From an uncultured Gammaproteobacteria bacterium (lineage in GTDB: Bacteria > Pseudomonadota > Gammaproteobacteria > PS1 > Pseudothioglobaceae), in the NCBI GenBank assembly GCA_913020715.1, contig CAJVZH010000008.1, positions 1-64,000 of the forward strand: a stretch of DNA of 64,000 nucleotides, read 5' to 3'. Positions 1 through 64,000 of this stretch are shown here, one piece after another. A program made the translations under genes and the position numbers. Numbering within the stretch: position 1 is the stretch's first letter; each line of letters begins with the position of its first letter. Under the pieces are notes generated by a model, which had not been told where the DNA came from, ran no database searches, and saw only the letters and a list, made by a program, of their open reading frames with translations.

Positions 1-482
<482 letters not shown>

Positions 483-498
483 TAATAAATATAACTTG

Positions 499-529
499 TA
501 GCTACAGTTTTACTGTGGCTATGTTTTTT
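499..529 (+). terminator. Rho-independent terminator after tuf
   Basis: TAGCTACAG (499-507) pairs with CTGTGGCTA (513-521) around a TTTTA loop, nine base pairs including one G-T wobble. TGTTTTTTA follows. It lies 17 nt after the tuf stop and 15 nt before tRNA-Trp. Confidence 0.85.
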
Positions 530-543
530 AGGAATTAATATTT

Positions 544-619
544 AGGCAAGTGGCTCAATTGGTAGAGTGGCGGTCTCCAAAACCGTTGGTTGGGGGTTCG
601 AGTCCCTCCTTGCCTGCCA
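544..619 (+). tRNA. trpT: tRNA-Trp (anticodon CCA)
   Basis: The acceptor stem AGGCAAG (544-550) pairs with CTTGCCT (609-615). The discriminator is G616 and CCA is encoded at 617-619. The D arm contains GGCTCAATTGGTAGAG, the anticodon loop reads CTCCAAA with anticodon CCA, and the T arm carries GGTTCGAGTCC. It sits 16 nt before secE with no terminator between them, so tRNA-Trp, secE and nusG are probably co-transcribed, an arrangement common in proteobacteria. Confidence 0.98.
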
Positions 620-635
620 AATTTAAAGGATAGAT

Positions 636-1010
636 GTGGCTAAGAACGCAGACAATCAAAAACAAGGCTTAGGTAAATTGAATGGTGTTTTATCGCTTGC
701 TATATTAATAGCATCGATTGCATTATTTTATTTAGAACCATTGACGCAGGTTGCACTTTACAAGGTGCTTATTTTGCTCGTTGGTGTTGTTGTTGCAGCA
801 TTTGTATTTACTCAGTCTTCGCAAGGTGAAAGATTTACCCACTTTGCTAAAGAGACAAGAATTGAATTACGAAAGGTTGTTTGGCCAACTCGTGAAGAAA
901 CGCTCAAGACAACTGGCATGATTATGGTTGCGGTTGTGATTGTATCCATCTTTCTGATGATTGTTGATGCATTCTTCACTTGGGGTGTGCAATCAATTAG
1001 CTCGTTTTAA
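636..1010 (+). CDS. secE: Preprotein translocase subunit SecE
   Basis: SecE is the essential small clamp subunit of the SecYEG inner-membrane channel. At 124 residues it matches the long three-helix gammaproteobacterial form (E. coli 127). Hydrophobic segments lie at about residues 18-33, 40-58 and 91-116. The conserved cytosolic amphipathic stretch RKVVWPTREE is near residues 79-88, just before the third helix. The start is GTG at 636 with AAAGGA 5 nt upstream; the ATG two bases earlier is in another frame. nusG follows after 21 nt, as in most bacteria. Confidence 0.96.
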   Translation: MAKNADNQKQGLGKLNGVLSLAILIASIALFYLEPLTQVALYKVLILLVGVVVAAFVFTQSSQGERFTHFAKETRIELRKVVWPTREETLKTTGMIMVAVVIVSIFLMIVDAFFTWGVQSISSF

Positions 1011-1031
1011 CACTTTAACTGAAGGATTCTA

Positions 1032-1580
1032 ATGTCTAAGAAGTGGTTTGTAATACACGCAAGAAGCGGCTACGAAGCGAAAGTTAAAAAGTCGATTGAA
1101 GATGCTATCGATCTGGCCATTAAAGAAAAGCAGCTAGAAGAAGGTCTGATTGGTGAAATCATGATCCCTACTGAGCAAGTGGTTGAGCTTAAGGGTGGAA
1201 TGAAGAAAGAAACAGAGCGCAAGTTCTTTCCTGGCTACATGTTGGTTAACATGGAGTTAACAGAGCCTACTTGGTTATTAATAAAAAATACCAATAACGT
1301 CATGGGCTTTATCGGTGGTTCATCGGGTAAGCCATCACCTATTACCCAAAGAGAAGTGGATAGGATTCTTGCACGTGTGCAAGAGGGCGCAGACAAACCA
1401 AAACCAAAGGTGGCGTTTCAACCGGGTGAAGAAGTGCTGGTTATTGATGGCCCATTTAATGAATTTAACGGCACCGTTGAAAGTGTCGATTATGAAAAGA
1501 GCTTGTTAACTGTAGAAGTATTAATTTTCGGACGTACAACTGCAGTTGAGCTGGAGTTTTCTCAAGTCGAGAAAACATAG
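1032..1580 (+). CDS. nusG: Transcription termination/antitermination factor NusG
   Basis: NusG binds the RNA polymerase clamp, raises processivity and links transcription to Rho or to the ribosome through S10. The 182 residues match the family length. The N-terminal NGN domain begins WFVIHARSGYE (about residues 5-15) and contains KKETERKFFPGYMLV. The C-terminal KOW domain contains GPFNEFNGTVESVD. It is second in the secE-nusG unit, with an AAGGA ribosome site. The following 63 nt leader precedes rplK. Confidence 0.98.
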   Translation: MSKKWFVIHARSGYEAKVKKSIEDAIDLAIKEKQLEEGLIGEIMIPTEQVVELKGGMKKETERKFFPGYMLVNMELTEPTWLLIKNTNNVMGFIGGSSGKPSPITQREVDRILARVQEGADKPKPKVAFQPGEEVLVIDGPFNEFNGTVESVDYEKSLLTVEVLIFGRTTAVELEFSQVEKT

Positions 1581-1643
1581 CACAACCTTAGGGTTGTAAA
1601 CTAACGGGGAGCTTAACGGCGCTTGCACCCATAGGAGAAAGAA
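1581..1643 (+). promoter_or_regulatory. rplK-rplA leader with probable L1-binding site
   Basis: The nusG-rplK gap holds a small hairpin, ACAACC (1582-1587) with GGTTGT (1592-1597) around TTAG, then the stretch CTAACGGGGAGC and a CCCATAGGAG ribosome site. Autogenous repression by L1 binding upstream of rplK is established for gammaproteobacteria, and an ACGGGGAGC-like element fits that region. The L1 site assignment rests on position and resemblance only. The hairpin is not followed by a T-run, so it is not a terminator. Confidence 0.45.
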
Positions 1644-2072
1644 ATGGCAAAAAAAATTGAGTCATATATTAAGTTGCAGGTACCTGCAGCGGAAGCAAAT
1701 CCATCACCACCGGTTGGTCCAGCATTGGGTCAACATGGTGTTAATATTATGGAATTCTGCAAAGCGTTTAATGCGAAAACTCAGGACCTTGATAAAGGCA
1801 TGGCTGTGCCAGTTATTATCACTGTCTATAACGACCGTAGCTTTACGTTTATTACGAAAACACCACCAGCAGCCGTTTTGCTTCGCAAAGTAACGGGCAT
1901 TGCTAAAGGTAGTGGTGAGCCACACATAAATAAAGTGGGTACGGTAACCCGTGCACAACTTGAAGAAGTGGCAAACATTAAGATGAAAGATTTAAATGCT
2001 AATGACATCGATGCAGCTGTGCAAATTATTGCTGGTACTGCACGTTCGATGGGCCTAGTGGTGGAGGGTTAA
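1644..2072 (+). CDS. rplK: 50S ribosomal protein L11
   Basis: L11 forms the GTPase-associated centre at the base of the L7/L12 stalk together with 23S rRNA helices 43/44. The 142 residues equal the E. coli length. The protein shows the N-terminal proline-rich switch KLQVPA...[21 protein letters not shown] and the C-terminal rRNA-binding part ending ARSMGLVV. The ribosome site AGGAGA is 9 nt before ATG. rplA follows after 2 nt, so the two are translationally coupled. Confidence 0.99.
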
Positions 2073-2074
2073 TC

Positions 2075-2770
2075 ATGGCTAATGTAACTAAAAAACAAAA
2101 AGACAACCAAACAAAAATTAAAGTTGGTGTCCGCTACACAATGGCTGATGCTCTTAACTTAGTTAAAGAGTGCGCTTCAGCAAAGTTTGATGAGTCTGTT
2201 GATGTAAGTATCAACCTTGGTATTGATGCGAAAAAATCAGACCAAAACGTTCGTGGCGCAGTGACATTGCCAAATGGCACTGGAAAAACGGTTCGCGTTG
2301 CGGTATTTACTCAAGGTGAAAACGCACAAAAAGCAACTGACGCAGGTGCTGACGTTGTTGGTATGGAAGACTTGATGAAGTCAATGCAAGACGGTGATTT
2401 AAACTATGACGTTGTTATCGCATCGCCAGATGCAATGGGTGTTGTTGGTCGACTAGGTCAAGTATTAGGTCCGCGTGGTCTAATGCCAAACCCTAAAGTG
2501 GGCACAGTAACGCAGGACGTTGCCACTGCTGTAAATAATGCAAAAGCCGGTCAAGTTCGTTACCGAGCTGATAAAGCGGGCATTGTTCACGGTTGTGTAG
2601 GTAAGGCTTCTTTCGATCCAAAAGCTTTGGAAGAAAATATTACAGCATTGTTGGATGCGCTTAAAAAATCTAAGCCAAGTTCAGCAAAAGGTGTTTACTT
2701 CCAAAAGATGAATGTTTCTTCAACAATGGGTCCAGGCCTATCAGTTGATTTATCAAGCGTCGATATCTAA
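2075..2770 (+). CDS. rplA: 50S ribosomal protein L1
   Basis: L1 builds the mobile stalk that helps eject E-site tRNA, and in gammaproteobacteria represses its own operon. The 231 residues are typical (E. coli 234). Recognisable blocks are [17 protein letters not shown] near the N-terminus, [21 protein letters not shown] (about 129-149) and [14 protein letters not shown]. The start is 2 nt after the rplK stop. A 216-nt leader separates it from rplJ. Confidence 0.99.
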
Positions 2771-2986
2771 TGATTTACCAGTGGTTGGCTACGGTTGATC
2801 ACGAAAAGAATTCTTTGGGCGACAAGGTAACTTGTTTAGCCTCAAAGACCATAGGTGCGATGAATTTTTCGGAATTTGTTGCTTAATAAATTGATCCTTC
2901 AATTTGCCTATGTAGAGGGTATGCGAATACCTTGTGGCGAAAGTTATTTTATATAGCTTTCTTTTTATAATTGTTCAGGAGAGACT
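2771..2986 (+). ncRNA. Ribosomal protein L10 leader (autoregulatory mRNA element) before rplJ
   Basis: This gap has no credible ORF. It contains CAAAGACCATAGGTGC at 2843-2858 and GCCTATGTAGAGGGT at 2906-2920. CATAGG (2850-2855) can pair with CCTATG (2907-2912). From memory, the E. coli L10 leader has CAAGACCGCAGG and CCTGCGTAGACGGT at the matching places. The paired bases therefore differ while pairing is kept, which supports a conserved RNA structure. In E. coli the L10-L7/L12 complex binds this element and represses rplJL translation. A good AGGAG site lies 6 nt before the rplJ ATG. Confidence 0.8.
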
Positions 2987-3508
2987 ATGGCTCTAAATCT
3001 TGAAGCAAAAAAGGCAGTTGTCGAACAGGTAAACGCAGTAGCATCTACTGCAATTTCTGTTGGCGCAGCCGAGTATCGCGGATTGACAGTTGAACAAATG
3101 ACTAACTTGCGTACTTCTGCAATAGATGCGAATGTATCTTTGCGTGTTGTAAAAAACACACTTGCAAAAAGAGCGCTAGCGGAAACTGGTTGTGAGTGTA
3201 TCTCACCAGTATTAAGCGGTCCTGTTATCTTAGGTTTTTCGCAAGAAGATCCAGGTGCAGTAGCCCGTGTTTTCCGTGCATTCATGAAAGAAAATGATGC
3301 GTTAGTTGTTAAGGGTTTGGGAGTTTCGGGCGAATTTGTTGACGCAGATCAGCTGAAACGTATCGCAGACCTACCAACGAAAGATCAAGCAATTAGTATG
3401 GTTATGGCGTTAATGCTTGCTCCAACTGAGAAGCTAGTAAGAACTTTGAATGAAGTTCCTACCAAGCTAACTCGTGTTGTCGCAGCTGTTCGTGACCAAA
3501 AACAATAA
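2987..3508 (+). CDS. rplJ: 50S ribosomal protein L10
   Basis: L10 anchors the L7/L12 dimers to the ribosome stalk and is the repressor of its own operon. The 173 residues are typical. The protein starts [15 protein letters not shown] and has the conserved VEQMTNLR and [11 protein letters not shown] blocks. The C-terminal helix [13 protein letters not shown] is the expected L7/L12-binding end. The gene lies 27 nt before rplL and shares the upstream L10 leader. Confidence 0.98.
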
Positions 3509-3535
3509 ATAATAATATAAAGAGGAGTAAATATC

Positions 3536-3910
3536 ATGGCATTATCAAATGACGATATTTTAAATGCAATTGCAGATATGTCTGTAATGGATGTTGTTGA
3601 ACTAGTTTCAGCAATGGAAGAAAAATTTGGTGTTTCAGCAGCAGCAGTTGCAGCAGCACCAGCGGCAGCAGCAGATGCAGGCGCAGCAGTTGAAGAGCAA
3701 ACTGAATTCAATGTCGTTCTAACGAGCTTCGGCGAGAAGAAAGTTGCTGTAATTAAAGCTGTTCGTGGTATCACAGGCCTAGGTCTTAAAGAAGCGAAAG
3801 ATTTAGTTGAAAGTGCACCAGCACCAATTAAAGAAGGCGCAGAAAAAGGCGAAGCAGAAGAGTTAAAAAAGCAGCTTGAAGAAGCCGGCGCTAGCGTAGA
3901 AATTAAGTAA
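3536..3910 (+). CDS. rplL: 50S ribosomal protein L7/L12
   Basis: L7/L12 is the multicopy acidic stalk protein that recruits translation GTPases. At 124 residues (E. coli 121) it has an N-terminal dimerisation helix, an alanine-rich flexible hinge near residues 37-52, and the C-terminal domain with [27 protein letters not shown] strong AGAGGAG ribosome site precedes ATG, as expected for the most abundant stalk protein. A perfect hairpin attenuator follows 17 nt after the stop. Confidence 0.99.
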
Positions 3911-3927
3911 TTCCTTCAACGCTAATA

Positions 3928-3962
3928 ACCAAAATCCCCACCAGGGGATTTTGGTGTTTTTA
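3928..3962 (+). terminator. Attenuator/terminator between rplL and rpoB
   Basis: ACCAAAATCCCC (3928-3939) pairs perfectly with GGGGATTTTGGT (3944-3955) around the loop ACCA, followed by GTTTTTAT. A partial terminator here is established in E. coli, where it reduces rpoBC expression relative to ribosomal proteins. The same role is inferred here, since rpoB has no obvious separate promoter in the remaining 50 nt. Confidence 0.9.
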
Positions 3963-4010
3963 TTCAGAAGAAATTCTGAATCACAATTTATCGATTAATA
4001 CGGGGTATTC

Positions 4011-7000
4011 ATGACTTATTCGTTCACTGAGAAAAAGCGCATTAGAAATAATTTTGGTACTAGGAAATCGGTTCTGACAGAGCCAGATTTATTGTCCATT
4101 CAGATTAACTCATTTAATACTTTTATTCAAGCTGGAGCAACTGAAAAGCAAGATGTTGGCCTTCATGCGGTTTTTCAATCGGTATTCCCTATTACAGCAT
4201 TGAATGGTTATGCTGAAATTGAATATGTGGATTACGAGCTTCAAGACCCTAAGTACAGTGTCAAAGAATGCAAGCTTCGTGGTGTTACTTATGCAGCAAC
4301 CATGCGTGTTAAGCTTAACCTTGCGCTATATGATAAAAATGGCTCAACGTTAAAGAAAAAACGTCGTGTTAAACAAGTTATTGAAGAGGATGTCTATTTA
4401 GGGCAACTGCCTTTAATGACGGACACTGGTACATTTGTTATTAATGGTACAGAGCGTGTTGTGGTTTCTCAGCTTCACCGTTCTCCGGGTGTTATTTTTG
4501 AACACGATAAAGGTAAAACACACTCATCGGGCAAGATATTATTCTCTTCTCGTATTATTCCTTACCGTGGATCATGGTTAGATTTCGAATTCGATCACCA
4601 CGAGCATTTATACGTTCGAATTGACCGTCGCAGAAAACTTCCAGTAACAACATTGCTTCGTGCAATGGGTTTAAATGCGGAAAATATCCTAGATACTTTC
4701 TTTGATCACGTTGTGGTGAAAATGAAAGCTAAGTCGTGTGATTTAGTGATGGACCCCTCACGTCTTCGCGGCGTTATTGCTGAGTTTGATATTAAGGCAG
4801 GTAAAGACCTAATCGTGGAGAAAGGTCGTCGTATTACTGCAAAACACACTAAATTATTAGAAAAATCCGGCGTTAAGGCAATCAACGCACCGCTTGAATA
4901 TCTTTTGGGCAAGGTTCTGGCCATCGATATTATCGATACGGATACCGGCGAAATTCTTCTTCCTGCAAACACTTTATTAACTGAAGAGTCGCTTGAAATA
5001 TTGAGCGAAACAAAGGTTAAAAAAATCGACATTCTCTACATCAATGATGCTGAGAATGGCGCCTATATTGCAGACACTTTGCGCCTTGATGACCTGCAAA
5101 CTGAAATCGAAGCACGTATGTCGATTTACCATGTAATGCGTCCAGGTGAGCCAGCTACAGAAGATGCGGTGAACACGCTGTTCTCGAACTTATTCTTTAG
5201 TCCAGATCGCTACGATCTATCACGTGTTGGCCGTATGAAGCTTAATCGCCGCCTAGGCATTGCCTCTGAAACAGGTGAGCACGTATTGACTCACGATGAT
5301 ATTGTTAATGTTATCAAGCAATTGGTTGATATTAAGAACGGCCACGACGTCGTTGACGATGTTGATACGCTAGCAAACAGACGTGTTAGAGCAATTGGTG
5401 AAATGATTGAAAACCAATTCAGAATTGGCCTTGTTCGTGTTGAAAAAGCCGTTAAAGAGGGCTTAAACTTAGCTGAAACGGACGAATTAACACCACAAGA
5501 CTTGATTAATTCGAAGCCAGTATCTGCGGCAGTTAGGGAATTCTTTGGTTCTTCGCAGTTATCTCAGTTTATGGACCAAGTGAATCCTCTATCGGGCGTG
5601 ACTCACAAACGCCGTATTTCGGCCTTAGGTCCGGGTGGTTTGACTCGTGAACGCGCTGGTTTTGAAGTTCGTGACGTTCATCCTTCGCACTACGGCCGCC
5701 TATGTCCAATTGAGACACCAGAAGGCCCAAACATTGGTTTGATTAACACACTTGCGGTTTATGCGAAAACCAACGAATATGGATTCTTAGAAACACCTTA
5801 CCAAGTGGTTAAGAGTGGTTTGGTTACAGATGAAATTATTTATGTATCGGCGATTGATGAGATTAGCCATACAATTGCTCAAGCAAATGTTACAGTGGAT
5901 ACTAAAGGCCGTCTAGAGGACGACTTGGTTCCAGCTCGCCACAAAAACGAATTTGTTTTGGTTGAAAAAGATGAAATCACATTGATTGACATCGATTCTA
6001 AGCAAATCGCTTCGGTTGCGGCATCACTTATTCCATTCTTGGAGCATGACGATGCTAACCGTGCCTTGATGGGTTCAAACATGCAGCGTCAAGCGGTGCC
6101 AGTACTTCGCGCTGAAAAGCCGTTGGTTGGTACAGGTATTGAGCGAGTTGTTGCAACAGACTCTAGAGTTTGTGTAACAGCTGAGCACGGCGGTGTTGTT
6201 GAAGCAGTTGATGCGTCAAGAGTCGTTATTCGTGTGGATGCAAAAAAAGCAAAAGCTGGCGAATTGGGTGTTGATATTTACAGCCTAACAAAATACGCCC
6301 GTTCTAACCAGAACACATGTATTAACCAAAAACCATTAGTGAAGCCTGGCGATAAGATTGTTGCTGGTGACGTTTTAGCTGACGGCCCGTCAACCGACTT
6401 AGGTGAATTGGCCCTTGGTCAAAACATGATGATTGCCTTCATGCCATGGAATGGTTACAACTTTGAGGACTCTATTCTTATTTCAGAGCGCGTTGTTCAA
6501 GAAGATCGTTACACATCGATTCACATTGAGGAATTAACAGCCTATGCTCGTGATACTAAGTTGGGCTCAGAGGAGATTACCGCGGACATTCCAAATGTCA
6601 GCGAATCCGCCCTAGCAAAACTTGATGAAGTTGGTATTGTCTACGTCGGTGCCCGTGTTAAAGGCGGCGACATTTTGGTTGGTAAGGTAACACCTAAGAG
6701 TGAAACAGCCCTTTCTCCAGAAGAGAAATTACTGCGCGCTATCTTTGGTGAAAAAGCTAACAACGTTAAAGATACATCGCTTCGTGTTGGTGCCTCTAAA
6801 TCTGGCGTGGTGATTGACGTACAAGTCTTTACCCGCGATCGTGTTGAAAAAGACGCGCGCGCCCTTGAGATTGACGAAGATCGTTTAGAAAAAATTAAAA
6901 AAGATATTGACGATGAGTTTGGCATCATTGACGAGGATATTTTCCGTCGCGTTCGCGCCAAGCTTTCTGGCAATATTGTCACTAAGGGTGCAGACACTGT

Positions 7001-8093
7001 TAAATTGGGCGATAAATTATCGGCCAAGTCGCTTAAGTCACTTGACAACGCTGAAGTTGCAAAATTGAAAGTTGAAGATGCTGATGTTAATAAAGAAGTA
7101 GCAACATTGGTTAAGCAAGCGAAAGCAAAGCAAGAGGAGTTTGATGAGTTCTTAAAAGTAGAGCACGCCAAAATTTTAGAAGGCGCTGAATTACCGCCGG
7201 GTGTTTTGAAGATGGTTAAGGTTTATGTAGCAACACGTAAAACACTTCAAGTGGGTGATAAGATGGCGGGTCGTCACGGTAATAAGGGTGTTATTTCACG
7301 CGTATCGCCAGTTGAAGACATGCCTCATCTAGAAGACGGGACACCAGTTGACGTGGTGCTTAATCCATTAGGTGTACCATCGCGTATGAACGTTGGACAA
7401 GTACTTGAAGTTCACTTGGGTTGGGCTGCAAAAGGCCTTGGCCACAAGATTGGTGCAATGCTTGATCAGCATCAAAAAGATACGGTTAAAGAAGTTCGCG
7501 ACCTACTTGAGAAAATTTATAACAGCTACGGAAAAATCGAAGATCTGAATTCATTCTCGGATGATGAAATTTTAGAATTGGCGCACAACCTTCGTACCGG
7601 TGTGCCAATGGCAACGCCAGTTTTTGATGGTATTTCGGAAGCAGATATCAAGTCGTTATTAACGATGGCGGATCTTCCTGAGTCAGGTCAAATTCAGTTG
7701 TATGATGGCCGCACAGGTGACGCCTTTGATCGTCATGTGACGGTTGGTTATATGCACATGTTGAAGCTGAATCACTTAGTTGACGATAAGATGCATGCCC
7801 GTTCTACCGGTCCTTATTCATTAGTAACGCAGCAGCCACTGAGTGGTAAAGCGCAATTTGGTGGCCAGAGATTTGGTGAGATGGAAGTTTGGGCCCTTGA
7901 AGCTTACGGTGCCGCTTACACACTTCGTGAAATGCTAACAGTGAAGTCGGATGACGTTGCTGGTCGTGCGAAGATGTATAAAAATATTGTTGATGGTGAA
8001 AATCGTACTGAGTCGGTGATGCCGGAGTCGTTCAACGTTCTGATTAAAGAAATTCGTTCGTTGGGTATTGATATTGAGCTTGAGCAAAATTAA
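4011..8093 (+). CDS. rpoB: DNA-directed RNA polymerase subunit beta
   Basis: This is the catalytic beta subunit of RNA polymerase, 1360 residues (E. coli 1342). The rifampicin-binding region is at about residues 516-548 ([10 protein letters not shown], then [13 protein letters not shown]). The residues matching E. coli D516, H526, R529 and S531 are the sensitive type; one nearby position reads V where E. coli has N518. The active-site [13 protein letters not shown] block is near residue 1084, and the C-terminus has the expected [18 protein letters not shown] clamp region. rpoC starts 14 nt downstream. Confidence 0.99.
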
Positions 8094-8107
8094 ATTAGGA
8101 GAATAAC

Positions 8108-11100
8108 TTGAAAGATTTATTACAAATTTTAAAGCAGCAAAATAAAGAACAAGATTTTGACTCGATTAGAGTTGGTCTAGCATCTCCAGAGAAAATTCGC
8201 TCATGGTCTTTTGGTGAGGTTAAAAAGCCTGAAACCATTAATTACCGTACTTTTAAGCCTGAGCGTGATGGTCTTTTCTGTGCCAAAGTATTTGGCCCAA
8301 TGAAGGACTTTGAATGTTTATGTGGCAAATACAAACGGATGAAATTCCGCAACGTTGTATGTGAAAAATGTGGCGTTGAAGTAACGCTTTCAAAGGTTCG
8401 TCGCGAACGCATGGGCCATATCGAGTTGGCTGCACCAGTTGCCCATATTTGGTATCTTAAATCTCTACCTTCACGCCTCGGTCTTTTATTGGACATGACG
8501 TTGAAAGACATTGAGCGCGTACTTTACTTTGAAGCGTTTTTGGTTACTGACGCTGGTAACACGCCTTTGGTTAAAAAACAACTTCTTACCGAAGAGATGT
8601 ATTACGATGCTCTTGACGAATATGGTGATGATGAGTTTGTTGCTAAAATGGGTGCGGAAGCAATCCAGGACGTCCTTGCGGAAATGCAGCTTGTAAAAGA
8701 AGCGGCGAATCTTCGGGAAGATGCACTAAGCACAAAATCTCAAACTAAATTAAAGAAGATCAACAAGCGCCTTAAGCTGGTTGATTCATTAATCCAGTCT
8801 GGTAACAAGCCAGAGTGGATGGTACTTAAAGTATTACCGGTTCTTCCGCCTGATTTACGTCCTTTGGTGCCACTAGATGGTGGTCGTTTTGCGACCTCTG
8901 ACCTTAACGACTTATACCGTCGCGTTATTAACCGTAACAACCGTTTGGCTCGCCTATTAGAGCTAGACGCTCCTGAGATTATTGTACGTAACGAAAAACG
9001 TATGTTGCAAGAGGCTGTTGACTCTCTTATCGATAACGGCCGTCGTGGTCGTGCGGTAATGGGTAATAACCGTCGTCCTTTGAAGTCAATTGCTGACATG
9101 ATCAAAGGTAAACAAGGTCGTTTCCGTCAGAATCTACTCGGTAAGCGAGTGGACTATTCCGGTCGTTCGGTTATTGTTTGTGGACCGTACCTTAAATTAC
9201 ACCAGTGTGGCCTTCCGAAGAAGATGGCATTGGAGTTGTTCAAACCATTTATTTACAATCGTTTGATTGCCACCGGTTTAGCTTCTACGATTAAAGCAGC
9301 GAAGAAAATGGTGGAAAGTGAGATTCCTGAAGTTTGGGATATCCTTGAGAAAGTTGTACATCAACATCCGGTACTTCTTAACCGTGCACCGACGCTTCAC
9401 CGTTTAGGCATTCAAGCGTTTGAGCCGTTACTGATTGAAGGTAAGGCAATTCAGCTGCACCCACTCGTTTGTACGGCGTTTAACGCAGACTTTGACGGTG
9501 ACCAAATGGCGGTACACGTGCCTCTATCTGAAGAAGCGCAACTAGAAGCCAGAACATTGATGTTGGCCTCTAATAACATTCTTCATTTGGCCAGTGGTGA
9601 CCCGATCATTATTCCGTCACAAGACGTTATTTTGGGTCTTTACTACATGACGCGTGAGATGGTAAAGCAAAAAGGCGAGGGCATGATTTTTGCCAACGCT
9701 GGTGAGGCATTAAACGCCTACCAACAAGAGGTAGTCTCTCTACACGCTATGATAAAACTTCGTGTGCAAGATTATGAGAAGACCGACAACGGTTTTGAGC
9801 CAAGCTCAAAGCGCATCGTTGAGACAACGGTTGGTCGTGCAATCTTCTCTAGAATTATGCCAGAAGGCTTAAACTTTGATTTAATCAACGAAGCTTTGAC
9901 CAAGAAGGTTGTGTCAAACCTGATTCACGTTTGTTACCGTACCCAAGAGCTAAAAGAAACGGTTATTTTTGCCGACCAAATGATGTACATGGGCTTTGAG
10001 TATTCAACAAAGTCGGGTATCTCATTCTGCTCGAATGATATGATCATTCCTAAAGAAAAAGCAGAAATGATTGAGACTGCTAACGCACAAGTTAAAGATG
10101 TGCAGCAACAGTTTGCCTCGGGTATTGTTACTAACGGTGAGCGTTATAACAAAGTGATTGATATCTGGTCACGTACCTCTGAAGAAGTAGCAAAAGCGAT
10201 GATGGACAGGGTGGGCTTTGAAGACATTACCGATGCCAAAGGAAAAACAGAGAAAAAACCGTCGTTTAACTCGATTTATATGATGGCTGATTCTGGCGCC
10301 AGGGGTTCTCCAGCGCAGATCAGGCAGTTGGCTGGTATGCGTGGTCTAATGGCAAAGCCAGACGGCTCTATTATTGAAACGCCTATTACTTCAAACTTCC
10401 GTGAGGGTTTGAACAATATGCAATACTTCATCTCAACGCACGGTGCCCGTAAAGGTCTAGCCGATACAGCGCTTAAAACAGCCAACTCGGGTTACCTAAC
10501 ACGTCGTTTAGTTGACGTTGGTCAGGATCTCGTAATCACTGAAGAGAATTGTGGCACTGAAAATGGTCTAATCATGAAAGCTGTGATTGATGGTGGTAAC
10601 GTATCTCAAACGTTGGGTGCAGCAGTACTTGGCCGTATTACAGCTGAAGATATTGCCTATCCAAACACAACCGATTTGTTCTTACCTAAAGATCATTTGA
10701 TTAGCTTAAGTGATTCTGACAAGATTAATGAACTGGGCATTGAATCTATCAAAGCTCGCTCTCCGATTACTTGTGAGACGTCATACGGTGTATGCTCGTC
10801 ATGCTACGGTAATGATATGGCACGCGGCCATAAGATTGGTGTTGGTGAGGCGATTGGTGTTATTGCCGCTCAGTCTATTGGTGAGCCGGGTACACAGCTA
10901 ACGATGCGTACTTTCCATATTGGTGGTGCTGCAAGTTCATCAACTGCGGTGAACAGTATCAACATCAATACTGATGGTGTTGTTTACTTTGACAACATGA
11001 AGTCCATTCAAAACGCGAAGGGCGATTTGGTGGTGATCTCTCGTTCTGCAGAGGCTTCAGTTCGTAATGAATTGGGCCAAGAAAAAGAACGCTACAAGTT

Positions 11101-12298
11101 GCCGTATGGTGCTTTGGTTCATTATAAAGATGGCGGCAAAGTTAAAGCAAAAGATAAAATTGCTGACTGGGATCCGCACACTCATCCAATTATTGCAGAG
11201 TATTCGGGCCGTGTAATTTTCGTTGACTTCTCTGAAGGTGTTACCGTTAATAAGAGTTCAGACCCTATAACGGGCTTAAACTTCTTTGAAATGATTGATG
11301 AAGGCGAGCGTTCTGCTGCAGCGAAAGACTTAAAACCAATGATTAAGTTGGTTGATGATAAGGATAACGATCTCATCTTGTCAACACACTACTTGCCATC
11401 AGGCGTTAAACTAAACTTGGTTGACGGTCAGGCAATTGCTGCTGGTGAAATTCTTGCAAAGATTCCAAAAGCGGTTTCCAAGACAAGTGATATTACCGGT
11501 GGTCTGCCTCGTGTTGCCGATTTGTTCGAAGCACGTAAAGCGAAAGATCATGCAATCCTAGCTGAAACAACAGGCGTGGTAAGTTTTGGCAGTCCTACGA
11601 AGTCAAAAATACGCTTATTAATTACTAATGAAGCGGGTGAAGCGACAGAGATGATGATTCATCAGTGGCGTCAAATCAACGTATTCGACGGTGAAACCGT
11701 TGAAAAAGGTGATGTGATATCCGATGGCCCATCAAATCCTCATGATATTCTTCGCTTGCTTGGCGTTGAGCCTTTGGCAGATTACGTTGTGAAAGAAGTG
11801 CAAGCGGTTTACCGTCTACAAGGTGTGAAGATTTCTGATAAGCACATCGAAGTGATTGTGAAGCAAATGCTGAGAAAAGTTGAAATTCTTGATCAGGGTG
11901 CTTCGACGTACGTCAACGGTGAAACAGCCGAATACGTTCGTGTTGTTGAGATGAATAAGCAATTGAAAGCGCAAGGCAAAGATGCAATTAAGTACCAAAG
12001 ATTGTTGATGGGTATTACTAAAGCGTCATTGTCAACAGAGTCGTTTATCTCTGCTGCATCATTCCAAGAGACAACTCGAGTATTGACAGAGGCTTCAATT
12101 ACAGGCCGTATGGATGGACTTAGAGGCCTTAAAGAAAACGTTATCGTTGGTCGTTTGATTCCCGCGGGAACAGGCTTTACTTACCATAAAGAAAAAAAGC
12201 GTCGCAAGGTAGAGGAGACAATGCTTGTTACTGATGCTGAAGATGCATTATCGGCACAGCTCAGCGAAGTTGGTGCTGAGCAAAGCGAAGAATCTTAA
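8108..12298 (+). CDS. rpoC: DNA-directed RNA polymerase subunit beta'
   Basis: This is the largest RNA polymerase subunit, 1396 residues (E. coli 1407). The N-terminal zinc site has cysteines at about residues 70, 72, 85 and 88. The Mg-binding [10 protein letters not shown] motif is near residue 460. The second zinc site is formed by CGTEN and [11 protein letters not shown] in the C-terminal third. The trigger-loop region [11 protein letters not shown] is present. The start is a TTG with TAGGAG 5-10 nt upstream; this gives the family N-terminus [11 protein letters not shown], and E. coli rpoC also uses a non-ATG start. A strong terminator follows. Confidence 0.99.
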
Positions 12299-12308
12299 GA
12301 TTCATCTG

Positions 12309-12350
12309 AAAAACCCCTCTGAGTATTACTACTTAGAGGGGTTTTTTATT
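12309..12350 (+). terminator. Strong Rho-independent terminator after rpoC
   Basis: AAAAACCCCTCTGAGT (12309-12324) pairs with ACTTAGAGGGGTTTTT (12331-12346), 16 pairs with one G-T, loop ATTACT, then more T. It closes the rplJL-rpoBC operon 10 nt after the rpoC stop. Confidence 0.95.
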
Positions 12351-12424
12351 GTGCGCTCATAAATAAAGTCTTGCAAGCACTGGCCACCTGGCGTTAAAGC
12401 AAGCCAAAGTTTTTCTGGGTAAGT

Positions 12425-12430
12425 TAAAAT
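12425..12430 (+). promoter_or_regulatory. Candidate -10 box for trpE, giving a nearly leaderless transcript
   Basis: TAAAAT lies six bases before the trpE ATG, and no Shine-Dalgarno is present in the 20 nt upstream of the start. A transcript starting seven bases after the box would begin at the ATG. No good -35 hexamer is seen 16-18 nt upstream, so the call is tentative. The rest of the 12351-12424 gap shows nothing else recognisable. Confidence 0.4.
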
Positions 12431-12436
12431 GCTTCC

Positions 12437-13891
12437 ATGGAAAAATCACACTTTAACGAACTCGTCGATCAAGGCTTTAATCACATACCCGTTTCTCGCG
12501 AGTTAATCGTTGATACCGATACGGCTTTGGCGCTGTATTTAAAGGTTGCCAACACCCCTTACAGTTATTTTTTAGAGTCTGTTCAAGGCGGTGAAAAATG
12601 GGGCCGCTACTCATTTATTGGACTTTGTGCGCAAACAGTTATTAAGGTCTTTGATTACCAAGTAACGATTGAGAAAAACGGCGCAGCCCTAGAGACGCAA
12701 GAAGTTGAAGACCCCCTTGCCTGGATTGAAGAATACCAAGCCCAATTCAAAGTGCCGAAATTAGACAATTTGCCGGATTTTAATGGTGGCTTGGTGGGGT
12801 ATTTTGGTTATGAGATCATTCGCTATATTGAGCCGAAGCTGGCTCATTTGGATAAGCCAGATGAGCTGAATGTCGCTGACATTCTACTGATGCTATCCAA
12901 TGACTTGCTGGTGGTTGACAACTTATCCAGTACCGCGCATATTATCACCCATATTAATCCTGAAGAGAGCCGTTACGAGGATGCGATTGCCCGATTGGAT
13001 GAAATTGAGGCACAAATAAAAGAACCACTGGCTGAGCAAGCGAGTGAACCCGCCAATATTAAGGCAGAGGACTTTGTCTCCAGTTTTGGACGAGAGGATT
13101 TCATGCGCTCTGTCGAGGATATTCAGAAATACATAGTTGCCGGTGATGTTATGCAGGTTGTGCCTTCGCAGCGACTTAGTTGTGAATTTAAAGCTAAGCC
13201 GATTGATCTTTATCGCCAACTAAGAATCCTCAATCCGTCGCCTTATATGTACTTTTTGAATTTGGACGATGTCACTATTGTTGGCTCTTCGCCAGAAATT
13301 CTAACGCGCGTCGATAACAATAATATGGCCACGGTAAGGCCGATAGCCGGCACCCGATCACGAGGCAAAACAAAAGAAGAAGACTTGACTTTAGAAGTGG
13401 ATTTATTGTCCGACCATAAGGAAATTGCAGAACACTTGATGTTGATTGACCTAGGAAGAAATGACCTTGGTAGGATTGCTAAAACAGGTACAGTGACACT
13501 CACCGATAAAATGTTTATTGAGCGTTATTCTCATGTGATGCACATCGTCTCCAATGTAGAGTGCGAACTGCAAGACGACATGAGTGCTATTGACGTGCTG
13601 AGGGCGACCTTCCCTGCCGGAACTTTAAGTGGCGCACCTAAGGTTCGAGCAATGGAAATTATTAACGATGTTGAGCCATTAAAACGCAATATCTACTCGG
13701 GCGCAATTGGTAATCTCTCATGGCACGGTGGCATGGATTTGGCGATTGCAATTAGAACGGCAGTAATCAAAGATGAAATGCTTTATGTGCAAGCTGGCGC
13801 CGGAATTGTTTACGACTCGGTTCCTGAATCCGAATGGCAAGAAACGATAGATAAGGCGCAAGCGCTTATTAGGGCTGCCGAAAAAATCTAA
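12437..13891 (+). CDS. trpE: Anthranilate synthase component I
   Basis: The protein converts chorismate plus ammonia (from the TrpG amidotransferase) to anthranilate, the first tryptophan step. Its 484 residues match the family. The N-terminal tryptophan-binding region contains SYFLESVQGGEKWGRYSFIG. The catalytic chorismate-binding core has PSPYMYFL, RPIAGTRSRGKT, LIDLGRNDLGRI and LSGAPKVRAMEII. The LES-type feedback motif argues for TrpE over PabB. No trpG lies beside it; dnaE follows after 125 nt. No trp leader peptide was found, and the -10 box is almost on the ATG. Confidence 0.95.
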   Translation: MEKSHFNELVDQGFNHIPVSRELIVDTDTALALYLKVANTPYSYFLESVQGGEKWGRYSFIGLCAQTVIKVFDYQVTIEKNGAALETQEVEDPLAWIEEYQAQFKVPKLDNLPDFNGGLVGYFGYEIIRYIEPKLAHLDKPDELNVADILLMLSNDLLVVDNLSSTAHIITHINPEESRYEDAIARLDEIEAQIKEPLAEQASEPANIKAEDFVSSFGREDFMRSVEDIQKYIVAGDVMQVVPSQRLSCEFKAKPIDLYRQLRILNPSPYMYFLNLDDVTIVGSSPEILTRVDNNNMATVRPIAGTRSRGKTKEEDLTLEVDLLSDHKEIAEHLMLIDLGRNDLGRIAKTGTVTLTDKMFIERYSHVMHIVSNVECELQDDMSAIDVLRATFPAGTLSGAPKVRAMEIINDVEPLKRNIYSGAIGNLSWHGGMDLAIAIRTAVIKDEMLYVQAGAGIVYDSVPESEWQETIDKAQALIRAAEKI

Positions 13892-14016
13892 GGCTTTGTT
13901 GTTCTGCATTGGTGGAAATATATAAAACAATCCATTTTTTGCTAAAAATGCCCCAAGTTAGAGAGCTCTTTGTTTGTAAAATATAAGCTCTACTCGGTTA
14001 AATAATAACACTATAA

Positions 14017-17000
14017 ATGCAAAATTCCGCTTTTGTTCATCTGCAATGCCAGAGCGAATATTCTGTCAAGAATAGCCTTATTCGAGTGCCAAAATTGATT
14101 GAGAGTATTAAGCAGGCTGGCATGAACGCTGTTGCGTTGACTGACGATATCAGTCTTTTTTCTGCGGTTAAGTTTTATCAGAAGGCTCGATCTGCTGGTG
14201 TTAAGCCACTATTTGGTGCAAAAATGTCACTGAGTTCTGATGAGGGCCGCTACGACGTTCTACTGCTTTGTCAAAATCATCAAGGCTACCTCAACCTATC
14301 TGAGCTTATTTCAAAAGCTTACCTTAATCAACAAGGTATAGAAGGCCCAAGCATTACTGAGGCGGAACTAGGGGCTTACCATACGGGTTTGTTGTTGATT
14401 GCAACACCAGTGAGTTCTGATGTTGCGCAATTATTACTCACCAATCAAGCGTTACTTGCCAGAGAAAAGGCGCAAAAATGGCAAAATATTTTTGGCGATC
14501 GTTACTATTTTGCAGTGCAAAGAACACTCAGGATGACCGATGAGCAACACCTTCATCTTGCCATAGACTTGGGCGTTCAGCTGGGTATTCCGGTTGTTGC
14601 AACTAACGATGTGCAATTTTTGTTGCAAAGTGATTATGAGGCCCACGAGGCGAGAATCTGTATTTCACAGGGCGGCTTGTTAGATGATGCCCGACGAGCA
14701 AAACATTTTAACGAAGCCCAGTATTTAAAAAGTGCTGATGAAATGTCGGCATTATTTGCAGATTTTCCACAATTATTGTCCAACACGGTTGAAGTGGCCA
14801 AGCGTTGTAATTTGCATTTTGAATTATTTAAAAAAAACTACCTTCCGCTTTTCCCAACGCCAGAAGGCGTGTCAATTGCTAGATTTTTTGAGCAAGAGTC
14901 TAAGCGGGGTTTGGCTGAACGACTCAAGGATAAAAAAGCTGATGTAAAGATGTATGCCGAACGTTTGCAGTTTGAGCTTTCGGTTATCTTGGAGATGGAT
15001 TTTCCTGGCTATTTCTTAATTGTTTCTGACTTTATTCGCTGGGCAAAAGAAAATGGCATCCCTGTTGGTCCGGGGAGGGGCTCGGGTGCAGGCTCTCTGG
15101 TGGCTTGGGCACTATCAATTACCAACGTTGACCCGATTGAGCATGAGCTGCTTTTTGAGCGTTTTTTGAATCCAGAGCGTGTCTCCATGCCTGACTTTGA
15201 TATTGATTTCTGCACTGACCGCCGAGACGAGGTGATTGAGTACGTTTCTCTTAAGTACGGTCAAGAAAAAGTGTCGCAAATTATCACCTACGGTACGATG
15301 GCTGCTAAAGGCGTGGTACGTGATGTGGGCAGGGTGTTGGGCCACCCTTACGGTTTTAGTGACACAATTTCAAAGCTCATTCCTAACGAACTTAAAATGA
15401 CTTTGGATAAAGCGTTGCAAGACTCGCCAGATCTTAAGTCACGCTATATTTCAGAAGAGAGCGTCACCACCTTGATGGATCTTTCCCAGGACCTCGAGGG
15501 CTTGGTAAGAAATGTTGGTACTCATGCCGGTGGTGTGGTTATTGCGCCGAGTAAAATCAGCGATTTTTGCCCAATTTACAAAGGCCCTGGCGAAGGTGAT
15601 GTAGTGGTCTCCCAATTTGATAAAGACGACGTTGAAGCGGTTGGCCTAGTGAAGTTTGACTTCCTAGGCCTGTCGAATTTGACGGTTATTGATAAAGCCG
15701 TTAAGATGATTTTTAATAAGGGTTTGACGGACGAGCTCATCGACATCGACACCCTATCTCTTGATGATCCGGCGGTTTATGAATTGTTGCAACGTTGTGA
15801 TACGACGGGCATCTTTCAGCTGGAATCCGACGGCATGCGCGGATATTTGAAAAAACTCCAAGCCGACAATTTTGAAGATATTGTTGCTATGTTGGCGCTC
15901 TATCGTCCCGGCCCATTGGACGCCGGAATGGTAGACGACTACATTAACGTGAAGCATGGTGCCAAGGTGAAGTACCCACATCCAATGCTGGAAGAAATAT
16001 TAAAGCCGACTAACGGTGTGTTTCTGTATCAAGAGCAAGTGATGAAGTCGGCCCAAGTAATGGCAGGCTATTCTTTGGGTGGTGCCGACTTATTGCGTCG
16101 AGCAATGGGTAAGAAAAAAGTTGAAGAAATGGCGCAGCAGCGGCAAGTGTTTGTTTCTGGTGCGGCCGAAAAAGACATCAAGGAAGAAAAAGCCAACGAA
16201 ATTTTTGATCTCATTGATAAGTTTTCGGGCTACGGTTTTAACAAATCTCACTCGGTTGCTTACGCTTATATTTCATACCAAACGGCTTGGTTAAAATCAC
16301 ATTATCCAGCGCCTTTTATGGCCTCGGTGCTTTCCGGGGTGATGGACGATACCGATCGAATTGCTTTCACCGTTAGTGAGGCTAAAAAGATTAATCTTGT
16401 TATTCATGCGCCCAATATTAATCAATCTGAATACCAATTTAGTATTTTAGACAACAATACCATCACCTATGGTTTGGGCGCTATTAAAGGTGTGGGTGAG
16501 GCACTAGTACAAGCTATTGTTGCCGAGCGCATTGAGAGCGGCGAGTATCAGGATATCTTTGATTTTTGTTTACGTATTGAGAAAAAGTTTTTAAATCGTC
16601 GCGCTATTGAGGCTTTAATTTACAGTGGCGCCTTTGACTTATTCGGTATTGATCGAGCAACACTTATTGCCACTTACCCAAGCGCCATCAAGCAAGCAGA
16701 GCAAAGGCAAAATGACCAAAATAATGGCCAGACTGGGCTTTTTGCAGCAGTTGAAAGTCACATTGATTACGAGAAAAAATACGTCTCGGCTAATGGTCTG
16801 TCTTTCAAAAAAATGTTGATGCTTGAAAAAAGTGTCATGGGTTATTATTTGCATCGCCACCCAACCGATGCCTTTAAGTCTGACTTACAATCAATCGTCT
16901 GTACTTTGCCCAAAAACATTGTTTTTCGAAACAATCGCGAAGTTCGGATTTTGGCGTTGATTTCCGAAATTCGTTACCGTAATACGCAAAAAGGCCAGAT

Positions 17001-17427
17001 GGCCAGCGTTATTGTTGAAGATGGTGTTAAGCAATTAAATGCGGTTTTGTTTACCAAGACCTTGGGTGAGAACTCCGAACAACTGCTTGTCGACGAAGTG
17101 GTGGTCATTACCGGAAAGGTTAACAAAGATTTTAGAGATCAGTGGCAAGTGGTGGTGGATAAGGTCGAAGGCGTTGAGCAAGTGCAAATGAAATACGCCA
17201 AATATTTGCGTATTGGTCTTAACGCTAAACAGCAAAATAAGTATCACAAGCTTTCTCAATTATTAAGAGAGCATAGTGGCAAATGCCCCGTCATTGTTGA
17301 GTACAGAACAGAGTCGGCCTACGGTCGGTTGCCGCTTAAGCCTGAGTATTCCGTTGCCCCTACTGCTTTGCTACTGGAGTCTTTAGAGCAGCTTATTGGG
17401 CAAGGCGGTTGTAAAGTTCAGTATTAG
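14017..17427 (+). CDS. dnaE: DNA polymerase III subunit alpha
   Basis: This is the replicative polymerase subunit, 1136 residues (E. coli DnaE 1160). The polymerase Mg ligands are in PDFDIDFC (about 391-398), preceded by the GPGRGSGAGSLV loop. The beta-clamp/finger region GFNKSHSVAYAYISYQTAWLK is near 745-765. An OB-fold region and a short C-terminal tail follow. The N-terminal PHP domain starts with HLQCQSEYS where the usual pattern is HxxxH, so the second metal-binding histidine is lost; proteobacterial PHP domains are often inactive. No RBS is evident. No terminator is seen before it, so it may be partly read from trpE. Confidence 0.97.
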   Translation: MQNSAFVHLQCQSEYSVKNSLIRVPKLIESIKQAGMNAVALTDDISLFSAVKFYQKARSAGVKPLFGAKMSLSSDEGRYDVLLLCQNHQGYLNLSELISKAYLNQQGIEGPSITEAELGAYHTGLLLIATPVSSDVAQLLLTNQALLAREKAQKWQNIFGDRYYFAVQRTLRMTDEQHLHLAIDLGVQLGIPVVATNDVQFLLQSDYEAHEARICISQGGLLDDARRAKHFNEAQYLKSADEMSALFADFPQLLSNTVEVAKRCNLHFELFKKNYLPLFPTPEGVSIARFFEQESKRGLAERLKDKKADVKMYAERLQFELSVILEMDFPGYFLIVSDFIRWAKENGIPVGPGRGSGAGSLVAWALSITNVDPIEHELLFERFLNPERVSMPDFDIDFCTDRRDEVIEYVSLKYGQEKVSQIITYGTMAAKGVVRDVGRVLGHPYGFSDTISKLIPNELKMTLDKALQDSPDLKSRYISEESVTTLMDLSQDLEGLVRNVGTHAGGVVIAPSKISDFCPIYKGPGEGDVVVSQFDKDDVEAVGLVKFDFLGLSNLTVIDKAVKMIFNKGLTDELIDIDTLSLDDPAVYELLQRCDTTGIFQLESDGMRGYLKKLQADNFEDIVAMLALYRPGPLDAGMVDDYINVKHGAKVKYPHPMLEEILKPTNGVFLYQEQVMKSAQVMAGYSLGGADLLRRAMGKKKVEEMAQQRQVFVSGAAEKDIKEEKANEIFDLIDKFSGYGFNKSHSVAYAYISYQTAWLKSHYPAPFMASVLSGVMDDTDRIAFTVSEAKKINLVIHAPNINQSEYQFSILDNNTITYGLGAIKGVGEALVQAIVAERIESGEYQDIFDFCLRIEKKFLNRRAIEALIYSGAFDLFGIDRATLIATYPSAIKQAEQRQNDQNNGQTGLFAAVESHIDYEKKYVSANGLSFKKMLMLEKSVMGYYLHRHPTDAFKSDLQSIVCTLPKNIVFRNNREVRILALISEIRYRNTQKGQMASVIVEDGVKQLNAVLFTKTLGENSEQLLVDEVVVITGKVNKDFRDQWQVVVDKVEGVEQVQMKYAKYLRIGLNAKQQNKYHKLSQLLREHSGKCPVIVEYRTESAYGRLPLKPEYSVAPTALLLESLEQLIGQGGCKVQY

Positions 17428-17432
17428 GTGTT

Positions 17433-17462
17433 GTTGAAAAATAGTGAACAGCGTTTTTCAAC
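17433..17462. terminator. Bidirectional terminator between dnaE and comEC
   Basis: GTTGAAAAA (17433-17441) and TTTTTCAAC (17454-17462) form a nine-pair inverted repeat with a 12-nt loop in the 43-nt gap of two convergent genes. Each strand ends the stem with a T-rich arm. The stem is AT-rich, so efficiency is uncertain. Confidence 0.5.
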
Positions 17463-17470
17463 GGTATTTA

Positions 17471-19759
17471 TTAATCCTTATTGCATTGTCGATGATAAAA
17501 AGAGCGCTGCTCTTTTCTGTATTCATTAATTATTATCTTGTCATCGAGAGCAAAACTCAGCTGCCCTGAACAACTTGTGTCAAATACGGCAACGCCCGTG
17601 TTTCTGTAACGATTTACAATAGCCTTAGCTGGATGTTTATATGGATTTTTATACCCTGCTGAGCTAATGGCAATAGCGGGCGAAATTGCCCCAATAAAGG
17701 CCTCAGTAGAGGATGTTTTACTGCCGTGGTGAGGGGTAAGCATCACCACTGCCTCGAGAATACTGGCGTTGTTTTTCAATAAGGTTTTTTCTGCTTTTTT
17801 CTCGATGTCGCCAGTGAGCAGTAAACTCGCATCTGCAGTGGATATTTTCAATACGCAGGAGGCATTGTTGCCTTTAAGTGTGGTGTCACTTAAAGGGCTC
17901 AAGATATCGAACTGAACGTCATCCCAGATCCAAGATTGCCCAGAGTGGCAGAGCTCAGCGGGAGCGGTTATTTTATTAGGTACCGAGCTTAGTATTTTAT
18001 CAACAGTAAAATTATTCATGACGGCTTGCAGGCCGCCAATATGATCATTATCGCCGTGGCTGATAATGATCGTATCAATACGGTTGACCTGGTTGGCAAT
18101 CAGAAATGGAATCAGGGCGGCATCACCCATATTAAATCCTGAGGGGGAGTGAGAGCCAGTGTCATAAACTAAAGTATGGTTTTCAGTGCGCACGATAACC
18201 GATAGACCTTGGCCAACATCAAGTACATCAATCAGGGCTGTTTTTGCAGAGATGTTGGTTTGGGAGGTCAATATTGGTATAGTAATAATTAATACTGCCG
18301 CCTTTCGAAGTTTTAAGCCTCGAGGCAGTATTAACAAGCAGGCACCAATCACCAAGAGAAGTAAGTCGAGCGCACTTGCTGGCATAAAGTGCATTCGATT
18401 AAAGGACAAGTCGCTAATTTGTTGCAGAAATACAGCAAGAAAAGACAGTGTTTTATCGGCTATAGCAAAGCAGAGTTGGGCAGGCGTTGTAATTTCAACA
18501 ACGCTAAAGAAAGCGCCCAACAAAGAAATTGGAGTGACAATAAAGCTAAATGTGGGAATGGCAATAAGATTGGCCAAACCAGACAGTGAGGAGCTTGATT
18601 GAAAAAACCACAAGGTAATAGGCAGCATCGCTACGCAAATCAGCAGTTGTAAATAAATCAGTTTTGACAGCGCTGATTTATTGTTAAAAAGTGATACACC
18701 ATACAAAATAACACCGACAGCGTAAAAAGACAGCCAAAAACCAACATCATAAACCGACAGGGGGTTGAGCATGAGCACAAGAAGCATTGCAAGCCCGTAT
18801 AACGTCCAGACATTGTACTGAGTTCGCAGGATAATGCTTAAAAATGCTACCGATGCCATGATGAAGGCGCGTTGCGTAGGAACAGAGAAGCCAGCAATAA
18901 AAGCGTAGCTCAGTGCTCCAATAATGCCGAAAAAAGAGCCCACAACTTGGGCAGGGGTGATGAGCACTAAGAGTCTAGAGAGGCGCCAGAAAAAGGAAGC
19001 AATAAAAAATAACAAGGTGGAAATAAGGCCAATATGGAGGCCAGAAATAACACTCAGATGTGTTGTATTGGTTTGCTGAAACAACAACCAATTCTTGGTC
19101 TTGATAAGAGATCTGTCACCAAGAATCAATGCATTAATTACACCAGAAAAATCCAGATCTTTCAAATAAGGAGATAGTGTTGTTCTAATGGATTGTCTTA
19201 GTTGGTGAATAAATGCGGTATTAGATGAGGACAAGACTTTATTGACTTCACTTTTTCGAACATAACCAGTGGCGCTTATTCTATTGGCAAAAAGCCATTT
19301 TTCATAATCAAAACCACCCTGATTTCTAAGGCCGTTGTTATGTTTTAATTTCACTGTAAGTGCCCACTCATCCCCGACAACCAGTTTCGGTCTATCTGCA
19401 CCATACCAAGAGAGTCGAACTTTAGCCTTAAATGGCTCGATAACCTCATAGAGAAATATAGATTTTTCGGGGCTTGAGGTGGGCAGTGAAACAACAAAAC
19501 CTTGGGCCTCAATCGGCTGGTTAAGAAATTTTTCGTCAATGCCTTGACTCATTAAAGTATGTGAAAAAACACCCATCCAAGCAAAACCCGCAAGAGCAAA
19601 AAGAAGTTTAATTGAAATACTGGGTTTGCGCCTAAAGGTGGCCAAAAAAGCGATGAAAAGTGCCAATACTAGTGTTAACTCGACTGTGTGTAATTCGAGT
19701 GTATTTTTTGTTGAAAAAACAACGAGTCCGGCTAAGAAAAATAGGGCATTAAATAGCAT
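17471..19759 (-). CDS. comEC: DNA internalization-related competence protein ComEC/Rec2
   Basis: ComEC is the inner-membrane channel that takes single-stranded DNA into the cytoplasm during natural transformation. The 762 residues show the full architecture: N-terminal membrane helices, a soluble OB-like domain (DUF4131), the Competence domain with SGLHIGL, LGDRSL and many helices, and a C-terminal metallo-beta-lactamase-like domain with ISHGDNDHIGG and HHGSKTS. It lies convergent to dnaE. An intact gene indicates DNA uptake capacity if the pilus genes exist elsewhere in the genome. Confidence 0.93.
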   Translation of the reverse strand: MLFNALFFLAGLVVFSTKNTLELHTVELTLVLALFIAFLATFRRKPSISIKLLFALAGFAWMGVFSHTLMSQGIDEKFLNQPIEAQGFVVSLPTSSPEKSIFLYEVIEPFKAKVRLSWYGADRPKLVVGDEWALTVKLKHNNGLRNQGGFDYEKWLFANRISATGYVRKSEVNKVLSSSNTAFIHQLRQSIRTTLSPYLKDLDFSGVINALILGDRSLIKTKNWLLFQQTNTTHLSVISGLHIGLISTLLFFIASFFWRLSRLLVLITPAQVVGSFFGIIGALSYAFIAGFSVPTQRAFIMASVAFLSIILRTQYNVWTLYGLAMLLVLMLNPLSVYDVGFWLSFYAVGVILYGVSLFNNKSALSKLIYLQLLICVAMLPITLWFFQSSSSLSGLANLIAIPTFSFIVTPISLLGAFFSVVEITTPAQLCFAIADKTLSFLAVFLQQISDLSFNRMHFMPASALDLLLLVIGACLLILPRGLKLRKAAVLIITIPILTSQTNISAKTALIDVLDVGQGLSVIVRTENHTLVYDTGSHSPSGFNMGDAALIPFLIANQVNRIDTIIISHGDNDHIGGLQAVMNNFTVDKILSSVPNKITAPAELCHSGQSWIWDDVQFDILSPLSDTTLKGNNASCVLKISTADASLLLTGDIEKKAEKTLLKNNASILEAVVMLTPHHGSKTSSTEAFIGAISPAIAISSAGYKNPYKHPAKAIVNRYRNTGVAVFDTSCSGQLSFALDDKIIINEYRKEQRSFYHRQCNKD

Positions 19760-20105
19760 CAGAATTTTCGATATTATGACCTTGGTGGGGTGGGGAAAAA
19801 GTTATAGATCAAATATAGCCTTAATATCCGTGAAACGCTTGATTTAACGCGAGAAACATTAAAAGTTATCCGCTATTATTAGACTTATTAAATTACTGGG
19901 TTATTGTGATCGGCACCTAATGCGTGAAAAAAATATAAGTTATTGATTTTTATAATAAAAAAACTTCTGATACATTTTTAATCAAAACCGTAATAAAGCC
20001 TATTCTGATGCCGTTTATGCATCGAAACTAGGAGATATCAACAGAGTTATCCACAGTTTTGTGAGTAAGTCCATTAAGTCTTGATTTAACGGCATTTTGC
20101 ACTGA
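19760..20105. other. AT-rich intergenic region with one perfect DnaA box and a 12-bp direct repeat
   Basis: The 346 bases between comEC and coaBC hold no credible gene. Visible signals are TTATCCACA (20047-20055, the consensus DnaA box), a one-mismatch inverted box TGTGAGTAA (20060-20068), a weaker TTATCCGCT (19866-19874), an A/T-rich block at about 19925-19985, and CTTGATTTAACG repeated exactly at 19838-19849 and 20080-20091. comEC reads away to the left and should have its promoter here, whereas coaBC ends here. Its role is unknown. Confidence 0.5.
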
Positions 20106-21299
20106 CTACATCAGTGTTTCAGAAATTTTTATGACCAATTTTTTCGCAATAATAATTTTGCTATTTATTTCAATTTTTTCACAGACCTTATCGGTGATAA
20201 AAAAGACCTCATTTTGATCGGATTTAAGGCCAATTTTTGAATTTGAAACATCGTTGAGGATAATGGCGTCACAACCCTTGTTTTTAAGCTTATTTTTGGC
20301 GTTTTCGAGTAAATTTTCAGTTTCAGCGGCAAAGCCAATACAAACAGGCTTGTCCTTCATTTGGCAAATATTGGACAAAATATCTGGATTTCGCACAAGG
20401 TCGATTGACACTGTTTCACGATCTTTCTTGATTTTGTTTTTTGCAATATTTGTGGGCCGATAATCAGCAACAGCTGCACAGGAGATAAAGATGTCCTGTT
20501 CGCTAATATTGTCATTCACGGCTTTAAGCATTTCACTTGCGCTTGTTACTAAAATACCTTTTGCACGAGACTCTACCGCTACTGAAATTGCTCCAATAAT
20601 TAGAGTTACTGTGGCGCCTGCTTCAGCGCAGGCTGAGGCGAGCGCCATACCCATTTTGCCGCTGCTGTGGTTTGAGATAAAACGTACAGGGTCAATCGCC
20701 TCAATAGTGGCACCCAGCGTAATCATGACATTCTTGCCTGCAAGTTTAGTGTTTTGAAATAAACCGGCTATTTGTAATGCAATGGAGGTTGGCTCGGCCA
20801 AACGTCCTTCGCCAATATCACCACAGGCCTGCTCCCCAAATTCTGGTTTTGCAATCACCATACTTCGATTTTCTAGTAATTTAAGATTATCCTGAGTTGC
20901 CAATGAGCCATACATTTGTTGGTTCATCGCCGGCGCAATAAGCACTTTAGCCGCGGTTGCTAAAATAAGGGTGGTTAATAAGTCATCTGCTTTGCCATGA
21001 CAAAGCTTGGCAATGGTGTTGGCAGAAGCGGGCGCTATAACAACCGCATCGGCCCATTTAGCCAACTCAATATGACCCATCGAGAGTTCTGCCTCTTTGT
21101 CCCAGAGGTTGTCGTGTACTTTATTTTTTGATACGGCTTGCAGAGATCTTTCGCTAACAAATTCAGCACCACCTGCAGTGAGCACTACGCGTACTTCAGC
21201 GCCCAGATCTTGCAAGCGCCTAACAATGTCAGGAGATTTATAAGCAGCTATTGAGCCACTAACACCTAATACAATATTTTTGTTTGTTAGGGTCTTCAT
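20106..21299 (-). CDS. coaBC: Bifunctional phosphopantothenoylcysteine decarboxylase/phosphopantothenate-cysteine ligase
   Basis: CoaBC performs two consecutive steps of coenzyme A synthesis. The N-terminal flavin-dependent CoaC domain has LGVSGSIAAYKSPD, the catalytic His in SMGHIELAKWAD, PAMNQQMY, and the Cys/Gly loop QACGDIGEGR. The C-terminal CoaB domain has SNHSSGKMG, AAVADYRP and the KNKIKK lysine loop. The start chosen is the ATG at 21299, which overlaps the ribD stop as ATGA and gives the family N-terminus (397 residues); an upstream in-frame start would run into ribD. Coupling to ribD places flavin synthesis beside a flavin enzyme. Confidence 0.96.
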   Translation of the reverse strand: MKTLTNKNIVLGVSGSIAAYKSPDIVRRLQDLGAEVRVVLTAGGAEFVSERSLQAVSKNKVHDNLWDKEAELSMGHIELAKWADAVVIAPASANTIAKLCHGKADDLLTTLILATAAKVLIAPAMNQQMYGSLATQDNLKLLENRSMVIAKPEFGEQACGDIGEGRLAEPTSIALQIAGLFQNTKLAGKNVMITLGATIEAIDPVRFISNHSSGKMGMALASACAEAGATVTLIIGAISVAVESRAKGILVTSASEMLKAVNDNISEQDIFISCAAVADYRPTNIAKNKIKKDRETVSIDLVRNPDILSNICQMKDKPVCIGFAAETENLLENAKNKLKNKGCDAIILNDVSNSKIGLKSDQNEVFFITDKVCEKIEINSKIIIAKKLVIKISETLM

Positions 21300-22339
21300 T
21301 TGAAACTCGCTGTTATTTTCATATCCACACCGACTTGTCGACAATCATTAATTACTAGCGAAACTTTGTCGCCCATATCAGTTATTGGTAATTGCATCAT
21401 TGAAGTGGCTTTGTTTCCTAGCAATACGGGTGCTGTGTAGATTACCAATTCGTCGATTAGATTGGCTTCTTGCATTGCCCCGTTGAGGCCGGAACCCGCC
21501 TCCACCAGTACGGTGTTAATGCCCATTTCGCCAAGCTTAAGTAGGGCGGCTTTTAAATCAACCTTGCTATTAGCTGTGGATGCACAATTATCACTATTAA
21601 TCACCAGCGTCTGTGCATCGTCGGAAAATATATTAAGTTTTTTATTGGTGATTTGATTATTACTGTCAATAACCACCCTGAGTGGTGTGATAGTGCTCTC
21701 AGGTAATCTAGCGGTCAAGCTTGGGTTGTCTTTTAACACGGTACCTGAACCGGTGAGGATGGCTTGGTTATCTCGGCGCAGTTTGTGCACATCCATGCGA
21801 GCCGTTTCAGAGGTGATCCACTTGCTCTCGCCATTTGCCATCGCTGTTTTTCCGTCTAGACTCATTGCAATTTTACTGGTAACAAACGGCATGCCAGTTT
21901 GCATTCTTTTGATGAAGCCACGATTTAGGTTTTTGGCTTCATTTTCTAGCAAGCCAATTTCAACTTCAATACCTGCATCTTTTAGCATTTGAACACCTGT
22001 TCCAGCCACCAGTGGATTAGGATCTAGTGTGGCAATAACCACCTTGTTTACGCGTGAGTTAATCACAGCTTTAGCGCAAGGAGGCGTTTTACCATGGTGT
22101 GAGCACGGCTCAAGTGTGACATACATTGTAGCGCCATTTGCTTGACTATTCATTTGCGCCAAGGCATTGGCTTCGGCGTGACCTTTGCCAAATTCTCGAT
22201 GGTAATCTTGAGCGAGTATTGCACCCTCGCGCGCAATGATACAACCGACCATTGGGTTGGCGTGAACAGTGTGTCGACCTTTGCTTGCAAGTTGCAGTGC
22301 AAGCGCCATACATTGTGTGTCTTTTGCTGTGAAAGGCAT
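21296..22339 (-). CDS. ribD: Riboflavin biosynthesis deaminase/reductase RibD
   Basis: RibD deaminates and then reduces the pyrimidine intermediate made from GTP in riboflavin synthesis. Its 347 residues comprise an N-terminal cytidine-deaminase-like zinc domain with GHAEANAL and EPCSHHGKTPPC, and a C-terminal NADPH-dependent reductase domain beginning around MPFVTSKIAMSLDGK. The stop overlaps the coaBC start by four bases. It is divergent from recA across 103 nt. No FMN riboswitch is visible upstream. Confidence 0.97.
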   Translation of the reverse strand: MPFTAKDTQCMALALQLASKGRHTVHANPMVGCIIAREGAILAQDYHREFGKGHAEANALAQMNSQANGATMYVTLEPCSHHGKTPPCAKAVINSRVNKVVIATLDPNPLVAGTGVQMLKDAGIEVEIGLLENEAKNLNRGFIKRMQTGMPFVTSKIAMSLDGKTAMANGESKWITSETARMDVHKLRRDNQAILTGSGTVLKDNPSLTARLPESTITPLRVVIDSNNQITNKKLNIFSDDAQTLVINSDNCASTANSKVDLKAALLKLGEMGINTVLVEAGSGLNGAMQEANLIDELVIYTAPVLLGNKATSMMQLPITDMGDKVSLVINDCRQVGVDMKITASFK

Positions 22340-22359
22340 TATAATTCCACTAGTAATCT

Positions 22360-22387
22360 TTGCATAAATCGCTTTAGTTTTTAAAAT
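22360..22387 (+). promoter_or_regulatory. recA promoter without a visible SOS box
   Basis: TTGCAT (22360-22365) and TAAAAT (22382-22387) are separated by 16 nt, a good sigma-70 promoter about 55 nt before the recA start. No CTGT-N8-ACAG LexA operator occurs in the 103-nt ribD-recA gap. Confidence 0.6.
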
Positions 22388-22442
22388 GGTTCATACAAAG
22401 GTCTTTTAATTATTTAATCAATATTTTACTCGGGAGAAACGC

Positions 22443-23456
22443 GTGGATGAACAGAAAAAACAAGCACTAAAAGCGGCACTTGCTCAGATTGATAAGCAGT
22501 TTGGTAAGGGCTCAGTGATGTTTTTGGGTGACGATGAGGCCAGAGCTGATATTGAAGCAGTCTCAACGGGCAGTTTGAGTCTTGATATTGCTCTAGGCAT
22601 TGGCGGCTTACCGAGAGGTCGTGTGGTTGAGATATACGGCCCCGAGTCTTCGGGAAAAACAACATTAACTTTGCACGTGATTGCGGAAATGCAAAAGCTG
22701 GGTGGTACGGCAGCCTTTATTGATGCCGAACACGCACTAGACCCTCAATACGCTAAACGCCTTGGTGTTAATACCGATGAATTATTGATTTCACAGCCTG
22801 ATACCGGTGAGCAAGCTCTAGAAATTACCGATATGTTGGTACGCTCTGGTGGTGTTGATATTATCGTAGTTGATTCGGTAGCCGCATTGACGCCAAAAGC
22901 TGAAATTGAGGGTGAAATGGGCGCTTCACATATGGGTCTGCAAGCTAGGCTAATGTCACAAGCACTTAGAAAGCTGACCTCTAATATTAAGAAAACCAAC
23001 ACTATGGTGATTTTTATTAACCAGCTGCGGATGAAAATTGGTGTGATGTTTGGCAATCCTGAGACCACTACCGGTGGTAATGCACTTAAATTCTACGCAT
23101 CGGTTCGTTTGGATATTCGTCGTATCGGCGCGGTTAAGAAAGGCGATGAGATTTTGGGCAACGAGACTCGTGTTAAAGTACTGAAAAACAAAGTGGCACC
23201 TCCGTTCAAAAAGGCAGAATTTCAGATTCTATACAATCAGGGTATTTCCAGAGAAAGCGAAGTCATTGATTTGGGTGTCGAACTGGGTTTTGTTGAAAAA
23301 GCGGGCGCATGGTATAGCGCTGGCGGTGAGCGCATTGGCCAAGGAAAAGACAAGGCAAGAGATTACCTAAAAGCCAACCCTGAACTTGCGCAATCCCTTG
23401 AAGCGCAAATCCGCGAAAAATTGATGGCCGGTGATGATGGAGACTCCTCAGAATAA
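22443..23456 (+). CDS. recA: Recombinase RecA
   Basis: RecA forms the nucleoprotein filament for homologous recombination and DNA-damage signalling. The 337 residues include Walker [10 protein letters not shown] (about 66-74), [18 protein letters not shown] for the Walker B and L1 region, the L2 region [24 protein letters not shown], and an acidic C-terminus. The start is GTG at 22443 with GGGAGA 5-10 nt upstream, giving [13 protein letters not shown], the expected N-terminus. recX overlaps its last 26 bases. Confidence 0.99.
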
Positions 23457-23871
23457 AGACAGCGAGTGTTATGTTGCTGCAATGCGAATGCTTGTTAGAC
23501 GCGAACATTCGCAATTAGAGCTCAAGCAAAAACTCCAACTTAAAGACTTTGATAGCGCTCTTATTGCTAGCGCAATAGACTTGTTGATTGAGCAGAATTA
23601 TCAAAGTGATGAGCGCTTTTCTGAAGACTTTATCACCATGCGCTTTAATCAAGGCAAGGGTCCTATCAAAATTTCCGGTGAACTCAAGCAACGCGGTATT
23701 GAGGTTTTTGATTTATCCGTTTTTGACTGGTTTGCGTTAGCGCAAAAAATCAGAGTGGCAAAATATGGCGAGGACTTGCCGTCTGATTATAAAGAAATTA
23801 CCAAACAAAAGCGTTTTCTCCAATCTCGAGGTTTTGATTTTGATCAAATCAATCAAGCTTTTTCGTCATAA
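23431..23871 (+). CDS. recX: Regulatory protein RecX
   Basis: RecX binds RecA filaments and limits their extension. The 146 residues show the family pattern of small helical repeats: [18 protein letters not shown] near the start, [17 protein letters not shown] in the middle, and [16 protein letters not shown] at the end. The reading frame begins inside recA and overlaps it by 26 bases, with GTGATGATG-type clustered start codons, so the exact start may be at 23431, 23434 or 23437. Overlap implies coupled translation with recA. Confidence 0.92.
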
Positions 23872-23882
23872 TCAGTCATTGA

Positions 23883-25673
23883 ATGCATAGCAATAATGGC
23901 CAAACAACGGCTTACGATTTTAAAACCAGAGACATTAAGGTTTTAAAAAAGTTACTGCCTTATTTGCTCAAAATGCGCTCTCGCGTTATTTGGGCTGTTA
24001 GTTTTTTAATGTTGGCAAAGCTTGCCAATGTTGCGGTACCCCTTGCGCTAAAAGAAATCGTTGATGGTCTCGATCAGACTAATTTGGCCTTGGTATTGCC
24101 ACTCGGCATGTTACTGGCTTACGGTCTTTTACGACTAGCCAGCTCTCTGTTTAATGAGCTACGCGACGCTATTTTTGCTAAAGTACGTTATCACGCGATG
24201 AATTTGATTGCGCTCGGCGTCTTTAGGCATTTACACACCTTGGATTTATCCTTTCATTTGGATCGCCGTATTGGTGGCATTACTCGAGATATTGATCGCG
24301 GCACTCAAAGTGTCTCCACCTTGCTGTCTATTTTTGTCTTTAACATTCTCCCGTCCTTGTTTGAAATATGCCTTGTTGTTGGCATTTTATGGCTGAATTA
24401 CGACCTTATTTTTGCAGGTGTTTCCTTGTTAACGGTGTTCTTTTATGTGGCATTGACTTTGGCTATTACCACTTGGCGAATGAAATATCGCTACCAAATG
24501 AACGACATGCAATCCGAAGCCAATACCAATGCGGTAGACAGCTTGATTAATTACGAGACCGTCAAATACTTTAACCAAGAAAAATTTGAAGTTGATCGCT
24601 ACGGTGAGACGATGCAGCGCTGGGAAGATGTGGCCACTAAAAGCTTTACCTCCATGACGGCGCTTAACTTTGTCCAAGGCGCGGTGATTGCCATTGGTGT
24701 TACGATTGTCCTTGTCATGGCAGCACAAGGCGTGGTTGATGAGAGCCTTAGCTTGGGCGACCTTATTATGATTCAAGCTCTGCTCTTACAGCTCTTTATT
24801 CCACTCGGTGGTTTGGGTATTATTTATCGTCAAATCAAACACAACTTTATCGATATGAATAATATGTTTGAGTTGCTTGAACGCACCTCTAAAGTGACTG
24901 ATGTTGATAACGCACCAGAGCTTGAAGTCACTCAAGGCGAAGTGGAATTTAACAATGTTTCTTTTGCTTACGCTGGCAAAAAGGAAGTGCTGAGCAATAT
25001 CAACTTCACTCTTAACCCTGGGCAAAAAGTAGCGGTGGTCGGCCCTTCGGGCGCAGGAAAATCAACGCTCGCTAAATTACTCTTTCGTTTTTACGACATT
25101 TCCGGCGGTGAAATACGCATCGACCAACAAGATATTAAGCGTTTTACTCAAGATTCAGTACGCAGTGTGATGGGTGTTGTGCCGCAAGATCCGGTGATGT
25201 TTAATGAGAGTATTTATTACAATATTGCCTACGGCCGTGCAGGCGCAACCGAGGCCGAAGTCAAGCGAGCGGCCAAGCTCAGCTTTATTGACAGCTTTAT
25301 TGACTCCTTGCCGCAAGGCTACGATACGTTGGTTGGTGAAAGAGGCCTTAAACTCTCAGGCGGTGAAAAGCAGCGGCTAGCGATTGCGCGAGTGCTGTTA
25401 AAAAATCCACCGATATTGATTTTTGACGAAGCCACTTCAGCGCTTGATTCCTATTCGGAAAAAATGGTACAAAAGGCACTAGCGAGTTTGGCGCATAAAC
25501 ACACCACTTTGGTGATCGCCCATCGCCTCTCAACCATTGTTGATGCTGATCAAATTATTGTCCTTAGTAACGGCACCATTGCCGAGCAAGGAACCCATCA
25601 ACATCTGCTTGACCTTGATGGTCAATACGCTCGTCTCTGGCACATACAAGTCAATAAACAAACGCAAACATAA
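23883..25673 (+). CDS. ABC exporter of the Atm1/HMT1 type (permease-ATPase fusion)
   Basis: This 596-residue half-transporter combines a six-helix transmembrane domain (about 35-320) with an ATPase domain. Walker A is GPSGAGKST, the signature is LSGGEKQRLAIARVLL, and Walker B is ILIFDEATSALDS. The stretch NYETVKYFNQEKFEVDRYGE followed by TSMTALNFVQG is characteristic of the Atm1 family. Known members export glutathione-bound sulfur, Fe-S precursors or metal conjugates; the substrate here is inferred by family only. It lies 11 nt after recX and 35 nt before tgt, on the same strand. Confidence 0.88.
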   Translation: MHSNNGQTTAYDFKTRDIKVLKKLLPYLLKMRSRVIWAVSFLMLAKLANVAVPLALKEIVDGLDQTNLALVLPLGMLLAYGLLRLASSLFNELRDAIFAKVRYHAMNLIALGVFRHLHTLDLSFHLDRRIGGITRDIDRGTQSVSTLLSIFVFNILPSLFEICLVVGILWLNYDLIFAGVSLLTVFFYVALTLAITTWRMKYRYQMNDMQSEANTNAVDSLINYETVKYFNQEKFEVDRYGETMQRWEDVATKSFTSMTALNFVQGAVIAIGVTIVLVMAAQGVVDESLSLGDLIMIQALLLQLFIPLGGLGIIYRQIKHNFIDMNNMFELLERTSKVTDVDNAPELEVTQGEVEFNNVSFAYAGKKEVLSNINFTLNPGQKVAVVGPSGAGKSTLAKLLFRFYDISGGEIRIDQQDIKRFTQDSVRSVMGVVPQDPVMFNESIYYNIAYGRAGATEAEVKRAAKLSFIDSFIDSLPQGYDTLVGERGLKLSGGEKQRLAIARVLLKNPPILIFDEATSALDSYSEKMVQKALASLAHKHTTLVIAHRLSTIVDADQIIVLSNGTIAEQGTHQHLLDLDGQYARLWHIQVNKQTQT

Positions 25674-25687
25674 CACCGCTAAATTAA

Positions 25688-26845
<1,158 letters not shown>

Positions 26846-28702
26846 CTATTCAACGGTTGCTGGGAGCGTTACTGGATTCTTGGTAAAGTAAACATCCAGT
26901 ACGGCTTTGGCGATTGGCGCGGCTTTTGAGCTACCACTACCAGCATTTTCAACAATGATTGCAATGGCCACTTGTGGGTTTTCTACTGGTGCAAAACCGG
27001 TAAATAGCGCGTGGTCTCTGAGTTTTTCTTCGTAATTTTCAGCGATATAGGTTTCTTCAGGGTCGAGGCCGAATACTTGCGCGGTACCTGTTTTTCCGGC
27101 AAGTGTGTAACTAAGGTTGTGATTTAGGCGTCTCGCGGTACCGCTTGAGCCGTAGACGGTTTGCTCCATGCCAGTAATAATGGCCTCCCAATTTTTGATA
27201 TCTTTTATCGGGATTTGAGTCGCCCCAAGGTTTTCACTCACTTCAACATCCCCCGTATTCGTTTGCGAGTGCATTAGAATTTGAGGTATTGGTAGCTGAC
27301 CTTTATTGGCGATTGCTGCGGTTGCAACGGCTAGACGTAATGGGCTGGCGGTCATAAAGCCTTGGCCAATGCCAGTATTTAGAGTTTCTCCTCGATACCA
27401 AGGCTCATCTCTATTGGTTTTTTTCCACGCTCTAGAAGGTAAGATTCCTGCAAATTCTCCCGGTAAATCAATGCCCGTTTTTTCGCCAAATTCGAAATAT
27501 GCTAAATTCTCATGAAGTTTGTCGATACCCATGTTAAAGGCTAGATCATAAAAGAACACATCGCAAGACTGGGCGATGGCGCCCTTGACATCAACATGAC
27601 CATGACCCGTGCGCTTCCAGTCGTTAAATTTTCGTGAGTAATTTGAAATTTTGTAATAACCGGGACAAAAGACTTTACTGGTGACAGTAATATCTTTTTG
27701 CTCGAGTCCACCAAGGGCAACCATCGGCTTAATGGTTGATCCCGGTGGGTAAAGGCCTTTAATACTGCGATCAAATAGCGGTAGATTTTTATCTTTTTGT
27801 AACGTTTGGTATTGCTTGCTAGAGATACCCCCGACAAACCAATTTGGGTTAAATGTTGGCATACTAACGAGCGCCAGAATCGAACCGTCACTGACATCAA
27901 TCATTACCAATGCGCCGCGCTTGCCATCCATCAGCTCTTCGGCTTTTAATTGTAAATCCAAGTCAATGCTTAAATATAAATCTTGGCCCGATTCAGCTGG
28001 AATAAGTATTTGTGAGTCCACTACTCGACCGGAGACGTTTCTCTCAATTTGCCTCCTGCCAGAGTTGCCATGCAGCAGGTTTTCGTATTGTTTTTCAATG
28101 CCAGTTTTGCCAACGAAAGTCGTACCAGCGTAGTTGTCTTTATCGTAGTTGTCTTTATCGTTTTGGTTCATTGAAGAGACGTAACCAATTAAATGCGAAC
28201 TGCTGGCACTATTGGGATAAACACGATGAAAGTAGGGCTCTATTTCTACACCAGGCAGTCTCGCCTTGGTGAGGAAAATAGCTGCCGATTGCTCTGAAAC
28301 ATTATGTTTTATTGGGATATTGTGAAATTTTCTATAGCGTTTTTTGGTTTTATAAAATTGCTCGATATCATTATCGTTGATTAGATTAAAGCGTTTAAGT
28401 TCAGCCATTGTGGTGTCCATATCCTTAACTTTCTCAGGTGTGATTGTGAGCTTATAAGCGAGGGTATTGGTGGCTAGTATTTTGCCATTACGATCAAGAA
28501 TGTCTCCTCTTGCAGGAGTGATTGGCAGTTGTTGCAATTGATTGCCTAGAGCCTCTTCAGAATAGTAGTCGTAATCAATAATTTGCAGGCTGTAAATACG
28601 CGATATCAACACCAAGCTCAGCGCAAAAATAAACAGCCCAGCAACGACAACGCGAGACTGGAAAACTCTTATTTCTCGTCTTGTATTGGCAATTTTATCC
28701 AT
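26846..28702 (-). CDS. mrdA: Penicillin-binding protein 2 (elongasome transpeptidase)
   Basis: PBP2 cross-links peptidoglycan during rod elongation, together with RodA and MreBCD. The 618 residues show an N-terminal signal anchor (about 19-40), the PBP dimer domain with AEPYFHRVYP-like pedestal sequence, and the transpeptidase domain with the serine in GSTIK, SCD, and KTGTAQ. It is the last gene of the mreC-mreD-mrdA run, five bases after mreD. rodA does not follow inside the window. Confidence 0.97.
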   Translation of the reverse strand: MDKIANTRREIRVFQSRVVVAGLFIFALSLVLISRIYSLQIIDYDYYSEEALGNQLQQLPITPARGDILDRNGKILATNTLAYKLTITPEKVKDMDTTMAELKRFNLINDNDIEQFYKTKKRYRKFHNIPIKHNVSEQSAAIFLTKARLPGVEIEPYFHRVYPNSASSSHLIGYVSSMNQNDKDNYDKDNYAGTTFVGKTGIEKQYENLLHGNSGRRQIERNVSGRVVDSQILIPAESGQDLYLSIDLDLQLKAEELMDGKRGALVMIDVSDGSILALVSMPTFNPNWFVGGISSKQYQTLQKDKNLPLFDRSIKGLYPPGSTIKPMVALGGLEQKDITVTSKVFCPGYYKISNYSRKFNDWKRTGHGHVDVKGAIAQSCDVFFYDLAFNMGIDKLHENLAYFEFGEKTGIDLPGEFAGILPSRAWKKTNRDEPWYRGETLNTGIGQGFMTASPLRLAVATAAIANKGQLPIPQILMHSQTNTGDVEVSENLGATQIPIKDIKNWEAIITGMEQTVYGSSGTARRLNHNLSYTLAGKTGTAQVFGLDPEETYIAENYEEKLRDHALFTGFAPVENPQVAIAIIVENAGSGSSKAAPIAKAVLDVYFTKNPVTLPATVE

Positions 28703-28707
28703 GGTTT

Positions 28708-29175
28708 TTAGCGTTTGAGCTTGGCCAGTAGAAAATGCACGATTGGCCAGAGAATTGCGCCGGTTAATGGCGCGAGGAAGATCAGATAGCTAAAATCAAA
28801 GCCTTGAGTAATCCAGTGAACACAGATTGTGATTAATAAATAAATGAGCGATGCGACAAAAACATAGACTTGTTGAGTGCTAAGGTTGGATACGTAAAAC
28901 GATTTCTTTACATTGAGGATAAAAACAGTACTTGCAATAAGTGCTAGAGCATTTTGCCCAAATACATTGCCGTGCAATAAATCAAGTAACAAGCCTAACA
29001 ACAAAGCAAAGGTGTAAACCGCTTTAGTTTCGGCATAGATTAGCCAATAAGTAAAAAATATCAATATCCAGAAAGGTGCAGCGCTCTGAACAATGTCCGG
29101 CAAAGAAACGGCGCTCAACAAGGCAGAGATTAAGGTGAGTTTAAAGAGTAATATTTGTGGGCGTTGTCTGATCAT
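28708..29175 (-). CDS. mreD: Rod-shape-determining protein MreD
   Basis: MreD is a small inner-membrane partner of MreC in the elongasome. The 155 residues are almost entirely hydrophobic, with about five predicted membrane segments (for example LTLISALLSAVSLPDIV and FALLLGLLLDLLHGNVFGQNAL). The GLLLDLLHG motif is typical. The start overlaps the mreC stop by four bases, so the two are coupled. Confidence 0.93.
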   Translation of the reverse strand: MIRQRPQILLFKLTLISALLSAVSLPDIVQSAAPFWILIFFTYWLIYAETKAVYTFALLLGLLLDLLHGNVFGQNALALIASTVFILNVKKSFYVSNLSTQQVYVFVASLIYLLITICVHWITQGFDFSYLIFLAPLTGAILWPIVHFLLAKLKR

Positions 29176-29972
29176 AAAGGCTCCGAGACTACAAGTACAA
29201 ACTCTAACTCATTCATATCTTCAAGCGGTTGCAGCCTTATCAGTAAGAAGGCTTCATCGTGTGGTGTACTCACCTCAACAACTTCGCCGACAGGATAGCC
29301 CGCTGGATATGATTGGCCAATACCACTGGTAACAAAAATATCACCTAATTTAACATCGGCATCGGACGGCATAAATTCTACCTTCATGCCGCTCTTATTT
29401 GCCGCTAGACCTTTGGTAATGCCTCTGGCGCCATTGCGGACATTCTTCACCGGAATGTGCTGAGTTGGATCTGTCGTTAATTGAACTGTGGCGTAAAAAG
29501 GCGTTGATTGGATAATTTGACCAACAACACCGTTTGCACCAAGCACAATTTGCGATGCTAGAATATTATCGTTACTGCCCTTGTTGATCACCATTTGCCT
29601 TTTTAATCTGGATTGAGCAATAGACTTGATTCGAGCCAATTTGACAGCGTTCGCTGGCAATGTGTAACTAGCATCAATGAGGCGACTAATTTTCTGATTT
29701 TCCAAAGCAAGATTGTTGTAGATTTGCAGCTTGGCCTTGAGCTCGAACAATTCATTGGTGAGCTGTTCATTCTCGCTAATAAGCTGTTCGGTATCACTTC
29801 CTTTGTCGCTTACCCAATTCATCATTTGACCGGGCAGGTCAACTACAAAGTAAATCGGTGACAACAAGGTAGTGCTGTTACGTTTTAGGTTGTCTAAAGT
29901 TGAAAAACGAGCGTCCAGAACAATCAGGATAATTGAAATTAAGGCCGGAAGTAAGGGTTTTAAAAGTCGCAT
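29172..29972 (-). CDS. mreC: Rod-shape-determining protein MreC
   Basis: MreC is a bitopic periplasmic scaffold linking MreB to PBP2. The 266 residues have one N-terminal membrane anchor (LLPALISIILIVLDA), a coiled coil near residues 60-100 (LISENEQLTNELFELKAKLQ), and the beta-rich domain with GANGVVGQI, TDPTQHIPV and a conserved GDIFVTSGIG loop. mreB is not directly upstream; an EamA transporter and a broken nitroreductase lie between them. Confidence 0.95.
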   Translation of the reverse strand: MRLLKPLLPALISIILIVLDARFSTLDNLKRNSTTLLSPIYFVVDLPGQMMNWVSDKGSDTEQLISENEQLTNELFELKAKLQIYNNLALENQKISRLIDASYTLPANAVKLARIKSIAQSRLKRQMVINKGSNDNILASQIVLGANGVVGQIIQSTPFYATVQLTTDPTQHIPVKNVRNGARGITKGLAANKSGMKVEFMPSDADVKLGDIFVTSGIGQSYPAGYPVGEVVEVSTPHDEAFLLIRLQPLEDMNELEFVLVVSEPL

Positions 29973-29987
29973 TGTTAATAGATTAAC

Positions 29988-30212
29988 TTAGCAATGAAGA
30001 TTGTTCATATAGCGGCAGGCTTTTTCAAGTTTTCTACAGATGTTATCTTTACTGTCACCAGTTACTACAGCAACCTGCCATGGCCGAGTGTTTACGTCAG
30101 AAGGGGCGGTTTTTGCTTGTTCAATAATTTTGTTGATAATATTAATTGAAGCGTTTTTATCTAAAAATGCTCTTGTTGATTTTCGTTTTGCTGAAGCAGT
30201 TTTTTCATCCAT
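29988..30212 (-). pseudogene. Nitroreductase-family fragment (C-terminally truncated)
   Basis: The 74 codons give a recognisable start of an FMN nitroreductase: RKSTRAFLDKN followed by a helix, AKTAPSDVNTRPWQVAVVTG and a short helix. The family usually has about 180-230 residues, and nothing resembling the remaining dimerisation and FMN-binding parts is seen in any frame downstream, because mreC begins 15 nt after the stop. It is best read as a remnant left by a deletion. Expression as a short peptide cannot be ruled out. Confidence 0.75.
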
Positions 30213-30270
30213 CTTTTACTCCATAAATTAATTATTTAAATAAGGTATGAGTTTCAGCCGATCATATTAA

Positions 30271-31155
30271 TTAGGCGCTTGCTGGTTTGGCATAGAGTAC
30301 TATTATATTTCCAAAAATAATTAAAACAACACCAATAAAGCCAATCCAGCTCCACTGGTAGTTTTCGAAAAAAGTTGAAAGTAGTAGTGCAATAGTTGGC
30401 GTAAAAATATTGACATAAGAGGCCTTATCAGCACCTATATTACCCACCAGTTTAAGATAGACACCAAAACCAATAACAGATCCAACTAATGCTAGGTAAA
30501 GAAGAGAGACAATATAGCTATAACTTGTACTTAGGCTGAAACTAATATCGCTGATACTGACATAAGCAACAATAATTATTGCCCCATACAGCATACTAAA
30601 AGCATTACTCTGAACTAAAGGCATTTTTCTTGCTTGTAATTGACCTGATAATAACATACCTATTGATGCAAAGAAAGTAGCAAGTAGCATCCAAAGAAAC
30701 CCTTTTACAATTCCTGTTTCAAGTGACCACTGAGTATTGCCAATCTCATTTGAAAATATAATAGATAATCCAAATACTCCTACTATTGCTCCAATTAGTA
30801 TAGGTAATCTAATAGGTTTATTAAAAAATATAAACCCGTTAAAGACAGTAAACAAGGTAAGTGTAGAAAAGATAAGACAAACTAAACCTGATGCTAAATA
30901 AAAAGTTCCAAAGTAGGCGCAAACATAGTTAATACAAAATAGAAAAAATCCTAATAAAAGCCAACTAGCATGTTCTCGCCAAGAAAAAGAAAGATTAAGA
31001 CCGCGAACATAACACCATATAAAGAGCATCAAAGAAGCAAGTAAAAAGCGCCATGCTATTGATACCTGGGGAGCAACATCTCCTAACTGAAAGCTAATAG
31101 CAAGCCAAGATGAACCCCAGGCAAGAAGGACTATGAAATAAAGGACTGCATTCAT
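30271..31155 (-). CDS. EamA/DMT-family transporter
   Basis: This is a 294-residue inner-membrane protein with ten hydrophobic segments in two homologous EamA halves. The N-terminus has the family pattern LAWGSSWLAI, and the second half contains ALVGSVIGFGVYLKLV and the conserved PTIALLLSTFF. EamA proteins export amino acids or metabolites; no substrate can be assigned. The gene is visibly more AT-rich than mreB and mreC on either side and interrupts a normally contiguous cluster, which suggests insertion by transfer. Confidence 0.85.
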   Translation of the reverse strand: MNAVLYFIVLLAWGSSWLAISFQLGDVAPQVSIAWRFLLASLMLFIWCYVRGLNLSFSWREHASWLLLGFFLFCINYVCAYFGTFYLASGLVCLIFSTLTLFTVFNGFIFFNKPIRLPILIGAIVGVFGLSIIFSNEIGNTQWSLETGIVKGFLWMLLATFFASIGMLLSGQLQARKMPLVQSNAFSMLYGAIIIVAYVSISDISFSLSTSYSYIVSLLYLALVGSVIGFGVYLKLVGNIGADKASYVNIFTPTIALLLSTFFENYQWSWIGFIGVVLIIFGNIIVLYAKPASA

Positions 31156-31187
31156 GAATTATCGATGAGACAGAAAGACTTCAATAG

Positions 31188-32219
31188 CTACTCTGCAGCT
31201 AAGAATCCCATGTTGTGCTTGTTGATCATGTCGAGGGCAATGCCGCCGCCACGAGCCACACAAGTTAGCGGGTCGTCAGCGACACTGACCGGTAGATTGG
31301 TTTCGCTATTAATCAACTTATCAAGACCTTCCAATAGGGCGCCACCGCCAGTGATAACCAAGCCGTTTTGAGCAATATCCGAAGACAGCTCCGGTGGTGT
31401 CTGCTCTAAAGCAGTCCTGACTGAGTTAATAATCATTCCTAGTGGCTCGGCGAGTGCCCCTAATATTTCAGCGTTTGTTACTTCAAAACTGACCGGAATG
31501 CCTTTGGCAACGTCACGACCGCGAAATTCAATTTTTTTCACAACTTTTGATGGAAAGGCAGAGCCAACTTCTTCTTTGATTTGCTCAGCTGTGGCTTCGC
31601 CAATAATAATGCCGTGCGCGCGTCTAACGAATTTAACAATGGTGTCGTCAAAGACGTCGCCGCCAATTCTGATTGAGTCCGAATAAACAATACCGTTTAA
31701 AGACATAATTGCGATTTCGGTTGTGCCACCACCCACATCAATCACCATTGCGCCTGAAGGCATGTCAATCGCCATACCAGCGCCGAGAGCGGCCGCCATT
31801 GGCTCTTCAATTAGGTAAACGTCACGTGCACCAGCACCAACAGCACTTTCTTTAATGGCGCGACGCTCTACTTGAGTAGCACCACAAGGCACACAAATGA
31901 GTACTTTTGGGCTGGGCGAGAAAAAGCCCGATCTCAATACTTTACGCATAAAGTATTGCAACATTTTCTCTGTTACCTTGAAATCGGCAATCACGCCATC
32001 TTTCATCGGTCGAATGGCTTCGATGGCGCCAGGGGTTCTACCCAACATATTTTTTGCATCTTGACCGACAGCAATAACAGTCGACTCCATTGCACCTCTT
32101 TCGTGTCGCAAGGCGACAACAGAGGGTTCATTTAAGACAACTTTTCCATCCATATAGATAAGCGTATTTGCAGTACCTAGGTCGATAGAAAGATTTTGCC
32201 CTTTGAAGAAGTTAAACAT
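31188..32219 (-). CDS. mreB: Rod-shape-determining actin homologue MreB
   Basis: MreB polymerises under the inner membrane and directs lateral wall synthesis. The 343 residues show the actin-fold phosphate loops [12 protein letters not shown] (near 11-22) and [13 protein letters not shown] (about 158-170), plus [15 protein letters not shown] near the C-terminus. The start at 32219 has AGGGA upstream on the minus strand. It is separated from mreC by 1.2 kb of unrelated sequence. Its leader overlaps a 23-bp tandem duplication. Confidence 0.98.
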
Positions 32220-32232
32220 AGTGAAATTCCCT

Positions 32233-32278
32233 GCTAGATATTGATAAAATGCTCAGCTAGATATAGATAAAATGCTCA
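32233..32278. repeat. Tandem duplication of 23 bp between mreB and the fumarase gene
   Basis: A 23-base unit (32233-32255) beginning GCTAGATATTGATAAAATG is followed at once by a copy (32256-32278) that differs at one base (T to A). Each copy contains GATAAAAT on the plus strand. The repeat lies within the 115-nt divergent promoter region and 14 nt upstream of the mreB start. Confidence 0.95.
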
Positions 32279-32334
32279 GAAGGAATAATATAACCTGCTG
32301 GGTCTAAATAGACAATAGCGTAGGCCAAATAAAT

Positions 32335-33831
32335 ATGAAAATAAAGCAAAAACACCTGATAGATAGCATTTTTTCTGCACTCCAGTACATCTCTTATTAC
32401 CACTCGCCGGATTTCATTCGAGCGATGGTTGAGGCCTACGAAAAAGAGAGTAATGTGGGCGCTAAAAATGCCATCGGCCAAATCCTTATTAATTCAAAAA
32501 TGTGTGCTTTTGGCAAGCGACCTCTTTGTCAAGATACGGGCATTGTTAATATCTTTTTAGAAGTAGGTATGGATGTACAGTGGGATGCCGAACTTTCTGT
32601 TGACGAAATGATTAATGAGGGCGTTAGAAAAGCTTATACGCACCCAGATAATCCACTTAGAGCCTCCGTTGTGAGTGACCCAATATTTAGTAGAGTGAAC
32701 ACCAAAGACAACACCCCGGCAGTCATCCATACCAAAATGGTGAAGGGCGATAAACTGGATGTGATTGTTGCTGCAAAAGGTTGTGGCTCTGAAAACAAGG
32801 CTAAATTTACGGTTCTTAATCCCGATGACAATCTGACCGATTGGATTTTAAAGACAGTTCCTACCATGGGTGCTGGCTGGTGTCCGCCAGGCATACTGGG
32901 AATTGGTGTTGGTGGTACGCCGGAAAAAGCCATGCTAATGGCTAAAGCGTCACTAATGGATCCGATTGATATTAATGAAGTCAGAGCTAAAGACAATCCG
33001 TCTGAGATTGAAAAATTGCGACTTGATTTGTTCGAGAAAGTAAATAATTTGGGTATTGGTGCTCAGGGTTTGGGCGGTTTGACGACCGTGCTTGATGTTA
33101 AGATTCAAGATTACCCAACGCACGCTGCTTCGCAGCCGGTTGCGATTATTCCAAACTGCGCGGCTACCAGGCACGTCCACTTCACCCTTGATGGTTCAGG
33201 TGTGGCGCAATTACCACCGGTTGATTTCGACCTTTATCCTGACTTGGAGATGGACTATTCAAAATACATCAAAGTTAATTTGAACACGCTGACACGCGAG
33301 CAAATGCAAGATTGGGATATTGGTGACACATTACTATTAAGTGGCACCATTATTACCGGGCGAGATGCGGCACACAAAAGACTCAATGATATGGTCGAGT
33401 CTGGCGAAGGCTTGCCAGAAGGTGTTAATTTTGACAATAAGTTTATCTATTACGTTGGTCCAGTTGACGCTGTTGGCAATGAAGTGATTGGTCCTGCCGG
33501 CCCAACAACAGCCACTCGAATGGATAAGTTTACCGATATGATGCTGGAGAATACTGGCATTTTCGGTATGATTGGCAAGGCTGAGAGAGGCCCGAAAGCT
33601 GCTGAAAGTATTAAAAAACACCAGGCAAGTTATTTAATTGCCGTCGGTGGTGCTGCATACCTTATTTCCAAGTCCATCAAAAAATCGAAAGTTTTGGCTT
33701 TTGAGGAAATGGGTATGGAGGCTATTTACGAGTTCGAAGTAAAAGACATGCCTGTTGCTGTTGCCGTTGATACGCAAGGCAATAACATTCATAAAATTTT
33801 CAGTCAAATACCGGTTACTGAGATTAAGTAA
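32335..33831 (+). CDS. fumA: Class I fumarate hydratase (iron-sulfur, FumA type)
   Basis: This enzyme interconverts fumarate and malate in the TCA cycle using a [4Fe-4S] cluster. The 498 residues cover both the Fe-S hydrolyase alpha part (about 10-275) and the beta part (about 290-490); E. coli FumA has 548. Likely cluster cysteines are in RPLCQDTG and IPNCAATRH. The beta domain shows LSGTIITGRDAAHKRL and GPAGPTTATRMDKF. The stop overlaps the next start as TAATG. No class II fumC is present in the window. Confidence 0.93.
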   Translation: MKIKQKHLIDSIFSALQYISYYHSPDFIRAMVEAYEKESNVGAKNAIGQILINSKMCAFGKRPLCQDTGIVNIFLEVGMDVQWDAELSVDEMINEGVRKAYTHPDNPLRASVVSDPIFSRVNTKDNTPAVIHTKMVKGDKLDVIVAAKGCGSENKAKFTVLNPDDNLTDWILKTVPTMGAGWCPPGILGIGVGGTPEKAMLMAKASLMDPIDINEVRAKDNPSEIEKLRLDLFEKVNNLGIGAQGLGGLTTVLDVKIQDYPTHAASQPVAIIPNCAATRHVHFTLDGSGVAQLPPVDFDLYPDLEMDYSKYIKVNLNTLTREQMQDWDIGDTLLLSGTIITGRDAAHKRLNDMVESGEGLPEGVNFDNKFIYYVGPVDAVGNEVIGPAGPTTATRMDKFTDMMLENTGIFGMIGKAERGPKAAESIKKHQASYLIAVGGAAYLISKSIKKSKVLAFEEMGMEAIYEFEVKDMPVAVAVDTQGNNIHKIFSQIPVTEIK

Positions 33832-34118
33832 TGTATGTTGTCATTTTCACCGCCAAATTAAAACAGCTTGACGAGGGTTACTATGAGACTGCCGCCAAAC
33901 TTAAAGAGGTGGCTTTTGATCAATACAATTGCATCAAGTTTACTTCGTGCACCGAAGGCGATTTGGAAATAAGTACTTCTTATTGGCATTCTTTGGAAGA
34001 TATAAAACACTGGAAGCAGCATTCGGATCATTTGCAGGCACAAGAAAAGGGCAGAAAGGAGTGGTACGCCTCCTACGAAGTGCAAGTGACTGAGGTTTTA
34101 AGAGAGTACAAGCACTAG
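33831..34118 (+). CDS. Small protein of the antibiotic biosynthesis monooxygenase (ABM) fold
   Basis: The 95 residues resemble ABM/dimeric alpha-beta-barrel proteins: a first strand MYVVIFTAKL, EGYYETAAKLKEVAF-type helix, and the WHSLEDIKHWKQHSDHLQAQEKGR segment typical of heme-degrading or quinol-type monooxygenase relatives. The function is unknown. Its start overlaps the fumarase stop by one base, so it is translated with fumarase. The stop lies inside the inverted repeat that precedes rnpB. Confidence 0.75.
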   Translation: MYVVIFTAKLKQLDEGYYETAAKLKEVAFDQYNCIKFTSCTEGDLEISTSYWHSLEDIKHWKQHSDHLQAQEKGRKEWYASYEVQVTEVLREYKH

Positions 34119-34147
34119 GATTAACACGCCTAATCCTAGCGTATAAT
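34115..34147 (+). promoter_or_regulatory. rnpB promoter with overlapping 9-bp inverted repeat
   Basis: CTAGGATTA (34115-34123) and TAATCCTAG (34131-34139) are perfect inverted copies seven bases apart. A consensus -10 TATAAT (34142-34147) follows, and RNase P RNA starts eight bases later. The repeat covers the -35 and spacer region. It has no T-run, so it looks more like an operator, or a weak hairpin terminating the upstream mRNA, than an intrinsic terminator. Confidence 0.7.
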
Positions 34148-34154
34148 TCGCGCT

Positions 34155-34500
34155 GAAGTTGATCGGATAGTCGCTGGTGGCGTTTGCCATCAGAGGAAAG
34201 TCCGGGCTCCATAGAGCAAAGTGCTAGTTAACGGCTAGGCGCAGTGATGCGACGGAAAGTGCAGCAGAAAAGAAACCGCCTACTTGTAGGTAAGGGTGAA
34301 ATGGTGCGGTAAGAGCGCACCGCGCACTTGGTGACAAGTGTGGCAGGGTAAACCCCACTTGGAGCAAGCTCAAATAGGAAGGCACTGGCGTGGCTCGCGC
34401 TGTCTTCGGGTAGAGTGCTAAAGGTGCTTGGTGACAAGTACCGTAGATGAATGACTATCCTGATTTCGGTCAGACAGAACCCGGCTTATAGATCAACTTC
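34155..34500 (+). ncRNA. rnpB: RNase P RNA (bacterial type A)
   Basis: RNase P RNA is the ribozyme that matures tRNA 5' ends. Helix P1 is formed by GAAGTTGATC (34155-34164) and GATCAACTTC (34491-34500). The P4 strands GAGGAAAGTCCGGGCTC and ACAGAACCCGGCTTATAG are present, as is GGTGAAATGGTGCGGTAAGAGCGCACC (P8-P10 region). The order and length (about 346 nt) match the E. coli type. Two identical CTTGGTGACAAGT hairpins (34327-34339 and 34427-34439) fit P14 and P18 with GTGA tetraloops. No strong terminator is seen after P1. Confidence 0.97.
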
Positions 34501-34576
34501 ACTTATTTTAGAACGTGTTTCGCTTTGTTGTTATAATCACAGAACAAGCAACTTTATAATCGTTGGAGAAAGAGCG

Positions 34577-34906
34577 ATGACTTACGTATATTTAGCTTTA
34601 GCCATTGTCACTGAGGTGATTGGTACCAGTTTACTGAAGTCAACTGAAGAGTTTACTAAGACTGTTCCTAGTGTTATTGTTATCGTTTGTTATCTGCTTT
34701 CGTTTTGGTTGTTAACCCTTACTCTTAGGGAGATGGCTGTCGGCGTGATGTACGCTATTTGGTCCGGCCTTGGTATTGTTTTGGTGGCTGCTGTGGCGGC
34801 TATTTATTACAAACAAGTCCCTGATTTGGCGGCCATGGTCGGTATGGCATTAATCATTGCCGGCGTCCTGGTTATCCACCTGTTTTCAAGTTCGATACAA
34901 CATTAG
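34577..34906 (+). CDS. Small multidrug resistance (SMR/EmrE-like) transporter
   Basis: The 109-residue protein has four hydrophobic helices and closely follows EmrE. The essential membrane glutamate is Glu13 in IVTEVIGTSLLK, the loop EEFTKTVPS is conserved, and YAIWSGLGIVLV is the diagnostic third-helix motif. EmrE-type proteins expel quaternary cations by proton exchange; some relatives carry guanidinium or betaine/choline-like osmolytes. The start at 34577 follows GGAG by eight bases; a longer upstream frame would run into rnpB and is rejected. Two TATAAT boxes (34532-34537, 34555-34560) suggest its own promoter. Confidence 0.93.
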   Translation: MTYVYLALAIVTEVIGTSLLKSTEEFTKTVPSVIVIVCYLLSFWLLTLTLREMAVGVMYAIWSGLGIVLVAAVAAIYYKQVPDLAAMVGMALIIAGVLVIHLFSSSIQH

Positions 34907-35087
34907 ACGTACCTCTTCATCCTTGCAAATCTCAGTCTATATTGCATACAATAAACTTCTGAGTAAAGTTAAAATTAGCACCTATAACAGAAGAAACTTT
35001 AGGTCTATTGATGTCTTGTTGAATTTATTTCTATTATTCGGCTTAAAATATTAACTATTAATCTATTTTTGGTGTGATAATAAGAAC

Positions 35088-35579
35088 ATGTTTAAATTAG
35101 ACGAAAGAGATATTCAAATTCTTGCCATTCTTCAAGAGGAAGGCAGAATCACTAAAACGGCTTTGGCAGAGCGTTTGAGTTTATCTTTAACACCCTCATG
35201 GGATCGCTTGCAGCGCCTTGAAGAGGCTGGCATAATTGACGGCTACAGTTCGCGACTTTCATCAAAATTTATGAAAAACTTCCACTTGGTGATTACCGAG
35301 GTGGAATTAGAAAGCCATAAAGAGGGTGAGTTTGAGCGCTTTGAACAAGCGATTACCAGTTTTGACGAAGTGCAGTCTTGTTGGTCTGTTGGTGGTGGTT
35401 TGGATTATATTCTGCGCGTTTTGGTAGAAGACGTTGCTGGCTATCAGGCTTTTATTAATAAAGTGTTAAAAGCCGACATTGGTCTTCGTCGTTACTTCAG
35501 TTACGCCGTGATTAATAGTATCAAGGACGACAATGTTGTCCCTGACAGTCTGATTCGCAACTCCTCTGTAGCCAAGTAA
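35088..35579 (+). CDS. Lrp/AsnC-family transcriptional regulator
   Basis: The 163 residues comprise an N-terminal winged helix-turn-helix (LDERDIQILAILQEEGRITKTALAERL, then LSLTPSWDRLQRLEEAGII) and a C-terminal RAM ligand-binding domain (about 65-150). Lrp/AsnC proteins usually sense amino acids. It follows an SMR transporter by 181 nt and lies 2 kb before the catabolic operon at 37.6 kb, with prmC and rsxE on the other strand in between. It could control either neighbour; Lrp-family DoeX accompanies ectoine degradation genes in Halomonas. Confidence 0.92.
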   Translation: MFKLDERDIQILAILQEEGRITKTALAERLSLSLTPSWDRLQRLEEAGIIDGYSSRLSSKFMKNFHLVITEVELESHKEGEFERFEQAITSFDEVQSCWSVGGGLDYILRVLVEDVAGYQAFINKVLKADIGLRRYFSYAVINSIKDDNVVPDSLIRNSSVAK

Positions 35580-35612
35580 TTTTTCACCACTTAGCCCAAT
35601 TCTGTTTTGTTG

Positions 35613-36416
35613 CTATTGAACTTGCCCGAGTACGGCGCGATCAATACCGTTGTTGTCTTGAAAGCCCCTAACTTCGATAAAAGACTCCCGCATTAATCGC
35701 ATAATTTTCCTTTGTTGGTTGTAGCCATGCTCCAGTAGAAGATAACCGCCTGAGTTTAACTGCTTGGGTACGTGCTCGATAATCATGCGAATGTCATCAA
35801 GACCGTCGACACCTGAAACAAGCGCGCTAATCGGCTCAAATTGCAAATCTGATAGGTGTGGATCATTGGTTTCAACATAGGGTGGATTGCTGACAACTAG
35901 GTCAAAAGTTTGGCCGGGGACAGCTTCAAGCCAACTGCCATGGCTAAACTCAACCGAGTTTGCTATACCTTTGGCGTTGGATATTGCTACCTCAAGGGCC
36001 CCTATTGATTGATCGCTTGCACTGACTTGCCAGTTGGCGCATTTATCCGCCAAAGTGATGGCGATAATACCACTACCTGTGCCCAAATCCAACACTTTGG
36101 CTGACTTGTTTGAGTCGAATAAATCAAGGGCGATATCAATCAATAGTTCTGTTTCTGGCCTTGGAATTAGGGTGTCGCTAGTTACTTTAAAATCTAGGTG
36201 ATAAAAACCTTTGGAGCCAGATAAATAAGCAAAGGGTTCGCCACTTTGACGTTTTTGGACAAGGATATCAAGGCTTGCTAGCTCAGATGCACTAATCTTA
36301 TGATTTGGGTTAGTATATAGCGAAGACTTTGAGCAATCTAGCGCCAAGCCAAGCAGTCCTTCGATGTCAACAATATCACTTCGAAGAAAGTCTTGAATTG
36401 TTTTTGCCCTAGACAT
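35613..36416 (-). CDS. prmC: Release factor glutamine methyltransferase
   Basis: PrmC N5-methylates the glutamine of the GGQ motif of RF1 and RF2, raising termination efficiency. The 267 residues contain an N-terminal helical RF-binding domain, the SAM motif VLDLGTGSGIIAITLA (about 107-122), and the catalytic NPPY in VSNPPYVE. Usually prmC is next to prfA; here it follows rsxE after 21 nt, and prfA is not in the window. Confidence 0.96.
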   Translation of the reverse strand: MSRAKTIQDFLRSDIVDIEGLLGLALDCSKSSLYTNPNHKISASELASLDILVQKRQSGEPFAYLSGSKGFYHLDFKVTSDTLIPRPETELLIDIALDLFDSNKSAKVLDLGTGSGIIAITLADKCANWQVSASDQSIGALEVAISNAKGIANSVEFSHGSWLEAVPGQTFDLVVSNPPYVETNDPHLSDLQFEPISALVSGVDGLDDIRMIIEHVPKQLNSGGYLLLEHGYNQQRKIMRLMRESFIEVRGFQDNNGIDRAVLGQVQ

Positions 36417-36437
36417 GGAGTATCACACACAGGTTCA

Positions 36438-37124
36438 TTATTGCACCTGAACCTCGGTAAGGGCTTGTGGTGCTGCAGCGGTTTGTGTTGTTTTTTGTTT
36501 TGAATCCACTAAGTTTTTAAGCGCCACAATCAAGCCAAGGCCGATGAAAGCGCCGGGTGGTAAAAGAGCAATTAAGCTGCCTTGATAGTCATCAAAAAAT
36601 GTCATCGTTAGCGAGACACCAAATTCACCAAATAATAAATCGGCTTGATCAAAAAGCGTGCCATTGCCCAAGATTTCTCTCATGGCACCTAGTAACACCA
36701 ATACTGCTGTGAAGCCAAGACCCATCATCAAGCCGTCAAGCATAGATTTATCCCATGTATTTTTTGAGGCAAAAGCCTCGGCGCGACCCAAAATGGCACA
36801 GTTAGTAACAATCAGTGGTACAAAAATACCGAGGATTAAATACATGTCGTAGAAAAACGACTGCATGATAAGGTCGACGATGGTGACAAACGAGGCAATC
36901 AATAAAACGAAAATAGGGATTCTGACTTCCTTACGGATGTGATTTCGAAACAAAGATACCGTTACATTGGAGGCAATCAAAACAAAGGTTGTTGCCAGGC
37001 CTAGGCTAATGGCGTTAACCACATTGTTAGTCACCGCCAATAGTGGACACAAACCCAGCAAGGCCACTAAGGCCTGGTTGTTGCTCCAAAGGCCGTTTCG
37101 AGTAATTTTTGCGAAATCTTTCAT
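36438..37124 (-). CDS. rsxE: Electron transport complex subunit RsxE/RnfE
   Basis: RsxE is a membrane subunit of the Rnf ferredoxin:NAD oxidoreductase, which couples electron transfer to ion movement. The protein has about six hydrophobic segments and motifs [34 protein letters not shown] and [12 protein letters not shown]. These separate it from the related NqrD. The start chosen is the ATG at 37124 (228 residues), matching homologues; an in-frame ATG eight codons earlier exists. No other rnf gene is adjacent, which is unusual because rsxABCDGE normally forms one operon. Confidence 0.9.
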
Positions 37125-37288
37125 TGCAGAGGTCTTTGCACAAACCATTTTAGATTTGATAGCGGGGTTTTAATTATTTTACAAGGCATATTTTTAGAAG
37201 CTCTACTTGTTGTCTAGCGAAAAAAATTAACGCGGGAAAATGGGGAAAACCCCCTATTCCTAAGGACTGAGGTGAGAAGTACTAAAAA

Positions 37289-37340
37289 GTGTAAAAAATT
37301 CTCATCAATAGCGAGTGCTATTAATTTTAAATTTTTACAC
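37289..37340. promoter_or_regulatory. Nested inverted repeats upstream of the 37.6 kb operon
   Basis: GTGTAAAAAATT (37289-37300) and AATTTTTACAC (37330-37340) face each other, one base unequal, and enclose a smaller perfect hairpin AATAGC-GAGT-GCTATT (37307-37322). It lies in the 439-nt AT-rich gap between divergent rsxE and the diaminopropionate lyase gene. A regulator site or cruciform is possible; the partner is unknown. Confidence 0.5.
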
Positions 37341-37443
37341 ATTTCTTACTCATTTTTATCACTCAGCAAATTATAAATGGTTTGCGCAAAGGTCTCTTAT
37401 ATTATATCAACAAGCCAGTCAGAGTAAACACCATGAGGCCGCC

Positions 37444-37463
37444 ATATTGGAAAAATCCAATAT
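37444..37463. promoter_or_regulatory. Perfect 8-bp inverted repeat, candidate operator
   Basis: ATATTGGA (37444-37451) and TCCAATAT (37456-37463) are perfect inverted copies around AAAA, 100 nt before the lyase ATG. There is no T-run, so it is not a terminator. The remaining sequence up to 37563 has a purine-rich TAGGAG at 37507-37512, too far from the ATG to serve it, and shows no gene. The lyase ATG itself lacks a clear Shine-Dalgarno. Confidence 0.55.
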
Positions 37464-37563
37464 TATTACTGAGTCGCTAATAAATACATAAGTTTTATGA
37501 TCCAAGTAGGAGTAAAAATAGAATTTTTTATCAAGTGCAACTATCTAATGATAGTTTTTATAT

Positions 37564-38757
37564 ATGACTACTGAATTCGAAAACGCCACAATTAAACACA
37601 CTTCGGGTAAACCGAACTCACACAAAGCCGCAATAGAGGTATTGCCTTTAGAGGGTTTCGTCTCTGCGATTGATGAGATATCTCAATGGGATAGCTACTC
37701 ACCGACACCGCTATTTAGCCTTAAAGACCTATCATCAAGCTTATCTCTAAATGAAGTGATGTATAAGGATGAAGGTCCACGATTTGGTCTAGGGAGTTTT
37801 AAGGCACTTGGCGGCTCTTACGCCGCGCTCAAAGTTTTGCAGCGAGAGATATCTAGAGCATTGAATGACATGGTTTCACTTGAAGATATACGCAATGGTA
37901 AATACAGCAAAGAAGCCTCAAAGATTACTTTGGTTTCAGCAACTGATGGCAATCATGGTCGGTCTCTTGCGTGGGGATGTAAGCGCTTCGGTGCGCCATG
38001 CAAAATATATATTCACGCAGAAGTCAGTGAGGGGCGAGCAGAAGCAATGCGTGATTTAGGCGCAGAAGTGATTCGTATAGAGGGCGACTATGACGATTCG
38101 GTAGACCTTGCTCGTTCTGAGGCGGAAGAAAACAATTGGTTTGTTGTATCTGACACTTCTTGGCCTGGATATTTTGAGCCACCTCGTGATGTTATGCACG
38201 GTTATGGGGTGATGATGTACGAGATTAGTGAATCATTAACTCAAATACCAACCCATGTTTTTATTCAAGGGGGATGTGGTGGTTTTGCGGGCTCCGTCTG
38301 TGCCTCTATTAGGCAGATTTGGGGCGATCAAGCGCCAAGAATTGTGATTGTTGAACCCCATATTGCTAACTGCTTGTTTGAGAGTTCAAAGGCAAATAAA
38401 GCACTGTTTGTCAAAATCAACGAGGAAAGCATTATGGCTGGACTGTCTTGTGGCGAGGCATCGGGTTTGGCGTGGGATATCATTGCCGAAGAGGCGAGTG
38501 ATTTTGTCACCATTCCTGAGGATGTCGTAGCTCCAACGGTTCGACTTTTGGCGCGACCTGAAGGCAATGATCCAATTATCGAAGCCGGAGAAAGCGCTGT
38601 GGCTGGTCTTGCAGCACTTATTTGCGTAGCAAAACAAAGCGATATTCGTGAGCAGCTCGGTTTGGATGAATCATCCCGTGTTCTGTTGTTTGGCTCTGAA
38701 GGGGTAACGGATAAGGCAATATTTGATACGATTATGACAGGAGACGACCATGGTTAA
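37564..38757 (+). CDS. Diaminopropionate ammonia-lyase-like PLP enzyme
   Basis: This is a fold-type II PLP enzyme of 397 residues. The cofactor lysine is K80 in GLGSFKALGGSYA, a version typical of diaminopropionate ammonia-lyases, and the phosphate loop is GGCGGFAGS. ATDGNHGRSLAWG and a C-terminal GSEGVTD also fit. Known members convert 2,3-diaminopropionate to pyruvate and two ammonia, and some act on serine or threonine. It opens a tightly packed operon; the M24 gene overlaps its last eight bases. Position suggests an EutB-like role, though the substrate is unproven. Confidence 0.85.
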   Translation: MTTEFENATIKHTSGKPNSHKAAIEVLPLEGFVSAIDEISQWDSYSPTPLFSLKDLSSSLSLNEVMYKDEGPRFGLGSFKALGGSYAALKVLQREISRALNDMVSLEDIRNGKYSKEASKITLVSATDGNHGRSLAWGCKRFGAPCKIYIHAEVSEGRAEAMRDLGAEVIRIEGDYDDSVDLARSEAEENNWFVVSDTSWPGYFEPPRDVMHGYGVMMYEISESLTQIPTHVFIQGGCGGFAGSVCASIRQIWGDQAPRIVIVEPHIANCLFESSKANKALFVKINEESIMAGLSCGEASGLAWDIIAEEASDFVTIPEDVVAPTVRLLARPEGNDPIIEAGESAVAGLAALICVAKQSDIREQLGLDESSRVLLFGSEGVTDKAIFDTIMTGDDHG

Positions 38758-39925
38758 CACCCCTGAACGCGGCTTTCGGGTCTCGGAGTTTGAGGCGCGT
38801 TTACAGCGAGTTCAAAGCCTGATGGCAGCTGATGGTTTGGATGGTATTTTGCTGATGACCGAGCCCGAGGTGCGCTACTTTAGTGGCTTTCACACGCTTT
38901 TTTGGCAAAGCCCCACACGCCCTTGGTTTTTATTTATACCGATTGACGGTAAACCGATAGCTGTCATTCCAGAAATTGGTGCTGCGCTGATGCGCGAAAC
39001 ATGGATTGAAGATATTCGCACATGGAGTGCACCTTCACCGGATGATGATGGCATCAGCTTGTTGTTGGATCTACTCATCCCATTGTCAAAGCGTAGTGCT
39101 CGCTTAGGCATTATGAAAGGACACGAGACTAGCTTGCGCATGCCGCTTGCTGATTACGAGCGATTGATGGCATCTCTTCCAGGTCTCGATTTGGTTGATG
39201 CTACCAGTATGATTCGCAGCTTGAGGATGGTTAAATCAGAAGCTGAAATTGAAAAAATCGCCCATATTTGCACAATAGCCTCAAATGCTTTTGCGCGTGC
39301 AAATGAGATTTTTTATGAAGGTCAGCCTTTTGCAGAAGTGTTTAGAGCTTTTCGAATGGAGTGCTTGGCACAAGGGGCGGACGACGTACCTTATTTGGCT
39401 GGTGGTGCTGACATTGGTGGCTATCAAGACATTATTTCACCACCTTCACAGCGCCTGTTGCAAAAGGGCGATATTTTGATGCTAGACACGGGCGCAACCT
39501 TTGATGGCTATTATTGTGACTTTGATCGTAATTATGCAATAGCAAAAGACGACGAATTGTCCCGCCGAGCGCATGATACGTTATGGCGTGCTACTGAAGC
39601 CGGATTGGCTGTTGCAAAGCCAGGAACAACGTGTCGAGAATTATTTCAAGCAATGGCCAAGGTTATTGCAGAAATGGATTGCCCCGAAGGCGATGTTGGG
39701 CGAATGGGGCATGGACTGGGTATGCAATTGACAGAGCAGCCTTCTCATGCGACTTTTGACGAAACGGTATTAGAGGAAAATATGGTTATTACTTTGGAAC
39801 CTTCCCTAGGCTACGGTGATGGACGTATCATGGTGCACGAAGAAAATATTGTTGTTCAAAATGGTGCACCGCGTCTTCTGTCTAAGCGCGCCGACCAGGT
39901 ATTGCCAATTATTGGTAGGAGTTGA
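38750..39925 (+). CDS. M24-family metallohydrolase (Xaa-Pro peptidase/ectoine hydrolase type)
   Basis: The 391 residues have a creatinase-type N-terminal domain (about 15-150) and a pita-bread catalytic domain. Metal ligands are visible: two aspartates in MLDTGATFDGYYCDFDR, a histidine in GRMGHGLGMQL, and glutamates in ITLEPSLG and MVHEENIVV. M24 members outside peptide cleavage include creatinase and ectoine hydrolase (DoeA/EutD), which open non-peptide C-N bonds. AGGAG lies eight bases before the ATG, inside the preceding gene. Placement with a PLP lyase and a racemase-family gene favours a small-molecule hydrolase. Confidence 0.85.
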   Translation: MVNTPERGFRVSEFEARLQRVQSLMAADGLDGILLMTEPEVRYFSGFHTLFWQSPTRPWFLFIPIDGKPIAVIPEIGAALMRETWIEDIRTWSAPSPDDDGISLLLDLLIPLSKRSARLGIMKGHETSLRMPLADYERLMASLPGLDLVDATSMIRSLRMVKSEAEIEKIAHICTIASNAFARANEIFYEGQPFAEVFRAFRMECLAQGADDVPYLAGGADIGGYQDIISPPSQRLLQKGDILMLDTGATFDGYYCDFDRNYAIAKDDELSRRAHDTLWRATEAGLAVAKPGTTCRELFQAMAKVIAEMDCPEGDVGRMGHGLGMQLTEQPSHATFDETVLEENMVITLEPSLGYGDGRIMVHEENIVVQNGAPRLLSKRADQVLPIIGRS

Positions 39926-39926
39926 T

Positions 39927-40676
39927 ATGAAGTTAGATTTTATAACAGATGGAGGCATCGGTAGTAAAGCTACTTTAGGTTTGATCGTCTTGCAGACCGA
40001 TGAAACCCTTGAATTTGAATTGGGAAAAGTGTTGCCAAAAGATGGTGTGGCGTTGTATCACAGTCGCATTCCAATGTGCAATGAGGTAAACTCAGACACC
40101 CTAAAGCAGATGCAAATTGACATACCGAATTCTGCTGCACTTTTACCGCCTGCACTTGCATTTGATGTCATTGGTTATGGTTGTACCTCTGGGGCTTGTC
40201 TTATTGGTCATGAAGCTGTGCGTGATGCCGTGCAACAGGCTCATCCTGAAGCCCAAGTCACTGATCCCATGAGTGCAATTATTGCGGCATGTGAGGTGCT
40301 GGGTGCTAAAAAACTAGGATTTCTCACGCCTTACGTTGCAGAAGTTTCAGCGCAAATGCGGGAAAAGCTTGAAGCCTCGGGTCACAGCGTTGTGGCTTTT
40401 GCTTCTTTCGAAGAAACGGAAGATAAGGTAGTTGCCAAAATTACTGAAACCTCCATTCTTGAGGCGATTGAATCTGTTGCCGCTCAAGCGGAGTGTGATG
40501 CAGTGGTTGTTTCTTGTACCAGTTTGCGCACAACAGACCTAGTTAAGGAGGCAGAGAGCCGCATAGGAAAGCCCGTTATATCGAGCAACCTAGCCATGGC
40601 GTGGCATATGATGACGCTAGCTAACTTGCCGCAAACTCAAGAACAATTTGGTAAGTTGCACGCGCTTATCACCTAG
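39927..40676 (+). CDS. Asp/Glu racemase-superfamily enzyme (EutA/maleate isomerase-like)
   Basis: The 249-residue protein retains both catalytic cysteines of the superfamily: GYGCTSGACLIG in the first half and VVVSCTSLRTTDL in the second. LGAKKLGFLTPYVAEV is the usual linker-domain start. Relatives are maleate isomerase, arylmalonate decarboxylase and EutA of ectoine utilisation. The start is the ATG at 39927, with TAGGAG five bases upstream and only one base after the M24 stop; a longer upstream frame overlaps the M24 gene and is rejected. Reaction and substrate are unknown. Confidence 0.85.
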   Translation: MKLDFITDGGIGSKATLGLIVLQTDETLEFELGKVLPKDGVALYHSRIPMCNEVNSDTLKQMQIDIPNSAALLPPALAFDVIGYGCTSGACLIGHEAVRDAVQQAHPEAQVTDPMSAIIAACEVLGAKKLGFLTPYVAEVSAQMREKLEASGHSVVAFASFEETEDKVVAKITETSILEAIESVAAQAECDAVVVSCTSLRTTDLVKEAESRIGKPVISSNLAMAWHMMTLANLPQTQEQFGKLHALIT

Positions 40677-40705
40677 CAACAATAACCACCCCAATCTGAA
40701 GAAAA

Positions 40706-41539
40706 ATGACAAAGGTATTAACCAACGAGCAGATTGAGCAATACAATGAAATGGGTTTTATTTCACCGATTCGAGTGATGTCTGAAACCAATGCTCTGGA
40801 AATAAAACACCAGATTGAAGAGGCTGAGAGCAACTTCTCTGACGAAATCCACGCCCAAAGTCGCAATAACCTTCATCTCTGTTTCGTTTTTCTTGACGCA
40901 CTAGCGCATCATGATATAGTAGTCGGCGCCATGGAGGACTTGATGGGCCCGGATCTTGCTTTATGGGCATCGGTGATGTTTATCAAAGAGCCGTCATCTA
41001 ACCACTTTGTGAGTTGGCATCAGGACGGCACGTATATGGGCATGAATAGTAATGATTTTGCCACACCGTGGATTGCGTTGACGCCGAGCACGATTGAAAC
41101 GGGCTGTATGTCGATGATTCCGGGTAGTCACAAACAAAGCATTCAGATCCATGAGGATACTTTTGAGGATAACAACATCCTCACTCGTGGTCAGGAAATT
41201 CAAGACATTAAAGAATCTCAATCCGTTAACTTAATCCTAAATCCGGGTGAGATGTCGATCCACCACGGCGCCATTATTCATGGCTCTAGACCCAATAAAA
41301 GCAATCAAAGACGCATCGGCTTTGCTTTGCAATCCTACATGCCGCCCTCTATCAGTCAGATTGCTGGGCAAAATATGTGGATGCATATTAGTGGCAAGAA
41401 AAGAAAAGATCGTGGTGGTGTTGATCTGGCTAGACCGAAGTTTGATATGGATCCGCAGGGGGTTGAACAGCGCAAGCTTGCAGACGAAAACCTATCCAAT
41501 ATTCTTTACAAAGGCGCGAAAACTAAAAGGAAGTATTAA
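40706..41539 (+). CDS. Phytanoyl-CoA dioxygenase (PhyH)-family 2-oxoglutarate oxygenase
   Basis: The 277 residues carry the Fe(II) facial triad: HxD in SWHQDGTYMG near residues 109-118, and the distal His in HGSRPNKSNQRRIGFAL with the 2-oxoglutarate-binding Arg. GCMSMIPGSHK is a common PhyH motif. PhyH enzymes hydroxylate small molecules, including ectoine (EctD); an HxD rather than HxG/A argues against a halogenase. It lies 29 nt after the racemase gene. Whether it acts before or after the three upstream enzymes is unknown. Confidence 0.87.
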   Translation: MTKVLTNEQIEQYNEMGFISPIRVMSETNALEIKHQIEEAESNFSDEIHAQSRNNLHLCFVFLDALAHHDIVVGAMEDLMGPDLALWASVMFIKEPSSNHFVSWHQDGTYMGMNSNDFATPWIALTPSTIETGCMSMIPGSHKQSIQIHEDTFEDNNILTRGQEIQDIKESQSVNLILNPGEMSIHHGAIIHGSRPNKSNQRRIGFALQSYMPPSISQIAGQNMWMHISGKKRKDRGGVDLARPKFDMDPQGVEQRKLADENLSNILYKGAKTKRKY

Positions 41540-41627
41540 ACAAAAAAACGTTCTATTAATATTGTGTCTTAACATGCTCTGGATGGCTCATAATAACCAA
41601 ATCGATTTAAATAAAGAAATGGTTTAA

Positions 41628-42467
41628 ATGAACAAGAATTACCCTTTGGTCAATGCTGACTGGCTTAATGAAAATATGGGCGATGAAAACCTTATTATTC
41701 TGGATGCAAGCATGGATAAAGTCGCGGGTAAAGAGCCACTGGTTTACGACAACTTCTTCTGTATAAAAGGTGCTCAAAAATGCGATATTGAGCAAGCTTT
41801 TCACGATGCGAGTAGCACCCAACCCCACACCATGCCAACGGCGGAGCAATTCACAGTTGAAGTACAGAAATTAGGCATAGATGCAGAGAGCATTGTTGTT
41901 ATTTACGATAATCAGGGCATTTACTCAGCGCCACGAGCTTGGTGGATGTTTAAGTGCATGGGGCATCAAAAAGTTTATGTGCTTGACGGCGGTTTGCCAG
42001 AATGGCTAGACAGAGGTTTTGATATTGCACAGCAATACAGCCCAATACCTAATGGTAAACTTGTTGGAGCTTGTCAAGTAAACACTGTTTGTGATTCTAG
42101 TTCTGTCTTGAGTGCAATTGCCTCAGGCGATCAAGTCATTGTAGATGCACGAGCAAATGCCCGCTTTATAGGAACAGCACCTGAACCACACGCTGGGTTG
42201 CGTAGTGGCCATATACCCAGTTCTGTTAATATCCCTTTTCTTGATTTATTGCTGGGTTATCGCCTTCAGTCGCCTGAGGTCATTAGAGAGATATTTTCAC
42301 AACGAGGTGCGGTGGGTAAACAACTTATATGTTCGTGTGGATCGGGTATTACAGCTTGTGTGGTTATTTTGGCGGCTAATGTTGTTGGCATAAAAGACCT
42401 CTGTCTTTATGATGGCTCTTGGAGTGAGTGGGGTGGTAACTCTGCACTCCCAATTGAAAAACTATAA
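41628..42467 (+). CDS. 3-mercaptopyruvate/thiosulfate sulfurtransferase (two rhodanese domains)
   Basis: The 279 residues form two rhodanese domains. The C-terminal one has the active-site loop CGSGITA with catalytic Cys237, the form seen in mercaptopyruvate sulfurtransferases (SseA), and ends with LYDGSWSEWG. The N-terminal domain has VVIYDNQGIYSAPRAWWMF. The enzyme moves sulfane sulfur to thiols or cyanide. It starts 88 nt after the dioxygenase, and its stop overlaps the next start as TAATG. It could recycle sulfur from a sulfur-containing substrate of the operon or be unrelated to it. Confidence 0.9.
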   Translation: MNKNYPLVNADWLNENMGDENLIILDASMDKVAGKEPLVYDNFFCIKGAQKCDIEQAFHDASSTQPHTMPTAEQFTVEVQKLGIDAESIVVIYDNQGIYSAPRAWWMFKCMGHQKVYVLDGGLPEWLDRGFDIAQQYSPIPNGKLVGACQVNTVCDSSSVLSAIASGDQVIVDARANARFIGTAPEPHAGLRSGHIPSSVNIPFLDLLLGYRLQSPEVIREIFSQRGAVGKQLICSCGSGITACVVILAANVVGIKDLCLYDGSWSEWGGNSALPIEKL

Positions 42468-43189
42468 TGAAAAAGAAAATCCTTGTGTTCAAACATATGC
42501 CATCGCAAAACCCTGGCATATTTCGTGATTTTGCAGAAGCGCAGGGCGTTAAGTTTATCGAAATTGATTTGCACGCTGGAGATCGAATTCCAGATTTGAA
42601 GGACTTTGATGGGCTTTGGGTGATGGGTGGCTCAATGAATGTTTGGGAAGAAGAAAAATACCCTTGGTTGATTGCCGAAAAACAGGCTATTAGGCATGCA
42701 GTAAATGAACTCAACATGCCTTTTCTGGGTATTTGTCTAGGGCACCAATTACTTGCTGAAGCTATGGGCGGAAAGGTTGATAAGGCCAAGAATTATGAGG
42801 TCGGTTTGTTTAAAGTGAGCCCAACTATTCAAGGTTTGGATCATCAACTGTTGCACAGCATACCAACCCCATCAAACTGGGTAAATGTGCATTTGGCAGA
42901 AGTGGTCCAACCGCCTCAAAATGCTGTGATTTTAGCGACATCCAAACATTGTGATAATCATATAATGCAAATGGGAAAAAACGCCTATTCATGTCAGTTC
43001 CACCCAGAAGTTTGTGAGCATACGGTAGAGGAGTGGATGAAAATTCCTGGCATACCAAAGGCATTGAATGAGTTGCTTGGGGTAGAAGGTTTGGCTTATT
43101 TTAAATCCAGTATTAATGAAAATTTACCTGTTAACAACGCTAATTCGTTAGAGCTGTTTGAAAATTGGTGTAGATTGGTTTTTGATTAA
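42467..43189 (+). CDS. Class I glutamine amidotransferase-like protein
   Basis: This 240-residue stand-alone protein shows the GATase1 nucleophile elbow GICLGHQ (Cys90) and the His in SCQFHPEVCEH. LWVMGGSMNVWEEEKYPWL is typical of GuaA-like GATase domains not attached to a synthetase. Family members hydrolyse glutamine or gamma-glutamyl compounds. No synthetase partner is adjacent, so gamma-glutamyl hydrolase or a partner-dependent amidotransferase is possible. Coupled translation with the sulfurtransferase is implied by a one-base overlap. A second, only distantly similar copy lies at 61.2 kb. Confidence 0.8.
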   Translation: MKKKILVFKHMPSQNPGIFRDFAEAQGVKFIEIDLHAGDRIPDLKDFDGLWVMGGSMNVWEEEKYPWLIAEKQAIRHAVNELNMPFLGICLGHQLLAEAMGGKVDKAKNYEVGLFKVSPTIQGLDHQLLHSIPTPSNWVNVHLAEVVQPPQNAVILATSKHCDNHIMQMGKNAYSCQFHPEVCEHTVEEWMKIPGIPKALNELLGVEGLAYFKSSINENLPVNNANSLELFENWCRLVFD

Positions 43190-43191
43190 TT

Positions 43192-43737
43192 ATGATGACC
43201 TATTCAAATATTCTTAATTATTGGTTTTCAGAAAAAAGCCAACAACATTGGTTTGCTTCGACTCCTGAAGTTGATGCTGAGATTCGAGAAAAGTTTGAGA
43301 GCTTTTGGGAAAGAGCGGCTTCTGGTGAGCTTGATTCTTGGAGTGAAACCCCTGAAGGCAGTTTGGCGCTTATTATTGTATTGGACCAATTTCCGCTTAA
43401 CATGTTTCGTGGCGAAGCCAAGGGTTTTCAAACTGAACAGAAGGCAATTGAAACGACTTTAAAGGCTATAAAAAACGGTTTTTATAAAGATTTAAACCAA
43501 GAGCAGCTTGTATTTTTGTTGATGCCTTTGGTCCACAGTGAAAAACTTGAAGAGCAAGAATTATCAGTCAAGCTTTTTAAATCGCACAACTTAACCGACG
43601 GACTGAGCTTCGCTGAGCACCATAGAGATTTAATTATAGAATTTGGCCGTTTCCCTCATCGTAACGCCATCTTGGGACGTGAAAGCACTCCATTAGAGCT
43701 CGATTATTTGGCTTCGAAGCGTGCGTTTATGGGATGA
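43192..43737 (+). CDS. DUF924-family protein
   Basis: The 181 residues match DUF924: ILNYWFSEKSQQHWF at the start, LALIIVLDQFPLNMFRGE in the middle, and IEFGRFPHRNAILGRESTPLE near the end. The fold is helical and TPR-like; the biochemical role is unknown. It starts two bases after the amidotransferase and is the last gene of the 37.6 kb operon before trmL, which begins 36 nt later on the same strand. Confidence 0.88.
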   Translation: MMTYSNILNYWFSEKSQQHWFASTPEVDAEIREKFESFWERAASGELDSWSETPEGSLALIIVLDQFPLNMFRGEAKGFQTEQKAIETTLKAIKNGFYKDLNQEQLVFLLMPLVHSEKLEEQELSVKLFKSHNLTDGLSFAEHHRDLIIEFGRFPHRNAILGRESTPLELDYLASKRAFMG

Positions 43738-43773
43738 TTGGCGCTTTCAAATGACAAAACATACAAGCCACCC

Positions 43774-44235
43774 ATGAGTAGCACACTGAATATCGTATTA
43801 TTTGAACCGGAAATTCCTAACAATACTGGCAGTATTATTCGCCTGTGCGCCAATATGGGGGCAACGCTGCATTTGATCAAACCCTACGGTTTTGAGATTA
43901 CCGATAAGCGTCTTAGAAGGGCTGGGTTAGATTATAAAGAACTGATGTGCATGGCGGAGTACGATGACTTTGATGATTATCTTGATAAAGCTAACCCGAG
44001 TCGAATTTTTGTTGTTAGTTCAAAAGTACAAACCAATTACACAGATGTCAGTTATCAAAAGGGCGACTCTTTTTTATTTGGCAGAGAGACCAGTGGTTTA
44101 CCGGACACTATTCGCAATCAATTTGAGGGCATTACTTTGCCAATGCAGGAAAACTCTCGCAGCCTAAATCTTGCAAACTGTGCCTCGATTGTTGCTTATG
44201 AAGCTTGGCGACAGCTTGGTTTTTGCAAATTATAG
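43774..44235 (+). CDS. trmL: tRNA (cytidine/uridine-34-2'-O)-methyltransferase
   Basis: TrmL 2'-O-methylates the wobble base of tRNA-Leu isoacceptors. The 153 residues follow E. coli TrmL throughout: LNIVLFEPEIPNNTGSIIRL, DKRLRRAGLDYKE, LFGRETSGLP and the C-terminal SRSLNLANCASIVAYEAWRQL that forms the SPOUT knot. The start chosen is ATG 43774, three residues before LNIV; a TTG 12 codons upstream is in frame but lacks homology. It may be transcribed from the preceding operon. Confidence 0.96.
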   Translation: MSSTLNIVLFEPEIPNNTGSIIRLCANMGATLHLIKPYGFEITDKRLRRAGLDYKELMCMAEYDDFDDYLDKANPSRIFVVSSKVQTNYTDVSYQKGDSFLFGRETSGLPDTIRNQFEGITLPMQENSRSLNLANCASIVAYEAWRQLGFCKL

Positions 44236-44480
44236 CTCCAGGAAGGCTTTGCAATAATATTGTATTGAACTAGCATTGTTTTTGAACTGCTTAATAGTTT
44301 GTACTAGCCCAAGTGTCTTTACCGCTAGTTTGCGCATTTATCAAAACGTAAGGGGCATCTTTGTGCCTAAGCAAGCCTTGAGTGGGCGGGGTATTGGTAT
44401 ACAATTACACCAATTGATCTAACATTTAGAAATACTATAAATTTGATTGAGATTTTTGAATTGTATACTCTCTTGCCAAT
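44236..44480. other. Intergenic region with spaced inverted repeats before the CNNM gene
   Basis: The 245 nt hold no gene. GTATACAATT (44397-44406) and AATTGTATAC (44459-44468) are perfect inverted ten-mers 52 nt apart, the second ending 12 nt before the ATG of the transporter. No clear Shine-Dalgarno lies before that ATG. They may form operator half-sites; chance in AT-rich DNA cannot be excluded. Confidence 0.4.
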
Positions 44481-45539
44481 ATGACTATTCTTATTCTTTA
44501 TGTAGCGATTGCTTTGCTTGTATCGTTTTTGTGCTCCATTTCAGAGTCGGTATTACTCAGTGTCACTACCGCTCATATTAATGTGGTTGAGAAGGAGGGT
44601 AAGGCTTCTGGGCCACTATTGCGCGAATTAAAGAGAGATATTAACAGGCCATTAGCCGCGATCCTTACACTAAACACCATCGCCCATACTGTTGGCGCTG
44701 TGGGTGCTGGTGCCCAGGCGCTTCTGGTATTTGGCAATGCATGGGTAGGGTTGGTCTCTGCAATCCTAACACTTATGATTCTGGTATTTTCGGAGATTAT
44801 CCCGAAAACACTTGGCGCCACCTACTGGCGCGGGATGGCCGGTGTTACAGCACACGGACTAAAGTTCTTGATAAAGATACTGTACCCATTTGTGGTTATG
44901 TCTGAGTTCTTGACACGTGGCATATCAAAACATAAGAAAATTGAAGGCTTCAACCGTGAAGAGTTTGCTGCTATGGCAGATCTTGGCGAGCAAGAAGGGC
45001 AGCTCGAAGAGCGAGAGTCGCGTATCCTGAAAAACATGTTTCGACTCCACGAGACCAGCGTAACTGACGTGATGACGCCGCGTCCTGTAGTGTTTTCATT
45101 GCCCGAATCGGTAACAGTTGAGGAGTATTTCGATAAACATTTCGACTCCAGTTTCTCACGCATTCCAGTTTTTGCAGAAAACGACGAAATACTCACTGGT
45201 TTTGTGCTCAAGGATGATTTATTGCTGGCGCAGGCGCGCAACAATACAAATAAAGCTTTAGAAGCATATCGCCGCAATCTGATCGCATTGTCGGATAACA
45301 CCTCACTGTCTGATGCATTTGATGAAGTGCTACACCAGCGTGCACACATCATGGTGATCATCGATGAGTACGGCGGCATGGAGGGTATTATTACAATGGA
45401 GGATATCCTGGAAACGCTGCTTGGCCTAGAGATAATGGATGAAAGTGACAAAACAGCCGATATGCAGCAATATGCTCGGAGCATGTGGAAAAAACGGGCA
45501 CAGGAAATGGGCATTACCTTGCCTAAAGATGAGGAATAG
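44481..45539 (+). CDS. CNNM/HlyC-CorC family transporter (DUF21 plus CBS pair)
   Basis: The 352 residues have an N-terminal DUF21 membrane domain (four hydrophobic segments up to about 150, with LTLNTIAHTVGAVGAGA and SEIIPKTLGATYWR), then two CBS domains beginning VTDVMTPRPVVFSLP and ending MVIIDEYGGMEGIITMEDILE. The C-terminal CorC_HlyC domain found in many relatives is missing. Members move Mg2+ or other divalent cations or Na+. Base composition looks more GC-rich, with more CTG and ATC codons than the flanks, hinting at acquisition by transfer. Confidence 0.88.
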   Translation: MTILILYVAIALLVSFLCSISESVLLSVTTAHINVVEKEGKASGPLLRELKRDINRPLAAILTLNTIAHTVGAVGAGAQALLVFGNAWVGLVSAILTLMILVFSEIIPKTLGATYWRGMAGVTAHGLKFLIKILYPFVVMSEFLTRGISKHKKIEGFNREEFAAMADLGEQEGQLEERESRILKNMFRLHETSVTDVMTPRPVVFSLPESVTVEEYFDKHFDSSFSRIPVFAENDEILTGFVLKDDLLLAQARNNTNKALEAYRRNLIALSDNTSLSDAFDEVLHQRAHIMVIIDEYGGMEGIITMEDILETLLGLEIMDESDKTADMQQYARSMWKKRAQEMGITLPKDEE

Positions 45540-45630
45540 ATTGGATTGCTTGTTTGCCTGCCTGCCGTTTTCTTGAGTGCCTAGTTTTGATTGGGCTATT
45601 GTGTTTTGATAGTGACTTATGAGGCCTGTA

Positions 45631-46560
45631 TCAGCTGAGTTTTTGTAAATTATAGGCGTTAGTAAAATCTTTGATATCCAGTGCTTTTTTTCCAGCCAAC
45701 TGAACGGTTGTTAAGCTTAGCGCGCCATTTCCAGTGGCCACTAAACATCCCTCTTTATCGCAACTAATTATCTCGCCAGGGAGCTTGTTGGTTGTCTCAT
45801 TTGTAACGGTTACTGAGAGAATTCTTAAAACTTTATTTTCAAATTTATCGCTAGAAGCATTAGTTTGTGCAATAGGGTAGGGGTTAAAGGCGCGAATTTG
45901 TCGATCGATCTCTACAGCGCTTTGATCCCAGTCTATCCAAGCTTCGTTTTTAGATAGTTTTTTGGCGTAGGTTGCGCCATCTTCAGATTGCTTAACAGGC
46001 TCTATACTATCAATATTATCAAGCACTTCAAGAATGCTTTCAGCGCCCATTGTTGCCAGTTTGTCGTGCAAAGATTTTGCACTATCGTGATCGGTAATAG
46101 CGCATTTGTTTTCAAGCAACACATCACCCGTATCAAGCCCTTCATTCATCTGCATAATGCCTACGCCAGTTTCGTCATCACCCGCAAGAATGGCTCGTTG
46201 AATAGGAGCTGCACCGCGCCAGCGAGGCAGTAATGAGGCGTGAATATTAAGGCAGCCGAGTTTAGGGGTTTCAAGTGCAAGCTTTGGTAGTATTTGCCCA
46301 TAGGCCACTACCACCATCACGTCTGCATCGAAACTAGCTAACTCGGCCTGTACATTTTCGTCTTGAAAGTTTGTCGGCTGAAGTATTGGTAAATTATGGC
46401 CTTCTGCATAATCTTTAACAGGGCAGGCGCTCAATATTTTTCCACGGCCTTTGGGGCGATCTGGCTGACAATATACCGCAACAACCTCATGCGTGGATTG
46501 ATTGAGTGCGTCAAGCGCCTCAACAGAGAAATCGGGCGTACCGGCAAAAATAATTCGCAT
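45631..46560 (-). CDS. fmt: Methionyl-tRNA formyltransferase
   Basis: Fmt formylates initiator Met-tRNA. The 309 residues contain [16 protein letters not shown] at the start, the folate/catalytic segment NIHASLLPRWRGAAPIQRAI with Asn and His, and the C-terminal tRNA-binding domain. Its ATG overlaps the argH stop (TAATG on the minus strand). The usual partner def is not here, and coupling to argH is unusual. Confidence 0.97.
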   Translation of the reverse strand: MRIIFAGTPDFSVEALDALNQSTHEVVAVYCQPDRPKGRGKILSACPVKDYAEGHNLPILQPTNFQDENVQAELASFDADVMVVVAYGQILPKLALETPKLGCLNIHASLLPRWRGAAPIQRAILAGDDETGVGIMQMNEGLDTGDVLLENKCAITDHDSAKSLHDKLATMGAESILEVLDNIDSIEPVKQSEDGATYAKKLSKNEAWIDWDQSAVEIDRQIRAFNPYPIAQTNASSDKFENKVLRILSVTVTNETTNKLPGEIISCDKEGCLVATGNGALSLTTVQLAGKKALDIKDFTNAYNLQKLS

Positions 46561-47945
46561 TACTTTAATGAATGTCGTGCCACCTTAATTGCTTCAAGCA
46601 CTTGGACTGGCGCTGTGCCACCAAGGTGGTTGCGTGCATTTAGCGAGCCCTCTAAAGAGATAAAGTCAAAGATATCGGCCTCAATCGTACTGTCGAATGA
46701 TTGTAATTCTTCGAGACTGAGTTCGCTTAAATCTTTATTTTGAGTAATTGCATAAGCCACGGCATTGCCCACAGCATCATGGGCGTCTCGAAATGGCATG
46801 CCTTTTTTCACAAGGTAATCTGCCAAATCTGTTGCTGTTGTATAGCCTTTTAAGGTGGAATTGCGCATCGTCTCGGTATTAGCCTTAATTGTTGGCACCA
46901 TGTCGGCAAAAACACGCAAACAAGCTTGCAGTGTTTCCACGGTGTCAAATAGTGGCTCTTTGTCTTCTTGGTTGTCTTTGTTGTAGGCTAAAGGCTGACC
47001 TTTCATCAAGGTTAGCAACGCAATTAAATTGCCATTGACGCGACCCGTTTTGCCACGAACTAGCTCGGGTACATCAGGATTTTTCTTTTGTGGCATGATT
47101 GATGAACCAGTACAGAAGCTGTCTGGCAAGGTGACGAAGTTAAACTGTGCACTTGACCAAAGTATTAACTCTTCTGAAAAGCGCGATAAATGCATCATAA
47201 CCAAGCTGGCATTTGAGCAGAATTCAATAGCAAAATCACGATCACTGACAGCATCAATCGAATTGGCGCAAATTCGCTCAAAGCCTAACAGTTCGGCTGT
47301 GCGTGAGCGATTGATTGGATAGCTGGTACCAGCAAGGGCAGCCGCACCAAGAGGCATTGTGTTAATGCGTTTATAACTGTCTTCTAAGCGCTCATGGTCA
47401 CGCTTGAGCATTTCAAAATATGCTAACAAGTGATGACCGAAACTAACTGGTTGGGCTGCTTGAAGATGGGTAAAGCCAGGCATAATTGTTGATTTTTCTT
47501 GCTCAGCAAGGTCAAGTAATGCATTCAACAGGCGCAGTATCTCCGTGTTAATCATCTTCACTTGATCACGAAGGTAGAGGCGAATATCGGTTGCTACCTG
47601 ATCATTTCGTGAGCGACCTGTGTGTAGTTTTTTACCGGGGAGGCCACAAATTTCTGTAAGCCGTGCTTCGATATTCATATGAACATCTTCTAAGTCTATT
47701 GACCATTCGAATTGACCATTTGAGATTTCGTCTTTAATGATTGTTAGGCCATCCAAGATTTGCTTGAGCTCGTCTTTGGTTAATACACCAACTTCGCTAA
47801 GCATTGTTGCGTGAGCTTCAGAGCCCTGAATGTCATAGAAGGCAAGTACTTTGTCAAAAGTGATGGAGGCGCCAAAAATTTTGACAAATTCGTCAGTCGG
47901 CTCGTTAAAGCGGCCACCCCAAAGATGGTTTGTTTTAGAAGTCAT
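46560..47945 (-). CDS. argH: Argininosuccinate lyase
   Basis: ArgH splits argininosuccinate into arginine and fumarate, the last step of arginine synthesis. The 461 residues show [13 protein letters not shown] at the N-terminus, [29 protein letters not shown] with the catalytic His, and the flexible signature [12 protein letters not shown]. It is divergent from hemC and is the first gene of an argH-fmt pair. Confidence 0.98.
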
Positions 47946-48085
47946 TTATTTGTTAATGTTTGCTATTGTTTGTGCGCTAATTATCCCTTTTATCAGCTTA
48001 AAAATGCTTAATATTTACAATTGCTTCTGTAAAGCGTCGGAATTGTTCATGCTTGGCAACTATTCTTTATTATCATTATCAATGA

Positions 48086-48115
48086 GTGACATTCGAACCT
48101 AGTAACCGATAAAAT
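48086..48115 (+). promoter_or_regulatory. hemC promoter giving a probable leaderless mRNA
   Basis: GTGACA (48086-48091) and TAAAAT (48110-48115) are 18 nt apart. The -10 box ends seven bases before the hemC ATG at 48123, so the predicted start site falls at 48122-48123. There is no Shine-Dalgarno in this stretch. The rest of the 177-nt argH-hemC gap shows nothing else clear. Confidence 0.55.
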
Positions 48116-48122
48116 AAATACC

Positions 48123-49040
48123 ATGAAAAATACACTGAAAATTGCCACTCGAAAAAGCCCTCTCGCTCTTTGGCAGGCGGAATATGTGAAGTCACAATTG
48201 CAAGACCTACATCCTAATCTTGAAATTGAATTAGTCAAGATGACCACAAAAGGTGATCAAATACTTAATTCGCCATTATCAAAAATTGGTGGCAAGGGGT
48301 TGTTTATTAAAGAACTCGAGATAGGCATGCTAGAAGGGCGTGCTGACATTGCCGTGCACTCTATGAAAGATGTGCCGTATGCCTTGCCTGAGGAATTCGA
48401 ACTTGGCGCTATTATGGCCCGGGAAAATCCTTTTGACGCCTTTGTTTCAAATAATTACAGTCATTTAACTGACCTACCTATTGGCGCGCGCGTTGGCTCT
48501 TGCAGTATGAGAAGAGTTGTGCAACTCAAAGCCATTAGGCCCGACCTAGAAATCCTAGACCTTAGAGGGAATGTCAATACACGCTTAAGAAAACTTGACG
48601 ATGGTGAATATGATGCGATTATTTTGGCTTGTGCGGGCCTCATAAGACTTGGTTTTGAAGGTAGAATTAAACACCCTTTGGACGCGGACACTTCTTTGCC
48701 AGCTGTTGGTCAGGGCGCGCTGGGGATCGAGATTAGAAAGGGTGACAGTGAAGTTACTGCACTTATTAATGGCTTGATTGATAAAAATACAATGACAGCG
48801 GTTTTGGCTGAAAGAGCGATGAACGAAACTTTGGAGGGCGGCTGCTCGGTGCCGATTGCAGGCTATGCGACGATTGATGGAGAGGTGTTGACTCTTAAAG
48901 GTTTGGTTGGTAATGTCAGCTCGGGAAAAATACTAACAGAGAAATGTGTTGGCACTGTTTTTGGGCCTGAAACTTTGGGGCAGTTGGTGGCCAACAATCT
49001 GATTGCCAGGGGTGCTAAAAAATTACTACACGAGGATTAA
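48123..49040 (+). CDS. hemC: Hydroxymethylbilane synthase (porphobilinogen deaminase)
   Basis: HemC condenses four porphobilinogens into the linear tetrapyrrole. The 305 residues show IATRKSPLALWQAEYVK, KGDQILNSPLSKIGGKGLF, the active-site region SMKDVP, RRVVQLKAIRPDLEI for substrate carboxylates, and the dipyrromethane-binding Cys241 in LEGGCSVPIAG. It heads a short plus-strand operon with a pterin dehydratase and an oxidoreductase. hemJ, another haem gene, lies 3 kb downstream; hemD does not follow as it often does. Confidence 0.98.
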   Translation: MKNTLKIATRKSPLALWQAEYVKSQLQDLHPNLEIELVKMTTKGDQILNSPLSKIGGKGLFIKELEIGMLEGRADIAVHSMKDVPYALPEEFELGAIMARENPFDAFVSNNYSHLTDLPIGARVGSCSMRRVVQLKAIRPDLEILDLRGNVNTRLRKLDDGEYDAIILACAGLIRLGFEGRIKHPLDADTSLPAVGQGALGIEIRKGDSEVTALINGLIDKNTMTAVLAERAMNETLEGGCSVPIAGYATIDGEVLTLKGLVGNVSSGKILTEKCVGTVFGPETLGQLVANNLIARGAKKLLHED

Positions 49041-49041
49041 C

Positions 49042-49332
49042 ATGGTTTTAACAAGCGACGATATTAATAACGCCTTAGAGGGCTTGAATGGATGGCAAAT
49101 TGTTGACAGCTACCTTTCAAAAGAATTTACATTTAAGGGTTTTATACAGGCCATGGGTTTCATGTCTCAAGTGGCTATTCACGCACAGGTTATGCAACAT
49201 CACCCTGAATGGTCTAATGTCTATAACAAAGTTAAGATCAATCTAACTACGCACGATGAGGGAGGTATTACCGAGTTAGATACTCGTTTTGCTGAAAAAG
49301 CAGAGCATGTTTATAAAGCTATGATCACTTAA
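49042..49332 (+). CDS. phhB: 4a-hydroxytetrahydrobiopterin dehydratase (PCD/DCoH)
   Basis: The enzyme recycles the pterin cofactor of aromatic amino-acid hydroxylases, and in bacteria without them may serve other pterin or molybdopterin roles. The 96 residues include GWQIVDSYLSKEFTFKGF, the active-site QHHPEW, and VKINLTTHDEGGITELD. The start is ATG 49042, one base after the hemC stop, with AGGA upstream; a longer frame inside hemC is rejected. phhA is not in the window. Confidence 0.93.
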   Translation: MVLTSDDINNALEGLNGWQIVDSYLSKEFTFKGFIQAMGFMSQVAIHAQVMQHHPEWSNVYNKVKINLTTHDEGGITELDTRFAEKAEHVYKAMIT

Positions 49333-49333
49333 T

Positions 49334-50329
49334 GTGAAAACGTTAAAAGCCATTGGCTATAACGGCAAGGAGTTTGTTGCCTTCGAAAAACAAATTCCTG
49401 AAGCTACAGGCAGGGATTTGTTGGTTGAGATTAAAGCAATTTCCATCAACCCGATTGATAGTAAGGTCAAACATATGGTGGGCGGCAATCTGGAAAAACC
49501 ATTGATTTTGGGCTTTGATGCTTGCGGTGTTGTGAAGTCGATTGGCGCAGAGGTAAGTCTTTTTAAGCCAGGCGATGAAGTTTACTACGCAGGTGATATG
49601 TCGCGTGATGGCTCGAATGCCAACGTGCAGCTCATTGATGAAAGAATTGTGGGCCATAAGCCTAATACCCTGGGTTTCGTTGAGGCTGCGGCGATGCCAT
49701 TATGCACAGTCACTGCATGGGAGTCATTGTTCGATAGATTGGGCATTAATGAGCTTGATGCCGGCAAAAGTATTTTGTTGATTGGTGCCGCAGGTGGTGT
49801 GGGCTCTATTGCGATACAGTTGGCCAAGCAAGTTGGAAAATTAACGGTGATTGCTACTGCTTCTAGGGGTGAGAGTGCAGATTGGTGTCTAAAAATGGGC
49901 GCCGATATAATACTTGAGCATGGGAATTTGCCCACTCAATTTGCTCAACATAATTTGAGCGCACCTGATTTTATTTTGTGTATGGGTGTGCCTGATGATT
50001 ATATGACAGAGATGGTTGCTGTTATCAAGCCACAAGGCTCGATTTGTTTATTGGCCAATGCTAGGGAAGTGCTTGATATTAATCAATTAAAAGCCAAGAG
50101 CATTAAGCTCGTGTGGGAGATGATGTTTACTCGTTCAAAATTTGAAACCGATGATATGAGTGAACAAGGGCAGATACTGAACACACTCTCTGGGCTTGTC
50201 GATGACAATAAAATTAGCTGCATTGCAACGCGCCAATTAAGTCCGATTAATGTGGTGAACGTTACTGAAGCCCACAATATAATTGAAGCTGGCTCTATGA
50301 TTGGTAAATTGACGCTTTCGAACGAGTAG
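49334..50329 (+). CDS. Zinc-less medium-chain alcohol dehydrogenase/quinone oxidoreductase
   Basis: The 331-residue protein is an MDR enzyme with an N-terminal GroES-like domain (SINPIDSKVKHMVGG, GFDACGVVKSIGAEV) and a Rossmann domain with GAAGGVGSIAIQLAKQVG. The structural zinc cysteines are absent, consistent with the ZADH/quinone oxidoreductase branch that reduces enones or quinones with NAD(P)H. The start is GTG one base after the phhB stop, the closing gene of the hemC operon. Physiological substrate unknown. Confidence 0.88.
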   Translation: MKTLKAIGYNGKEFVAFEKQIPEATGRDLLVEIKAISINPIDSKVKHMVGGNLEKPLILGFDACGVVKSIGAEVSLFKPGDEVYYAGDMSRDGSNANVQLIDERIVGHKPNTLGFVEAAAMPLCTVTAWESLFDRLGINELDAGKSILLIGAAGGVGSIAIQLAKQVGKLTVIATASRGESADWCLKMGADIILEHGNLPTQFAQHNLSAPDFILCMGVPDDYMTEMVAVIKPQGSICLLANAREVLDINQLKAKSIKLVWEMMFTRSKFETDDMSEQGQILNTLSGLVDDNKISCIATRQLSPINVVNVTEAHNIIEAGSMIGKLTLSNE

Positions 50330-50335
50330 TAAATT

Positions 50336-51289
50336 CTAGTCGAATAGGGCGTCAATAAACTCCTTGCTTTTAAAGGGCCGTAGATCGTCGATACCCTCCC
50401 CTACGCCAATATAGCGAATAGGTAAATTGAGTGAGTCAGAAATGGCAAATAGCACGCCGCCTTTTGCGGTGCCATCGAGCTTGGTGACGCTTATGCCTGA
50501 TAATTCAATTGTTTTGTTAAACTCACGAGCTTGCTGAATAGCATTTTGTCCAGAGCCTCCGTCGATTACCAACATCGTCTCGTGCGGAGCATTTTCATCG
50601 TGTTTCTTTAAGACACGTTTGATTTTTTCTAACTCCTGCATTAGGTTGTCTTGCGTGTGCAGCCGTCCGGCAGTGTCTGCAATCAGAATATCGATGTTTT
50701 TAGCGAGTGCGGATTGATAGGCATCATAAACCACAGATGCTGAATCGGCGCCTGTTTTTTGCGCAACCACAGGAATATCGTTACGCTCTCCCCAAACTTT
50801 GAGCTGTTCAACCGCCGCGGCCCTAAAGGTGTCCCCTGCAGCTAACATGACAGACTTGCCTTGATTTTGGAAAGACTTGGCCAATTTACCAATGGTGGTG
50901 GTTTTTCCGGCGCCATTAATGCCAACAACAAGGATAACAAAAGTAGCATCATTTTCAGTGGTAAGTTGGTTGTCGGCGACAAGGAGCGATTCAAGCTCAT
51001 CTTTTAGTAGTTGATAAAGGCTGTCTTCATCTTTCAGTGTTTTTCGCGAGGCTTTTTTACGGATAGACTCCAAGACTTTGTCGGTGGTATCAATACCAAT
51101 ATCAGCACCAATGAGTAGTATTTCAAGCTCATCTAGAAGCTCGTCGTCAATTTGTTTTTTGCCAAGTAAAATCGAAGCTAAACCATCGCCAAGACGTTGT
51201 CTGGATTTAAACAATCGCTCTCTCAGGGAGGTTTTTTGAGCTGGCGCCCGTTCTTCCGAGTTTTGATTTTTTTTGAAAAAACTTAACAT
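50336..51289 (-). CDS. ftsY: Signal recognition particle receptor FtsY
   Basis: FtsY docks SRP-ribosome complexes at the membrane. The 317 residues contain the NG domain: N-terminal four-helix bundle, GINGAGKTTTIGKLA (G1), DTFRAAAVEQL (G2), DTAGRLHTQ (G3), TKLDGTAKGG (G4) and the closing GVGEGIDDLRPF. The acidic A domain is very short compared with E. coli (497 residues). It stands alone, without ftsE/ftsX or rsmD. Confidence 0.97.
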   Translation of the reverse strand: MLSFFKKNQNSEERAPAQKTSLRERLFKSRQRLGDGLASILLGKKQIDDELLDELEILLIGADIGIDTTDKVLESIRKKASRKTLKDEDSLYQLLKDELESLLVADNQLTTENDATFVILVVGINGAGKTTTIGKLAKSFQNQGKSVMLAAGDTFRAAAVEQLKVWGERNDIPVVAQKTGADSASVVYDAYQSALAKNIDILIADTAGRLHTQDNLMQELEKIKRVLKKHDENAPHETMLVIDGGSGQNAIQQAREFNKTIELSGISVTKLDGTAKGGVLFAISDSLNLPIRYIGVGEGIDDLRPFKSKEFIDALFD

Positions 51290-51378
51290 GAGGTCTTTAC
51301 GATAATGATTTGAACAGTTTAAGGTGATGAGATTTTACTATGCCCATCAACTTGCGTTGTTTAATTAGTGAATCGGTG

Positions 51379-51837
51379 TTAAATATTCTTGGCAATAATA
51401 AGCAGCAATTGGTCAATGGCCTGCATTTTTGACATTGCCTCCATCATCGGCCCTTTAAAGGCGAGCCCACCAACGGTTAAGTGGTACATAAAATCGTTTT
51501 CACCTTTTGAGATTGCATGCCAGTCTTCGATGTCGGCAAAAAACTGGTAATCGACATCAGTGTCAATTGAAGAGTCGGCAGATTTGGCGCTATCGATCCA
51601 AGTGATGATCTTGCCTGACTTATTGATATGCAGTTCAATACTTTGGAAAGAGTGGTTGACGAAGATTTGCACAATTTTAAAGTTTTTTCCGCCGTCATTT
51701 TTAGCCCAACCAGAGCTAACCAATTCACTTGCCCCCCCAGACTTGTTAAAGTCTTCTGCCAGGGTTTTTGTATCAGCAAAAGAGGAGAGTGCAAAAGCAC
51801 TTGCCAAGAGTGCAACAAGAATTGTTGTAAATTTCAT
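51379..51837 (-). CDS. Exported SCP2-like (sterol carrier fold) protein
   Basis: The 152-residue precursor starts MKFTTILVALLASAFALSSFA, a clear Sec signal peptide, with cleavage expected before DTK. The rest resembles the SCP2 fold: IELHINKSGKIITWI strand pair, DWHAISKGENDFMYHLTVG, then LAFKGPMMEAMSKM. SCP2 proteins bind lipids, but a periplasmic form is uncommon; the assignment rests on pattern only. The start at 51837 is chosen over one 23 codons upstream because of the signal peptide. A run of seven G in the coding strand (51732-51738) falls in codons SGGA just after the signal peptide. Confidence 0.6.
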   Translation of the reverse strand: MKFTTILVALLASAFALSSFADTKTLAEDFNKSGGASELVSSGWAKNDGGKNFKIVQIFVNHSFQSIELHINKSGKIITWIDSAKSADSSIDTDVDYQFFADIEDWHAISKGENDFMYHLTVGGLAFKGPMMEAMSKMQAIDQLLLIIAKNI

Positions 51838-51968
51838 TTTGGTTAATAATACTAAATGTACTGAGTCACTGACAATGTTATCACAGGGCACTTTCAAAGT
51901 TGTCAAAGATTCTTTATGTTCGCTAGACTATTGAAAACGGTATGATGTCATTATTTGTAGGAGTTGCT

Positions 51969-52394
51969 ATGCTCTGGGTGAAGGCGTTTCATATCATTAG
52001 TGTGATTACTTGGTTTGCGGCCCTTTTCTATCTGCCACGCTTGTTTGTCTACCATTCAATGGCACGGGATGAAATCAGCATTGAGCGCTTTAAAGTGATG
52101 GAGCGTCGACTTTATAAAGGCATCATGATGCCGAGCTTCATTATCACCACCTTGCTTGGCTCTTGGATGCTGTATGACTACGCATGGCAGAGTTACTCCG
52201 CGGATCTTTGGCTGCATATTAAATTGGCATTGGTGGTCATTCTTATTGCGTATCATTTTTATTGTGGACGCCTAGTGCGCGTTTTTTCAGAAGATAAAAA
52301 TACGCGTTCTGATGGCTTTTATCGCTGGTTTAATGAGTTTCCTACTGTTTTGCTTCTGGGCATAATAATCTTGGTGGTGGTGAAGCCTGTATAA
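51969..52394 (+). CDS. hemJ: Protoporphyrinogen oxidase HemJ
   Basis: HemJ is the membrane enzyme oxidising protoporphyrinogen IX in many bacteria without HemG or HemY. The 141 residues have four hydrophobic helices, the conserved histidine in KAFHIISVITWFAALFYLPRLFVYH, and a conserved KLALVVILIAYHF segment. The start at 51969 follows TAGGAG with five-base spacing and gives the canonical MLWVKAFHI; a start nine codons upstream is less likely. It is divergent from the SCP2-like gene. Confidence 0.93.
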   Translation: MLWVKAFHIISVITWFAALFYLPRLFVYHSMARDEISIERFKVMERRLYKGIMMPSFIITTLLGSWMLYDYAWQSYSADLWLHIKLALVVILIAYHFYCGRLVRVFSEDKNTRSDGFYRWFNEFPTVLLLGIIILVVVKPV

Positions 52395-52415
52395 GTCATA
52401 ATACATCCAATTTTT

Positions 52416-52431
52416 TATAATCTGGGGGGGT
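52416..52431 (+). promoter_or_regulatory. -10 box and seven-G tract directly before the dioxygenase ATG
   Basis: TATAAT (52416-52421) is followed by CT, then GGGGGGG (52424-52430), T and ATG (52432). The expected transcription start falls inside the G run. The tract could act as a Shine-Dalgarno only at abnormally short spacing. A homopolymer here could give strand slippage or transcriptional stuttering. Confidence 0.6.
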
Positions 52432-53091
52432 ATGAGCACAATTGTTAATGATGTAAAAACCATGAGTTCTTATATCAATCGCAAGGTTGATACTGAGTCT
52501 GTCGCTTCGTTTAAGGGTAACGAGCATATTATCAAACTCAACTTTACCTTTGATATCAAACTTATCCGCGAGGCGCTGGATGAAATTAAATCAAAGTCCG
52601 AGTTTAAAACAACATGTTCGGGTTTTCACGCCTTGGCAATGACCAAAAGAAAAGGACACTCTGTTGATGATGATAAGGATTTGATAGGGCGTTACTACAC
52701 CCGCGTGGATAACTCCTACCAAGAAATTGCTAAAGACGAGTTGGTTGATGAGGCTGCATTCACTGAGTTGGTTGATGTGTTCAAGGGCACTTATTTTGAG
52801 TATATTCACCAACAGCTTTCATCTCGTTACCCGATAGGGCGAGTTCGTATTCTTGAGAAGAGTGTCTACAATTGTAATTCTTGGCACCGCGACCCAGAGC
52901 CGCGCATTCACATTCCGATCGTTACCAACCCGGGCGCTTTATTTATCGTTAACCATCACTGCACGCATTTGCCCGCAGATGGCTCTGTTTACTTTACCGA
53001 CACTCGGGGTTACCATACCGCCCTTAATGGCGGTGACCAGCCAAGAACTCACCTTGTGGCCGCATTGGCCTACCCAGAATACCGGCCTTAA
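52432..53091 (+). CDS. Aspartyl/asparaginyl beta-hydroxylase-fold 2-oxoglutarate dioxygenase
   Basis: In the 219 residues, the C-terminal half matches the Asp/Asn hydroxylase (PF05118-like) core: metal-binding HxD in SWHRDPEPR, RIHIPIVTNPGALF, and the distal His and 2-oxoglutarate Arg in YHTALNGG and PRTHLVA. The N-terminal half is not recognisable. Enzymes of this fold hydroxylate amino-acid side chains, free or in peptides. It starts after a seven-G tract, and the threonine aldolase gene follows after two bases, so one transcript is very likely. Confidence 0.82.
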   Translation: MSTIVNDVKTMSSYINRKVDTESVASFKGNEHIIKLNFTFDIKLIREALDEIKSKSEFKTTCSGFHALAMTKRKGHSVDDDKDLIGRYYTRVDNSYQEIAKDELVDEAAFTELVDVFKGTYFEYIHQQLSSRYPIGRVRILEKSVYNCNSWHRDPEPRIHIPIVTNPGALFIVNHHCTHLPADGSVYFTDTRGYHTALNGGDQPRTHLVAALAYPEYRP

Positions 53092-53093
53092 TT

Positions 53094-54161
53094 ATGACAA
53101 ATCAATACGCTAAACTAAATATTGCAAACAAAGAGCCAGCAGATTGTATCGACTTTAGAAGTGATACCGTCACCCTACCCTCTGCAGAGATGTTTCAAGC
53201 TATGGTGGGAGCAAAATTAGGCGATGACGTTTATGGCGAAGACAGAGCAACCAATGAATTGCAAGATTATGCAGCTGAGCTTTTAGGTAAAGAGGCTGCG
53301 CTATTTTTTCCAACGGGCACACAAAGCAATCTCAGCGCTATATTGTCACACTGTCAGCGGGGTGACGAAGTGTTGATTGGTCGTGAATACCACACCTTTG
53401 TATATGAGGCGCATGGTGCTTCTGTGTTGGGTGGTGTGGGAATATGTACGATTGACACTAACCATCGTGGCAGTGTTTCCGTTGAAGATATGCTTGCTCA
53501 CATTAAGGCCGATGACCCTCATTTTGGCATTACCAAATTACTTTGTTTGGAAAATACGGTTTCGGGTCGAGTGCAGCCGCAAGCGCAAATTGATGAATTG
53601 TCGGATGCCGCACATGCGCGTGGCCTCAAGGTGCATTTGGATGGTGCGCGATTATTTAACGCCCATATCCACACAGGCTTGTCGCTAAAAGATTTATGCT
53701 ATAGCCTGGACAGTGTTTCTATCTGTCTATCAAAAAGTCTGGGTTCGCCAGCTGGCTCTTTGTTGGTTGGCGATCAAGAAACCATTAGAAAGGCAAAACG
53801 TCTTAGAAAAATACTAGGCGGAGGCATGCGCCAAGTGGGTGTTTTAGCTGCTTGCGGCATGTATGCGTTGAAAAACAACGTGGCCAGATTGCAAGAAGAT
53901 CACGATAATGCTCGCCGATTAACCCAAGGCTTGTCAGAGTGTAGAGGCCTGCAAGTTAGCGTTGACGAGTCGCAAACAAATATGGCGTTTTTTCATTGCC
54001 CAAAAGAGCACAGAGAAAATTTACAGCTATTGTTGCTTGAGAATAATATACTGGTTCCCAAGCTTTCATCGGCGTCTCGACTGGTGTGCCACTTAGGCAT
54101 ATCGAGGGCAGATATCGACTTTACTGTTCAGGTTTTTAAGGCCTACTTCAGCAGTCAATAG
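53094..54161 (+). CDS. ltaE: Low-specificity threonine aldolase (beta-hydroxy amino acid aldolase)
   Basis: This PLP enzyme cleaves beta-hydroxy-alpha-amino acids to glycine and an aldehyde. The 355 residues include DFRSDTVTLPS at the start, GDDVYGEDRATNELQDYAAELLGKEAALFFPTGTQSN, HLDGARLFN with the cofactor Asp, and the Schiff-base Lys214 in CLSKSLGSPAGS. It forms a two-gene operon with the upstream dioxygenase and converges with clcA across nine bases. Sequence alone does not give the preferred substrate. Confidence 0.93.
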   Translation: MTNQYAKLNIANKEPADCIDFRSDTVTLPSAEMFQAMVGAKLGDDVYGEDRATNELQDYAAELLGKEAALFFPTGTQSNLSAILSHCQRGDEVLIGREYHTFVYEAHGASVLGGVGICTIDTNHRGSVSVEDMLAHIKADDPHFGITKLLCLENTVSGRVQPQAQIDELSDAAHARGLKVHLDGARLFNAHIHTGLSLKDLCYSLDSVSICLSKSLGSPAGSLLVGDQETIRKAKRLRKILGGGMRQVGVLAACGMYALKNNVARLQEDHDNARRLTQGLSECRGLQVSVDESQTNMAFFHCPKEHRENLQLLLLENNILVPKLSSASRLVCHLGISRADIDFTVQVFKAYFSSQ

Positions 54162-54170
54162 CGCATAAAT

Positions 54171-55442
54171 TCAGCTTGCGATTTTGTAGTAATTGAGCGC
54201 CAGTGTTTCGTAGAGTCGATTCTTTTTGATAAACGAAGAAGCGTAACTCGCGATAAAAGCAACCATAAGTGCTGGCAATATTAAATGCAGCGTTGAGGTC
54301 ATCTCCAACACCACAAAAGCAGATGTTAATGGCGTTCTGATGGTGCCCGAAAGATAGGCAACAATCGCCATGATAATAACTATCTGTGGGTTAATCGCCG
54401 TTATTATTGCGCTACTTTCAGAGCCAATGCTTGCGCCAATGGAAATGGCCGGCATGAATAAACCACCCGGAATGGTAGAGGTAAGGGAGGTTAGTGTAGC
54501 AAAATATTTCATCAGTAAGAAGTCAATACCGAGTTTTTCTGATTCAAACATTAGCAGTACTTCTTCCTTGCCAGAGCCGGCAATCATTCCACCAGAAAAG
54601 TAATTAAAGAGGGCGACGATACTGCCTAGAATGAGTGCAACGAAAAGAACTTTACCCTTGGTATGAACAATAAATTTTCTTACCAAGATCACCATAATTT
54701 TGGCGAATGCGCCACCCATCAATCCAGCGACGATTGCCAAAGGAATCAGTTGCCAAATCAGCGTGTAGTCAAAAGTAAGTGTGGATAAATCGCCAAGATA
54801 AGGCTCACTGCCTCGATGATAAACAATGGATGCCAAATAAACACCCGCACAGCAAAGCGCGATTAAGATTAAAGCTTGTTTTTTGATGTTTCTGCCAAGC
54901 TCTTCAATGGCAAATAAAAATGCAGCGATTGGCGAATTAAAAGCAACAATAAGGCCCGCACAGCCACCGATGACAATCATCGAGTGAATCATTATTTTTC
55001 GCTTTAAATTAAGGAATTGGTTAAATCCGTAGAAAATTGAACTGCCAATATGAATGCACGGCCCTTCAATGCCAATCGGCGCACCACCGAGCATGCCTAT
55101 GAAAATGAAACCAATTTTTGCCAAGGCAATGCGAAAGGATAATAACTGTTGTCTTATTTGCCTATTGCGTGAGTCAAGTGCTGCGATGATTTGCGGTATG
55201 CCAGAGCTTTGCACCCTATGAAAGTAGAATTTCGCCACATAAATGACCCCTATATAGGTCAGTGGTGTAATTATCAGGCCTAATAATGGTTTTTCACGAA
55301 CAGTTTGTTTATAGAGGTGCTGGGCGTAATCACTAATTTCAATAAAAAAAGTAATAACAATAATTGTCAATAAACCAGCCAGCAAAATAGCTAGGTAAGT
55401 TTGTGACTTGGAGGGAAGTTGATAGAGTACGTAGCGTTTCAT
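54171..55442 (-). CDS. clcA: CLC-family chloride channel/antiporter
   Basis: The 423 residues have the many helices of CLC proteins and their three selectivity motifs in variant form: SSGIP (usually GSGIP), GIEGPCIHIG (usually G-K/R-EGP, with the gating Glu kept) and GLFMPAISIG (GxFxP). There is no CBS domain. The gating glutamate suggests a Cl-/H+ exchanger. The ATG overlaps the cysM stop (TAATG), so it is produced with cysteine synthesis, an unusual pairing. Confidence 0.9.
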   Translation of the reverse strand: MKRYVLYQLPSKSQTYLAILLAGLLTIIVITFFIEISDYAQHLYKQTVREKPLLGLIITPLTYIGVIYVAKFYFHRVQSSGIPQIIAALDSRNRQIRQQLLSFRIALAKIGFIFIGMLGGAPIGIEGPCIHIGSSIFYGFNQFLNLKRKIMIHSMIVIGGCAGLIVAFNSPIAAFLFAIEELGRNIKKQALILIALCCAGVYLASIVYHRGSEPYLGDLSTLTFDYTLIWQLIPLAIVAGLMGGAFAKIMVILVRKFIVHTKGKVLFVALILGSIVALFNYFSGGMIAGSGKEEVLLMFESEKLGIDFLLMKYFATLTSLTSTIPGGLFMPAISIGASIGSESSAIITAINPQIVIIMAIVAYLSGTIRTPLTSAFVVLEMTSTLHLILPALMVAFIASYASSFIKKNRLYETLALNYYKIAS

Positions 55443-56341
55443 TAACGCTGAAAAACCCCTGTAGAGAGGTATCTGTCGCCGCGGTCACAGATTATCGTGA
55501 CAATCACGGCGTTACTCACTTTCTTTGATAGCTCAATCGCACAGGCGACTGCTCCGCCTGAAGAAATACCGGCAAAAATACCCTCTTCTGTTGCTAAATC
55601 TCGAGTGGTTTGCTCGGATACAGTTTGTGATACATCCATCACGGCGTCCACTTTAGAGGCGTCAAAAATACTTGGTAAGTATTCTTTTGGCCAGCGACGA
55701 ATACCAGGAATATGAGAGTCGGCATCGGGCTGAATGCCAATGATTTCAATCTCAGAATTCTGCTTTTTTAAATAACTAGAAACACCCATAATGGTGCCAG
55801 TTGTACCCATGGCGCTGACAAAGTGACTGACTTCGCCATTTGTGTCCCGCCAAATCTCTGCAGCTGTGGCGTTGATATGAGCGCCCGGATTATCTTGATT
55901 GGAAAATTGATCCAGCTGTGTGCCTTTATTTCCCGCTACCATTTTACTGGCAAGATCGCGCGCACCCTCCATACCTTCTTTTTCGGTGACTAAGATCAGA
56001 TTTGCACCGTAGGCGGCCATTGCATCTTTTCGCTCTTGAGAGAGGTTGTCAGGCATGATTAAGCACATTTTGTAGCCTTTAATCGCAGCCACCATTGCTA
56101 AAGCTATGCCAGTATTGCCACTGGTTGCTTCAATAAGGGTGTCGCCTGGTTTGATGTCGCCACGTTTTTCGGCCTGAAGAATCATGTTGAGAGCAGCGCG
56201 GTCTTTCACAGAGCCGGCTGGGTTGTCGCCCTCGAGCTTAAGCAGAACCACATTAGACGGGTTCGGATTTAATCTTTGTAGGCGAACCAGCGCCGTATTA
56301 CCGACACATTGTTCTATGGTTTTATAGCTTTGCTTGGTCAT
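55442..56341 (-). CDS. cysM: Cysteine synthase B
   Basis: CysM makes cysteine from O-acetylserine and sulfide, or S-sulfocysteine from thiosulfate. The 299 residues have the PLP lysine in AGSVKDRAALNM, the ATSGNTGIALAMV loop, GTTGTIMG phosphate cup and GISSGGAV near the end. The short length and SVKDR pattern fit CysM more than CysK. It lies 21 nt after thrC. Confidence 0.92.
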   Translation of the reverse strand: MTKQSYKTIEQCVGNTALVRLQRLNPNPSNVVLLKLEGDNPAGSVKDRAALNMILQAEKRGDIKPGDTLIEATSGNTGIALAMVAAIKGYKMCLIMPDNLSQERKDAMAAYGANLILVTEKEGMEGARDLASKMVAGNKGTQLDQFSNQDNPGAHINATAAEIWRDTNGEVSHFVSAMGTTGTIMGVSSYLKKQNSEIEIIGIQPDADSHIPGIRRWPKEYLPSIFDASKVDAVMDVSQTVSEQTTRDLATEEGIFAGISSGGAVACAIELSKKVSNAVIVTIICDRGDRYLSTGVFQR

Positions 56342-56362
56342 TCAACAATTGCTTTGATTGAA

Positions 56363-57433
56363 CTACATATTATCCAAAATGGCTTTTTTAACTTCTTTCA
56401 GTGTTGGATTAACATTAATCATTGCGCTCTGATCGCACTGACCAATCGCCGTATCGGGATCTTTAAGTCCGTGACCTGTCAATGTGCACACAACAGTAGA
56501 GCCTTCAGGGATTTTTCCAGATTGAATATCTATCATCGCGCCAGCAACTGAAATCGCTGAAGCCGGTTCACAGAAAATACCTTCTTTTTCAGTTAGTAGT
56601 TTTTGTGCCGCCAAAATAATATCGTCCGAATGCGCAGTGAACCAGCCTTTTGATTCTTTGCTTAGCTTGAGTGCTTGATCCCAGCTTTGCGGGTTGCCGA
56701 TTCGAATGGCTGTTGCCACCGTCTCAGGATTGTCTACTCTAGAGCCTTTAATAAATGGGGCTGCGCCTTCGGCTTGATAGCCGACCATAACCGGTGTTTT
56801 GCTTGCTTTTCCGGCGTCTTTGTATTCAGTATAACCCATCCAATGTGCGGTGATATTACCGGCATTTCCTACCGGAAGGCAGTGGTAATCTGGTGCTGCA
56901 CCAAGCTCATCGATAATTTCGAAAGCGGCCGTTTTTTGCCCTTGTAGGCGGTAAGGGTTAATTGAATTTACAATTGAAACAGGCGCGTGATCGGCAATTT
57001 CTTTAACGATCTCCATGCCATCGTCAAAGTTGCCTTTGATCTGAATAATAGTCGAGCCGTGAATCATTGCCTGAGCTAATTTTCCAAGTGCAATTTTTCC
57101 TTCGGGAATAATAACAAAAGCTTTGATTCCTGCGCGAGCAGCGTAAGCTGCTGCTGCTGCAGAAGTGTTGCCCGTTGAGGCGCAAATAATGGCTTTAGAG
57201 CCTTCTTCAACTGCGTGAGTAACAGCCATCGTCATGCCGCGGTCTTTGAATGAGCCGGTCGGGTTTAGACCTTCGTATTTAATGTAAAGGTCAACATTCT
57301 TGCCAAGAAGGACTGGAATGTTTTCAAGCTTAATTAAAGGTGTGTTGCCCTCGCCAAGGCTGATAAGGCGCGTGTTGTCACCAACTGGTAGTCTGTCTCT
57401 GTACTTTTCAATTAGACCTGTGTATCTCATCAT
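56363..57433 (-). CDS. thrC: Threonine synthase
   Basis: ThrC converts O-phosphohomoserine to threonine. At 356 residues it is the short plant/Gram-positive-like form rather than the longer E. coli type. Visible motifs are SLGEGNTPLIKLENI, the PLP lysine in GSFKDRGMT, CASTGNTSAAAAAYAAR and PVGNAGNITAHW. It starts 13 nt after hom on the minus strand; a clustered ATGATG marks its start. Confidence 0.95.
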   Translation of the reverse strand: MMRYTGLIEKYRDRLPVGDNTRLISLGEGNTPLIKLENIPVLLGKNVDLYIKYEGLNPTGSFKDRGMTMAVTHAVEEGSKAIICASTGNTSAAAAAYAARAGIKAFVIIPEGKIALGKLAQAMIHGSTIIQIKGNFDDGMEIVKEIADHAPVSIVNSINPYRLQGQKTAAFEIIDELGAAPDYHCLPVGNAGNITAHWMGYTEYKDAGKASKTPVMVGYQAEGAAPFIKGSRVDNPETVATAIRIGNPQSWDQALKLSKESKGWFTAHSDDIILAAQKLLTEKEGIFCEPASAISVAGAMIDIQSGKIPEGSTVVCTLTGHGLKDPDTAIGQCDQSAMINVNPTLKEVKKAILDNM

Positions 57434-57446
57434 TACTCTCTTATTG

Positions 57447-58724
57447 TTAATCTAGTGATTCAATGTGAATAATTTTCACACTGGCTTGGTTGAATTCGCA
57501 GGCTTCAATAGCCAATTTAACGGCTCGAATGTCCTGAGTGTGAATTTTGTTGGTGATGACGGCGATATGAGCGTTGTTATTGCCATCTACTTGTTTCTGT
57601 ACAAGGGACTCAATGCTGACATTGTTTTGAGAGAATATTTGTGTGATTTCAGCTAGCACGCCCCTCTTGTCAGAAACTAACAAACGCAGATAAAACTCGC
57701 TTTCAATTAAATCCGAATCAAGTACTTCAGGTTTTTCTTGTGCTTTCCAACCAAGGATGTGATCACTTTTTTGGTTGTTGATAATGTCAATTAAATCAGC
57801 TATGACCGCTGAGGCTGTCGCTTCATCGCCTGCGCCAGCACCATAGTAAAGTGATGTTCCAAGGGCGTTACTTTTAACAAGTACTGCGTTCATAACGCCA
57901 TTGACATTAGCAATTAATTGTTTATTAGCGATTAAAGTTGGATGAACGCGCATTTCGATCGCATCGCCAGATCTTTTGGCAATACCAAGATGTTTGATTG
58001 TATAGCCCAGCTCTGTCGCGTATTTAATATCTTCAGCGGTAACTTCGCTGATGCCTTTTGTGTACACTTTGTCAAATTGAAGTTCTGTGCCAAATGCAAT
58101 CGCCGCAAGAATGCAAAGCTTATGCGCCGCATCAATACCTTCAATATCAAATGTTGGATCTGCTTCGGCGTAGCCTAGTGCTTGAGCCTCGGCCAAAACG
58201 TCGGCAAAATCTCGGCCTTTTTCTTTCATTTCGCTAAGGATGAAGTTACCAGTGCCGTTAATAATGCCCGCCACTAGTTCAATTTTGTTGGCGCTTAGTC
58301 CCTGCTCTAAGGATTTTAAAATGGGAATTCCACCTGCAACAGCCGCTTCAAACAGTAGATGTACATTTTTTTCTTTGGCAAGCGCAAGCAGCTCATTGCC
58401 GTGGGTTGCAATTAAAGCCTTGTTAGCGGTGATGACGTGCTTGTTATTATTGATTGCGGCAATAACTAACTCTTTAGCGATGGTTGTGCCGCCAATAAGT
58501 TCTAATACAACATCTATCTCTGGGTTGTTAACGACTTCAAACGCATCTTCGGTAATGTTGATGTCACCATCATCACAAATTCTTGGCTCGTTAACGCTTT
58601 TGACTGCCGCATGGGGCATTTGAATTTTCACTCCGGTACGACGCTCAATAGAGTTGCTGTTTTTTCGTAAAACATTAACAACGCCACCACCGACGGTCCC
58701 AAGACCTAGAATACCAATTTTCAT
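57447..58724 (-). CDS. hom: Homoserine dehydrogenase
   Basis: Hom reduces aspartate semialdehyde to homoserine. The 425-residue protein, counted from the ATG at 58724, shows the NAD-binding GLGTVGGGVVNVL at the start, TANKALIATHG, the catalytic GIINGTGNFIL and EGIDAAHKL(CIL), and a C-terminal ACT domain beginning YLRLLVSDKRGVLAE (feedback by threonine is usual). The upstream in-frame start, 22 codons earlier, lacks homology. It leads the hom-thrC-cysM-clcA operon; aspartokinase is not adjacent. Confidence 0.95.
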   Translation of the reverse strand: MKIGILGLGTVGGGVVNVLRKNSNSIERRTGVKIQMPHAAVKSVNEPRICDDGDINITEDAFEVVNNPEIDVVLELIGGTTIAKELVIAAINNNKHVITANKALIATHGNELLALAKEKNVHLLFEAAVAGGIPILKSLEQGLSANKIELVAGIINGTGNFILSEMKEKGRDFADVLAEAQALGYAEADPTFDIEGIDAAHKLCILAAIAFGTELQFDKVYTKGISEVTAEDIKYATELGYTIKHLGIAKRSGDAIEMRVHPTLIANKQLIANVNGVMNAVLVKSNALGTSLYYGAGAGDEATASAVIADLIDIINNQKSDHILGWKAQEKPEVLDSDLIESEFYLRLLVSDKRGVLAEITQIFSQNNVSIESLVQKQVDGNNNAHIAVITNKIHTQDIRAVKLAIEACEFNQASVKIIHIESLD

Positions 58725-58845
58725 AACCCAACCTGAATAAATGCAAAGCTGCATTATACCAAGCGCTGAAAAACCGCACCAGTTTATCAAGTATAAAAAT
58801 GTTGGTATTGCTATTGAGTTGGATTAATTTTTATTGGTAAAAAAT

Positions 58846-60312
58846 TCAGCCTAATCCACCCATGCAAATGTATTTAAGCTCAAGAAAATCGTCGATTCCA
58901 TAGTGCGAACCCTCTCTGCCTAATCCCGATTCTTTAATACCGCCGAAAGGTGCGACTTCGTTGGAAATTACACCTTCATTAACACCCACCATGCCGTATT
59001 CAAGTGCCTCTGATACACGCCAAACTCTGCCAATATCATTGGTGTAAAAATAAGAAGCCAAACCAAATTCAGTGTCATTGGCCATTGCAATGGCTTCTTC
59101 CTCTGTCGAGAATTTAAAGACTGGCGCCAATGGCCCAAAAGTTTCTTCTTTGGCGACTTTCATTTCAATTGTTGCGTTAGCGATAACAGTAGGCTCAAAC
59201 AGGGTTCCGCCTTTTTCGTGGCGTTTGCCGCCAGCGATCACTACACCCCCTTTGGCAATAGCATCCTCGATATGCTCTTCTACTTTTTCAACTGCATTTT
59301 GGTTGATTAGTGGACCTTGAGAGACGCCATCATCTAAGCCGTTACCCACATTGAGGGATTTAACTGCCTCGCTTAGCTTTTCTACAAATTGATCATAAAT
59401 TCCTTCTTGTGCAAGAATTCGGTTTGTGCAGACGCAGGTCTGACCTGTGTTACGATATTTGGACGCCATCACACCGGCAATTGCCTTGTCTAGGTCTGCA
59501 TCATCAAAAACAATAAACGGGGCGTTACCACCAAGCTCCATCGAGACTTTTTTCATCGTGTCGGCGCAATTTCTGGTTAGAATTTTTCCAACCCCTGTTG
59601 AGCCTGTGAATGACAGCTTTCTGACAATTGGGCTGTCGGTTAGGGCGAGGCCAATTTCTTTTGCATTGGTACCAACAACAACGTTAATAATGCCCGCAGG
59701 GATACCTGCTTGATCGGCTAACTCCGCCAACGCCAAAGCAGAAAGCGGTGTCTCGGCAGCAGGTTTGATAACAACTGGGCAACCAGCAGCTAAGGCGGGT
59801 GCACATTTGCGAGTTATCATAGCAATAGGGAAGTTCCAAGGGGTAATAGCCGCAACAACCCCAATGGGTTGCTTGATTGCCAAGATACGGCGGTCGTTGG
59901 AAGGTGTCGGTATAACATCACCATAAGTTCTTTTACCTTCTTCTGCAAACCACTCGATAAACGAGGAGCCGTAACCAACCTCGCCTCTGGCCTCGGCTAA
60001 CGGCTTACCCTGCTCAAGGGTCATTAATGTGGCCAGGTCTTCTTGATTGTCAAGGATAAGATTAAACCATTTTCTTAATATTGCAGCTCGTTCTTTAGCG
60101 GTTTTGCTGCGCCAGTTTGGCCAAGCATTATTGGCGGCTTCAATAGCACTATTTGTTTCTGCTTTACCCATTTCTGGCAGTGTGCATATAAGGTCTTGAG
60201 AGTAGGCGTTTTTAACATCAAACCGATTAATGCTTTCAGCACCAATCCACTGTCCGTTAATATAGCCAGCTGACTTCAACAAACCCTCGTTTTTTAGTAT
60301 TGATTTTTTCAT
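58846..60312 (-). CDS. gabD: Succinate/glutarate-semialdehyde dehydrogenase
   Basis: This NAD(P)-dependent aldehyde dehydrogenase, 488 residues from the ATG at 60312, has ITPWNFPIAMITRK, FTGSTGVGKIL, the general-base Glu in MELGGNAPF, and the nucleophile Cys293 in GQTCVCTNR. GabD/DavD oxidises succinate or glutarate semialdehyde. Being divergent from a GntR regulator and near lhgO-glaH supports a role feeding the glutarate route. A minus-strand -10 (TATAAT, 60345-60340) lies 28 nt before the start. gabT is not in the window. Confidence 0.93.
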   Translation of the reverse strand: MKKSILKNEGLLKSAGYINGQWIGAESINRFDVKNAYSQDLICTLPEMGKAETNSAIEAANNAWPNWRSKTAKERAAILRKWFNLILDNQEDLATLMTLEQGKPLAEARGEVGYGSSFIEWFAEEGKRTYGDVIPTPSNDRRILAIKQPIGVVAAITPWNFPIAMITRKCAPALAAGCPVVIKPAAETPLSALALAELADQAGIPAGIINVVVGTNAKEIGLALTDSPIVRKLSFTGSTGVGKILTRNCADTMKKVSMELGGNAPFIVFDDADLDKAIAGVMASKYRNTGQTCVCTNRILAQEGIYDQFVEKLSEAVKSLNVGNGLDDGVSQGPLINQNAVEKVEEHIEDAIAKGGVVIAGGKRHEKGGTLFEPTVIANATIEMKVAKEETFGPLAPVFKFSTEEEAIAMANDTEFGLASYFYTNDIGRVWRVSEALEYGMVGVNEGVISNEVAPFGGIKESGLGREGSHYGIDDFLELKYICMGGLG

Positions 60313-60482
60313 AATAAAAATAAATGTTTTAAGATGGGAATTATAAACCTCAATTATCAATAGTTGTGATTTATAAGGTCGAAACTAAGGCCGCTCTCTG
60401 GTGGGTTTGCATGTCGATTAATTCGTGGATTTAATATTTTTTCGTTGGTTTTAAGTGGATTGGTTTGTGGGATAATAAAATT

Positions 60483-60492
60483 TGTGATCACA
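60483..60492. promoter_or_regulatory. Palindrome TGTGATCACA in the gabD-gntR divergent region
   Basis: A perfect 10-bp palindrome lies 38 nt before the GntR-type regulator's ATG. TTATAAA (60341-60347) and TTTATAA (60370-60376) form another inverted pair near the gabD start. Short palindromes are usual GntR targets, and TGTGA/TCACA halves also resemble CRP/FNR-type sites. Which protein binds is inference. The 218-nt gap holds no gene. Confidence 0.55.
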
Positions 60493-60530
60493 TTTTTAGT
60501 TTAGTAAAAACGCACCACATAAAAGGATTT

Positions 60531-61220
60531 ATGCAAAACGAGCTGTTGTTAAAAGTTGCAAAAATAAGAGGGGATACTTCCGTGAAAGAGTGGGTGTACC
60601 AATCTCTCTGCGAACTTTTGCTTACCGGTGAATTCACCCCCGGTATGAGCATTACTTTGCGCGGCATTGCAGAAGCATTCGAAGTGAGTCCAATGCCTGT
60701 TAGAGAAACTGTGCAGAGGCTTGTGTCAGAAGGTGCATTGGAGTTAACAGAGACCCGTAGAATTTGTGTAGCCGAAATCAATGAAGACAAGTTTGATGAG
60801 ATCTTTCATGCAAGAGTTAGTCTAGAGCCCAAGCTTGCATCTTCCGCCTTGCCAAGTATCGATGATAAAGCATTAAAACAAATAATCGACGTGGACGAGC
60901 GATTGATGAGGTCAATCGTTGAGGGCGATGTTGAAGAGTATGTTAGATACAATCGTCAATTTCATTTTTTAATATATCATCACAGTCCTTCGGTGGTTTT
61001 ATTGCCAATGGTGAACAGTCTTTGGTTGCAGTTTTCTCCTTTTATGCGGGTGGTAGTTGGCAGAGTTGGTACCCAAGTGATGATGGATCATCATGAATCT
61101 GTTATTGAATCCATCAGTGAGAATGACGCACAAGGTCTTCAAAAAGCCCTTTACAATAATATCTTTAACAGGATGATTATCGTGAAGGATGAGATTTTCT
61201 CTCATGACACACCCACCTGA
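60531..61220 (+). CDS. GntR-family regulator with FCD domain (GlaR/CsiR-like)
   Basis: The 229 residues have an N-terminal winged helix (ITLRGIAEAFEVSPMPVRETVQRLVSEGALEL) and an all-helical FCD effector domain with metal-ligand histidines (RQFHFLIYHH, MDHHESV). In E. coli the FCD-type repressor GlaR (CsiR) controls glaH-lhgO-gabDTP and responds to glutarate/2-hydroxyglutarate; a like role here is inferred from context. The start is the ATG at 60531 with AAAAGGA four bases upstream; an upstream in-frame start would overlap the TGTGATCACA palindrome. Confidence 0.9.
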   Translation: MQNELLLKVAKIRGDTSVKEWVYQSLCELLLTGEFTPGMSITLRGIAEAFEVSPMPVRETVQRLVSEGALELTETRRICVAEINEDKFDEIFHARVSLEPKLASSALPSIDDKALKQIIDVDERLMRSIVEGDVEEYVRYNRQFHFLIYHHSPSVVLLPMVNSLWLQFSPFMRVVVGRVGTQVMMDHHESVIESISENDAQGLQKALYNNIFNRMIIVKDEIFSHDTPT

Positions 61221-61229
61221 GTAATCTAA

Positions 61230-61955
61230 ATGATCATTGGTATTTTTCAAGTAGGCAAGGTGCCTGATGAATTAATAGAGGTATACGGTAGTTATGCTGA
61301 GATGTTTGTCGCACTTCTGAGTGATAAAGAGAGCACGTTTGAGTTTAGAATATATGAAGCTTGTGACGGTGAATTTCCGCAAGATATTAATGAATGCGAT
61401 GGATGGATAATCACTGGCTCCAAAAACGGCGTTTATGAGGAGCTAAGTTGGATTTCAATACTTGGTTGCCTCATCGTGGATATTTACCGTGCTAAACAAC
61501 CCCTAGTCGGCATTTGTTTTGGCCATCAAATCATTGCGCAATCTTTAGGTGGTGTTGTTGAAAAATCCAACAAAGGCTGGGGAATCGGCCTTGATACTTA
61601 CAGTCTTGATAATAAGGCAGACTGGATGGGCGACATAAGTGATGAAATTACACTTAATATCATCCACCAAGATCAAGTGGTTAAGCCTCCAGGTGGCGCT
61701 ATTGTCTATGCCAGTTCTGATTTCTGTGAAAATGCTGGTTTTTACATAAATAACAATATCTTAACAATTCAAGGACATCCCGAATTCTTGGTAGAATTTA
61801 CAGCAAAAATTCTAGCGCTTCGAAGCGCACTGACTATTCCAAAAAAAGTGGTAGAACCGGCACTTTTTCAACTAAACCAAGAAGGTGGATCAGTTGGTCG
61901 TCAAGATTTTGGAGTTATGATTAACCAGTTCTTTCGATCTAACTTAACCGATTAA
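61230..61955 (+). CDS. Class I glutamine amidotransferase-like protein (glutarate locus)
   Basis: The 241 residues show GICFGHQ with nucleophile Cys96, GWIITGSKNGVYEE, and the His-Glu pair in IQGHPEF. This is a stand-alone GATase1 domain without a synthetase. It follows the regulator by nine bases and ends 17 bases inside the convergent lhgO. Gamma-glutamyl hydrolysis in polyamine or GABA breakdown (PuuD-like role) is possible, as these pathways feed the same semialdehyde dehydrogenase, but PuuD itself has a different sequence pattern. Confidence 0.8.
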   Translation: MIIGIFQVGKVPDELIEVYGSYAEMFVALLSDKESTFEFRIYEACDGEFPQDINECDGWIITGSKNGVYEELSWISILGCLIVDIYRAKQPLVGICFGHQIIAQSLGGVVEKSNKGWGIGLDTYSLDNKADWMGDISDEITLNIIHQDQVVKPPGGAIVYASSDFCENAGFYINNNILTIQGHPEFLVEFTAKILALRSALTIPKKVVEPALFQLNQEGGSVGRQDFGVMINQFFRSNLTD

Positions 61956-63141
61956 AAGCCTTAATTGCTTTATTAGTAATGTATTTGCCAATCGGTATTG
62001 CTGAGGTTGCCGCAGGAGAAGGGGCATTGCAAACGTGAATGGAGCGCTTACTCTCGGCAAATAGAAAATCATGCACCAGAGTGCCATCTTTTAGTACGGC
62101 CTGTGCACGTATACCTGCTGGATAGGGGTTTAACTCTTTGAGTTTGATTGATGGGCAATATTTTTGAACTTGCCGCAGATAGCCAGCCTTGAAAACCGAG
62201 TTAAGTATTTCACTGATGCCCGATTTCCAGTTTTGTCTAATCACCTTGTAGAAGCCCTTAAAGGTGAGCATTTGTATTGTATCTCTGAAACTGAAGTTGA
62301 TTGTGCTATAGCCTTCACGTTTAAACCCCAAGACTGCATTGGGGCCAACGGTGATACTGCCGTCAATCATTCTTGTTAAGTGAACACCCAAGAAAGGCAG
62401 TTCGGGGTCTGGAATGGGGTAGATCAAATGCTTAACAAGTTGATTGCATTTTTTTGGTAGTTGAAAGTATTCGCCACGAAAGGGAATAATTCGAAAGTCT
62501 GTGGGTATATTGAGCAGCTTAACAATGCGATCAGCCATGAGTCCTGCACAGCTAACCAGATACTTGGTTTTGAATGCTTCTTGTTTGGTAATGACTTCAA
62601 CAGAATTCGAATCTTCCTTAAGGTTGGTGATTTGGCTGTCCAGTAAATATTCACCGCCTAAGGCTTCAAACTGTTCAGCCATTTTTTGAGTGATTAATTT
62701 GTAATTAACAATGCCAGTTGATTTAACTAGAATGGCGCCAAGACCGGTGATATTGGGTTCAATTTGCTTTAACTGCTGCTTGCTTAACGATTTAGCCTCA
62801 ATACCATTCTGTTGGCAGCGTTCAAACAACGCGCTCATTCGGTTGAGTTCGATATCTGTGGTGGCAACAAGTAACTTGCCACATTGTTCAAAAGGTATGT
62901 TGTGCTCTGTGCAGAAATCTATCGTTGCCTTTAGTCCTTCTTTGCAGAATTGTGCCTTTAAACTGCCGGGTTGGTAGTAAACGCCCGCATGAATGACACC
63001 ACTGTTGTGACCAGTTTGGTGGGCGGCAAATGAACACTCTTTCTCCAATAATAGGATTTTCTTGTCCGGTTGCTCGGTTATCAGCGATAGGGCAGTAGAG
63101 GTGCCTACAATGCCGCCACCGATGATTATGTAATCGTACAT
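61939..63141 (-). CDS. lhgO: L-2-hydroxyglutarate oxidase/dehydrogenase
   Basis: LhgO oxidises L-2-hydroxyglutarate to 2-oxoglutarate, passing electrons through FAD to the quinone pool. The 400 residues show the FAD motif IIGGGIVGTSTALSL at the start, HQTGHNSGVIHAGVYYQPGSLKAQFC, FRGEYFQLP and GPNAVLGFKREGY. It follows glaH by 28 nt, the same order as in E. coli glaH-lhgO, which makes the function secure. Confidence 0.96.
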   Translation of the reverse strand: MYDYIIIGGGIVGTSTALSLITEQPDKKILLLEKECSFAAHQTGHNSGVIHAGVYYQPGSLKAQFCKEGLKATIDFCTEHNIPFEQCGKLLVATTDIELNRMSALFERCQQNGIEAKSLSKQQLKQIEPNITGLGAILVKSTGIVNYKLITQKMAEQFEALGGEYLLDSQITNLKEDSNSVEVITKQEAFKTKYLVSCAGLMADRIVKLLNIPTDFRIIPFRGEYFQLPKKCNQLVKHLIYPIPDPELPFLGVHLTRMIDGSITVGPNAVLGFKREGYSTINFSFRDTIQMLTFKGFYKVIRQNWKSGISEILNSVFKAGYLRQVQKYCPSIKLKELNPYPAGIRAQAVLKDGTLVHDFLFAESKRSIHVCNAPSPAATSAIPIGKYITNKAIKAFNRLS

Positions 63142-63169
63142 ATTTGAAATGCTATTAAATCTCTAGATA

Positions 63170-64000
63170 CTATACCGATTTTTGCTCAAAGCGTGCGTTC
63201 TCAGAAAAAGCGCCCCTTTGGCGCAAGAGTTCTCGGTGTAGATTCTTTCTGGCAATAAATTTATCCCGACCGTGCAGCCAACAATAGTTGTTAATAATAA
63301 GCATACTTCCTTCACAGAGCTCAACGCCAAAAGTATTGGTTTCGGCTTCTAGAGATTCACCCATCTCATAAAGGTACAAGCCTTGATCGGTATTAAGTGG
63401 TTCGGCAAATTGATCAATAAAGGACATGCGTGGCTCACCTTGTTTTTCTTCTTTGATAAAGACTGGGTGGTAGGTTTTGTAACCCACGTTTTTGCTTGGT
63501 GGTGAACCCCATTGTATCTCCGCTTTAGCCTGGTCATCGCTGTAGAACTTATCCAATTCTTGCCAATCATCAACGTGCAGAAGTAGAGATTCGCCACCTT
63601 CAACATCAATTTCAAGCATTTTTTGCATAATGACCCAGTCGGTGTGCTCTTTAACATAGGTGCCGTCTGTGTGAAGCTCCATACGGCGATGTGCTTGGCG
63701 CAGGTAACTGTCACTGTTATCCTCGTTTTTAACACTAAAACGTGCATAAAATTTGCCCGACATGGAGTCAAGGTTTGGCACACCAATAAGGTGGGAAATT
63801 GCCGTTGACAGCAGTATGTTGAAATCAATAAAGTCTATGTTGTTTAGTGTTTCTGAATCAAGTGATTCACATTGAAGCAGCACCGCACCAGTTTGACGGT
63901 CTTTAATAGTGTTTAGGAGGAAATCACCAAGGGTGTTATTTGTTTCCTGGTTGAGGCAGTTGGCGACATGAAAACGTAAAAATGGCTTGTACTCAATTGA
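63170..64000 (-). CDS. glaH: Glutarate 2-hydroxylase GlaH (CsiD), 5' end beyond the window
   Basis: GlaH is the Fe(II)/2-oxoglutarate dioxygenase that turns glutarate into L-2-hydroxyglutarate. The frame stays open to the window edge. The visible 276 residues match CsiD from about residue 55 on: EYKPFLRF, ISHLIGVPNLDSMSGKFYARF, NSDSYLRQAHRRMELHTDGTYV with the HxD triad, SFIDQFAEPLN and INNYCWLHGRD with the distal His, then RELLRQRG. E. coli CsiD has 325 residues, so about 50 N-terminal residues and the promoter lie to the right. A GTG-start reading from 63883 would truncate the protein and is rejected. Confidence 0.96.
   Translation of the reverse strand, partial: SIEYKPFLRFHVANCLNQETNNTLGDFLLNTIKDRQTGAVLLQCESLDSETLNNIDFIDFNILLSTAISHLIGVPNLDSMSGKFYARFSVKNEDNSDSYLRQAHRRMELHTDGTYVKEHTDWVIMQKMLEIDVEGGESLLLHVDDWQELDKFYSDDQAKAEIQWGSPPSKNVGYKTYHPVFIKEEKQGEPRMSFIDQFAEPLNTDQGLYLYEMGESLEAETNTFGVELCEGSMLIINNYCWLHGRDKFIARKNLHRELLRQRGAFSENARFEQKSV

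Follow-up and report, generated by a model that had tools for sequence, protein, structure and literature searches.

A conserved three-gene module of a DpaL-type lyase, an M24 hydrolase and an EutA-like protein with a possible role in the catabolism of an ectoine-like solute

Results

A seven-gene stretch with a conserved core of three genes

The DNA analysed here (the window) comprises 64,000 nucleotides of contig CAJVZH010000008.1 from an uncultured gammaproteobacterium of the Pseudothioglobaceae. Between positions 37564 and 43737 it carries seven consecutive open reading frames, all on the plus strand, and a preliminary description had regarded these as one operon for a nitrogenous compound, partly resembling ectoine utilization. 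Which of these genes belong together, and what do they degrade? Positions, strand, spacing and family assignments of all seven genes held. The gene for a DpaL-type PLP lyase (37564-38757) overlaps by 8 nt with that for an M24 di-metal-type hydrolase (38750-39925; PF00557 and PF01321), which is followed after 1 nt by a gene for an EutA-like two-Cys protein of the Asp/Glu racemase family (39927-40676). After 29 nt a PhyH-type 2-oxoglutarate dioxygenase is encoded (40706-41539; PF05721, 91.6 bits) and, after a further 88 nt, a mercaptopyruvate sulfurtransferase-like rhodanese, MST (41628-42467; NF008557, 235.9 bits, just under the cut-off of 250). The MST gene overlaps by 1 nt with that for a stand-alone class I glutamine amidotransferase (42467-43189; PF00117), and a DUF924 gene (43192-43737; PF06041, 199 bits) starts 2 nt further on. 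G+C content is slightly higher in the core genes (0.457-0.474) than in the amidotransferase and DUF924 genes (0.403-0.405), compared with 0.429 for the window as a whole (standard deviation 0.026 per kb). A promoter and terminator scan returned numbers at chance level.

Neighbourhoods were compared by tblastn with reference proteins. The genes for lyase, M24 hydrolase and EutA-like protein were contiguous and in the same order in 50 of 106 loci, a recurrence that argues against a chance arrangement peculiar to this genome. The hosts are mostly roseobacters, and vibrios, Granulosicoccaceae and SAR116 bacteria also carry the module. It is usually accompanied by a gene for a DoeB2-like M20 deacylase or by one for an Lrp regulator, and in many loci a divergent lrp gene and the M20 gene adjoin the three core genes. 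Two sister genomes contain the module. In one of them (G015), Lrp and M20 genes precede the lyase gene and a GNAT gene takes the place of the amidotransferase. In the other (G030), a HAD-type open reading frame is found at the position of PhyH, a GNAT gene is present, and PhyH and a second M24 gene follow DUF924. MST is located downstream of the module in all three members of the genus. In the loci compared outside the genus, PhyH, MST, amidotransferase and DUF924 did not travel with the core, except for a distinct PhyH protein (27-32% identical) in another class of loci.

A seven-gene pathway is thus rejected, as the order and identity of the last four genes vary even among sister genomes. 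Only three to five genes of the pathway set are conserved; the first three form a real conserved module, and the four downstream genes, neighbours at the genus level, appear to be passengers. The core has a patchy distribution and has probably spread by horizontal transfer.

At the window locus itself, M20 and regulator genes are absent and no transporter gene is adjacent. By blastn we detected no remnant of M20 or Lrp genes 5' of the lyase gene; the search returned one conserved intergenic stretch of 100 nt on the rnfE side.

The lyase is of the DpaL type

By family, the first three proteins had been equated with EutB, EutD (DoeA) and EutA, and the lyase had been noted to carry a diaminopropionate ammonia-lyase motif. 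The latter assignment proved correct. The window lyase scored above the NF006058 diaminopropionate ammonia-lyase equivalog cut-off (462 versus 276 bits), below that of the narrower TIGR03528 (312 versus 532 bits) and at 50 bits with the EutB models TIGR02991/NF005680 (cut-off about 413). EutB formed a distant outlier in the lyase tree, and the closest solved structures are the diaminopropionate ammonia-lyases 4d9g and 5ygr. By sequence, the window lyase groups with DpaL and not with EutB; score and tree position place it outside the EutB hydroxyectoine dehydratases. With few exceptions, module lyases fall outside the YgeX clade. Lys77 and Asp120 are catalytic in DpaL (PMC4000059), and the window lyase retains K77, D120 and D189 (E. 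coli YgeX numbering), with D in the motif TDGNHG. Asp120 is replaced by Ala in 27 of 85 module-associated lyases, which counts against a pure DpaL function, since that would not predict Ala.

The M24 hydrolase is distinct from DoeA/EutD and has a complete set of metal ligands

The equation of the second protein with EutD failed. The window M24 protein reached 48 bits with the DoeA/EutD model TIGR02993 (cut-off 613), compared with 566 bits for the other M24 protein of this genome, encoded on contig C4. In the M24 tree the module proteins form a clade separate from DoeA/EutD. The metal ligands D246, D257, H321, E350 and E364 are invariant: D-D-H-E-E was found in 29 of 29 proteins (the window protein and 28 other module M24 proteins), one row (L133) having been set aside because a different M24 copy had been picked up. 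The EutD clade has E-P-Y-M-T at these five positions and has lost the ligands. Score, tree and metal ligands all led us to reject an identity with DoeA/EutD.

The nearest folds to an AlphaFold2 model of the window M24 protein (pLDDT 89.6) were dipeptidase PepE and prolidases. The fold is shared with prolidase/Xaa-Pro dipeptidase and creatinase and the five ligands with prolidase, but NCBIfam equivalog scores are far under cut-off, the sub-family shows strong conservation of an N-domain motif, YFSGFxTxFWxSPTRPWF, and the operon partners are fixed. The sub-family occurs in 157 of 299 sampled Rhodobacteraceae genomes, nearly every one from a different genus, and no paper linking it to any pathway was found in the literature searched.

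The EutA-like protein, the M20 deacylase and linked transporters

The equation of the third protein with EutA stands at the level of the wider family, not of the equivalog (181.5 bits with TIGR02990, cut-off 318). The protein aligns with maleate isomerase and arylmalonate decarboxylase structures, both Cys regions included, and the first Cys was retained in 80 of 80 EutA-like proteins scanned. EutA itself has a putative role even within ectoine catabolism.

An EutE/DoeB partner had been described as missing. This is true of the window locus, as a cluster of EutD with EutE/DoeB is absent from the seven-gene stretch, but not of the genome or of the module: an EutD-EutE pair resides on contig C4 and a DoeB2-like M20 gene elsewhere in the genome, and in sister genome G015 and many other loci such a gene lies directly upstream of the lyase gene. 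The best match of the module M20 protein is DoeB2, N-acetyl-diaminobutanoate deacetylase (318 bits, cut-off 550), far better than YgeY; amidohydrolase and carboxypeptidase CpsA models also score.

The linked transporters resemble ectoine systems (UehA/TeaA, Ehu) with partly altered ectoine-site residues. The nearest solved relatives of the TRAP substrate-binding protein are UehA and TeaA, and the module-linked ABC genes exceed the EhuA/C/D equivalog cut-offs. Among residues corresponding to the ligand sites of EhuB, UehA and TeaA, the TRAP proteins keep Glu9 (6/6), Arg144 and Trp167 (5/6 each) and have His for Phe66 (6/6). The Ehu-like module proteins have lost Glu21 (6/6), which canonical and EutD-linked EhuB retain, and keep Arg85 and the aromatic residues. 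As transporter type varies by lineage (TRAP, Ehu-like ABC or another ABC type), different lineages may take up different solutes.

Discussion

Our tentative best reading is that the module may serve the catabolism of a solute that is imported, resembles ectoine and contains a backbone of 2,3-diaminopropionate or another beta-substituted alanine, masked by an amide or a ring; we infer both the substrate and the step order. The M24 metallohydrolase would open the ring or cut the first amide, the DoeB2-like M20 deacylase, possibly supplied in this genome by the gene elsewhere, would take off the remaining acyl group, the EutA-like two-Cys racemase would fix the stereochemistry of the alpha-carbon, and the DpaL-type lyase would eliminate the beta group to yield pyruvate and ammonia. 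An amide or cyclic solute of this type had already been proposed in the preliminary description. The reading is supported by the conserved gene order, the M20 and Lrp neighbours, the DoeB2 match, the DpaL residues, the M24 ligands and the transporters; gene families and order, catalytic residues, the separation from EutD and EutB and the kinship of the transporters to ectoine systems are shown at the level of sequence. A precedent for unmasking by M20 and DpaL enzymes is the conversion of albizziin, an N-masked diaminopropionate, to pyruvate by YgeY and YgeX (PMC12507026). Against it stands that M20, regulator and adjacent transporter genes are lacking at the window locus. Further points against it are the variation in transporter type, the Ala variants among module lyases and the merely putative role of EutA, and no 2,3-diaminopropionate-based osmolyte is known to be established in seawater.

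Like the ectoine/5-hydroxyectoine utilization system (EutABCDE/DoeAB of Ruegeria, Sinorhizobium and Halomonas), the module combines a hydrolase of the pita-bread fold with a deacylase, a fold-type II PLP lyase/dehydratase, a racemase of the EutA family and an Lrp/AsnC regulator; in several lineages the importers, too, are related to Ueh or Ehu. It differs in the metal ligands kept by M24 and missing from EutD, in a lyase that is DpaL instead of EutB, in a DoeB2-like M20 deacylase in place of the AstE/AspA-type EutE, in the lack of EutC and, in this genome, in the separate location of EutD-EutE. The module adds a variant to the known catabolic toolkit and is not wholly new biology. The view that the combination matches no known pathway persists: no description was found in the literature searched (diaminopropionate ammonia-lyase, ectoine, M24, Roseobacter). 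A larger claim is on the unlikely side, namely that this is a widespread unrecognized marine pathway for an undescribed 2,3-diaminopropionate-based ectoine-like solute, such as an N-acyl-diaminopropionate or an ectoine analogue with a five-membered ring, and that the pathway has an importer of its own and a hydrolase that is the metal-dependent equivalent of ectoine hydrolase.

It is unlikely, too, that the module belongs to ectoine/5-hydroxyectoine catabolism proper as one of its branches, in which EutD would open hydroxyectoine, the DpaL-like lyase and EutA would eliminate the beta-hydroxyl of 3-hydroxy-2,4-diaminobutyrate and M24 would trim an acyl isomer. One sub-class of the module does form a single contiguous operon DpaL-M24-EutA-EutD-EutE (L164); elsewhere the module lies beside Atf, EutE and EutD (L167) or Atf (L143), or M24-EutA beside EutD and Atf (L081). 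Hydroxylated intermediates have been suggested as substrates of EutABC (PMC13188858). Among the 299 Rhodobacteraceae genomes, EutD accompanies M24 in 134/157 versus 67/142 without it (odds ratio 6.5), and M24 is at most 20 kb from EutD in 8 of 92 genomes with 0.9 expected; the co-occurrence test treats the genomes as independent despite their shared ancestry. For the window-type M24 sub-class (at least 61% identical) the association with EutD is not significant (24/31, odds ratio 1.8, p 0.23), and four genomes (G217, G314, G334, G372) carry the module without EutD. The loss of Glu21 from the Ehu-like module proteins also speaks against this branch. Among EutD-positive Rhodobacteraceae, presence of the module shows no association with that of EutB (p 0.74), which indicates that it does not replace EutB, and we rejected it as an alternative to EutABC.

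Scavenging of dipeptides or amides of beta-substituted alanines is still less probable. M24 would act as an Xaa-Pro-type dipeptidase and M20 as a carboxypeptidase or aminoacylase, the lyase would form pyruvate from products resembling serine, cysteine or diaminopropionate, and the sulfurtransferase would handle freed sulfur in this genus. The modelled similarity of M24 to PepE and prolidases with complete ligands would fit, as would the additional M20 matches and the presence of MST downstream in all three genus members; but MST does not accompany the module beyond it, two linked transporter types are ectoine-like and not of the peptide type, and the M24 N-domain motif is strongly conserved.

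A purine- or hydantoin-type route unmasking a ureido-masked diaminopropionate, as in the anaerobic urate pathway, is very improbable: in the YgeY-YgeX end-steps of E. coli, as predicted for the module, an M20 hydrolase acts before a diaminopropionate ammonia-lyase that yields pyruvate and ammonia, these two enzymes produce pyruvate from albizziin (PMC12507026), and one rhizobial DpaL locus (L190) contains an N-carbamoylase and a Zn-dependent hydrolase, but the module has M24 and EutA, an M20 of another sub-family and lyases mostly outside the YgeX clade, and it lacks carbamoyltransferase, hydantoinase and xanthine dehydrogenase genes, no HyuA, YgeW, SsnA or XdhD homologues being annotated beside it in the annotated loci or present in the seven-gene stretch.

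Should the substrate of the module be an ectoine-like solute, as we prefer, about half of the sampled Rhodobacteraceae genera would share a way of using dissolved organic nitrogen that has escaped notice, and this substrate would point to an osmolyte so far unmeasured in seawater. On plasmids, members of the M24 sub-family are mostly annotated as 'Xaa-Pro peptidase family protein'.

Extent of the gene module

The seven open reading frames at 37564-43737 (+ strand, contig 8; gammaproteobacterial genome of 1.55 Mb), their family assignments and their tight spacing all matched the preliminary description. The lyase scored above the diaminopropionate ammonia-lyase cut-off (NF006058), the M24 protein reached 48/613 bits against EutD, the third protein was EutA-like (181.5/318 bits) and the sulfurtransferase fell slightly below its equivalog cut-off.

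The genus has 29 listed genomes, of which only three contain an orthologous EutA-like gene. Comparison of these loci showed that the order DpaL-M24-EutA is invariant, preceded in one of them by genes for an Lrp regulator and an M20 deacylase. The tail varies: the position of PhyH shifts, GNAT stands instead of the amidotransferase and there is an extra HAD-type ORF. M24 relatives outside the genus were gathered from 398 Pseudomonadota genomes, plasmids and a species-level genome collection. DpaL and EutA immediately flank M24 in 50 of 106 loci (about two of which duplicate one another), and M20 and Lrp genes repeatedly adjoin it. Window-type PhyH, sulfurtransferase, amidotransferase and DUF924 genes were not found downstream of the module among the loci outside the genus. 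With a constant core and a tail that varies within the genus and does not accompany the core outside it, the single seven-gene pathway proposed earlier was not borne out; the tail genes are therefore local and the conserved unit is a three- to five-gene module. Its three-gene core is real and widespread; the enzyme families are ordinary and their recurrent combination is undescribed. The gammaproteobacterial genome G334, which is devoid of EutD, carries two module-type copies about 27 kb apart on its contig 1, at roughly 402-410 kb and 429-438 kb, one of them with a UehA-like TRAP transporter.

Lyase, M24 hydrolase and M20 deacylase

Lys77, Asp120 and Asp189 (E. coli YgeX numbering) are all kept in the window lyase, and EutB retains only the PLP lysine of this set. 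For the E. coli enzyme, Lys77 and Asp120 have been proposed to act in catalysis (PMC4000059). Among 85 lyase-bearing module loci, position 120 is Asp in 58 and Ala in 27. Among those with directly adjacent lyase and M24 genes, an M20 gene is present at 27 of 50 loci of the Asp type and at 0 of 14 of the Ala type. This split, together with the restriction of M20 to the Asp type among these loci, separates the module into at least two sub-classes; the window is of the Asp type. Lyases with Ala120 (AGNHG versus DGNHG; loci L082, L085, L087, L090, L092, L093, L110, L119, L164, L168, L169, L174, L175 and L176) are annotated as, or resemble, diaminopropionate ammonia-lyase and possibly have another substrate or strict L-specificity.

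Alignment of 29 module M24 proteins, including that of the window, gave D-D-H-E-E at the metal positions; the EutD clade, including the EutD on contig 4 of the same genome, has E-P-Y-M-T. The two groups split in a maximum-likelihood tree with several long branches (support 99/93). The AlphaFold2 model of the window protein (pLDDT 89.6) most closely resembled dipeptidase PepE and prolidases; DoeA and creatinase ranked lower. Ligands, clade and model thus mark it as a metal-type hydrolase, and an assignment as DoeA/EutD was ruled out. A second M24, a distant paralogue in which most metal ligands are lost, directly follows PhyH in the sister genome G030 (L040:14207-15373). The closest M24 outside the genus (77%) occurs in a marine MAG labelled Deltaproteobacteria (L142:1458-13914), beside an ABC transporter, an M19 dipeptidase, an IMPDH/GMP-reductase-like protein and a second M24.

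DoeB2, an N-acetyl-diaminobutanoate deacetylase, was the best match of the module-adjacent M20 in the sister genome G015 and other genomes, at a score (318/550) far below the cut-off. M20 is absent at the window locus. A more distant M20, 39% identical to the module-adjacent one and reaching 368 bits to DoeB2, occurs on contig 3 of the window's genome; it adjoins a dimethylglycine-dehydrogenase-like FAD/GcvT protein (60514-64366; L095:7515-11367), with a DMT-type transporter, an aminotransferase and a dehydrogenase-like gene farther on, apparently another amino-acid-type solute cluster.

Proposed function and relation to ectoine catabolism

The most economical reading is that the module joins the logic of ectoine utilisation (ring opening and deacylation) to the final M20 and DpaL steps of the urate pathway, in which YgeY and YgeX convert albizziin to pyruvate (PMC12507026). 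M24 would hydrolyze a cyclic or N-acylated diaminopropionate-type solute, which we infer to be the module substrate, M20 would then deacylate the product, the EutA-like enzyme would adjust stereochemistry and DpaL would perform the final elimination. The three-gene core is open to direct testing.

The main rival reading treats the module as a side branch in the degradation of hydroxyectoine and draws on its proximity to ectoine genes. The clearest link is an alphaproteobacterial MAG with DpaL-M24-EutA-EutD-EutE in one tight run (L164:7808-13072); elsewhere the module adjoins Atf-EutE-EutD (L167), or M24-EutA adjoin EutD and Atf (L081). Among 299 Rhodobacteraceae genomes, M24 was found in 157, EutD in 201 and EutB in 58, and the odds ratio for co-occurrence of module and EutD was 6.5, uncorrected for relatedness; the two lay no more than 20 kb apart in 8 of 92 genomes (expectation 0.9). 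In the window-type sub-class, co-occurrence with EutD (24/31, likewise uncorrected) was not significant, which assigns the ectoine link mainly to the approximately 50%-identical sub-class. The window's genome has EutD followed by an AstE/AspA-type EutE away from the window, and ectoine hydrolysis is thus served by its own genes. There, a Cys/Met-metabolism-type PLP enzyme, the EutD-like hydrolase (566 bits) and EutE are consecutive (contig 4, 88339-91720; L179:7340-10721); by family, the latter two form an ectoine hydrolase-deacetylase pair, for which the PLP enzyme is an unusual partner. A role of the module as stand-in for EutB was ruled out, since the two are independent within the EutD-bearing Rhodobacteraceae genomes.

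Six loci combine the module with a TRAP transporter; UehA and TeaA are the solved structures nearest to its binding protein. Another six have an ABC transporter in which the EhuA, C and D subunits, as tested on L068, exceed the ectoine-transporter cut-offs and the binding protein falls narrowly below. Site residues were compared by their roles in the EhuB, UehA and TeaA structures. Glu9, Arg144 and Trp167 are kept in five of six TRAP binding proteins; Phe66 is replaced by His in the TRAP proteins. Glu21 is lost in all Ehu-like ones; it is retained in a canonical EhuB and in a 31%-identical, EutD-linked EhuB. The transporters probably bind a zwitterionic, ectoine-like compound, not necessarily ectoine itself. 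In a third set, which includes L142, the binding protein and permease belong to another ABC type that looks polyamine-like by sequence. At a second type of locus (L068, L124, L128, L133, L134, L147, L152 and relatives), M24 is accompanied by GntR, EutA2 and a dimethylglycine-dehydrogenase-like FAD/GcvT protein, often by a PhyH dioxygenase that is conserved between loci (73-83% identity to that of L134), and by an Ehu-like ABC transporter; this combination is a hint that the substrate is N-methylated.
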